Origin: Spirulina subsalsa CS-330
GTDB lineage: Bacteria > Cyanobacteriota > Cyanobacteriia > Cyanobacteriales > Spirulinaceae
Assembly: GCF_028330765.1 (NCBI RefSeq)
Contig: NZ_JAQMTY010000240.1
Coordinates: forward strand, 1 to 37,069
Reading direction: 5' to 3'
Length of the DNA stretch: 37,069 bases
A program made the translations under genes and the position numbers. Every line of letters begins with the position of its first letter. The stretch's first letter is position 1. The notes under the pieces were generated by a model that was given only the letters and a program-made list of their open reading frames with translations, searched no databases and was not told where the DNA came from. Positions 1 to 37,069 of this stretch are shown here, piece after piece.

Positions 1-1611
1 GTCAATCTTGGCTTCGGTGACATCAGCTTTGAAGTAATCAGGTTGTTTTTTATCACCGTTGGGAATGCTGACTGCTGCTTGCTGAATTGTGACGATGTTG
101 GCTTTATGGTCGTAGTGAATATTGCTGGCGTTGAACTTGAGAATGTTGGCGATCGCACCGCTCAACGTTACATTATTTTGCGGACAACTCCATACACCGT
201 TGTCATAGTCAATCGTAAGCTGGCCATTACCTTGAACTTGAACCAGGTCAGATGAACCCAATGTCACATCAAAATCACCTTTGAATTGTGATTTGTAATG
301 TGCGGCTGCCCCAGCAATTTCAGCACTAGCATTATTGATCGTTGCATAGCTCCCTAAGGAGATATCTTTGGCATTTAGATTGACTTTTTCCCAGGTCAGC
401 CCCTGAGCATCAATCTTGGCTTTTGTAACGGATGCTTCTGCGTTGTTGAGATTGGGAATTGTGATTCCGGCTTTCGCAATGTTGAACGATTTTTGAGCGC
501 GATCGTAGGTAATATTTTGGGCATCGAACTTGAGAATATCCGCAATAGTGGCACTGATGCCGATATTTTCACTCTTGTAATCCCACTGCTTTGTTTGACT
601 CTTATAGCTCAGTTTTAAAGTGCCTTTGGGCTGAACAGCGATCGCATCAGTGCCAAGATTGAGTTCAATCCCTCCTTGGATATCTAAGTTGCGGTTATTA
701 GAATCCTGTTGAACCTTGATACTTGGCTTGACCACTTTGAACCAAGAACACAGTTCAATTTCACTTGGATTAGAGTCGAACCAATTGGGAGCAAATGCTT
801 GAATTTCCCGCGAAAGTTCTGGCAGTAAATCGATGGTCTCTAACTTCTGTGTAGGTTCTGTTTTTTGAGGACTGTCTACCTTTCGCTGTAACGTTTTGAG
901 GGGTTGATTTTGCTGCACCACATGGGTTAATTCGTGGGCGAGCAGGGCTTGGCCTTTAGAACTTCTGGGTTGATATGTACCCTGCTTAAAAAAGATATCT
1001 TTTCCAGTGGTGAATGCTAGGGCTGAAATTGAACGGTTTAGCTGATCGGACTGTCCATCAGTGTGAATTCTGACGCTGCTAAAATCCACACCAAAAGCCT
1101 GTTCAAGGGGTTCACGAATATCTTCAGCGATGGGGTCGCCTTTACCCTGTTGCTGCTTAATCGCGGTTTCGAGGGGCGGCGCGATCGCACCTCCCGGAAC
1201 CATGCTCGGCGAGGAGAGCACCTTCGGCATCACTGCTGAACCGCCCGATCCAAGAGAACTAGCGGCGGGGGCCTGGAGTCGCTGCACCACTCGCGCCGCC
1301 ACGCGATCGGCTTCGTGCTCATGGCGATCGCCTGCTTTCGTTAAAGTCAACTTCGCCTGTACCGGGAATTCCTGGGACAGCCCCCGGAATACGGGGCGAC
1401 CGGGGGCTGCACCGTTTGGCGCAAGATAACGAGATAGCAGACCCGACCCCTTCGACGGCTCCTGGGCTTTGAGGAGATGACCCAGAGCCTGATTGCCAAG
1501 GGCGAACTCTGGCGTATCCAGCGGCACAGCAGAACGCTGCACAGCAATAATCGGCGACTGACTCACCATTGCTGTGGTCTGCTTGGCTTTATTTTTCCGT
1601 GAATAAACCAT
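1..1611 (-). CDS. DUF4157 (HExxH) eCIS-associated protein, C-terminus beyond window
   Basis: The frame is open from the ATG at 1611 to the left edge (537 codons, no stop), so the protein is partial. An AGGG lies 5 bases before the ATG. Residues about 84-110 hold the DUF4157 opening (VQAKLT, then DRHEHEADRVA), and HELTH at 226-230 is the HExxH zinc-metallopeptidase-like motif. Beyond about residue 270 the chain is a beta-rich repeat region: an AKID/ILKF block recurs with a 408-bp (136-residue) period. DUF4157 proteins are typical cargo or toxin partners of eCIS loci and are thought to be loaded into or onto the particle. It follows the spike-tip candidate on the same strand, separated by a 267-bp gap holding a MITE. 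Injected effector is the best inference; whether the HExxH site is active, and what the C-terminus does, cannot be seen here. Confidence 0.85.
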   Translation of the reverse strand, partial: MVYSRKNKAKQTTAMVSQSPIIAVQRSAVPLDTPEFALGNQALGHLLKAQEPSKGSGLLSRYLAPNGAAPGRPVFRGLSQEFPVQAKLTLTKAGDRHEHEADRVAARVVQRLQAPAASSLGSGGSAVMPKVLSSPSMVPGGAIAPPLETAIKQQQGKGDPIAEDIREPLEQAFGVDFSSVRIHTDGQSDQLNRSISALAFTTGKDIFFKQGTYQPRSSKGQALLAHELTHVVQQNQPLKTLQRKVDSPQKTEPTQKLETIDLLPELSREIQAFAPNWFDSNPSEIELCSWFKVVKPSIKVQQDSNNRNLDIQGGIELNLGTDAIAVQPKGTLKLSYKSQTKQWDYKSENIGISATIADILKFDAQNITYDRAQKSFNIAKAGITIPNLNNAEASVTKAKIDAQGLTWEKVNLNAKDISLGSYATINNASAEIAGAAAHYKSQFKGDFDVTLGSSDLVQVQGNGQLTIDYDNGVWSCPQNNVTLSGAIANILKFNASNIHYDHKANIVTIQQAAVSIPNGDKKQPDYFKADVTEAKID

Positions 1612-1656
1612 AATGACCCTATACCTCTGTGCCGATAACCTTTAATCCCACGAAAT

Positions 1657-1816
1657 CCTTAAATAAGAGTGCATCCCAGTTATGCAATCCCTCACCCAAC
1701 CCTCTCCCTCAGGAGAGGGCTTTTGGCTCCTTTCTCCTGCGGGAGAAGGGCTGGGGATGAGGGTGATCCCTGGCGAGCCATGGGAATCTGCAAAAGTGGG
1801 ATGCACCCTTAAATAA
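1657..1816. mobile_element. MITE-like element with 10-bp direct repeats
   Basis: A 140-bp element (1667-1806) is bounded by inverted ends: GTGCATCCCA on the left (1669-1678), and its complement TGGGATGCAC on the right (1797-1806). It is flanked by an exact direct repeat CCTTAAATAA (1657-1666 and 1807-1816), which looks like a target-site duplication. The interior holds a palindromic CCCTCACCC.../...GGATGAGGG module of the REP-like kind common in cyanobacteria, also seen near 28.14 kb. There is no coding capacity. It lies between the PAAR-like gene and the DUF4157 gene. Confidence 0.75.
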
Positions 1817-1878
1817 TGCCCAATGATCTATACAGTGTGATCAGATTTTACCGAATGATCATTGAAATTCTTTACCCA

Positions 1879-2307
1879 TTATGTCCCCTTAACGCGCATA
1901 TTTGTTGTGATAAATGTACCCGTTCCGGAATATTGAGGCGCAGGATCAGGAATCGGCCCGGCGGGTGTGGGTTGTTGAGCGGGAGCCATCACCTGAAATT
2001 TCGCTGTGAATGTGCTGCCTTTGAGTAATACGGGCTTATTATTGGACTTTGTGCGTTTCGCTTTTTGATCCGCCCCCAACGAGGCAATGCTCAGCATTCC
2101 CACACCCGGAATAGGGTGAGAAGCTGTGATGTAGGGACAACCGGGAACCATGACGGTTTTTTCATCTCCATCGACACAGACCATTTTTTTATTAATCATA
2201 CCTTTCCCCGTTCCCGTTAAATTACCCGGAATGACCGTCACGATCGCCGATCCAAACGTCGGATTAAACATTGCTAAATCCCCTGTTGTCAAAATAAAAT
2301 CTGCCAT
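1879..2307 (-). CDS. PAAR-like spike-tip candidate
   Basis: A 142-residue protein; GGAGG lies 5 bases before the ATG. Residues 1-100 are Gly/Pro/Val-rich, with short hydrophobic strands and turns such as GCPYIT, HPIPGVG and SLGAD. This resembles PAAR-like (DUF4280/Afp10-type) proteins that sharpen the spike tip. The C-terminal 40 residues are Pro-rich (APAQQPTPAGPIPDPAP), which could be a flexible extension. The position supports this: after all baseplate genes and directly before the DUF4157 effector candidate. No canonical PAAR triplet pattern is obvious, so the family call comes from composition and context. A cargo chaperone or small cap protein is the alternative. Confidence 0.6.
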   Translation of the reverse strand: MADFILTTGDLAMFNPTFGSAIVTVIPGNLTGTGKGMINKKMVCVDGDEKTVMVPGCPYITASHPIPGVGMLSIASLGADQKAKRTKSNNKPVLLKGSTFTAKFQVMAPAQQPTPAGPIPDPAPQYSGTGTFITTNMRVKGT

Positions 2308-2320
2308 TGAACCTCCAATT

Positions 2321-2415
2321 TATAGCGGATTGCGAAAGTATGAGAACGCCACTTTCCCCTTTTTAAGGGGGATTGAGGGGGATCTTTGTACCTCAAGTTT
2401 ATGAAAACCGCTATA
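2321..2415. mobile_element. Short MITE-like element with TATAGCGG ends
   Basis: A 95-bp non-coding stretch opens with TATAGCGG (2321-2328) and closes with CCGCTATA (2408-2415), the exact complement; similarity continues a few bases inward. The middle holds a CCCCTTTTTAAGGGGG palindrome of the type repeated at 28.3 kb. It fills most of the gap between the 629-residue tail gene and the PAAR-like gene, abutting the ribosome binding site of the latter. Confidence 0.65.
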
Positions 2416-2442
2416 CCCAGTCCTAAAACGATTAAGATCAAA

Positions 2443-4332
2443 CTATTCAATCCACACCTCCTCTTGAGGGGTCATCGCCGCTAACATATAGGGTGTTAAA
2501 CGTCCGAGAATGGTATTCCCCGTCACCATACCATCGCCCTGGGATTGGCAAATTTCGAGGGCATGATCGCGGGAATTCAAGGCAAAATCCTCAGCCACAA
2601 TCACCAAGGATAGCGGCTTTGTATTGAGGGTAAAATTGAGCTTGATTGTGACCCGTCCCGTCACTGCGCAATCGTTGAGATTATCGAGGACGACGAAAAA
2701 GCCACGGGAATTGTCAAGAAAGCGTTGGTAAGGCAGATGGTGGGTCGCCCGCATCCCCCAGGAGAAAAATTCCAGTTCTGGGGTAAAGGGTCGGAATTTC
2801 GAGGTTTGGGACTGCATTCGGAGAATGAGCAGATGGCTGATCTGGCGGGTTGCGATCGGATCAGCCCCATCCACTTCTACTAATGCTTCGATTTCAATGC
2901 GCCGCTTGGCAGGGACATTAAACAGGTGGAAGTTATAGAGTGTTTCTTCCCATTGGGAGGTCGTCACCAGGCGCATCGTATGACCGATCGCAGGGCCGAG
3001 GCGCGTGTTGCCGATCTTGTATTCACTGTTGGGAATACAGACCTGAAGCGGCTGTGCGTCGGCATTCCTGGGGAGTCGGAAGCCCTGGCCCACCTCAAAA
3101 CCAAGGCGGGTATTGCCCTGCATTTGGTCGGGTCGGGGGCGGGGCTGGTAGATGCGGAGGCGGGCATCGTGAACTAGGCGCATCGTGTTACCGATCGCCG
3201 GGCCAAGGCGCGTATTGCCGTCGATGGGGCTGATCTGGGCGCGATGAAGTTCGAGGGGGGGCGCAGACTGGAGCCGGAAGCCTTGACTGCCTTCAGGGTT
3301 GAGGCGGGTATTGCCGGGCATCGCGGTGAGGCGGTTGAGGGGGCGATAAATCCGGAGGTTAGGCTGGAGGGTAAAGGGTGCATCGAACACAGGGGCGGTA
3401 AATGGCTGCTGGTTGAGGTTAAAGTGCAGCGTGACGCTGAGGGTTCCGGAGAGGGTTTCATGACTCAAATTCGCCAACGCCACAAAGAACCCCGTGGGAT
3501 TTTCCAAAAGTTTTTCATAAAACACCGTCTGGCGCACCACCGGCCCCAATTGGCTCCCCTGCGGCTCAAGAACTGACGTTTTACCCTGAATCCGGATTAA
3601 AATTTGCTCGGCCAGCCGAGGATCAAAAGATTCATCTAGGGTGACACGGGCTTCCACCGACACAATCTGCTGCGGCGGTTGATCAAACATCGTCAACGGA
3701 TAGCAGCCCCCCCAGGTTTTGCTGATGTGCATCGTCAGGGTGAGAATCCGCAGGGCATAGAAGGTATGGGCGGGTTTCTCTTCGTTGATAATCGCCTGGG
3801 CGGCGCGGCATTCTCGCCAGTAGCGATCGGGCTGTAAAACCTGATTGCTGGGTAAGACTAATTGCACCTGAAAATAATGGGGGCGATTGTCGAATTCAAT
3901 AACGGAAATCGTGCGATCGGGATAGCTCAACCCCGAATGTTCCAGATAAATCGAAAGCATTTTTTTCAGCCCCCGCACCGTACCGCGAATGCGATACAAC
4001 GGCACCATCTGGCTAATAAATTGCCGCTTCACCGCCTCATCCCAATCCTCCCGCAAACTCAACGCAATCCAACCCGCCAGCCAGGGCAAAAATTCCGCCG
4101 GGGTCTGTTGGGGGTCAAGATAGGTATGGATCTGCCCGATGATCGTTTCTAAGCCATAATTCGCCCCCGACTCACGGGTGATGATTTGGGGCTGAAAGGG
4201 TTGGGGTTCATGGTCAGGCACACCCGTGAGCACCTGCTCAAAGGCGAGTAAGAATCGCCCCAAAAACGGATCGGTCTGGAGATAGGCGGGAAGATAATCA
4301 AGATAGTGGCTTAGGGGGTGTTGGGTTGCCAT
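2443..4332 (-). CDS. Tail-protein-I-like baseplate protein with internal GNTRL repeats
   Basis: A 629-residue protein; GGAGA precedes the ATG, which overlaps the upstream gene by 22 bp. Residues 1-200 match the phage tail protein I-like region of eCIS loci (TIGR02242 type): LPAYLQTDPFLGRFL near the start, ESGANYGLE, PWLAGWIAL at 83-91, RIRGTVRGLKKML at 114-126. A beta domain at about 223-305 (GFFVALANLS, TLHFNLN) is echoed by a second at about 477-570 (GFFVVLDNLN, KLNFTLN). Between them are four GNTRL repeats (340, 372, 406, 441), with a degenerate GNTIL at 605. Known family members sit at the baseplate periphery and connect to fibres. The extended C-terminus looks like an accessory structural or binding module; its target is unknown. 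Confidence 0.85.
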   Translation of the reverse strand: MATQHPLSHYLDYLPAYLQTDPFLGRFLLAFEQVLTGVPDHEPQPFQPQIITRESGANYGLETIIGQIHTYLDPQQTPAEFLPWLAGWIALSLREDWDEAVKRQFISQMVPLYRIRGTVRGLKKMLSIYLEHSGLSYPDRTISVIEFDNRPHYFQVQLVLPSNQVLQPDRYWRECRAAQAIINEEKPAHTFYALRILTLTMHISKTWGGCYPLTMFDQPPQQIVSVEARVTLDESFDPRLAEQILIRIQGKTSVLEPQGSQLGPVVRQTVFYEKLLENPTGFFVALANLSHETLSGTLSVTLHFNLNQQPFTAPVFDAPFTLQPNLRIYRPLNRLTAMPGNTRLNPEGSQGFRLQSAPPLELHRAQISPIDGNTRLGPAIGNTMRLVHDARLRIYQPRPRPDQMQGNTRLGFEVGQGFRLPRNADAQPLQVCIPNSEYKIGNTRLGPAIGHTMRLVTTSQWEETLYNFHLFNVPAKRRIEIEALVEVDGADPIATRQISHLLILRMQSQTSKFRPFTPELEFFSWGMRATHHLPYQRFLDNSRGFFVVLDNLNDCAVTGRVTIKLNFTLNTKPLSLVIVAEDFALNSRDHALEICQSQGDGMVTGNTILGRLTPYMLAAMTPQEEVWIE

Positions 4333-5309
4333 TGGTCTCCAAAACGTTGCAGGGTGGGTAAGGCGGCGATCTGAATCTGTACCAGTTCGTGGGCTTGGAG
4401 CATCAGACCCACCAATTGACCGTGATCGTTAAACTGTTGCCGCATCGGGTCTACTCCCGTCAGTTCAATATCTTCTACATGGTCAACACCGGGCAGGTCA
4501 TCGAGGAGTTGATAAAGCTCCGACAGATAAATATCCGCGCCAAAGGGATAGCCTTGACCTTGCCAAAATTCCTCAGAATCCAAGGGGGCAAAAAAAGCGT
4601 GAATCTGACGCTCGGCCTCGCGGCGGACATCGGGGGGTTTGGCACTGTCCTGAAGGTAGAGGGTGGCGGCTAGGGTCATGGTGACGAAACTGGGTTCTAC
4701 CACATGGAGCCGAGTGGTAATCAAACGGCGTTGGTCTAGGAAGCGTTTGAGATCCTGACGCAGACGCTTCCCCTCCGCTGCATCGGTCAGAGGATGGCGG
4801 GGCAGAATGACGAGGCTGATATGGGCTTCAATGGGTTGATTAATATCGGCGTTTTCTAGGTCGCGTTCGGGTAGGCAGTTGACCCGTGCGATCGCACCGG
4901 CTGCGCCAAATTCGCGCTGGGCATATTGGGTTTTCGCCCAATCGGAGAGAATGAGTTGCTCAAAATCGGGATTGGTGACGGCGCGATAGGGTCGTCGCAG
5001 GTCAGCAAGGGTGGTTTGGATTTCGGTTTGAACGAGGGTGAATTGCTGGGCGGGGCTGAGGTCGGGGGGCAAGACCCAGGGCTGACCTTTGAGGAGGCTT
5101 AAAAATTGGGCTTGGTTTTGTTCCGGCACTTGATTGACTCGGTAGAGCACCATTTCCGTGAGCCAGGCCAGGAGTTCAATGAGGATGATCCCGGTGTCGG
5201 CGGGGTTGTGGTCTGTCCATTCGGGGGCTTCGATGGGAATTTGGGCGATCGCATCTACCACCAAATCAGCGTAGGTGCGATCGTCGAGGTCGGGTAAAGG
5301 AATGGGCAT
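4311..5309 (-). CDS. Baseplate J-like wedge protein, short paralogue
   Basis: A 332-residue protein whose start (LPDLDDRTYADLV, ADTGIILIELLAWLTEM, YRVNQVPEQNQAQFL) matches the N-terminus of the 1206-residue neighbour, as in eCIS baseplate assembly proteins (TIGR02243/gpJ-like). The middle and C-terminus have J-like elements: DFEQLI, LVILPRHPL, a helix rich in RRE, and a final segment with DDLPGVDHVEDIEL. It should form the wedge that closes round the hub, probably as a heteromer with the long paralogue. It starts 3 bp after the long J gene and overlaps the next gene, so it is translationally coupled. It is about a quarter of the length of its partner. Confidence 0.85.
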   Translation of the reverse strand: MPIPLPDLDDRTYADLVVDAIAQIPIEAPEWTDHNPADTGIILIELLAWLTEMVLYRVNQVPEQNQAQFLSLLKGQPWVLPPDLSPAQQFTLVQTEIQTTLADLRRPYRAVTNPDFEQLILSDWAKTQYAQREFGAAGAIARVNCLPERDLENADINQPIEAHISLVILPRHPLTDAAEGKRLRQDLKRFLDQRRLITTRLHVVEPSFVTMTLAATLYLQDSAKPPDVRREAERQIHAFFAPLDSEEFWQGQGYPFGADIYLSELYQLLDDLPGVDHVEDIELTGVDPMRQQFNDHGQLVGLMLQAHELVQIQIAALPTLQRFGDQWQPNTP

Positions 5310-5312
5310 GGT

Positions 5313-8300
5313 TTAGGGGGTGGCTTCAGGAAGTGTGAGGGTAATGCGGTGCGTACCGGAATAGATCAGGGTTTGGCGATCAATGGGTCGGTTGGCTGGG
5401 TCGATCTCCAGGCTGCTGACATAGCTCACTCCCGGCACGGCTTCGAGGGCGGCAAACAGATCCGAGCGATGGGGGATGCGTCCAAAATCCCAGCCCTGGC
5501 CCTGCCGCCCGCCTGTGAGGGGATGCAAAAACTCCTGGAGTTTCGCCTCCACTGCGGCTTTGACTGTGCCCGCATTGGTGATGCTGACGGGAACAATGTC
5601 CACCGTGACCCCGATCGCCTGCCATTTCGGCCCACAGACCTGTAGGCGCATCGTGGGCACAAACCGCGCTCGGAGAAATTGCTCCACTTGGTTGAGGAGG
5701 GCGAGTGTAGGCAGGGGTTGTGGGGCATTGCTTTGGGGCACGATGATCAGTCGCACGCGCCCGGCTCGAATCTCGTTTTCGTGGTCAAAAACATCAATTT
5801 CATTACCCGGTACTGATGAGGAAGCGGGCCCCTGGGGGCGATCGGGTTCGACCCACAGTTCTTCCAGCAACGGATTAAAGTTAGGGGCGAGCATTTCCGG
5901 CGTGATCACCTGCACCCGTGCCACTTCGACGGCGGCATCGTAGGCGAGATCGGCAAAGTCTTGGGCGGTGACGGCGCGATCGCGGTGGCGTAGCCGTTGG
6001 GGCGATCGCACTTTCAAACGGGCGAGGGATTCTTGATCATTGCCTCCTGCGGCAGCTTCCCAGTTGATCACCCCGGCCACGTAGGGGATTGTGGTTTTGA
6101 GTTCAACGATGGTCTGGGCCGGTTGGTTGCCGCGATCGCCGCCCCCGGTGCGATAGCTCAAGCGGATATTATTGCGACCCCGTGGCGGAATCATCCCCGC
6201 CTGGCCATTGCCAAATTGAATCCGTCCCCGCTGGCGTTGGGCTTGCCCTTGCGTAGCAACATCGAGGGTGTAATGGCGGTCGCCCGCCGCCGAGCTATAG
6301 AAATCCGGCACTTCCTGCCAGCGCACCCATACCGCTTCGAGTTCTCCCGTTTCATCGTAGACGGGGGTAATGGCCTCTGTCCCCCACTGCTGCCGGAGTT
6401 GCTGCTGTTCTGCCTCCGAGGGGAAACGGCCTTCCTCAATGTCTAGCGTTTGTCCCGCGAGGATCGGCGCTTGGCTTGTGGTGACGACCTGGCCCGGTTC
6501 AAATTGACTCGACCCCAGAATCTCGGCATTGAGGGTAATCGCCTGTCGTGCCCAAGTTGTATTAGTGCGGGCGTTGATCAGGCGCGGGGGAACGGTGAGA
6601 TCGGCGGAATCACGGACTTTCCCAAACAGATAGCGCATCAAACCATAGAGCCGAAATTCTTCAACGCGAATCGCCCAATGCCAAAGGTCAATCAAAACTA
6701 AGGGGATATCGGCATCGGTGTTGGGCTGTTGCCGTACCCGGAGCCAATACTGCTGCTGCCCAAAGTGGGGGGAAGCGATCCAGTCTGTGGGGCCAATGAA
6801 CTGAACGAGGCCCTTCTCAGTGATGGCGGCGGTTTCATCGCGCACCGTCAGCGATCGCCATCCCTCCGGCGTGGGATATTCCCACACCAACCGACGACCA
6901 TCCCCAATGCTGCGATGAGTGCCGGGAGCCACTTCGTCCGGTTCGGGAGACTGGACTTGTAAATAGAGGGTACTGGGACGGTTGGGAAAGGCTTGGTTAA
7001 AGCCGAGGTAAAAGGCGGAATCCCGGTGCAGGGGTGGCGTGAGGGGATAAAAGGCCCTGGTCAGTTTGACTCCGGTTTTGTGATCTGCTGTCAATGGTGC
7101 GGTGAACACGACCCAACGGGATGCGGGATCAATCAGTTCAATTTGCCCCAGTTCCCCCGACCCATCGGCAAACCGCAGGAATTCCCCAAGGGACAACCCG
7201 TTCACCTCTTCAAGCTGAATCCGGCGATCGCCCGCCCGCACTGGACGATGGAGAAAGGCTTCGAGGGGACTCCCTGCTCCATAGGTAAAGTCGTTGTAGG
7301 CCAGGGCGACGGCGGGCTGTTCTAGAAAGAACTGATAGGTGACGGTCAGGGCGGCCAAACAGGGCGGATCGACCACATCCGGGCTAGGTTCGGCAATGGT
7401 GAATTTTCCCAAGACCCGGCTCCCAATGCTATAGGCTTGGCGCGTGGCCCGGTTGACTGTGATGCGGTTCTCATCGGGAGAAATGTCCGTCACCTCCAGA
7501 TCTTCCCGGATGAGCAGATCGCGACTATCCTGAAGCCGAATTGTGTCCCCTATCTGGATTTCGTCGGCACTATCCACGACTATTGCCGTTTGCCCGGCGG
7601 CGCTGGCCGCTGCCAGCAAGGTGATCTCGTTGTAGGTGACGTAATGGCGCACCCGGCCCCGGCTACCGTAGCGGCCTTGCACCAGCCGCGCCCGCAGCCA
7701 ATAGGTCGGCTCTGTGGCATAGGGACCCTGGGGCGGGAGGGGGTCAGGAAAGCGGAAAGTGCCTTGGGTTCGCCCTGTCACAAATTGCGGGGGTTCCGAG
7801 TTCCGCAGCCAATGGAATTGGGCGGGGTCGGGGTCGGGAGAAATTGCCGTCCAAGTTTGGCCATCCCCCACATCCCACTCCAACTGAAGATCGTCGGTAT
7901 GGCTAGGGGCATGGCTGAGGGTGGCGTTGATCGCGATCGCCACCCCCGGCTGAATCAAACGCGGATCAAGGGCAACTTGAAACGTATCGTTATAGTCCGG
8001 TGCTGTCCCCAAGGGGTAAAAATCTTTACTCAGATCGAGGGTGATGTTGTTAAACAGACAGTCCTGGGGCGTTTGGGTCTGGTCAACGCTGGCACTCACC
8101 AAAATTTGCAAAATTTCAGGCAACGCTTCGCGCCGATGGGGATAGAGGGTGATCCGGAGCCATTTTCCGGGGCAGCCATTCACCTCAAGGTCTTTGAGCT
8201 TGGGGAGTTGGGTGAGGGTGATCAAGACCTGGGCGGCTTCGGTTTCTACCGCAACCTCAGGCAGAACTTGCCACTGTTTCCCGTCCCAAGCCTGCCAATC

Positions 8301-8933
8301 GAGAAAACGGGATGCCAGTTGGGTCGCACTGGCGGGGGAATCGGCGGCGATCGCGAACTGGACGGTGGTGAGTTGGGGCAGGTCAAACACCTCTGCCCCG
8401 TGGAGATATAGGTAATGTTCAACGGGGCGATCGCCCTTCAGCACTTCAAAGGCGGGCGGCACTGCGTCAGGGAAAACGTTGGCGCACCTATCGCTGTAAT
8501 AGTCCCGATCTTCGATCACAAACATCGCCTTCACTTGCGTTGCCGTCACCAACAATTCCCGCTCGGTTTCAAAAATTACCTCCGCCTCTTCCCCCTCCGG
8601 CGGCGGCGCTGCGATCTGGGTCAACGCCGGGACGAGGGCATCCACTGGACTCCCTGCTGCTAGTTCAAAGGTGAGGGGCGATCGCGCTGCTTGGGGTGGA
8701 GTCAGTTGCGTCCCCACCAAATTCATAAACGCCAGCCGATTTCGCTCCGGAACTTGATTCAAACGCTCCTGTACCAGACTCGCCATCCGCCCAAAAATCC
8801 GCACCAAGGCCAAACCCACATCCCCAGAATTGGGAGCGGCACGCCAAGGCGTATAGGACTCCGCTAGGGCCTGGGTCTGCTGGACAAGTTCTGCATAGCT
8901 ACGTTGGTCAAGTTTAGGCGGCTGGGAAGACAT
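5313..8933 (-). CDS. Baseplate J-like wedge protein, 1206 residues (Afp11-like)
   Basis: This is the largest baseplate protein. The N-terminus (LDQRSYAELV, VGLALVRIFGRMASLV, ERLNQVPERNRLAFM) is the family opening. The central 600 residues form a long string of beta domains. Near residue 920-1010 come the gpJ-like signatures FGNGQAGMIPPRGRN, SYRTGGG and AAAGGNDQESLARLK, followed by DRAVTAQDFADLA; the end contains AVPGVSYV. In Afp/PVC and related particles this protein builds the wedge ring that triggers sheath contraction. The ATG lies 3 bp after the gp25 gene and the stop 3 bp before the short J-like gene. One uninterrupted frame is seen, so it is intact. Confidence 0.9.
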   Translation of the reverse strand: MSSQPPKLDQRSYAELVQQTQALAESYTPWRAAPNSGDVGLALVRIFGRMASLVQERLNQVPERNRLAFMNLVGTQLTPPQAARSPLTFELAAGSPVDALVPALTQIAAPPPEGEEAEVIFETERELLVTATQVKAMFVIEDRDYYSDRCANVFPDAVPPAFEVLKGDRPVEHYLYLHGAEVFDLPQLTTVQFAIAADSPASATQLASRFLDWQAWDGKQWQVLPEVAVETEAAQVLITLTQLPKLKDLEVNGCPGKWLRITLYPHRREALPEILQILVSASVDQTQTPQDCLFNNITLDLSKDFYPLGTAPDYNDTFQVALDPRLIQPGVAIAINATLSHAPSHTDDLQLEWDVGDGQTWTAISPDPDPAQFHWLRNSEPPQFVTGRTQGTFRFPDPLPPQGPYATEPTYWLRARLVQGRYGSRGRVRHYVTYNEITLLAAASAAGQTAIVVDSADEIQIGDTIRLQDSRDLLIREDLEVTDISPDENRITVNRATRQAYSIGSRVLGKFTIAEPSPDVVDPPCLAALTVTYQFFLEQPAVALAYNDFTYGAGSPLEAFLHRPVRAGDRRIQLEEVNGLSLGEFLRFADGSGELGQIELIDPASRWVVFTAPLTADHKTGVKLTRAFYPLTPPLHRDSAFYLGFNQAFPNRPSTLYLQVQSPEPDEVAPGTHRSIGDGRRLVWEYPTPEGWRSLTVRDETAAITEKGLVQFIGPTDWIASPHFGQQQYWLRVRQQPNTDADIPLVLIDLWHWAIRVEEFRLYGLMRYLFGKVRDSADLTVPPRLINARTNTTWARQAITLNAEILGSSQFEPGQVVTTSQAPILAGQTLDIEEGRFPSEAEQQQLRQQWGTEAITPVYDETGELEAVWVRWQEVPDFYSSAAGDRHYTLDVATQGQAQRQRGRIQFGNGQAGMIPPRGRNNIRLSYRTGGGDRGNQPAQTIVELKTTIPYVAGVINWEAAAGGNDQESLARLKVRSPQRLRHRDRAVTAQDFADLAYDAAVEVARVQVITPEMLAPNFNPLLEELWVEPDRPQGPASSSVPGNEIDVFDHENEIRAGRVRLIIVPQSNAPQPLPTLALLNQVEQFLRARFVPTMRLQVCGPKWQAIGVTVDIVPVSITNAGTVKAAVEAKLQEFLHPLTGGRQGQGWDFGRIPHRSDLFAALEAVPGVSYVSSLEIDPANRPIDRQTLIYSGTHRITLTLPEATP

Positions 8934-8936
8934 TGT

Positions 8937-9323
8937 TTACTGTAAGTAGAAGGGATAGACAAGGTTAAAGGCGTTGTTCGTCGTCCGTACCCGATAGTTA
9001 ATCGAGATCTGTAACAGGTTGGGTTGTCCCGGTGCTTCCACTGGCTCAATGTCCAGGACATCAATCCGGGGTTCCCAATCCAAAAGGGCTGATTCCACAT
9101 CGCTGATAATTTGCCCCACCGTCCCCGCCGTATTCGGCGCAAACACCTGATCATGGATGCGACAGCCAAAATCCGGTCGCATTACCCGTTCCCCCCTCGC
9201 TGTACTGAGAATCGCCCAAATGGACTGGCGGACGGCTTGCTCATATTTGGCGGTGGCGATTTGGGGTTCCCCTTGCAATTGAACCGGCAGCGTCCAACCT
9301 ACACCCAGAAAATCAATATCCAC
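8937..9323 (-). CDS. gp25-like baseplate wedge protein (Afp9-like)
   Basis: A 128-residue protein of the gp25/IraD-like fold. Visible family elements are an early VGWTLPVQ, the helix YEQAVRQSIWAIL, the conserved ARGERVMRPDFG (43-54), and DWEPRIDVL containing the EPR core motif. It helps nucleate the sheath at the baseplate. The start is GTG at 9323, sharing one base with the spike stop codon (TAGTG), with GGAGG 8 bases upstream; the only nearer ATG is followed at once by a stop. Length and motifs are normal for the family. Confidence 0.92.
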   Translation of the reverse strand: MDIDFLGVGWTLPVQLQGEPQIATAKYEQAVRQSIWAILSTARGERVMRPDFGCRIHDQVFAPNTAGTVGQIISDVESALLDWEPRIDVLDIEPVEAPGQPNLLQISINYRVRTTNNAFNLVYPFYLQ

Positions 9324-10030
9324 TACATTACCTCCAACGCACCATTATTAACCTTAACCCCTGCTGAACAGTTCAGTTCTAAGCCAGATTGAGCCTTAAA
9401 TTCCCCCTTCGTTTTGGCCTGAATATTGCAGTTCGCACCGGCATTAATTTTGCAATCACTTTGGGTTTTAATCTCCAAATTTTTACATTCAAGCAACATA
9501 TCATCATCTTTACTTTTAATCGTCACTTTGCCTTTCGCTTCGATGGTGAAATCTTTTTCCACCTCAATCGTCATCGCGTCATTTTCACAATCAATCGTGA
9601 TTTTATTCTTGCCGCTTTTATCTTGAATGATCAGTTGCTCTTTATCTTCGGTATCGTCGAAGACAATCATGTGACCACTGCGGGATTTAATTAGACGTTT
9701 ATTATTTTCCCCATCATCATTTTTTTCCGGGGGTTTATCTTTGCCGTTCCACAAACTCCCTAAAATATAGGGGAAAGCCATATCACCATGTTCAAAGGCG
9801 ACGAGCACCTCATCATCCACTTCCGGCAGAAAATAGAAACCGCGATCGTCCCCCGCCATCGGAGTCACCACCCGCGCCCACGGACTTTCATCATCATCCG
9901 TGAGCCAGGGGAATTTTACCTTAACCCGTCCTAAGTTATCGTCATCTTCAACATTCGTCACCACCGCGATCGTCACGCCATAAAAACGGGCGGCAGGATC
10001 ATTGGGCATCAGTAAATCGAATCCGATCAT
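9323..10030 (-). CDS. Spike protein, gpV/VgrG C-terminal type (Afp8 C-half)
   Basis: A 235-residue protein. Residues about 13-105 form the OB-fold of baseplate protein V/VgrG (YGVTIAVVTNVEDDDNLGRVKV, split here by strands; then SPWARVV, DEVLVAFEHGD, PYILGSLWNG). The C-terminal 110 residues are short alternating charged and hydrophobic strands (ITIDCENDAMTIEV, CKNLEIKTQSDCKI) typical of a trimeric beta-helix needle. It overlaps the hub gene by ATGA, so the two are translationally coupled. In Afp and PVC, hub and spike are fused in one protein; here they are split, as is common in other eCIS. It should carry the tip protein and pierce the target envelope. Confidence 0.9.
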   Translation of the reverse strand: MIGFDLLMPNDPAARFYGVTIAVVTNVEDDDNLGRVKVKFPWLTDDDESPWARVVTPMAGDDRGFYFLPEVDDEVLVAFEHGDMAFPYILGSLWNGKDKPPEKNDDGENNKRLIKSRSGHMIVFDDTEDKEQLIIQDKSGKNKITIDCENDAMTIEVEKDFTIEAKGKVTIKSKDDDMLLECKNLEIKTQSDCKINAGANCNIQAKTKGEFKAQSGLELNCSAGVKVNNGALEVM

Positions 10031-11094
10031 AAAGCAGTTCTCCGCGCCGTGAATAGAGTGGTATAACCGAATTTTTGGGAATAATGATGTTCCGTCGCGG
10101 TGACGTAATAGTCACCACTAAAACGTTTGCCCACGCCTTTGACCTCGATCACTTTGGCAACCCGAAGCGTTGGCAGACCGGGGCAAGTGCCTTCGGCGGT
10201 GATGTAGGCGATCGCCATATCCTTAAACTGACCCAAGGCAATTTGATCCGCCTCTGCCTTCGTCACCACGGGCTGAGTGACAATCGTGGTGATGGAATCT
10301 CCGAAGGTTTTAACCGCCTTCGGCCCCGTCGTTTTGCCCCCCATTTTGCTCCCCTCTTTCCCCGCTGCTGCCTTGCCAAGCACCTCTTTTTTATCATCGG
10401 GCAACCAACCGCGCACCTCCACCTTTTGGACTTGGTTCATACTACTTAAACGGGGCATAAACTCGCTTAAATTCTCTTTAAATTTTAATGTCAATACTTT
10501 CTGCTGATCATTTTGAGGTGGTTGGAAATAAATATTTTTTTTCTCAATCGTAATTTCATAGCCCATCCGTTCAGCCCGACTACTGAGAAACTCCCAATCC
10601 GTTTGATTATGCTGAATCACATAGTCATGTTTGACTTCACTATCTTTCGTGTTCGGTGTGAGGCCACGCGCCCGGGCAATTTTACTAAAAATGTCACTAT
10701 CCTTCATTTTGGTAAAGGATTTACTATTCGACCCTCGTAATAAACGATGGCGTAAATCATGGCCCCGCACAATAAAACGCGGCCGTTCACCCTGCCGAAA
10801 TTCCGGCTCTAAACCCGTAATTTCACCAAAAATTACAGTCTTAAGTTTGTTGACATACCCCATTTGAATTTCGACTTCCTCCCCCACATCAAAGGAACTA
10901 TCATCAACCCAAGTAAACTTGCCTTTCTGTAAATCCCAGGTCATAAATTCTAAGGTGAACATACTCGGTGCTTCGATGTCTTCAAACACCTGTACCGAGA
11001 TCAAATCTTCATCTGCACCCTTCGGGAGCTTCTTCCCGCCAATGCTGACTTTGATATTGGGTGTGAGGGTTTCAACGCCGGAATAATCTGCCAT
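10027..11094 (-). CDS. Baseplate hub protein, phage late-control-D/gp27-like (Afp8 N-half)
   Basis: A 355-residue protein with the gene D/VgrG N-terminal pattern: VSIGGKKLP near residue 16, VFEDIEAPSMFTLEF (36-50), VGEEVEIQMGY, FGEITGLEPEF, RFIVRGHDLRHRLLRG, then KIARARGL and NQTDWEFLSSRAERMGYEI. The last 70 residues hold a LysM-free beta region ending with YYVTATEHHYSQKFGYTT. Hub proteins form the central trimer linking tube to spike. It starts 3 bp after the LysM gene and ends in an ATGA overlap with the spike gene, consistent with stoichiometric production. Confidence 0.9.
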   Translation of the reverse strand: MADYSGVETLTPNIKVSIGGKKLPKGADEDLISVQVFEDIEAPSMFTLEFMTWDLQKGKFTWVDDSSFDVGEEVEIQMGYVNKLKTVIFGEITGLEPEFRQGERPRFIVRGHDLRHRLLRGSNSKSFTKMKDSDIFSKIARARGLTPNTKDSEVKHDYVIQHNQTDWEFLSSRAERMGYEITIEKKNIYFQPPQNDQQKVLTLKFKENLSEFMPRLSSMNQVQKVEVRGWLPDDKKEVLGKAAAGKEGSKMGGKTTGPKAVKTFGDSITTIVTQPVVTKAEADQIALGQFKDMAIAYITAEGTCPGLPTLRVAKVIEVKGVGKRFSGDYYVTATEHHYSQKFGYTTLFTARRTAL

Positions 11095-11097
11095 TTC

Positions 11098-11748
11098 TCA
11101 ACTCAAAATCGGTAAGGGTGGAATGGTGAGCACCAATCCGGGGGTGATTTGGCGCGGATTGTAGAGCCGATTTTCATCGGCAATGATTCGCCACAACGCC
11201 GGATCACCGAATTCTTCCTGGGCAATGCTGCTCAGGGTTTCGCCCCGCTTGACAATGCGCACCGGGTCGTCAATCAGGTTTTCGGCCTTTTTGCGTTTTT
11301 CGGGATCGGCCCATTCCCGGAAGGTGCAGTCAAGGGTGGCGCGAACCGGTGTGCCGTCTTCCCAAAAGTGGGTCAGGGTTTTGGTGATGCTTTCGAGAAA
11401 CCCATCGGGGAGCAGAATATTACTTTTGCCGCCAATTTTGCCCCACACCAGTTTGCAGCGGGGCGGCCGCTTTTCACTTTTCCCGATCTTCGGATGGGTA
11501 AGGTTAAAGATTTTTTTGGTATGTTGCTGGACGTTGTCCGGTGGATCGCCGCTCAGGGTGGTGTCAAAAAACAGGGTGATGCTCAGGCTTGCCAACTCTT
11601 CGGAGGCATTGGGATAACCGTCTTGATTGAGAGACCACCCGGTTTTGTTAATCGTGACCTGGTTGGGGTTGAAAAGCACCTCGATTTCTTCGGCAAAGTC
11701 GCCTTCGTTGTCTTTTTCGGCTTTGATTTTGAGTTTTTCTAGCGCCAT
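11098..11748 (-). CDS. LysM-containing tube/baseplate adaptor (Afp7-like)
   Basis: A 216-residue protein; GAGGAGG precedes the ATG, which overlaps the long repetitive gene by 10 bp. Residues about 20-150 match the eCIS tube-associated N-terminal domain (EIEVLFNPNQVTINK, SITLFFDTTL, PRCKLVWG). Residues about 165-212 are a LysM motif (VKRGETLSSIAQEEFGDPAL, then WRIIADEN and PGLVLTIPP). In Afp7/gp53-like proteins this LysM domain is structural, gluing wedge to tube initiator, rather than a cell-wall hydrolase. Intact and of normal length. Confidence 0.92.
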   Translation of the reverse strand: MALEKLKIKAEKDNEGDFAEEIEVLFNPNQVTINKTGWSLNQDGYPNASEELASLSITLFFDTTLSGDPPDNVQQHTKKIFNLTHPKIGKSEKRPPRCKLVWGKIGGKSNILLPDGFLESITKTLTHFWEDGTPVRATLDCTFREWADPEKRKKAENLIDDPVRIVKRGETLSSIAQEEFGDPALWRIIADENRLYNPRQITPGLVLTIPPLPILS

Positions 11749-14700
11749 TGCCGTTGTCCTCCTCGTCGTTCACGTTCTACAACTAATCGTTTCAACACTT
11801 TCCGCTCCACTTTGGCGACGAGATCATCGATGTTGACGGCTGCCGGGGTTGTCTGCTTTGCCACTTGGGGTGTGGTGGATTTCAGCCGTTGCCCTGCGGT
11901 GGAACTGCTTTGCTGGCCGGGGGATGCGATCGCTGGGGGTGGGTTGGGCAGGGCTGGACTGACGACCACGGGACTGCTGGGGGTCTGGCTACGGGGCTGT
12001 GCATGGATCTCCTGACTGACGGCGGTGCGGTGCGATCGCACCAGCGGACGGGACAACACCAGCGGCTCCAGGTTTTGCGGGTTAAATTCTGTTTGCGCCT
12101 GGACGGTGGGTAAGGGGGCCATCGGTGGGGTCGCCGTCACTGTTGGGTTGCTCTGGGGGTTACCTATGATTTGGGGTTGGGGCGTTGGCGTAGGCCTGCC
12201 GGAGGGATATCGCGATCGGGTTTCTGAGGGTTGAAGGGGTAACACCGCTGTCTTCTGGCCAGGGGAAATGGGGGAGGTTAGTCCCTGGGTTGCGACTTTT
12301 TGGGGTTTCTGCCCTTGGGGTCTGACCACGGGTTGCGGTATCCGTTTTGACTTGTTGGTGATCTTGGGAGATGCTTGTTCTCGCTGCGGAGATGCTGCTT
12401 TTGAGGGTTGAGCTTGGGCTGTTATCCCTTGGGCCGTGGGGGTATTGGACGATCGCTCAACATGACGGGACAATAGCTCTAAGCCCTGTTGCTCGTTGCT
12501 GGCTGGATTCGTCTGTGGTGGAAGGGGTTGAGCGATCGCCCTCGGTAACGCTGGCGTGGCTGATGCTGCCGTCGGGTTTGCCGCTAGGGAGGTCGTTACC
12601 ACCAGCTCTGGGCTGGTGTTTCTGCCTATCTCTGCATTGACCAGGGGGGGGATGGGTTGAGAGATTTCCACCGCTTGCGCCCTTGACCCAGGATGGTTAG
12701 CATCCCTTGATGTTTGCACCTTGGGCGTTGCCGCTGTTTGGGGCATCTTTGCTGTTTCAGACTCATTCGGCAGAACGAAAGTAAAATCCTGTCCCTGTTC
12801 TGAAGGGGTTGCTAAGGCTTGAGGTGAGATTGTAGCCCGGTTCGGTACGGCGATCGCCCCTGACGGTTTCGCTCCATCGGATTGATCCCCCTCAAGCCGG
12901 TTTAAGCCCAGGAAAATCGGCTGATCTTGGGGATATCTGCGATCGCCGCCGCCCAGAGGAACAACCGTTTCCAGCGCCTTGGGTGGGGTGGGTAACTCAC
13001 TCCCAAGGCTGGTTAGAGCATTCAGGGGGTTAAACAATCTGTGGAGCGGTGGGGTAGAGGCCGATGGAGGAACAGCGGTGACAGCCGGGAGCAATAGCGC
13101 TGTTGGGGGGGGGAGATCTGGCGAGGTCATCCCCACCGGCCCAGTGGTGAGGGGGTCAGCGATCGCGTTCGAGGCGGCAAAATTGAGGGGCGTGAATCCC
13201 GATGGATTGGGGCCGATTCCTGACCCCTCGGATGGGGCAATCACCGGAACGGCTGCACCCGTTGCAAACTTGGCTTGAATGATCCCCTCAGTTGAAGCAT
13301 GGGTCTGAATCGTGGGTAAGGCGGCGGTTTGGGGTTGAGAGTCTGGTGTGTTTGGGGGGTGGAGTGATGGCGTACTCTGGGCTTCACCAACATTCAGGGC
13401 CTGGATTGCGCGTTTGCCTTTCTCTGTTGGGGTGTCTATTCCGGTTGATGTGTTGCGAACGGATGGGCGGATGTCTGCGATCGCACCACCCATCGGGGCG
13501 GATGGTTCCGAACTAGCGGATGGTTGCACCAATGGCATGGACTCTGACGCGGGAGATGCAGAATCAGGACTGAGGGGAGTTGTCAGGGCTTCAGGCGGGG
13601 CAGATTGCGCTGGGCTAGGGGCTTGACGGGGTGACTTTTTGGGTGAACGAGCGCCCTTTTTGGAGATCTTAGGGACACTTTGACGCTCTAACCCAGAACG
13701 CCCCGGTTCATTGTCACTAATGGCGGGTGGCATTTGGGCCAGCGGTAGATCACCACGAGAGGGGGCGCTGTTGGGATGATCCAAGCTCAACGCAGCCTGC
13801 ATCACCTTGGGATCAAACGCCGGATTTTGGGTGGTGGATGTTTCCGGTGGATCAATGGGGGAAACCGTGGCGGATGATAGCGATTCAGTAGCCTGGACGG
13901 GGGCGATCGTGTTGCGATCTGCTCCCACATCCAGCGGCTGGACTTGGGTGACTCCGGTCTCTAGCTTGGCTTGAATTACATCTCTGGTCTGGCTTGTGGG
14001 CGTGCCAAGGGGGGCGATCGCTCCACCCATCGGGGCGGATGGTTCTGAACTCGCGGATGGTTGCACCAAGGGCATGGACTCTGACGCGGGAGATGCAGGA
14101 TCGGGACTGAGGGGAGTCGTCAGGGCTTCAGGCGGGGAAGATTGCGCTGGGCTAGGGGCTTGACGGGGTGACTTTTTGGGTGAACGAGCGCCCTTTTTGG
14201 AGATCTTAGGGACGCTTTGACGCTCTAATTTGGAATGCTCTGGTTCATTGTCACTGATGGCGGTTGGCATTTGGGCCAGCGGTAGCGTATCCCCTGTTAG
14301 GTCAGGTTTTGGATGATCCAAGCTCAACGCTTTGACCCCCGATTCATTGGACACCGCAAGAACTTGTGTCAGGGCAGGTTCTGGATGATCCAAGCTCAAC
14401 GCAGCCTGCATCACCTTGGGATCAAACGCCGGGTTTTTGCGGATGGATGTTTCCGGTGGATCAATGGGGGAAACCGTGGGGGCTTGCAGCGATTCAGCAA
14501 CCGGAGCGGGGGCGATATTGTTGCGATCTGCGCCAACAACATCCAGCGGCTGGACTTGGGGCGATCCAGTCTCTAGCTTGGCTTGAATTACATCTGTGGT
14601 CTGGCTTGTGGGCGAACCGAGGGAGGCGATCGCTCCACCCATCGGGGCGGATGGTTCTAAACTAGCGGGCGATCGCACCGGATCACCCTTGACCCTCGCT

Positions 14701-15890
14701 TGCTTTTTGCCTTGCATGGCGGACGGTTCCGAACTAGCGGATGGTTGCACCAAGGGCATGGACTTTGACGCGGGAGATGCAGGATCGGGACTGAGGAGAG
14801 CCGTCAGGACTTCAGGCGGGGAAGATTGCGCTGGGCTAGGGGCTTGACGGGGTGACTTTTTGGGTGAACGATGCGCCTTACTTTTGGAGATCTTAGGGAC
14901 GCTTTGACGCTCTAACCCAGAACGCATTGGTTCATTGTCACTAATGGCGGGTGGCATTTGGGCCAGCGGTAGATCACCACGAGAGGGGGCGCTGTTGGGA
15001 TGATCCAAGCTCAATGCAGCCTGCATCACCTTGGGATCAAACGCCGGATTTTGGGTGGTGGATGTTTCCGGTGGATCAATGGGGGAAACCGTGGCGGATG
15101 GTAGCGATTCAGTAGCCTGAACGGGGGCGATCGTGTTGCGATCTGCTCCCACATCCAGCGGCTGGACTTGGGTGGCTCCGGTCTCTAGCTTGGCTTGAAT
15201 TACATCTGTGGTCTGGCTTGTGGGTGAACCGAGGGGGGCGATCGCTTCACCCATCGGAGCTGAGGAATCGGACGGCGGGAAAGACTCAACAACGGGCATC
15301 GGGCCCAGGGTGGGCGAATGCGGTGGGGGTTCAGGCGCGATCGCCTGGGGTGACACCGGAGCCGTTATCGATTCGGGCGGCACTGACCCTCGATCCGGTG
15401 CAGGGGAAGATTGCGACAGTTTCCCCTGATCCTGAGCAGTGGGCAATGTCTCTGGGTTGGGCGGTAGAGGTGGCGTGAGGTTCCCCAGGTTCCCCGTATC
15501 GGTTCCGCGTTGCGGAGCTTGGGACGGCTCAACGCGAGACAGATCCGGCGGGATCGAGGGTTGCATGGGTGTGGCAACGGCAATGGGCAAATCACCCTCC
15601 CCTGTATCCGTCTGATCCTTGCCTTGGACTCGCTGGGGTTGAGCTTGCGGCCCATCATCGGCGGCTGACTGATCCGCCTCGTTGACTTGAGCATAGACAA
15701 TGGGGATATCTTCGGTTTCGAGATCGGCGATCGCTGACCACCGCGCCAACTGTTGATCCAGCAAGGGCAACCGATTCACCAAACGCTCGGCACGATCAAT
15801 CAACCGATCCGCCATCCGATGATTCGTCACACCGGGTTGGTGGATGGGTCGTGTTAGCCGCTGTACCAGTTTGGGGTCAAGATCCATCAC
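11739..15890 (-). CDS. Very long Pro/Ser-rich repetitive eCIS protein, function unknown
   Basis: A 1383-residue protein. GTG at 15890 is followed directly by an ATG, and either could start it. Only the ends look folded: residues 1-65 are helical (LVQRLTRPIH, MADRLIDRAERLVNRLP), and the last 32 residues form a basic helix (DDLVAKVERKVLKRL, VERERRGGQRQWR). The 1280 residues between are low-complexity and Pro/Ser/Ala/Gln-rich, with three long tandem repeats at residues 213-799. It lies between tube gene 2 and the LysM gene. I recall a basic VERER-type C-terminus on proteins at this position in other eCIS loci, so the helix may dock to the baseplate or tube. Options are a ruler/tape measure, a lumen or surface linker, or an anchor. 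It lacks the long helical coil of usual tape measures. Confidence 0.8.
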   Translation of the reverse strand: MMDLDPKLVQRLTRPIHQPGVTNHRMADRLIDRAERLVNRLPLLDQQLARWSAIADLETEDIPIVYAQVNEADQSAADDGPQAQPQRVQGKDQTDTGEGDLPIAVATPMQPSIPPDLSRVEPSQAPQRGTDTGNLGNLTPPLPPNPETLPTAQDQGKLSQSSPAPDRGSVPPESITAPVSPQAIAPEPPPHSPTLGPMPVVESFPPSDSSAPMGEAIAPLGSPTSQTTDVIQAKLETGATQVQPLDVGADRNTIAPVQATESLPSATVSPIDPPETSTTQNPAFDPKVMQAALSLDHPNSAPSRGDLPLAQMPPAISDNEPMRSGLERQSVPKISKSKAHRSPKKSPRQAPSPAQSSPPEVLTALLSPDPASPASKSMPLVQPSASSEPSAMQGKKQARVKGDPVRSPASLEPSAPMGGAIASLGSPTSQTTDVIQAKLETGSPQVQPLDVVGADRNNIAPAPVAESLQAPTVSPIDPPETSIRKNPAFDPKVMQAALSLDHPEPALTQVLAVSNESGVKALSLDHPKPDLTGDTLPLAQMPTAISDNEPEHSKLERQSVPKISKKGARSPKKSPRQAPSPAQSSPPEALTTPLSPDPASPASESMPLVQPSASSEPSAPMGGAIAPLGTPTSQTRDVIQAKLETGVTQVQPLDVGADRNTIAPVQATESLSSATVSPIDPPETSTTQNPAFDPKVMQAALSLDHPNSAPSRGDLPLAQMPPAISDNEPGRSGLERQSVPKISKKGARSPKKSPRQAPSPAQSAPPEALTTPLSPDSASPASESMPLVQPSASSEPSAPMGGAIADIRPSVRNTSTGIDTPTEKGKRAIQALNVGEAQSTPSLHPPNTPDSQPQTAALPTIQTHASTEGIIQAKFATGAAVPVIAPSEGSGIGPNPSGFTPLNFAASNAIADPLTTGPVGMTSPDLPPPTALLLPAVTAVPPSASTPPLHRLFNPLNALTSLGSELPTPPKALETVVPLGGGDRRYPQDQPIFLGLNRLEGDQSDGAKPSGAIAVPNRATISPQALATPSEQGQDFTFVLPNESETAKMPQTAATPKVQTSRDANHPGSRAQAVEISQPIPPLVNAEIGRNTSPELVVTTSLAANPTAASATPALPRAIAQPLPPQTNPASNEQQGLELLSRHVERSSNTPTAQGITAQAQPSKAASPQREQASPKITNKSKRIPQPVVRPQGQKPQKVATQGLTSPISPGQKTAVLPLQPSETRSRYPSGRPTPTPQPQIIGNPQSNPTVTATPPMAPLPTVQAQTEFNPQNLEPLVLSRPLVRSHRTAVSQEIHAQPRSQTPSSPVVVSPALPNPPPAIASPGQQSSSTAGQRLKSTTPQVAKQTTPAAVNIDDLVAKVERKVLKRLVVERERRGGQRQWR
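13494..15254 (-). repeat. Three long in-frame tandem repeats within the 1383-residue gene
   Basis: Units begin at the Met codon of an APMG motif: 15254-14643 (612 bp), 14642-14031 (612 bp), 14030-13494 (537 bp); a fourth, quickly diverging start is at 13493. Each unit runs in the order APMGGAIA, DVIQAKLETG, PLDV, PIDPPETS, PAFDPKVMQAALSLDHP, LAQMP.AISDNEP, LERQSVPKIS, SPKKSPRQAPSPAQS, LVQPSASSEPS. Unit 2 has an extra ALSLDHP copy and unit 1 a KKQARVKGDP insert. All lengths are multiples of three. Every unit start carries a GCGATCGC octamer. Confidence 0.92.
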
Positions 15891-15911
15891 GATTGTCCAG
15901 ACTCAATGAGA

Positions 15912-16394
15912 TTAATTATTCTTCTGAACTTTTTGTTCATAAATCCCGCGATGCACCAACTCCATTCGCTCAAATGCGACCTCTGTGCCCGTACTTGCAT
16001 TTAATTGTGGCCCTTCCCAAGCCACCGGATAGGCCTTAGAAATGCGCCAAGCGATCGCATCCGACTGTTGACTATCTTTGAGAATAATCGTGGCGTTTTT
16101 AAGCTCCACCTTGCCACGGGTTACATCTTGATACCACTTCCATAAATCATCCCGCTCCGCCAAACCACGAACTAAGACTAAATTCGGAGAATCCACATAT
16201 GTAGGAAAGCGGTGAACCCGATGGTTCATGCCCCCCTCCACATATTCTTCTAGCTCTATTCTGCTGCTCAAGCCCTGCACCTCAGAAAACCCCCCCACCG
16301 TTATCCCTTTAATCTCAACGATAAAGTTAAAGGGCATATAGGGATCACGGGATTTTTCTTGATCATTGCCGCCTTTTTTTTGAGATTTAGCCAT
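15912..16394 (-). CDS. Tail tube protein 2, gp19-like (Afp5-like tube initiator)
   Basis: A 160-residue member of the T4 gp19/eCIS tube family (TIGR02241 type). Seen are DPYMPFNFIVEI, the GGFSEVQGLSSRIELEEYVEGG stretch in two parts, LVLVRGLAERDDLWKWY, and a C-terminal AFERMELVHRG. A charged N-terminal extension (MAKSQKKGGNDQEKSRD) is not in the first tube protein. In Afp and PVC the second tube gene supplies the ring that starts the tube on the baseplate, and its place just before the baseplate genes fits. It is separated from the first tube gene by the chaperone-like/DUF6760 pair. Confidence 0.9.
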   Translation of the reverse strand: MAKSQKKGGNDQEKSRDPYMPFNFIVEIKGITVGGFSEVQGLSSRIELEEYVEGGMNHRVHRFPTYVDSPNLVLVRGLAERDDLWKWYQDVTRGKVELKNATIILKDSQQSDAIAWRISKAYPVAWEGPQLNASTGTEVAFERMELVHRGIYEQKVQKNN

Positions 16395-16447
16395 AGCTAT
16401 CTTGATTCAATCAGTTAATTCACAGCAAACCTGAAACTGTCTTGCCT

Positions 16448-16648
16448 TCAAAATCGTTTTTTCCCGGAATCTTGGTTAATTTTTTGATTAATCTGAGCCA
16501 CTTGTTCAACCCATTGTTGCCGCTCCCAATGTTCCATCTCCATCACATTTCCATAGGACCAATGAAAGTGATAAGACAGGTAAGCTACCTCCTCAAGTAA
16601 ACGCTTGTGGGGGTAGCAGGCTACTCCCCCACCGGCGCGGTCTCCACT
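16448..16648 (-). CDS. DUF6760-type small eCIS ORF, probably reached by -1 frameshift
   Basis: The frame is open from 16648 (an in-frame TGA is at 16651-16649) to TGA at 16450-16448. From 16615 it encodes 55 residues: YPHKRLLEEVAYLSYHFHW, then SYGNVMEMEHWERQQWVEQV and a basic tail ending KKRF. The EEVAYL.YHFHW core and EHWERQQWV match the small DUF6760 family found between tube genes of eCIS loci. No ATG, GTG or TTG codon occurs between the upstream stop and this conserved N-terminus; the first GTG/ATG codons (after the FHW core) would delete it. The frame is -1 relative to the overlapping upstream gene, so production as a fusion to that protein (about 178 residues in all) is the simplest reading. 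Coordinates are those of the open frame. Confidence 0.75.
   Translation of the reverse strand, partial: SGDRAGGGVACYPHKRLLEEVAYLSYHFHWSYGNVMEMEHWERQQWVEQVAQINQKINQDSGKKRF
16607..16645 (-). promoter_or_regulatory. Candidate programmed -1 ribosomal frameshift signal
   Basis: Reading the minus strand: GGAG (16645-16642), 12 bases, then GTG GGG GAG TAG, where a five-G run (16630-16626) allows the GGG-decoding tRNA to re-pair one base back. After slipping, the next codons are GGA GTA GCC TGC TAC, entering the DUF6760 frame. A hairpin spans the site (GTGGGGG, AG bulge, TAG, loop CCTG, CTACCCCCAC; 16632-16607). The GGAG spacing is close to the 10-14 bases of known bacterial -1 stimulators. Not proven; the A-site codon does not re-pair perfectly. 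Confidence 0.5.
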
Positions 16649-16983
16649 TCAAACTCACCATTACAGTGAGGGCAAGCAACCCGAAACCGGGTATGACCAT
16701 TTTGGTTAATGCGTTGATAAAAATCTTGGAGGTAGGCTAAATCACCGGAAAACAACTCCTCAATAATTTTGGTATTGAGTTGGTCGATTGTGCCCAATCT
16801 CGTGATCACCCTCGCGAGGAGAATAATCACGAGATAGCCTGAATTTCGCTGTACCCTCGGATCGCGTAACGGCGTAATTTCATCACTCGCCCGCGAGAGC
16901 CGCATGACTCCTTCACGATGCAAAATCCCTTCCGCATCAAGATAACCATGGGGGAGTGTAAAGGGAAATTCAGTTTGGTGCAT
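16621..16983 (-). CDS. Small eCIS tail-assembly (chaperone-like) protein
   Basis: A 120-residue protein starting 11 bp after the first tube gene. It opens FPFTLPHGYLDAEGILHREG, followed by MRLSRASDEI and PLRDPRVQRN; a hydrophobic helix YLVIILLARVITRLG (50-64) and LAYLQDFYQRIN follow. The end has ACPHCNGEFEVE with a single CxxC. Proteins of this pattern recur next to eCIS tube genes and resemble phage tail assembly proteins in size and position; the function is inferred only. The two-frame arrangement with the following ORF recalls the lambda G/GT tail chaperones. It would be a cytoplasmic assembly factor acting on the tube or the long linker protein. Confidence 0.75.
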   Translation of the reverse strand: MHQTEFPFTLPHGYLDAEGILHREGVMRLSRASDEITPLRDPRVQRNSGYLVIILLARVITRLGTIDQLNTKIIEELFSGDLAYLQDFYQRINQNGHTRFRVACPHCNGEFEVETAPVGE

Positions 16984-16994
16984 GACTTGCTCCG

Positions 16995-17435
16995 TTAACC
17001 AATCGTCACACCTTCATGAACCAATTCCAATGATTCAATCGCCACATCACTGGCGGTTGCATTGAATTCAGGGCCGTTCCAATTGGTGGGCCAGCAATTT
17101 TCGAGGTTCCAGCGAATTAATTCTTCCCCTTTATCGTCGGCCAAAATGATCGAAACATTTCGCCGTTCAGTCTCACCTCCGAGCATTGTCTCCAGCCATT
17201 CCCAGAGTTCATTATTGTCTGTCATGCCGCGCTGAAGGCTGATGTTGCCATGACTATTCAGGCCCGGCAGTTGGCGTTGGGCAAGATTTTTATCGGTTCC
17301 TTCTCGATAGAGTCCGGCTTCACGGGTGCTGGTCAAACCGCTACATTCTCGGAAGCCTGCATGGACAATGCCGTCCCATTCCACCCAAAAGTTATAACCG
17401 TTATAGGGATCATGGGTGTCTTTAATATTAGGCAT
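16995..17435 (-). CDS. Tail tube protein 1, gp19-like (Afp1-like main tube)
   Basis: A 146-residue tube protein with AAGGAGA upstream of the ATG. Family marks are DPYNGYNFWVEWDG, AGFRECSGL, SLQRGMTDNNELWEW, and the C-terminal AIESLELVHEG. Together with the second tube protein it marks a two-tube eCIS. This one follows the sheath genes directly, as Afp1-type tube proteins of the hexameric inner tube usually do in this class of loci, and has a good ribosome binding site, as expected for the more abundant subunit. Intact. Confidence 0.92.
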   Translation of the reverse strand: MPNIKDTHDPYNGYNFWVEWDGIVHAGFRECSGLTSTREAGLYREGTDKNLAQRQLPGLNSHGNISLQRGMTDNNELWEWLETMLGGETERRNVSIILADDKGEELIRWNLENCWPTNWNGPEFNATASDVAIESLELVHEGVTIG

Positions 17436-17480
17436 GGATTTTAGGTCTCCTTAAACTGACTAAAACGATGAACAAAAACA

Positions 17481-18629
17481 CTAGGCAAACGTTACGCCGT
17501 TGCTGTTATGAACGAGCGAAATCACAATAAACTCCGCTGGTGTTGTGGGGGCAATGCCCACTTCTGCCACCACTTGACCCAGGTTCCGACTGGAACGAGG
17601 GTTGGTTTCTGCGTCACATTTGACGTAAAAGGCGGCTTCTGGGTCTGCTCCCTGGAGTGCGCCTTGGTGCCACAGGGTTTCACAGTAAACCGTGAGTTCG
17701 CGGGCAAGGGTAATCCACAGGGCAGAATCGTTCGGTTCAAACACAAGCCCCGCTAAGTTGTGGTCAGCCCAGCGCAGCATGGTGATGATCAGCCGTCGCA
17801 CCCCCACATAGTGCCAACCAGGGACGGTGCTGGTGGTGCGTGCGCCCCAGACCCGAATCCCTCGGCTGCGGAAGCTGCGGATACAGTTCACGCCGGGGCC
17901 GGCTTTGACGTTGAGGGTTTCCCAATCTTGATCACAGAGGGAGAGGCTGAGGTCAAGTACGCCTTCGAGGATGTAGTTGGCTGGGGCACGGTGAACGCCT
18001 ACTTCGCGGTCGTTGCGGGCGTAGACCCCAGCAATGTGACCACAGGCGGGAATGGGGTCGGGGCTGGATTCGACAATCACCCAGGGGGCATAGATCGCGC
18101 CGTTATGACCCACCAATTGTTGACGCTGCTGGTTCAGTACGGCGAGATCCGCCGTGTTGCAGCTATCCAAAATGGCAAAGCGATCGCCCAGTTGGTCACA
18201 ATGCTCTAACACCATGGCTTGCAGATTGAGGATGGCGGTGAGCGATCGCGTCTGCATAATATCAGGCACACAGACGAGATCAATCTCCTCTAAGGATTCG
18301 ATGATCTGTAAGCCGTGATGGAGGCTAGCGATCGTGAGCGGGGATTCTGACGGGTCAGCCGTCGGCAGCAGCAGCACATAGCACCGCTCCCCACCATTGG
18401 CAAAAAAGCCCTGTACCGCCTCGGTCAAAAAACGGCTCGCCCCCCTAAACTGCCGCAGAAACTCCGGCCAGAGGGTGAGCAGTTGAGGGACGCTAGACAC
18501 CTCCCCTTCCCCCGGAGTGACACCCAAAAACACAGGAACACCTGTGTTCACGCTGTCCCAAGCCACTTGACGTAAGGCTCGGAGCGATACGCCAGGGGCA
18601 GTCAATGGAGCAGAATCAAAGGGTCTCAC
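17481..18629 (-). CDS. Contractile sheath protein 2
   Basis: A 382-residue paralogue of the preceding sheath protein. It starts at GTG (18629) with a weak ribosome site: APGVSLRAL, GVPVFLGVTP, then GFFANGGERCYVLLL. The conserved second half is complete: HIAGVYARNDREVGVHRAPAN (split here), GVNCIRSFRSRGIRVWGART, FVLEPND-like FEPNDSALW, and the terminal AFYVKCDAETNP, LGQVVAEVGI, PAEFIVISL. It lacks the 50-residue low-complexity insert of sheath 1. Afp and PVC use several sheath paralogues for body and baseplate ends, so this may be the minor collar- or baseplate-proximal form. The gene order does not settle which. Confidence 0.92.
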   Translation of the reverse strand: MRPFDSAPLTAPGVSLRALRQVAWDSVNTGVPVFLGVTPGEGEVSSVPQLLTLWPEFLRQFRGASRFLTEAVQGFFANGGERCYVLLLPTADPSESPLTIASLHHGLQIIESLEEIDLVCVPDIMQTRSLTAILNLQAMVLEHCDQLGDRFAILDSCNTADLAVLNQQRQQLVGHNGAIYAPWVIVESSPDPIPACGHIAGVYARNDREVGVHRAPANYILEGVLDLSLSLCDQDWETLNVKAGPGVNCIRSFRSRGIRVWGARTTSTVPGWHYVGVRRLIITMLRWADHNLAGLVFEPNDSALWITLARELTVYCETLWHQGALQGADPEAAFYVKCDAETNPRSSRNLGQVVAEVGIAPTTPAEFIVISLVHNSNGVTFA

Positions 18630-18661
18630 AACTCAGATCGGGGCTAAGGGAATTTTGAACG

Positions 18662-19954
18662 TTACGGTTGGTTTTCCGTCACAATTTGGGTGATGCGGAA
18701 GATCACAAATTCAGCGGGTTCAATCACAGAAACACCAATTTCGGTAATCACTTGACCCAGTTTGCGAACATCCATCGGGTTGGTTTCGGCATCACATTTG
18801 ACGTAAAACGCCTCTTGAGTGGTTGTGCCAAAAAGAGCACCTTTACGCCATTCATTGGTCAAAAATGCCGTAATATTGCGCCGAATTCGCGCCCAAAGTT
18901 CCGGGGTATTGGGTTCAAACACAACCCATTGGGTTCCCTCATCAATCGACTCGCGCAGATAGTTAAATTGGCGACGAATATTGATGTATTTAAAGTCAGG
19001 ATTGTCTTTACCTGCCCCTAAGGTACGTGCGCCCCAGATGCGGATATTGCCGTTGAGGTTGCGGATGCAATTAATCCCCACTTGGTTGAGGGGTTCTTGT
19101 TTGACTTTGCTAACCGCTTGTTTCAAACCCATCGCGCCTAAAACGGGTTCATTGGCTGGTGCTTTATGAACGCCCCGCAGATTGTCCACACGGGCATAAA
19201 TGCCAGCCACATGGCCGCTCGGTGGTACAAACTTTAAGTCATTACTGATCGGATCAAAGACTTGAATCCAGGGGAAGTACAGGGCAGCGTAGTCGGAGTT
19301 GCCGAGAATTTTGTCCGTACCCGGTTCCAGTTCACCGAGGGCAATCTCTTCTGGGGTGTCAAGAACGGCAAAGCGATCGCCCAGTAAACGGCAATGAATA
19401 TCTAATTTTGCCAAGGTTGCTTTTGTCGTCACCCCTGGTGCAGCCACCACTGCAATTTCATCAATGGCTTCAAACGCCTCTAGGGCGGCATCAATATCTT
19501 TTTCTGCTGTCACCCAGACCACGAAGCAACGGGTTCCCCCATTGCGGAAAAAACCATAAACCGCATGGGCTAACGTGTTTTGACCTGGGTTATTTGAGAA
19601 ATCACCGAAAAAGCTTTTAAACTCGCCAAAGTTTGTACAAAGCTTCACTTCCCCTGCTGTCACAGATTGGGTGGTAGTTACCGCCTCTTCGGTGGTTTTT
19701 TGATCGACTGTGACAACGGTGTAGTAATCATTGTCGGGGGCAAAATTCCCTTTTTTGGCCAGACTGTCCACAGGGGTCGAGGTGTCTGTTGTCCCTTCCC
19801 CGGCGGCGGCGGTGGGTTTAACTTTTGGGGCTGAACCCTTAGCGAGGGAAATAATTCCGATGAAGCCAGCCGTGCTCGTGCCAACTCCTGCAATGGGGGC
19901 GAGTCCTGATCGAATTTCTTCGACGTAAACACCCGGTGATAAATAAGTAGGCAT
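18662..19954 (-). CDS. Contractile sheath protein 1
   Basis: A 430-residue sheath protein. TYLSPGVYVEEI (3-14) and the following STAGFIGI are the classical opening; an insert rich in Thr, Ala and Lys (about residues 38-95) follows; GFFRNGGTRCFVVWV and the C-terminal half (GHVAGIYARVDN, VHKAPANEP, INCIRNLNGNIRIWGARTL, VVFEPNTPELW, EAFYVKCDAETNP, LGQVITEIGVS, PAEFVIFRITQ) are complete. Subunits wrap the tube and contract on triggering. AAGGAATAAGGAGA directly precedes the ATG, a strong ribosome site fitting a major structural protein. It is the first of two tandem sheath genes, 33 bp apart. Confidence 0.94.
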   Translation of the reverse strand: MPTYLSPGVYVEEIRSGLAPIAGVGTSTAGFIGIISLAKGSAPKVKPTAAAGEGTTDTSTPVDSLAKKGNFAPDNDYYTVVTVDQKTTEEAVTTTQSVTAGEVKLCTNFGEFKSFFGDFSNNPGQNTLAHAVYGFFRNGGTRCFVVWVTAEKDIDAALEAFEAIDEIAVVAAPGVTTKATLAKLDIHCRLLGDRFAVLDTPEEIALGELEPGTDKILGNSDYAALYFPWIQVFDPISNDLKFVPPSGHVAGIYARVDNLRGVHKAPANEPVLGAMGLKQAVSKVKQEPLNQVGINCIRNLNGNIRIWGARTLGAGKDNPDFKYINIRRQFNYLRESIDEGTQWVVFEPNTPELWARIRRNITAFLTNEWRKGALFGTTTQEAFYVKCDAETNPMDVRKLGQVITEIGVSVIEPAEFVIFRITQIVTENQP

Positions 19955-20010
19955 TCTCCTTATTCCTTATAGTGAGAGAAAATTATTCATTAAGTAGACA
20001 CCCTTAAGGT

Positions 20011-20922
20011 TTAGACCTGTGCAACGAGTTGAATATCACACTGTTTTGACTCTCCAGGTTGCAAAACAACTCGCTGGTGCTGTGGCGCATATCCTGACGC
20101 GGAAATTATCAACGTTACTGCGGGTGAAAATGGTTCAACCCCTACAAGTCGATAGTTCCATTTTTCTGCTTGATTATGATCTAAATTACGAGATGTTAAG
20201 GTTTGAGCTTGATGCTCAACACATCGTACTGTTGCCATCTCAAGCGGCTCTTGATTTTTAGCATCGATCACCTGACCAAAAATTGTGGTGGGTGGGAGTT
20301 CAATCTTGAGCTTGAGTATATCAGAAAAAATGGATTTTGTTGGCGGGTCACGGGTGAAATATCCATCTTTTAATTCTGCTTCAAATCGGCTTTGACCATA
20401 GCGTAAACCGGCCCGAGGTAAAGAGGCTTCCAGTTGATAGAAACCACTGGGTAAATTTGTGAAGTAAAAAGAACCATCATGCCTGGATTGACTGCGCCCA
20501 TAGTTCATTTTCTGATTGCACCAATCCTCCATAGATAGAGTATCTAAGAAGCATTGTAGTGCTAAGAATTTATGGGCATTACTCAGGTCTGATCTGGCAA
20601 TAATTTGATCAAGGTGGCGTAAAATAACGGTGCTGGTGGTTTGGGGGTTGAGTAACTGGGCTTGAAAGTCTTGGAGCACTGCGGGCCCAGCGGTGGAAAA
20701 CGGAACGAGGGGGGGCGATCGCCACTGCCCCCAGCGCTTCGGCAAACCCAAGATCCGCACTTTGGTCAAAAGCTTCTGGATAAAGGCATCCGGGGCTTGG
20801 CGGATGGTGATCATCGCTCCGGCTAACCGCTCTTGGGTGAGGGCATCCTGTACCCAGCCCGCTAATGTGACACGGCGGCGATGGGGGTTGGATTGGGTGG
20901 GTTCGTTCAGGGTTAAATTCAT
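20011..20922 (-). CDS. Carboxypeptidase-regulatory-like beta protein in eCIS cluster
   Basis: The start is the ATG at 20922 (MNLTLNEP), with GGAGG 9 bases upstream and 25 bp after the DUF4255 stop; a longer in-frame start at 21063 lies inside that gene and is unlikely. The 303 residues contain two transthyretin/CarboxypepD_reg-like modules: VTLAGWVQDALTQERLAGAM near the start with its return DGSFYFTNLPSGFYQLEA, and TTIFGQVIDAKNQEPLEMAT near the end, closing in ASGYAPQHQRVVLQPGE. About 100 residues of helix separate strands of the first module. Such folds are adhesive or structural. Beside the cap gene it may decorate the distal end of the particle; this is inference. Confidence 0.75.
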   Translation of the reverse strand: MNLTLNEPTQSNPHRRRVTLAGWVQDALTQERLAGAMITIRQAPDAFIQKLLTKVRILGLPKRWGQWRSPPLVPFSTAGPAVLQDFQAQLLNPQTTSTVILRHLDQIIARSDLSNAHKFLALQCFLDTLSMEDWCNQKMNYGRSQSRHDGSFYFTNLPSGFYQLEASLPRAGLRYGQSRFEAELKDGYFTRDPPTKSIFSDILKLKIELPPTTIFGQVIDAKNQEPLEMATVRCVEHQAQTLTSRNLDHNQAEKWNYRLVGVEPFSPAVTLIISASGYAPQHQRVVLQPGESKQCDIQLVAQV

Positions 20923-20947
20923 CGACACAATCCTCCGGGGAGTAACG

Positions 20948-21529
20948 TCACGACAAGCGCAAAAGTTGGGGACGATGTTCGAGGACGAGGGGAACTTCTT
21001 CGGGGTCTTCGGTGAGGGGAACTGCGATCGTCGCGGTGCAATGCAACGAGACTTTGGGCACACCGCCCAACACTTGCCAGAATTCCCCCGGACTTTGGAG
21101 ATAACCCGATCGCAAAGCCGTCAATGTGACGGGAAGAACGGGATCTTGAAGGCTGCCCTGAAGCATTGCTTTGGGTAACACTGGATGGCGCAACAGGAGA
21201 CGCATCAATTTACTCAAAATATGGTGTTCTTGTTGGGGGTCGTCTTGGTTAACCCAAACCGTAATCAGGTAGGAACAATCAATGCGAGCCGGGGGCTGGA
21301 TTTTGATCGCTGTGCCGTTTTCCTGTCGTTGCATTTGCCATTCGCGGTTGCGTCGCTCCAGGTTTTCCCGCACATCATAGAGAAAGAGGTTGATCGCGGG
21401 TTTTTGCTGGATCGCACCTTCGATGGGTTGCTCAAAACTGATGGCGACCTGGGTTTCACCCGAATTTTGCAGGCCGGGGAGTTCTTGGAGCAAGAAGGTT
21501 TTTAAACTGCTGTCGAGATCATCCAACAT
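20948..21529 (-). CDS. DUF4255 tail terminator/cap protein (Afp16-like)
   Basis: A 193-residue protein with GAGGA upstream of the ATG and an 11-bp overlap with the coiled-coil gene. It shows the DUF4255 pattern: MLDDLDSSLKTFLLQEL, ISFEQPIEGAIQ, PAINLFLYDVRENLERRN, ARIDCSYLITVWV, EHHILSKLMRLLLRHP, and a final segment with PEEVPLVLEH. Afp16/Pvc16 proteins end tube and sheath growth by capping the distal tip. This family is specific to eCIS and related particles, so it is strong evidence against an R-type pyocin or prophage. Confidence 0.92.
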   Translation of the reverse strand: MLDDLDSSLKTFLLQELPGLQNSGETQVAISFEQPIEGAIQQKPAINLFLYDVRENLERRNREWQMQRQENGTAIKIQPPARIDCSYLITVWVNQDDPQQEHHILSKLMRLLLRHPVLPKAMLQGSLQDPVLPVTLTALRSGYLQSPGEFWQVLGGVPKVSLHCTATIAVPLTEDPEEVPLVLEHRPQLLRLS

Positions 21530-21767
21530 CGGGTTTTTCCTCAGGGGTGAGAACGGACGATTCTGCGGTTTTGTGGTTTGGGGGAGAGCGATCGCCCTGC
21601 TGCTCTGCTACCGTTAACTCCTCTTCTAACACCTGGATCGCGCCCCCAATGCGGAGTAAGGTTTCCCGCAAACTCAGTTGTTGAGCATCCAAGTTGGCAA
21701 GGGCTTTTTGGCCGGCTGCATATTCGGTTTTAAGGGTTTGAAGTCGTTTTTGCAGTTGCTCACGCAT
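21519..21767 (-). CDS. Short coiled-coil protein in eCIS cluster
   Basis: 82 residues. From the start to about residue 60 is one amphipathic helix with heptad-like Leu and Gln spacing (LQKRLQTLKTEY, ALANLDAQQLSLRETLLRI, AIQVLEEELTVAEQQ); a short polar tail follows. It overlaps the DUF4255 gene by 11 bp and has GAGG before the ATG, so it is very likely translated. No family is recognised. Between the fibre and cap genes it may be a trimerising or adaptor helix. The amino-acid pattern and overlap support a real gene; the function is unknown. Confidence 0.65.
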   Translation of the reverse strand: MREQLQKRLQTLKTEYAAGQKALANLDAQQLSLRETLLRIGGAIQVLEEELTVAEQQGDRSPPNHKTAESSVLTPEEKPDVG

Positions 21768-21805
21768 GGCTTAAAACCTCACTCAAGTTCACAGAAATGG
21801 GCGAA

Positions 21806-23758
21806 TTAGACAAAGTAGGGCAGTTCTAAATCGTGAGTGCCAATTTCACGGAAATTAATCCGATCTTGCCAATCTGCCCAGCCCCCTTTATCACTTAATT
21901 GGGTATTTAAGCGGGTATCAATTTTGATACTGATATATTGCGTCAGGCGATCGCCCGGCTCCGGCTGTTGCAGCGCATCATTAATCAGTGCCGCAGGAAT
22001 ACGCGCCGCAATATAACGCTGACGAGATTTACTATTCCAATGGCGAGCAAACGGATTGTCATAGGTGGCGAGAAAACGCTCCACAGGCACATCCTTATCA
22101 TCCACCTTAATCGTAATCCCCGTATGCGTACAGCCATTCCACTCCGCATTATGCTCAATTAAATAGAGCAATTTATCCCGTCCTGATGGCACAACCGGAA
22201 CCCGTAATTCAGCATTAGTCAGATCATCAATAAACGCCAACACATCCCCTCCATTGTCATCTCTCTCCCAATTGACAAAATCTCCACCATTCACCTGCCA
22301 ATGGTAGCCAAGGGCAGATTGCGCCGCATGGGCCCAGGGATTTTTACTAAACCCCACCCCAGAGACCCAAAACTCCTTATCGGTGTCCCTTTTATGCACA
22401 AGGGAAACCTTCCCAGATGCCCCAACCGGAATTGGCAACCATTGGTGCAGAAATGTTGAAGCATCACTCAATGAACCATCCGGACAATAGTGGTTAGAAC
22501 CCCGTTTTCCCGCCGCCCAACTGCCTAAACTGCGGAACAATTTTCCACTTTCGGAAAATTCCGCTTTAATCACATGCCAGTCGGTTAACGTGTTACCATT
22601 ACGAACCCAAACGGTGTCATATCCAGAGGGCAGCGTTACTAATGCTCCGCCTTCATCCTCTTTCCCATATCCATACTTGATCATCGCACGCTGATACCAA
22701 GGATTCTTCGCGGTGTGCCGTCGTTCGTAATTGTTGGTGAGTTTCCAATTTTCAATTGCTCCGGCTGCTTCTGCGTCAAACACATCTTGATAGACGATCG
22801 CATCATTGGGATACATTCGATGACGCATCGGGTTGATCAATTCAAAATGTTGCACTCGCAGCGTTTCGTGAACTGTAACCGTGCCTGTTTCCCGTTCAAC
22901 GGTGACGCACAGTTTTTCTTCCCCATCCTCTGACGCAATTAACCGTAATAGCGCCGTCGGATCATTTTCGTCGCCTGAGCCTTCGACTTTCCAGCCCACC
23001 CGTTTACCATCTTTTTCATCAAGGCGAATCGTCGGTTTTTCGCCAGCGGGTGTTTCCCCTTTGTCAGCGAGGGCAGCACGGATATGGTCTTTAACCGCTT
23101 TTTCCGAGGGGATCACATTCGGGCGATCGATGGCTGGAATACTTTGGGAAACACCCTCAATCAGAGTTTCTCCTAACTGTAATGCTCCGGCGATCGTTAA
23201 GTTGCCTTGAATATTGAGATCCTGACCATTACTCCGCAGCGTAATATCCTGAGTCGCACTCGGTAGCCGCACCCCGGAATATTGCCGCACCGTAGAATCA
23301 ATGACCACTTGACCCTCGACAAGGCTCACCTTTGCCAGGGTGATCGTTTGGGCATCGTCGGTGTGAATGGCTTCGAGGGTCAGGAGGGGGGCTTCTTCAA
23401 AGCGGGTGAAACTATCGGGAATTTCTGGTTGTTGAAGAATTTTAGGTTCTTGGTGATAGCGCAAACAGAGCCAGCCTAAACCATTGATCTTGCGAGTTAC
23501 ATCCTCCGGCAAAATCACCAAATTGCCTTCCCCGTCGATCGCGGTTCCGGACTTGATGACGACCTCCGGCTGGCCTGCGATCGCTTCCACCTCCAGACCC
23601 TCAACAATCCCCGCCAAATGGAGACGACTGTTAACGTAACGCTGGCGATCGCTCAAATAGCGATGGGCCAATTCAAAATCTTCATCAAGTAAATACTGGC
23701 CCGGAAAATAATTAGGGCGTTGTAGGGCGAAATTCACCCAATCTTGTTGTGATGGCAT
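21806..23758 (-). CDS. eCIS fibre-like / receptor-binding candidate
   Basis: 650 residues from the ATG at 23758 (MPSQQDWVNF); a GTG at 23800 in frame would add 14 residues, and neither has a strong ribosome site. Residues 1-90 (PNYFPGQYLLDEDFELAHRY, SDRQRYVNSRLHLAGIVEGL) resemble the particle-attachment domain of eCIS-associated fibre proteins. Residues 165-230 hold a beta-prism-like stretch (DITLRSNGQDLNIQGNLTIA) and IPSEKAVKDHI, a motif frequent in tail fibres. The C-terminal 330 residues are Trp/Gly/Asp-rich beta structure (WLPIPVGASGKVSLVHKRD, YHWQVNGGDFVNWERDDNG), a plausible ligand-binding head with no family I recognise. It is the first gene of the cluster. Fibre function is inferred. 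Confidence 0.75.
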   Translation of the reverse strand: MPSQQDWVNFALQRPNYFPGQYLLDEDFELAHRYLSDRQRYVNSRLHLAGIVEGLEVEAIAGQPEVVIKSGTAIDGEGNLVILPEDVTRKINGLGWLCLRYHQEPKILQQPEIPDSFTRFEEAPLLTLEAIHTDDAQTITLAKVSLVEGQVVIDSTVRQYSGVRLPSATQDITLRSNGQDLNIQGNLTIAGALQLGETLIEGVSQSIPAIDRPNVIPSEKAVKDHIRAALADKGETPAGEKPTIRLDEKDGKRVGWKVEGSGDENDPTALLRLIASEDGEEKLCVTVERETGTVTVHETLRVQHFELINPMRHRMYPNDAIVYQDVFDAEAAGAIENWKLTNNYERRHTAKNPWYQRAMIKYGYGKEDEGGALVTLPSGYDTVWVRNGNTLTDWHVIKAEFSESGKLFRSLGSWAAGKRGSNHYCPDGSLSDASTFLHQWLPIPVGASGKVSLVHKRDTDKEFWVSGVGFSKNPWAHAAQSALGYHWQVNGGDFVNWERDDNGGDVLAFIDDLTNAELRVPVVPSGRDKLLYLIEHNAEWNGCTHTGITIKVDDKDVPVERFLATYDNPFARHWNSKSRQRYIAARIPAALINDALQQPEPGDRLTQYISIKIDTRLNTQLSDKGGWADWQDRINFREIGTHDLELPYFV

Positions 23759-23860
23759 AGGATTTGAATTATTCGATTGCCTTAAGCTGAACAATATCAC
23801 ACCACTTTTTTGTTTATTAAAAATAAATTATTAAATTTTATGACGATCGATGAACTTATG

Positions 23861-23874
23861 TCGTGAAAACACGA
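23861..23874 (-). promoter_or_regulatory. Small palindrome upstream of the eCIS cluster, possible operator
   Basis: TCGTG AAAA CACGA forms a 5-bp stem with a 4-base loop about 105 bp before the first eCIS start codon. It lies in an AT-rich 370-bp gap (23759-24126) that must hold the cluster promoter. On the minus strand a TTGTCA lies roughly 40 bases upstream of it, but no convincing -10 box at normal spacing was found. The role is speculative. Confidence 0.3.
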
Positions 23875-24005
23875 TATAAACTTCCATGAAAAAATTTAAC
23901 TGACAACATTCTTTTGTCTTTTGTTCAGTTTGTAGCGGGTAGTAACTCCCATAGAATGGGGTACTGTAAAGGCATTCTTGTGCTGCAAAGACTCTAACCT
24001 AATTG

Positions 24006-24049
24006 CATCAAAATACATCAAAATATGTATCAAGATATATCAAAATGTA
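24006..24049. repeat. Four short direct repeats ATCAA(A/G)AT upstream of eCIS cluster
   Basis: ATCAAAAT, ATCAAAAT, ATCAAGAT and ATCAAAAT start at 24007, 24017, 24029 and 24039, spaced 10, 12 and 10 bp, close to one helical turn. They lie in the gap between the phosphatase stop and the eCIS leader, about 250 bp before the first eCIS gene. Regular same-face spacing suggests a regulator-binding array; chance in AT-rich DNA is the alternative. Apart from this and the palindrome at 23861, nothing was recognised in 23759-24126. Confidence 0.4.
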
Positions 24050-24126
24050 TCGTTTATTTATTCTACAACCAGAGTTTAATTAATCAATGTGACCCGGTTT
24101 GAGGTCTATTGCTCTGGGGCGATCGC

Positions 24127-24906
24127 TCAACGCATCATCATCCGGCGGGGGAAGATGCGGTTGGGGTTGATGGTGGTGACGGCTTCGGCGAGGTCGAGGG
24201 TGCGGAGGCGGTGTTGGCGGGCGTTGACTTGGTAGACGCGCTGCCGGGTGAGGTCGAGACCGGTGAGCCAGCCGCTTTGCCGATGATAGGCTCCGGTGTC
24301 GATGTCAAGCCAGCCGGGGCCTTGGGCGAGTTTGCCGGGCATCACACCGGGGAGGGTGAAGGTGATCGTGTGGCCGGTGATGATCAGTTTGTTTTTAAAG
24401 AAGGGTTCTTTGCTGCTGTGGAATTCGTCGCGAATCCAGCAGAATTGCTCGGCGGTGTGTTTTTCGATGGGGATGCGAGGGTCTACGCCGGCATGGACGA
24501 GCCACACATCGCCGAGGTCGAGGTGGGTGGGGAGCGATCGCATCCACTCAATATGCTCCGGTAGGACACCTTTGGAGCCGTAGCTGTTTAGGGTCATGTT
24601 GCCGCCACTGTAGAGCCAGGCTTGGCGGCAATGTTCGGGGTTGCCCCGTGAATCGATCACGTCGAGGAGCATTTGTTCATGATTCCCCAAGAGGCAGTGA
24701 TAGCGGTTGGATTTCACAAATTCCACCACCTGGGCACTTTTCGGGCCCCGATCCACCAAATCCCCCACAAAATACACCTGATCCGTGCGGCTAGGCGCGA
24801 TCGCCTCCAACAGGATCATCAGTGCATCGTAATGGCCATGGACATCTCCGATAAAGATGCGACGCTGTTGGGATTCGGATTCAGAACTGGGGCGATGAAA
24901 GGTCAT
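24127..24906 (-). CDS. PPP-family metallophosphatase (serine/threonine phosphatase or ApaH/PrpE-like)
   Basis: 259 residues with all calcineurin-like metal motifs: GDVHG (20-24), GDLVDRGP (48-55), GNHE (74-77), HAG (138-140) and GHT (178-180). This is the bacterial PPP branch, which includes protein phosphatases and dinucleoside-polyphosphate hydrolases; the substrate cannot be told from sequence. DIDTGAY near residue 201 is the usual late strand. It is on the same strand as the eCIS genes but 370 bp upstream, so it is probably a separate unit. The 290-bp gap to miaE should hold the divergent promoters; no clear boxes were found there. Confidence 0.9.
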   Translation of the reverse strand: MTFHRPSSESESQQRRIFIGDVHGHYDALMILLEAIAPSRTDQVYFVGDLVDRGPKSAQVVEFVKSNRYHCLLGNHEQMLLDVIDSRGNPEHCRQAWLYSGGNMTLNSYGSKGVLPEHIEWMRSLPTHLDLGDVWLVHAGVDPRIPIEKHTAEQFCWIRDEFHSSKEPFFKNKLIITGHTITFTLPGVMPGKLAQGPGWLDIDTGAYHRQSGWLTGLDLTRQRVYQVNARQHRLRTLDLAEAVTTINPNRIFPRRMMMR

Positions 24907-25196
24907 AGATTTTCGAGCGATGGGGCAAGGAATGACGATAGATCAACCTGAGACATGAATTTGAAGGGTTGGGAATACCGTGCAGACAGTAGGAACACAA
25001 GTTCTGTCAAGTTTAAAGGGTTATTCACTCAAGAGCATCTGCGGTTTTTAGGCTCTGTTCACAACGTTGACGGCATTCACAGGACAGAAGAATTCTTTTT
25101 AAGTCCACGATCGCAAAAATTCTCAAAATTCCTCTATGTTGGAATGAAACGCGAATTTTGTCGCGTTCCCTTTCCGTCGCATCAGCGGTAACCCTC

Positions 25197-25781
25197 GTGA
25201 CCACTATTCAAATTCTTCAGCACCCAACATCGACAGCCTGGCTAGACCAAGCCATTGCTAACCTTGACACCATTTTACTCGACCACTCCCATTGTGAGCG
25301 CAAAGCCGCTTCAGCGGCGTTGAATTTAATGTTTCGCTATCCCTCTAGCCGGGTGTTGTTGGATAAGCTGACCGCGATCGCCAAAGAAGAACTGGATCAT
25401 TTTGCCCTCGTGAATCAATGGCTGGATCGCCGCAATATTCCCCTCGCGCCGTTGAATGCGCCCCCCTATGGCGCGGCGTTGCGATCGCTGATCCGCCGCA
25501 ATGAACCGGATCGGATGTTGGATTTTCTGCTGGTGTCCTGTTTGATCGAGGCGCGATCGCATGAACGGCTGGGCCTCTTGGGCGACCATTGCCCCGATCC
25601 TGAACTGGCTGAATTCTACCGGAGCTTAATGGCTTCCGAGGCGCGACATTACGGGATCTATTGGGTCTTAGCGGACACCTATTTTGATCGGGACGTAGTG
25701 CAAACGCGATTGGAGGAGTTAGCGATCGCCGAAAGTGAGATCCTTAGCACCCTCCACCCGGAACCCCGAATTCATAGCTAA
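25197..25781 (+). CDS. miaE: tRNA-(ms2io6A)-hydroxylase
   Basis: A ferritin-like di-iron monooxygenase that hydroxylates the isopentenyl side chain of ms2i6A37 in tRNAs reading UNN codons. From GTG at 25197 it is 194 residues; a TTG at 25158 would add 13 residues and neither start has a clear ribosome site. Metal-ligand motifs: E34 in LLDHSHCERKAA (28-38), KEELDHF with H68, EARSHERL with E118 and H122, and SEARHYG with E148 and H151. Length and motif spacing match MiaE. Soluble and intact. It is followed by repeats rather than a partner gene, so it is likely monocistronic. Confidence 0.9.
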   Translation: MTTIQILQHPTSTAWLDQAIANLDTILLDHSHCERKAASAALNLMFRYPSSRVLLDKLTAIAKEELDHFALVNQWLDRRNIPLAPLNAPPYGAALRSLIRRNEPDRMLDFLLVSCLIEARSHERLGLLGDHCPDPELAEFYRSLMASEARHYGIYWVLADTYFDRDVVQTRLEELAIAESEILSTLHPEPRIHS

Positions 25782-25802
25782 ACCCCCCGCAACTCGTGTT
25801 AA

Positions 25803-25906
25803 CAAGGGGCTTAAGCCCCTTGCCTGCAACCCTCGAAGCCCCTTGCCTGCAACCCTCGAAGCCCCTTGCCTGCAACCCTCGAAGCCCCTTGCCTGCAACC
25901 CTCGAA
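25803..25906. repeat. Palindrome followed by four 23-bp tandem repeats
   Basis: CAAGGGGCTTAAGCCCCTTG (25803-25822) is a perfect 20-bp palindrome; the same 20 bases occur inside the MITE at 34.8 kb. It runs into four head-to-tail 23-bp units (GCCCCTTGCCTGCAACCCTC plus GAA) starting at 25815, 25838, 25861 and 25884. Units are identical except at the trailing edge. There are no spacers, so it is not a CRISPR array. It lies between miaE and dapB and may act as a transcription boundary. Confidence 0.85.
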
Positions 25907-25939
25907 ACCCTAACCCGCCCTAACCCTTTTGCACACTGC

Positions 25940-25945
25940 TATACA
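25940..25945 (+). promoter_or_regulatory. Candidate -10 box for dapB
   Basis: TATACA lies 35 bases before the dapB ATG, just after the GC-rich tandem repeats. No good -35 box is present 16-18 bases upstream (the sequence is CCCTAACCC-like), so activity may depend on an activator or be weak. Confidence 0.35.
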
Positions 25946-25980
25946 ATGGAATCTTGCAGATTAACTGAGTCGTATCTTCT

Positions 25981-26808
25981 ATGACCTCTGAAGCTTCAAT
26001 TCCGGTAGTAATTAATGGTGTCGCGGGCAAAATGGGCCGCGAAGTGCTCAAGGCCGTCATGGCAGCGGACGGGATGCACCTGGTGGGGGCGGTGGATCGT
26101 TCCCCCGATGTGGTGGGGGAAGATGCCGGAATTGTGGCCGGCTGCGGGCCGGTGGAAGTGCCGATTTTAAACGATCTGCAAAGCGTCTTAGTGTTGGCGA
26201 CCCAAGAGCCGATCCAAGGGGTAATGGTGGACTTTACCCATCCCGATGGTGTGTATGAAAATGTGCGCAGTGCGATCGCCTATGGCGTGCGTCCCGTCGT
26301 GGGAACCACCGGCCTCAGCCCGGAGCAACTCGACGACCTCGCCGCCTTCGCTGAAAAAGCCAGCACAGGCGCGATCGTCGCCCCCAACTTTTCCATCGGC
26401 GTGATCCTGATGCAACAGGCCGCCCTCCAAGCCGCCAAATATTTCGACCATGTGGAAATCATCGAACTCCACCACAACCAAAAAGCCGATGCCCCCAGCG
26501 GCACGGCGATCAAAACCGCCCAAATGCTCGCCGAACTGGGCAAACCCTACAACCCCGCCAGCGTCAAGGAAACAGAACACCTCACCGGGGCGCGGGGCAG
26601 TTGTGCCGACGAAAATATCCGCATCCATAGCGTCCGCCTCCCCGGCCTCATCGCCCACCAAGAAATTCTCTTCGGCTCACCGGGCCAACTCTACACCCTC
26701 CGCCACGACACCACCGATCGCGCCTCTTTCATGCCCGGCGTGGTCTTGGCAATTCGGAAGGTGACGGAATTGAAAACCTTGGTCTACGGCCTAGAAAAAG
26801 TCCTCTAA
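25981..26808 (+). CDS. dapB: 4-hydroxy-tetrahydrodipicolinate reductase
   Basis: Second committed step of diaminopimelate/lysine synthesis: NAD(P)H-dependent reduction of HTPA to tetrahydrodipicolinate in the cytoplasm. The 275 residues show the nucleotide-binding [11 protein letters not shown] (12-22), VDFTHPDG (83-90), GTTG (108-111), APNFSIG (134-140), and the family active-site stretch [14 protein letters not shown] (162-175), including the catalytic His and Lys. Full length, no oddities. A membrane-protein gene starts 10 bp after its stop, so the two are probably co-transcribed. Confidence 0.97.
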
Positions 26809-26818
26809 TCGTTAGCCC

Positions 26819-27541
26819 ATGCTAGTCCCCATCACCCGCGAAAAATTTGAGCAACTCGTGCCTGCGATCGCCACCGGGGCCCAATATGCCGCCGCTTGGG
26901 GCAGCATCCAAGATATTGTGCGGCGGGTCTTGATTTCGGTGATCGGGATGGTGGCGTTGCTGCTGTTGAATGTCCTGTTTCAAGGCGGGGCGGGGGGCTT
27001 AAAGTTTTTCCTGGGGATCATCGCCGGGTTGTATTGGCTCTGGGCCCCGGTCTATTGGGCCAGTCTGCGCAACAGTAAGTATCGCCGCTGGAAATATAGC
27101 GGCTTTTGGCGCGGTCGGATTTTAGATGTGTTTATCTCAGAAGACCTGATTCGGGAAGAGGAAACCTTTAACCAGCGCGGCGAATTGGTGATTGTGGAAA
27201 ATCGCGAGCGGCGGATTAACCTGGACATTGGCGATCGCAGCGGCTTCCGTACCCTCGTCCAAGCCCCCCTCCGGCGCAGCCATAAACTGCTCAAACCAGG
27301 GCAAAAGGTGGAATGTCTCGTCTTTTCCAATCAAGCCGACCTCAGCGAAATCAAGGAAGTGAGCGATCTGCATATTCCCAGTCAAAACCTCTGGGTGGGA
27401 GAATATCCCTGTTTGCGCCGAGACTTTTTTCTTAGCCTCAGCGCCGACCTCCGCCGCCAAGCTCCCCCACCCCCCGATCGCCGTCGTCCCCCAATGCGCG
27501 ATCGCGCCCTTCGACCCCGATCGCGCCGCGATGAGCGCTAG
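26819..27541 (+). CDS. Conserved cyanobacterial two-helix membrane protein, unknown function
   Basis: 240 residues. Two hydrophobic segments at about 39-58 (VLISVIGMVALLLLNVLF) and 65-85 (FFLGIIAGLYWLWAPVYW) form a hairpin. A soluble beta-rich domain follows (GRILDVFISEDLI, RINLDIGDRSGFRTLVQAP, KPGQKVECLVFS). The last 35 residues are an Arg/Pro-rich tail (RRQAPPPPDRRRPP). I recall such proteins as widespread in cyanobacteria, sometimes misnamed transporter permease; nothing here supports transport. It follows dapB by 10 bp but has no evident link to lysine synthesis. Confidence 0.8.
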   Translation: MLVPITREKFEQLVPAIATGAQYAAAWGSIQDIVRRVLISVIGMVALLLLNVLFQGGAGGLKFFLGIIAGLYWLWAPVYWASLRNSKYRRWKYSGFWRGRILDVFISEDLIREEETFNQRGELVIVENRERRINLDIGDRSGFRTLVQAPLRRSHKLLKPGQKVECLVFSNQADLSEIKEVSDLHIPSQNLWVGEYPCLRRDFFLSLSADLRRQAPPPPDRRRPPMRDRALRPRSRRDER

Positions 27542-27558
27542 CCCCCCCATAAAACCCC

Positions 27559-27564
27559 TATAAT
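27559..27564 (+). promoter_or_regulatory. Perfect -10 box upstream of ycf37
   Basis: TATAAT ends 21 bases before the ycf37 ATG. Transcription would begin about 14-16 bases before the ATG, leaving almost no leader. No -35 consensus lies at normal distance, as that position falls in the end of the preceding gene. The gene may thus have its own promoter besides read-through from dapB. Confidence 0.4.
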
Positions 27565-27585
27565 GAACTCCCCTTTACTGTGACC

Positions 27586-28122
27586 ATGAACGAATTTTTA
27601 CCCACTCTTTATATTCTGATTTTGTTTGTCTTAGTCAGCGGTGCAGCCATTTTTGTCTTTCGTCAAATTTGGCGCACTCGTCAGCAAGAACGCCGCTTTG
27701 AAACCCTCCAGCAAGCCCTCACAAAAGCCGACTGCACCACCAAAGACTATTACGAATTCGGCAGTCTATGCCTTGATAAAAAACTCTATGTTCAATCGGT
27801 TTTAGTCTTTCAACGAGGCTTAAAAGCTGCCGAAAAGGAAGAGGTGGAATCCGAAAACATCGCCCTGATGTACAACGCGATGGGGTTCGCCTACTTTGCC
27901 CAAGAACAATATGATCTCGCCATTCGCAACTATAAAGAAGCGATCAAACTCTATCCGGACTATGTGATCGCCCTGAATAACTTGGGAAATGTTTACGAAA
28001 AGAAAAAACTCGTCGCCCAAGCTCTCAATGTGTACGAACAGGTGCTAGGGTTTGACCCGGATAATGCGATCGCGAAAAAACGCGCCGAATCGATGCGCAA
28101 ACGCCTCGCCCCCACGAGTTAA
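27586..28122 (+). CDS. ycf37: Ycf37-like TPR protein, photosystem I assembly/stability
   Basis: 178 residues from the ATG at 27586; a GTG six bases earlier is possible. An N-terminal membrane anchor (LYILILFVLVSGAAIFVF, about 7-24) is followed by TPR repeats: YNAMGFAYFAQEQYDLAIRN, YKEAIKLYPDYVIALNNLGN and VYEKKKLVAQALNVYEQVLG. The pattern AQEQYDLAIRNYKEA and the basic end (AKKRAESMRKRL) match cyanobacterial Ycf37, which is known to aid photosystem I assembly at the thylakoid. Length is normal. It is the last gene before the repeat-rich boundary of the accessory pocket. Confidence 0.88.
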   Translation: MNEFLPTLYILILFVLVSGAAIFVFRQIWRTRQQERRFETLQQALTKADCTTKDYYEFGSLCLDKKLYVQSVLVFQRGLKAAEKEEVESENIALMYNAMGFAYFAQEQYDLAIRNYKEAIKLYPDYVIALNNLGNVYEKKKLVAQALNVYEQVLGFDPDNAIAKKRAESMRKRLAPTS

Positions 28123-28136
28123 ATCATGATCTAGTT

Positions 28137-28480
28137 TTTGCAACCCCTCACCCCACCCTCTCCCCCAGGCGAGGGCTTTTAGCGTCCTTCTCCTCTTCTT
28201 AGCTCCCTTCTCCCGTGGGAGCTACTGCTTATACATAACGTTCAAATGTTGGCCTCGTCTGCGTTTGATCCCCCTAAATCCCCCTTAAAAAGGGGGACTT
28301 TTTTGCGTTCCCCCCTTTTTAAGGGGGTACTTTTTTTCGTTCCCCCCTTTTTAAGGGGGTACTTTTTTTCGTTCCCCCCTTTTTAAGGGGGGCTAGGGGG
28401 GATCGAGAGAAGGTGAACATCGTTAAGAGCAGTTTGTGTATAAGCAGTAGCCCACGGGAGAAGGGCCAGGGATGAGGGAA
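28137..28480. repeat. Composite nested palindromic repeat between ycf37 and the restriction gene
   Basis: Outer arms: CTTCTCCCGTGGG...CTACTGCTTATACA near 28207-28238, and its near-exact complement at 28437-28464 (TGTATAAGCAGTAGCCCACG, then GGAGAAG), bounded by CCCTCACCCC and GGGATGAGGG modules like the element at 1.7 kb. The core (28262-28403) holds three palindromes CCCCCTTTTTAAGGGGG in 32-bp tandem units separated by T-runs (TACTTTTTTTCGTT). No gene lies in this 361-bp gap. The T-rich hairpins could stop transcription from both sides. Confidence 0.8.
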
Positions 28481-28483
28481 GGG

Positions 28484-31186
28484 TTAATTCGGGGGGCGAT
28501 CGCCTGCCCATGGCCCAATAATTGGCTCGTTGCGTTGTTCTTTGGCAGCGAGTTCTAGATTGAGGGTGAGGAGTTTTTCTAGGATGTCGTCGTTGGGGGT
28601 GAAGCCGTAGGCTTTCATGACGAGGTCATTGAGTTTTTTGTGATGTTTTGCGAGTTTGCTGGTGGGTTCGTGGAAATAGTTGTTATACAGGGTGGTGATG
28701 CCACAGTTTTCTTTTTCCATGCGATCGCTGCGATAGTCGTGAAGGGCGATCGCGGCTTGGCGGATTTGTTCGGTTAATTTGACTGTGGCGGTCTGGGGAA
28801 AGGGGAAGGTTTCAAAACAGGTAGTGTTGGTGTAGCGGGTTCGGTCTTCTAGGGTAGAGCTTTGGGCTTTGACCCATTGGCGGTGTATGTCTGAGGTGAG
28901 AATACCAAGGATATAAAAATCATCGGATGCTACCACTGTTGTAGAATCAGACGGAAGCCAATCAGTTTGACAGGGTAAAAAAATAAACCATTTAGAATGT
29001 CTTGGGATTGCAAAATAGTGAGATAGTGGCGCGATTGCTTTTCGCATAGCTGGCCGTTTCTCTCCGAACTTCCACCAATTTTCACGAGTTACAGTTCTAC
29101 GATTCTTATCGCGTTCTGGCTTTACATAAGTTTTAAGATGCTCAAATGGATCTTTGTAAAGTCTTGCATCTTCTATCGACATATCATTAAAATCAATGAT
29201 CATACGACTTGGAAAACCATGAGGTTGACTAGCTAAGTCCGAAGCAGAGACAAACTTTTTGATGATTTTTTGATTGTCTGAAAATTGATTAATCCAGTGA
29301 TTTGCTGTTTCTATTTCAACTAAAAATCCATGCCCTGTAGGCTGAACTCCCTTAAATGAAAAAGAAACATTGCTTTTGAGATTTTTTGAGCCAGAAATAT
29401 CTATTTCTGATTTTAAAGACGTACTTATTCTGAATACATCTTTATTGTCAAGAATAAATTTATGTGGTGGATTGTATGCCCAATTAACTAGACTCACATG
29501 AACTACTGCATCTCCACTCCATTGTTGAGTTGAAATAGCATCATGAATTATTCCACCGTTTTGAACGATGTAATCTAGTCCTGCTTTTCGACTTAAGCCT
29601 TGGCTAATGCTATTGCTTCCAACTAATCCGGCTCTTCCACTACTATTTAAGTGATTATGAGTTAAGCGAAACCAATAGGTACAAAGATCTACTTTGTCTT
29701 TAACATCAGAAAACCTTGTGAAAATCTTTTGAATGTATTTATCACCCAGTTCTGATCGAATTCTAGATCCACCCAAAAACGGCGGATTTCCAATCACCGC
29801 ATCCGCCGCTGGCCAATCCGTGAACAACGCATCCGCACAAACAATATTTTCATCCAACTGACTCAACGGTAAAGCATCCTCCCCCATCCCCCACTCATCA
29901 ATCGCCATCTTTCGCGCAATCATCAACGTCACCCGCGCCAACTCCACCCCAAACGGATTAATATCCATCCCGTAAAACTGCAACGGAGACACCAAACCCA
30001 CACCCGGCACACCCCCAAACGCCCGCACCTTTTGCCCCAACTCAAACTCAATCCGCTTCATCTCCTGATACGCCATATACAGGAAATTCCCCGAACCACA
30101 AGCCGGATCAAGAACACGATAGTTCGAGAGCGCGATCGTAATCTGTTCCAACTCTGGCAAGCTGTTCGCCGCGTCGATTTGCTCCTCCCAAAAACGGTTA
30201 ATCGTCGGGCCGACAATCTTCATAATGTCCCCCTCCGAAGTGAAGTGCATCCCGTGGGCGTGGCGTTCTTCCGCGTTGGCAGTGCTTTCAAAAATACTGC
30301 CAAAAATAGCGGGGCGTATCTTGCTCCAATCCTCTAGGGCTGAAAATTGTAGTAGCTCTAGCTCTTTATTCGTTAATTCAATCGGATGAATTGTAGAAAA
30401 CAATCCACCATTGAAATAATTCACCCCCTGATACCGTCCCACCGGAGTCACACCCGGACTATTCATCTCACGAAATAGACCCCCAATTACATCATAAGAA
30501 CTATCGCCCTTCTGACAATCCTGCACACAAGACGCAAACATACTATTAGGCAGCAATCCCCGATCTTCGGCAAACATCGCCATCACACATTGCAACACAA
30601 ACCGCTGCGCCGTTAAGCGATCAAACTGCTTTTTTCGCTCCCCCCGTTCCGCCAAAGCATTGAACAATTCCCCCATCCGTTGCCCCGCCTTAGCCGTCAC
30701 CGCAACCTGGTTATTACCAAAAATGGGGGCCTTGACTTGGCCATACTCCATAAAGTTGAATGCACCGCTCCGACTGGGCAACTCCACCAATGGCACACGA
30801 TCCATCGGTTCATTTACCTGTTGCTCAAAATCGTAAATCCAAAACTCATCAAAATTACAAAGAATCACATAACGGGGGCGATCCGGAACCAAATTAAACC
30901 AATATTCACGGGCTTGGGCAAACTGTTCCTTAAGATTCACCCCCCGGCTTTTCATCTCAATTAATACCTTCGGCTTCCAAACCAAATCCGCAAACCCGGT
31001 GTTTCCTCGTTTGCTCCCAGATGCGATCGCCTCCTCATAATGCGCCCCCGCCTCCATCGCCCCCTCATGGCCAAACGCCCGAAAAAATCGGTCTAGAAAC
31101 GTTTGCGCCTCACTGCGCTCTCGTCCGGTAATATGGTCTTTGCAGAATTCAACAAACGTTTGAAGCGATTCAGGGGTAGCGGTCAT
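28484..31186 (-). CDS. MmeI-like type II restriction-modification enzyme (nuclease + N6-adenine methyltransferase)
   Basis: 900 residues from the ATG at 31186 (MTATPESL); an upstream in-frame start at 31276 would overlap the next gene by 65 bp. The N-terminal nuclease is FADLVWKPKVLIEMKSRG (65-82), with D67, E77 and K79 as the PD-ExK set. A helical spacer follows (FVLQCVMAMFAEDRGLLP); then methyltransferase motif I LDPACGSGNF (359-368) and motif IV GNPPF (466-470). Beyond is a target recognition domain and a C-terminal helical part (FETFPFPQ, LNDLVMKAYG). Such single-chain enzymes cut and methylate using one recognition domain. All key residues are present. The half after motif IV is visibly more AT-rich than the N-terminal half. 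Confidence 0.9.
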   Translation of the reverse strand: MTATPESLQTFVEFCKDHITGRERSEAQTFLDRFFRAFGHEGAMEAGAHYEEAIASGSKRGNTGFADLVWKPKVLIEMKSRGVNLKEQFAQAREYWFNLVPDRPRYVILCNFDEFWIYDFEQQVNEPMDRVPLVELPSRSGAFNFMEYGQVKAPIFGNNQVAVTAKAGQRMGELFNALAERGERKKQFDRLTAQRFVLQCVMAMFAEDRGLLPNSMFASCVQDCQKGDSSYDVIGGLFREMNSPGVTPVGRYQGVNYFNGGLFSTIHPIELTNKELELLQFSALEDWSKIRPAIFGSIFESTANAEERHAHGMHFTSEGDIMKIVGPTINRFWEEQIDAANSLPELEQITIALSNYRVLDPACGSGNFLYMAYQEMKRIEFELGQKVRAFGGVPGVGLVSPLQFYGMDINPFGVELARVTLMIARKMAIDEWGMGEDALPLSQLDENIVCADALFTDWPAADAVIGNPPFLGGSRIRSELGDKYIQKIFTRFSDVKDKVDLCTYWFRLTHNHLNSSGRAGLVGSNSISQGLSRKAGLDYIVQNGGIIHDAISTQQWSGDAVVHVSLVNWAYNPPHKFILDNKDVFRISTSLKSEIDISGSKNLKSNVSFSFKGVQPTGHGFLVEIETANHWINQFSDNQKIIKKFVSASDLASQPHGFPSRMIIDFNDMSIEDARLYKDPFEHLKTYVKPERDKNRRTVTRENWWKFGEKRPAMRKAIAPLSHYFAIPRHSKWFIFLPCQTDWLPSDSTTVVASDDFYILGILTSDIHRQWVKAQSSTLEDRTRYTNTTCFETFPFPQTATVKLTEQIRQAAIALHDYRSDRMEKENCGITTLYNNYFHEPTSKLAKHHKKLNDLVMKAYGFTPNDDILEKLLTLNLELAAKEQRNEPIIGPWAGDRPPN

Positions 31187-31211
31187 GACAAGTCCCGTGA
31201 GGTTTTTCTGA

Positions 31212-31802
31212 TCATACAACCGGATCAGGGGATGGCTCGAAAATAATCTCTTCGTAAAATTCCTCGATCGCCCCACTAAAATTAATACTGGCCAACGAGA
31301 CGCGATCGCCCTCCCGATAACTGAGAATCAACCAATCCCCCGCCTCATTTTTATGATAAATATCAATCGCCATCTCCTCAGAACTCACCAACACATAATC
31401 CACTAAATTCGGATTACAGCGATATTTATCAAACTTCTTACCACGATCATAAGCCTCAGTACTAGGAGATAAAACCTCCACAATCAAGCAAGGATAAGTG
31501 ATATATTGAGCGCTAGAATTATCTCTCTGATCACAAGTAACACTCAGATCCGGATAGATATAATTGCGAGTGTTGAAAATATTGACACGGCAGTCAGAAT
31601 TATAGGTCTTACAACCACTGCCCCGCAGATGAGGCTTAATCATTGCTAAAATGTTTCCTGCAATATCACTATGATTCTTTGTCCCTCCACTCATGGCATA
31701 AACCCGGCCATCAATTAGCTCATGCTTTTCTAGCTGCTTTGCTTCCCAAGCAAAATACTCTTCAGGGGTAAAATACAGTTCATGCTCTCTTGATGCAATC
31801 AT
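31212..31802 (-). CDS. Uma2-family (DUF820) putative PD-(D/E)XK endonuclease
   Basis: 196 residues. The family framework is clear: FTPEEYFAWE near the start, HELIDGRVYAMSGG, then YIYPDLSV with D85, CLIVEVLSPST with E109, and DRGKKFDKYR with K123, giving a complete D..E..K set. Uma2 proteins are numerous in cyanobacteria; their roles are largely undefined, though the fold is that of restriction nucleases. It ends 25 bp before the start of the MmeI-like gene on the same strand. Confidence 0.88.
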   Translation of the reverse strand: MIASREHELYFTPEEYFAWEAKQLEKHELIDGRVYAMSGGTKNHSDIAGNILAMIKPHLRGSGCKTYNSDCRVNIFNTRNYIYPDLSVTCDQRDNSSAQYITYPCLIVEVLSPSTEAYDRGKKFDKYRCNPNLVDYVLVSSEEMAIDIYHKNEAGDWLILSYREGDRVSLASINFSGAIEEFYEEIIFEPSPDPVV

Positions 31803-31894
31803 GAAAATCTCCCACTTTAAAATCGAATCCTCTATGACTATTCAGATCTGACACGCTCAACGCAAATCTTCATCTTCTTAATTAAGACTATCAT

Positions 31895-32473
31895 TTATTC
31901 ATCAAATTTAACCCGTTTGTAAAGATCTGAGAGATGAAGCTGAACGTTCACTGTTTCCAGTTCCACAATGGCATCCTTGCCGATAAATTCAGTCAATAAC
32001 CATTGACGTTCATTAACTTTTTTGCAAAATTCGACTCGATAGGATTTTTGTTCAATTAATAAATACTCTCGTAACTGAGGAATCGAACGATAGAGCGTCA
32101 AGTTTTGACTCTGATCAAATCCAGCAGTAGACGGAGATAATACTTCTGCAATGAAACAAGGATTGGTTACAGCCATTTGTTGATTGTCGGTGAATTCAGG
32201 CTCTCCTTCAATTACCATGACATCCGGGTAAACATAGCTCTGAGCTTCCCCAATCCATAGCCTCATATCACTGACAAAAATTTCATAATTTTGCTCTCTT
32301 TCTTGCAAGGGAAGTAAACGACTTAAATTTAACGTTAACCGATTATGATTGGCTGAAACACCCGCCATTTCAATGATTTCCCCTTGAATCCATTCGCTTT
32401 TATCAATGGCTTTTTCTTCTTGTTTTAGATAATCTTCAACGGTAATTGAGGATTGCTTCGTGATGACAGCCAT
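31895..32473 (-). CDS. Uma2-family (DUF820) protein, divergent third motif
   Basis: 192 residues with TVEDYLKQEE, SEWIQGEIIEMAG, YVYPDVMV (D84) and CFIAEVLSPST (E110). At the position where its neighbour has DRGKKFDKYR, this one reads DQSQNLTLYR, without a Lys, so the nuclease centre may be incomplete. Sequence identity to the neighbouring Uma2 gene is low, so it is not a recent duplicate. It is separated from the neighbour by 92 bp of AT-rich DNA with no visible feature. Confidence 0.85.
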   Translation of the reverse strand: MAVITKQSSITVEDYLKQEEKAIDKSEWIQGEIIEMAGVSANHNRLTLNLSRLLPLQEREQNYEIFVSDMRLWIGEAQSYVYPDVMVIEGEPEFTDNQQMAVTNPCFIAEVLSPSTAGFDQSQNLTLYRSIPQLREYLLIEQKSYRVEFCKKVNERQWLLTEFIGKDAIVELETVNVQLHLSDLYKRVKFDE

Positions 32474-32883
32474 GGTTTATTTTTGGTTTTGATTTAACAC
32501 AGAAACAGCAATTTTGAGTAAAACGGCCTATTCCCTAGAGATCGGGAATCAGACCCGCATCAAACATGGTGACTTCTGTCCCAACGAGTACCGCTTATCT
32601 TTCACCACCTCACCAGCAAGTCTGTCTAGATTGTAGTTAAATTTGCGGATGGGGCGATTAAGCAAGTGATGCCGATGCCCCGATCGCTGCCCAGAAACTC
32701 GATTTCTTTTCTATGGGCAGAAAAATTGATTATTCTAGCGTTTTAGATCAACTATTATATCTTTTTCCACAAATCTACCCGACTTCATCTCCATCCCTAG
32801 TGCTCATTCTGAAAATCTGCACCATTCTACCGTTTACCCGCATAGCCCCAAGTATGCAAATTTTTCATAAAAATTATCAAGGC

Positions 32884-32913
32884 TTGACATCTTCAAAATC
32901 AAACCTGTATTCC
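32884..32913 (+). promoter_or_regulatory. Sigma-70-type promoter for the porin gene
   Basis: TTGACA (32884-32889), an 18-base spacer ending in TG, then TATTCC (32908-32913). A perfect -35 box plus an extended -10 TG dinucleotide make this convincing; the start would be near 32920, about 75 bases before the porin ATG. The rest of the gap 32474-32993 (520 bp) shows no gene, only an ORF of 70 codons without family features. Confidence 0.6.
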
Positions 32914-32993
32914 AGACTACATTAGCTACTAGAAATCTTTGTTAATTTGCTTACGCCTCAGTATTTTTTTAATACTCCTGTTAATGGTGTGAG

Positions 32994-34724
32994 ATGATGA
33001 ACAAAGCTCCAAGCTATGGACTGCTATCTGGCTTGTTGGGGGTCGCAACTACCCTCTCCTTCGCCATGCTAGACAATAGCGCTGCTCACGCGAATCCGAG
33101 TAATGTCCTAGCGGATATCGAAGCGCTCAACCAGACCTCTGCGATGTCCCAAGTCCGAGGTGTTTCGGAACTGAGTGATGTTTCGCCGACGGATTGGGCC
33201 TATTCTGCCTTGAGTGACTTGATTGAGCGTTACAACTGTATCGCTGGCTATCCGAATGGGACGTTTCGGGGTAACCGTTCACTCTCCCGCTACGAGTTTG
33301 CCGCCGGTTTAAATGCCTGCTTGCAACAGATTGAGCGCCTGATCGCGGAAACCAGCGCCGATTTTGTCACTCGCGCCGATCTCGAAACCGTCGAGCGATT
33401 AATGGCGGAGTTTGAAGCCGAACTCGCCATGCTCAGCACCAAGGTCGATAATCTTGAATCCCGCGTTGAATTCCTCGAAGACAATCAATTCTCCACCACG
33501 ACAAAGTTGCGCGGTAATGTCTTCATGCACCTCAATAATGCGTGGTCTGGGGGGAATATTCTCGCCGAAGGAACCAATGCTTTTACGGCTTCACGGGATG
33601 CGACGGGTGCAACCACACGCCGCACGATCACCGATGATCCAGAACTGACCTTCCAATATCTGACCTGGTTGAACTTTAGTACCTCCTTCACTGGGAAGGA
33701 TAACCTCGCGATGCAGTTGGCGGTTGGGAATGGGAACGGGCCGGCGAATACCTACGTTTCGGCGGGGTTGTTCAATACCTGGGGGGTCACGTTTACCGAC
33801 CAAAATAGTGGTAATGCCAATGAGGTTCGGATTCGTGAACTGTTCTATCAATTCCCGGTCAACGATAAGCTGCATTTAGTGGTGGGGCCGCGGATCAACT
33901 GGTATCGCTATTTTGATGGCAACCGCTACAGCAATATTTTCAAAGGTGCGGATAGTTTCAACTCTGGCGGCGGCTCTTTGATTAATACCCTCGATCGCGG
34001 GGCGGGTGCTGTGGCGTTGTTGAACTTGAGCGACAAGCTGAAGTTTAATGTGGGCTATTTGGGCGAAAGTACGGAATTTTTATCGGGCCCGAATTTCAAT
34101 ACGGCGGCTAATGCGAATGAGGGGCTGTTTGCGGGGACGTATACGATTAGCGGGGAGTTGACCTATTCGCCGCTGGATGACCTGAGTTTGCGGTTTTTGT
34201 ATACGCGATCGCGCCTTAATTCGGTGGGAGGTCTTCTCGGCGCAGGGGGTCAAGGGGAACCCCTCTACGGTTTAGCGGACGATGGTGCGGGCGGCAATGT
34301 CCATGATGGCAACGCCAACACCTATAGCTTTAACTTCGACTGGCAACCCCTGGATTGGCTCGGACTCTTTGGCCGCTATACCTACGGGAAAGTCCACGTC
34401 ACTCCCGTCAACACGGCGATCAACGATCGCTATATCATCGGCCAAGCGGTGCAAGCCGGTCTTGCTTTCCCTGACTTGGGTAAAGAAGGTTCATTGCTTA
34501 CCTTTTCTTATTTGATTCCCTTTTCTGTGCTCGATGGGCGTGAGTTCATCATTTCCGGTGCAGGGGATGGCGGGATTCAATACGAATTTGAAGCGAACTA
34601 CTTCTATCCGGTGACGAATAATATCGCGTTGGTTCCGTCCTTTTTCTGGATTAATAACCCGAATAATTTTGGGTCTAATCCGGATGTTTATGTGGCGAAC
34701 CTCCGCGCTCAGTTTAGTTTCTAA
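32994..34724 (+). CDS. SLH-domain OprB-type outer-membrane porin (cyanobacterial)
   Basis: 576 residues. A signal peptide ends at about AHA (residue 33); two adjacent ATG codons could start it. An SLH domain spans about 57-112 (LSDVSPTDWAYSAL, GYPNGTFRGNRSLSRYEFA) and probably binds peptidoglycan-linked polymer. A coiled coil follows (about 125-163, with LESRVEFLEDN), then a beta-barrel of alternating strands to the C-terminal Phe (AQFSF). This domain order is that of the major cyanobacterial porins, known to pass small solutes including inorganic ions; some are linked to iron uptake. It is monocistronic, with its own promoter and terminator. Confidence 0.93.
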   Translation: MMNKAPSYGLLSGLLGVATTLSFAMLDNSAAHANPSNVLADIEALNQTSAMSQVRGVSELSDVSPTDWAYSALSDLIERYNCIAGYPNGTFRGNRSLSRYEFAAGLNACLQQIERLIAETSADFVTRADLETVERLMAEFEAELAMLSTKVDNLESRVEFLEDNQFSTTTKLRGNVFMHLNNAWSGGNILAEGTNAFTASRDATGATTRRTITDDPELTFQYLTWLNFSTSFTGKDNLAMQLAVGNGNGPANTYVSAGLFNTWGVTFTDQNSGNANEVRIRELFYQFPVNDKLHLVVGPRINWYRYFDGNRYSNIFKGADSFNSGGGSLINTLDRGAGAVALLNLSDKLKFNVGYLGESTEFLSGPNFNTAANANEGLFAGTYTISGELTYSPLDDLSLRFLYTRSRLNSVGGLLGAGGQGEPLYGLADDGAGGNVHDGNANTYSFNFDWQPLDWLGLFGRYTYGKVHVTPVNTAINDRYIIGQAVQAGLAFPDLGKEGSLLTFSYLIPFSVLDGREFIISGAGDGGIQYEFEANYFYPVTNNIALVPSFFWINNPNNFGSNPDVYVANLRAQFSF

Positions 34725-34768
34725 AGGCGCGATCGCTGCTCTGAAGCATGCTCAATCCTCTCCTTCGG

Positions 34769-34807
34769 AACACCCTGCCACGCCTAACGCTTGGAGGGTG
34801 TTTTCTT
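34769..34807 (+). terminator. Rho-independent terminator after the porin gene
   Basis: AACACCCT (34769-34776) pairs with AGGGTGTT (34795-34802). Inner bases CCA-GC and GC-TGG extend the stem round a CTAA loop, and TTTTCTT follows. It ends the porin transcript 45 bp after the stop codon. Confidence 0.75.
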
Positions 34808-34908
34808 GGCAGGACTTACGCAAATTTCTGGCCAATCTCTCAGTTTTTCGTTGAGGCAAGGGGCTTAAGCCCCTTGTTTGTGTGTGTCCCTGCGTAAGTC
34901 CTGCTTGG
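34805..34908. mobile_element. 94-bp MITE with 13-bp inverted ends and 5-bp target duplication
   Basis: The element 34810-34903 begins CAGGACTTACGCA and ends with the exact complement TGCGTAAGTCCTG. It is flanked by direct repeats CTTGG (34805-34809, 34904-34908). The centre carries the 20-bp palindrome CAAGGGGCTTAAGCCCCTTG, also found at 25803. There is no coding capacity; its transposase must be elsewhere. Confidence 0.85.
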
Positions 34909-34977
34909 GCTGCGGTCAGGATAAACCGTGGCTGTGGGACAATGCTGAACAGCTTTGATTTTTTTGGAGTGTTTCCC

Positions 34978-36084
34978 GTGTCTGATGCGATCGCCTCTGC
35001 CGATGCTGCGGCTCATCAATTCCAAGCCCCCGGCGCGATTGAGTCGGTCTGTCCTTTTGGCAGTGGCAATGTCAACGACACGTTTTTAGTGCGCTTGCAT
35101 AATCCCCAGGCGGATCACTTCATTTTGCAGCGGTTGAATACGCGAGTCTTTCAACATCCGGCGGCGGTGATGGCGAATATGCGCATCTGCACTGAAGCGA
35201 TGGCCACGGCGTTACAGGGTGAAACCTTGCCCCCAGGGCGACGCTGGGAAGTGCCCCATGTGGTGCTGACCACCAGCGGCGGGGACTATTATCAAGATGC
35301 TCAGGGGTCGGTGTGGCGGGCGATCGCATTCATCGACGGCATCGCTAAAGACTGCATCAAAACCCCCACCGAAGCCTATGAAGTGGGCTATGGGTTGGGG
35401 CAATTTCACCACTTGATTGGTAATGTGCCGCCCGATCGCTTGGCCGATACCTTGCCCGGTTTCCACATCACGCCGCTGTATTTGGCCACCTATGACCAAG
35501 TCGCCGCCCACAATGCCCCGCCCCGGTCGCCGGAATCAGACTACTGCCATCGTTTCATTGCCGAACACCGGGCGATCGCGCCCATCCTCGAAACCGCGAA
35601 AGCTCGCGGCGAATTGACCCTCCGGCCGATTCACGGTGACCCGAAGGTGAATAATCTCCTCCTCGACCCGACGACAGGCCAAGCGATTACCCTCGTGGAT
35701 CTCGATACGGTGAAACCGGGCTTGATTCATTACGATCTAGGGGATTGTTTGCGATCGGGCTGCAACCCATTGGGGGAAGAAACCGCAGCCTGGGAAACGG
35801 TGGAGTTTGATTGCGATCGCGCCCAAATCATTCTCCAAGGCTATCTCGACATTGCCCAAGACAGCCTCACCCCCGCCGATTTTCACTATCTTTATGATGC
35901 AATGCGGCTGATTGCCTTTGAACTCGGTCTGCGTTTTTTTACGGACTACCTGGCCGGAAATCGCTATTTTAAAGCCCTTGACTCCACCCACAATCTACGG
36001 CGAGCTTTGGTGCAATTCCAACTCACCGCCAGTATTGAAGCCCAAGTCCATCAGATTTCGACGCTAATTCAGTCCATTTTATGA
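34978..36084 (+). CDS. APH-fold phosphotransferase (sugar/small-molecule kinase)
   Basis: 368 residues from GTG at 34978, chosen because TGGAGTG lies 6 bases upstream; ATG at 34942 would add 12 residues. The kinase core is clear: a P-loop-like FGSGNVNDTFLV (27-38), FILQRLN with the ATP-binding strand, the catalytic loop IHGDPKVNNLLLD (218-230; brackets H, D and N), then LVDLDTVKPG (239-248) with the metal-binding Asp and YDLGD (252-256). This pattern is close to N-acetylhexosamine kinase and homoserine-kinase-II-like branches rather than antibiotic phosphotransferases. The substrate is unknown. ATGA overlap couples it to the next gene. Confidence 0.85.
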   Translation: MSDAIASADAAAHQFQAPGAIESVCPFGSGNVNDTFLVRLHNPQADHFILQRLNTRVFQHPAAVMANMRICTEAMATALQGETLPPGRRWEVPHVVLTTSGGDYYQDAQGSVWRAIAFIDGIAKDCIKTPTEAYEVGYGLGQFHHLIGNVPPDRLADTLPGFHITPLYLATYDQVAAHNAPPRSPESDYCHRFIAEHRAIAPILETAKARGELTLRPIHGDPKVNNLLLDPTTGQAITLVDLDTVKPGLIHYDLGDCLRSGCNPLGEETAAWETVEFDCDRAQIILQGYLDIAQDSLTPADFHYLYDAMRLIAFELGLRFFTDYLAGNRYFKALDSTHNLRRALVQFQLTASIEAQVHQISTLIQSIL

Positions 36085-36620
36085 CGCAGTTTTTTACCCT
36101 CCATCCCTTTGACCCTTGCCCCCGACCCTTGAGCCTCAATGGCACTGTTTCCTACCGTGCGCGTCAACTTTCGATTACCTACCATCTCCAAGGGGATTTA
36201 AGGGCGTTGATCCTGCCGTCCCCCCATCGTGATCCGCAGCGGTGCGATCGCCTCTGGGAATCCACCTGTTTTGAAGCCTTTTTTAGCCGCCCTGATCACG
36301 ATGACTATTGGGAATTCAATCTATCCCCCGCCGGCCATTGGAATCTTTACCATCTCACCGACTACCGCGCCGGCATCAGCCCTGAGCCTCAGATCGCCCC
36401 ACCCGTCAGCCAAAGCCATCGCCAAGATCAGAGCTTTCTCCTCACCTTCACCCTCGATTTAGCCCATCTCTTACCGGCCCATCAACCGATCCACCTCGGC
36501 ATCACCACCGTTCTGCAAACCCAGGATGGCACCTGCTCCTATTGGGCCCTGACCCATCCGGCTCCCATTGCCGATTTCCACAATCGTCAAGGGTTTGCGA
36601 TCGCCCTCCAGCCCGCATGA
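36081..36620 (+). CDS. DOMON-like domain protein
   Basis: 179 residues forming one beta-sandwich: LSLNGTVSYRARQLSITYHL, then LWESTCFEAFFSRP (DOMON-like family core), YWEFNLSPAGHWNLYHLTDY, FLLTFTLDLAHLLP, and HLGITTVLQTQDGTCSYWAL. There is no signal peptide, so it is cytoplasmic. Family members are common in bacteria with unproven ligands (haem or sugar suggested for DOMON folds in general). ATGA overlaps on both sides place it in one translational unit with the kinase and the TauE/SafE fragment. Confidence 0.82.
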   Translation: MTQFFTLHPFDPCPRPLSLNGTVSYRARQLSITYHLQGDLRALILPSPHRDPQRCDRLWESTCFEAFFSRPDHDDYWEFNLSPAGHWNLYHLTDYRAGISPEPQIAPPVSQSHRQDQSFLLTFTLDLAHLLPAHQPIHLGITTVLQTQDGTCSYWALTHPAPIADFHNRQGFAIALQPA

Positions 36621-36988
36621 CCATCGCCACGATTTTTTTCATCGCCATCCTGATGCAGTCCAGCTTTGGCTTTGGGAGTGCTCTGGTGGCGATGCCCCTA
36701 CTCTCCCTCGTGCTCGATCTCAAAACCGCCTCGCCTCTTTTTGCCCTGGTTGCCCTCACGATCAATAGCATCATCGTCCTCCAAGGGTGGCAAGCCATCG
36801 AAATTCAGGCGGTGTGGCGCTTAGTGGTGGCAACTTGGATCGGGATTCCCCTGGGGGTGGGGATGGTTGCGATCGCCCCTACCCCCTGGATCACCACCGG
36901 CCTCAGTCTCTTTTTAATCTTCTTTGGCCTCTATCTCAAGTGTCAAAAGAGGACTCCCGTTATAGCCGAAGGCTTAACGGTGAGATGA
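36617..36988 (+). pseudogene. TauE/SafE-family permease, truncated at about half length
   Basis: Starts at the ATG overlapping the previous stop (ATGA). 123 residues with at least four hydrophobic segments: TIATIFFIAILMQSSFGFGS (the family QSSFGFGS repeat motif), PLLSLVL.., FALVALTINSIIVLQ, LVVATWIGIPLGVGMVAI, ITTGLSLFLIFFGLYL. TauE/SafE transporters are usually about 250 residues with two such halves; here the second half is missing. Coding similarity ends at GLYLK, followed by an unrelated tail (about 15 residues) and a stop. Sequence after it looks like the end of a mobile element, so insertion is the probable cause. Confidence 0.7.
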
Positions 36989-37022
36989 ATTTTGACCAAC
37001 CAAGAAAACTGAGCGAAGCGAA

Positions 37023-37051
37023 TCCTACAGGGTTGACTTAGTCCTGTAGGA
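37023..37051. repeat. Hairpin near right edge, probable end of a mobile element
   Basis: TCCTACAGG and CCTGTAGGA form a 9-bp perfect stem round an 11-base loop. It is followed by AGGATAAGGGGGA at the window edge, which resembles a ribosome binding site for a gene starting just outside. Hairpin plus new ORF after a broken gene suggests an IS200/IS605-type or similar element end; the family is not determinable here. Confidence 0.5.
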
Positions 37052-37069
37052 AAGTTAGGATAAGGGGGA

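Follow-up and report, generated by a model that had tools for sequence, protein, structure and literature searches.

An eCIS locus with two small overlapping frames

The window, meaning the whole 37,069-base stretch of DNA analysed here, is a complete contig of a 4.7-Mb genome. Its minus strand carries genes for a Pvc16-type cap, two sheath proteins, a gp19 tube protein, a 120-aa protein, the DUF6760 frame, a second gp19 tube protein, a 1383-aa low-complexity protein, a CIS tube/LysM protein, GPD, base V, gp25, Baseplate_J and Tail_P2_I. The co-location of sheath, gp19, CIS tube/LysM, GPD, base V, gp25, Baseplate_J, Tail_P2_I and the Pvc16-type cap identifies the locus as an extracellular contractile injection system (eCIS). 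A second Baseplate_J match, at 4311-5309, scores under its cut-off. The features discussed below are as follows.

16995..17435, minus strand: first tube protein, gp19 family (PF06841, E 3.4e-43)
16621..16983, minus strand: 120-aa tail-assembly-chaperone-like gene, frame 0 (PHROG 508 'tail assembly chaperone', E 4.5e-5)
16642..16647, minus strand: Shine-Dalgarno-like GTGGAG upstream of the heptamer, on weaker evidence (anti-SD pairing peak)
16624..16630, minus strand: candidate slip heptamer G GGG GAG (G5N here in 228/255 distinct junctions)
16584..16617, minus strand: downstream hairpin, arms GCTACC 16617-16612 and GGTAGC 16589-16584 (-16.4 kcal/mol, z -3.1)
16448..16648, minus strand: DUF6760 open frame, stop to stop, in the -1 frame (PF20546, E 2e-14)
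15912..16394, minus strand: second tube protein, gp19 family (PF06841, E 8.9e-36)
11739..15890, minus strand: 1383-aa low-complexity protein at the phage tape-measure place, candidate ruler (place compared with P2 gene T; C-terminal motif in relatives)
11098..11748, minus strand: CIS tube/LysM hub protein (PF19266, PF01476)

The 120-aa gene ends at TAG 16623-16621, and the DUF6760 frame (53.8 bits, against a curated cut-off of 27) follows an upstream stop, TGA 16651-16649. The initial annotation had placed this frame at -1 relative to the 120-aa gene, overlapping its end, and had seen no ATG, GTG or TTG between the upstream stop and the conserved core. The coordinates confirm both points: the first possible starts, a GTG and then an ATG, lie inside the core, after HFHWSYGN. 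Read after a slip, the DUF6760 frame would begin at GTA 16624 and supply 58 residues. The small chaperone-like gene and its -1 extension lie between a tube gene and the candidate tape-measure gene, which is the G/GT-type arrangement.

The predicted model of the 120-aa protein (pLDDT 86.5) gave, in a fold search of the PDB, the HK97 tail assembly chaperone 2ob9 as its top match (E 0.048), with none at or below 0.001. In BFVD the best viral matches are T4-like baseplate hub assembly proteins (best E 1.2e-7); according to PMC5009743, T4 has no G-T shift. Profile comparison of the chaperone with P2 gpE found no similarity. DUF6760 is predicted to form three helices (pLDDT 88.5) and resembles phage P2 gpE' in sequence: the gpE' family PF06528 matches 6/14 DUF6760 members (best E 0.0028), and hhalign gives a probability of 84.6 and a P-value of 6.8e-6. 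One DUF6760 member is also matched by UPF0181 (E 0.0036). Across the 80 loci retained from viral contigs, relatives of P2 gpE' showed 98-100% identity. A BFVD fold search with DUF6760 returned nothing at E <=0.001, and its list has tape-measure or tail assembly chaperone names at ranks 5, 13 and 37. An NCBIfam search gave zero matches. Among PDB sequences nothing resembles the chaperone or DUF6760, though eCIS tubes are present there, which is indirectly what would be expected of chaperones that leave the particle.

For the 1383-aa protein, a Pfam search gave no family. Its counterparts in relatives range from 268 to 1383 aa and have a middle part of low complexity and, at the C terminus, a conserved motif, approximately LxxQVxxxxxRKLxVERERRG. 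Such a protein follows the second tube gene in 8/13 loci read downstream (L366, L367, L368, L373, L374, L375, L377 and L378, the motif being looser in L377). Papers on Streptomyces and haloarchaeal eCIS state that a typical tape measure was not found, and the low-complexity protein may be the ruler reported missing in those systems.

Candidate slip heptamer and reading register in relatives

Relatives were collected in several searches. The DUF6760 profile found 27 places in 22 of 60 related genomes and, within the class, a match in 106 of 388 genomes. Around four named loci, phylum samples gave matches in 19/296 (Saccharopolyspora kobensis), 14/246 (an ANME-1 archaeon), 6/299, three of them over the cut-off (a Ramlibacter MAG), and 21/251 (a Chloroflexi MAG). 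A GTDB pattern search yielded 520 confirmed places, of which the best 80 were kept; the titles of these best 80 name Chloroflexi, Planctomycetota, Deltaproteobacteria, Nitrospirota, Myxococcota, Saccharopolyspora, Kitasatospora, archaea and others. Removal of identical junctions reduced 277 usable loci to 255 distinct ones. The window's second copy (L001), three loci below the cut-off (L260-L262, with no core in L261) and one at a contig end (L132) were dropped before counting, and two class-search matches below the cut-off (G218 and G393) stand outside the counts. The same genome as the window also holds a second, diverged DUF6760 junction (L026, G000:C229:38283-38399), likewise with GGGGGA and the stem.

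The G run of the window occupies 16630-16626, in the frame-0 context GTG GGG GAG TAG. A slip heptamer stands in the correct register before the frame-0 stop in the window and at one and the same place, a G5N sequence 15 nt upstream of the first Tyr codon, in 228/255 junctions (GGGGGA in 193, GGGGGG in 32, GGGGGT in 3). Another 20 have slip-type variants: a G5 site three nucleotides farther upstream (4), G GAA AAG (4), G GGA AAN (10) or G GGG AAR (2). Six of the ten G GGA AAN junctions come from the archaeal search and one is a fusion locus, L013; the six archaeal loci have G GGA AAY in frame, as G GGA AAC in Haloferax larsenii. A single junction, L233 with G GGG CGA, is ambiguous. Since the pattern query started at GG codons and so favoured the site, profile-found loci were counted separately: G5N is at the exact place in 162/187 of these (162/181 of the main type, six being loci with their own start codon), against 66/68 of those found by pattern. 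As a gauge of chance, 31/22267 places in the upstream codons of the relatives' genes have GGGGG in this register. The base before the GGG codon is G in 246/249 cases, where codon use in the same genes predicts 91.4, an excess that indicates selection on the heptamer.

With a separate profile used to locate the chaperone, DUF6760 lies in its -1 frame in 196/202 distinct junctions. Among the exceptions, the two share one frame in L013 and in L104, the latter disrupted upstream, and L041 and L116, both disrupted upstream, have the third frame; in L111 and L169 the profile found no chaperone. The slip site is retained in L041, L104 and L116 although the chaperone frame is disrupted. In a later set, 58/65 rows show the -1 relation, the remainder being L238-L241 and L260-L262. 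L013 (G049:C117, DUF6760 match 62576-62698) is a natural in-frame fusion of 151 aa from its ATG, the only one among the 255 junctions, and GGGAAAG persists near its joint. The initial annotation had suggested cyanobacterial eCIS loci as the place to check for such conservation; across the relatives, slip site, register and downstream hairpin prove conserved far beyond cyanobacteria, and a nearby start is missing in most.

RNA features around the heptamer

Stimulatory structures of -1 sites usually lie 5-9 nt downstream of the slip site. The spacer between the heptamer and the downstream hairpin of the window is six bases, and the hairpin fits such a structure in position, z score, codon constraint and covariation. 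Among 218 loci of a Tyr-Pro type, the stem joins bases -3..+3 with +26..+32 around the Tyr codon. Codon choice within it departs from background: Val is GTA in 199/207 (background 221/1630), and the other arm codons are TAC in 208/218 (392/912), CCC in 180/218 (319/1030) and GAG in 211/218 (877/1931). The codon before Tyr is NGC in 216/218, though the residue may be Gly, Ser, Cys or Arg. Because stem codon choice is held, and NGC is kept across four residues, we read the constraint as acting on the RNA; the NGC and GTA counts led us to reject a plain overlapping gene under protein constraint alone.

The outermost stem pair covaries, with 173/218 paired against 130.5 expected (0/10000 permutations, kinship being ignored), and at the sixth pair nine of ten T's stand opposite A. 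In 47 diverse sequences there are 9 doubly changed cells against 3.0 after shuffling (0/500), a covariation carried by two pairs only, and sliding by +3 also gives 9. A further 21 loci, of an ACGTAC type (11 actinobacterial, 10 from the Chloroflexota search), have a different stem in a different register at the same place, with 11 of 12 pairs formed in at least 19/21. A covariance model of the RNA site found 27 places in 60 genomes, identical to the 27 of the DUF6760 profile, its signal being partly coding and some of the places belonging to its training set. An Rfam search of 16300-16900 at E 1 gave no match.

The initial annotation had described a hairpin spanning the region; one exists, but the conserved hairpin sits 3' to the G run and extends beyond the region first indicated. 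A 63-nt stretch covering most of the G run folds unremarkably (z -0.98). The fold favoured by RNAalifold pairs the G run with CCCC in the 5' arm, with no doubly changed pairs; as the CCCC arm is moreover absent from ACGTAC-type loci, a hairpin containing the G run was rejected as the conserved stimulator. Within 16630-16606 of the window (minus strand), base pairing between the G run plus spacer and the 5' arm is possible (GGGGGAGTAGC with GCTACCCCC) instead of the conserved hairpin. The G-run pairing would be opened by a ribosome sitting on the slip site, so the two structures could alternate, and a switch between them is conceivable.

The five-G run and upstream GGAG of the initial annotation are both present (GGAG at 16645-16642), eleven rather than 12 bases apart. 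Over 228 loci, pairing with the anti-SD sequence peaks in 8-mers that begin 15-21 nt upstream of the G run, with a mean of -4.06 at -15 against -0.23 over -105 to -45. Codon choice gives the Shine-Dalgarno-like element moderate support (GTG 82/112 against 795/1755; GAG 93/124 against 827/1581), and GAC, at 7/21 against 594/1300, goes against it. Much of this signal may be explained by protein conservation.

Interpretation and comparison with phage tail chaperones

The features at the junction very probably constitute a programmed -1 ribosomal frameshift signal in eCIS, joining the 120-aa chaperone to DUF6760. This reading, already put forward in the initial annotation, gains support from the comparison, in which slip site, register and downstream hairpin are all conserved. 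By analogy with phages, the two frames are best read as a G/GT-type chaperone pair.

The main alternative, which we consider unlikely, is that DUF6760 is a separate protein, made by coupling or reinitiation from a weak or unusual start, with the G run as its ribosome-binding site. The start codons bear directly on this. No ATG, GTG or TTG occurs within 45 nt upstream of the first Tyr codon of the core in 184/249 junctions, the window included, and in 137/249 there is none anywhere back to the in-frame stop; in the other 65/249 a candidate start is present inside those 45 nt, mostly at -6 or -9, and a separate protein could use it. Six of the 255 junctions (L238-L241, L243 and L244), all recovered in the actinobacterial phylum search, have a start of their own and no usable slip site. 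Here an ATG or GTG stands 9-12 nt before the Tyr codon and overlaps the stop of the upstream open frame, as expected under coupling. The chaperone profile matches that frame in L243 and L244. In L241 the chaperone stops 24 nt short of the Tyr codon, and L238-L240 gave no match to the profile. L239 has a G run at -21, three codons' length away, beside its own start, and was counted with the own-start loci. Homologues with a clear start plus ribosome site and no conserved slip site were what the initial annotation had named as evidence against slippage; these six have a start and no usable slip site, while most relatives have no nearby start. The own-start loci offer a natural contrast for whether fusion is needed. 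Haloferax larsenii has both its in-frame heptamer and an ATG overlapping the stop, so that the two routes are indistinguishable there.

In favour of a separate protein, DUF6760 is listed as a gene of its own in 8/18 plasmid records with a match; it is covered by no listed gene in 7/18 and only by the chaperone in 1/18, and 2/18 have no annotation, the PLSDB gene tables being incomplete. The lack of a start codon is probably why the DUF6760 half so often goes unannotated. Against a separate protein, the codon at -9 is often ATC, ATT, ATA, GTC, GTA or GTT (198/249), with the G run abutting it, and a ribosome-binding site that ends directly at the start is too close. A separate protein would also leave unexplained the fixed register of the heptamer, the third-base G and the stem.

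Slippage of RNA polymerase on the G run, whereby some mRNAs with an altered number of G's would join the frames, is very improbable. There is a homopolymer in most loci, but the run is only five G's long in 193/255, and the G GAA AAG and G GGA AAY sites keep the ribosomal pattern with no long run. A conserved downstream stem also suits ribosomal slippage better than slippage by polymerase. A single insertion or deletion would yield such a pair of frames, and L013 does hold both in one frame, but the same frame relation in almost all distinct junctions and at both loci of the window's genome makes a sequencing error or decayed gene scarcely credible, and with the arrangement conserved we rejected assembly error and pseudogene.

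Under programmed ribosomal frameshifting, we infer a slip at a rate that would leave most ribosomes to stop at TAG 16623-16621 and release the 120-aa chaperone. A fraction, held up at G GGG GAG by the hairpin, would move back one base. In a tandem slip, tRNA-Gly would stay on GGG and tRNA-Glu would shift from GAG to GGA with one G-U pair. Slipped ribosomes would continue into the DUF6760 frame and produce a fusion of about 178 aa. The predicted tryptic peptide across the joint in the window would end APVGEVACYPHK after a tandem slip or APVGGVACYPHK after a P-site slip. On the model of lambda G/GT and P2 E/E+E', we would expect the short form to cover the protein that determines length and the fusion to bring in tube subunits through its DUF6760 part, with neither product remaining in the finished particle.

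Since relatives across many bacterial phyla, and archaea too, show the same signal, eCIS probably assemble with the help of a two-product pair of this kind. More tentatively, and with somewhat less than even confidence, we suggest that the frameshift with its dedicated hairpin is ancient and near-general in bacterial and archaeal eCIS, that the chaperone ratio meters assembly, and that the low-complexity protein is the ruler. eCIS are widespread cellular machines, and control of their length and assembly is what is at stake here. If the frameshift reading is right, an overlooked chaperone pair is an eCIS assembly factor, the fusion would go unnoticed wherever expression constructs or annotations handle the two frames as independent genes, and bacterial and archaeal cellular genes share a widely conserved -1 frameshift. 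A review (PMC8211752) names one demonstrated case in an archaeal cellular gene.

Frameshifting at -1 in phage tail chaperones is well known, and the eCIS instance appears new: we found no earlier report of frameshifting in eCIS in the open-access PMC literature. In the main text of the eCIS and tailocin papers PMC8213781, PMC11566945, PMC10066040, PMC12237407, PMC11329794 and PMC12210884, 'frameshift' occurs 0 times.

One close counterpart is the E/E+E' pair of the phage P2 FETUD operon, annotated in its record as a -1 frameshift between tube and tape-measure genes. The initial annotation had compared the position of the eCIS frames with that of phage G/GT, and the gene order agrees with that of P2: the record runs FI, FII, E, E', T, U, D, and eCIS likewise have sheath, tube, chaperone and DUF6760. 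P2 differs in slipping on a T run, and eCIS differ from P2 in having a second tube gene after the chaperone pair. Lambda G/GT is likewise a short chaperone with a -1 extension before the tape measure, as described in PMC5009743, which also gives the roles of gpG and gpGT, their 30:1 ratio and a higher efficiency in P2; the transfer of these roles to eCIS is by analogy. One eCIS locus, L107, has the heptamer G GGA AAG at its site, a likeness to lambda, whereas in most eCIS the heptamer is G GGG GAR and is accompanied by a conserved hairpin. For actinophage chaperones, the text seen of PMC10885494 describes a GGGGGAA heptamer and the same G-U account; that case concerns phages, and 'contractile' occurs 0 times in that text. 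The g-t genes of the haloarchaeal viruses HCTV-1, -2 and -5, also treated in PMC5009743, have among their sites G_GGA_AAC and G_GGA_AAG, which are like the G GGA AAY of archaeal eCIS-type loci, although these are viruses and not cellular injection systems.
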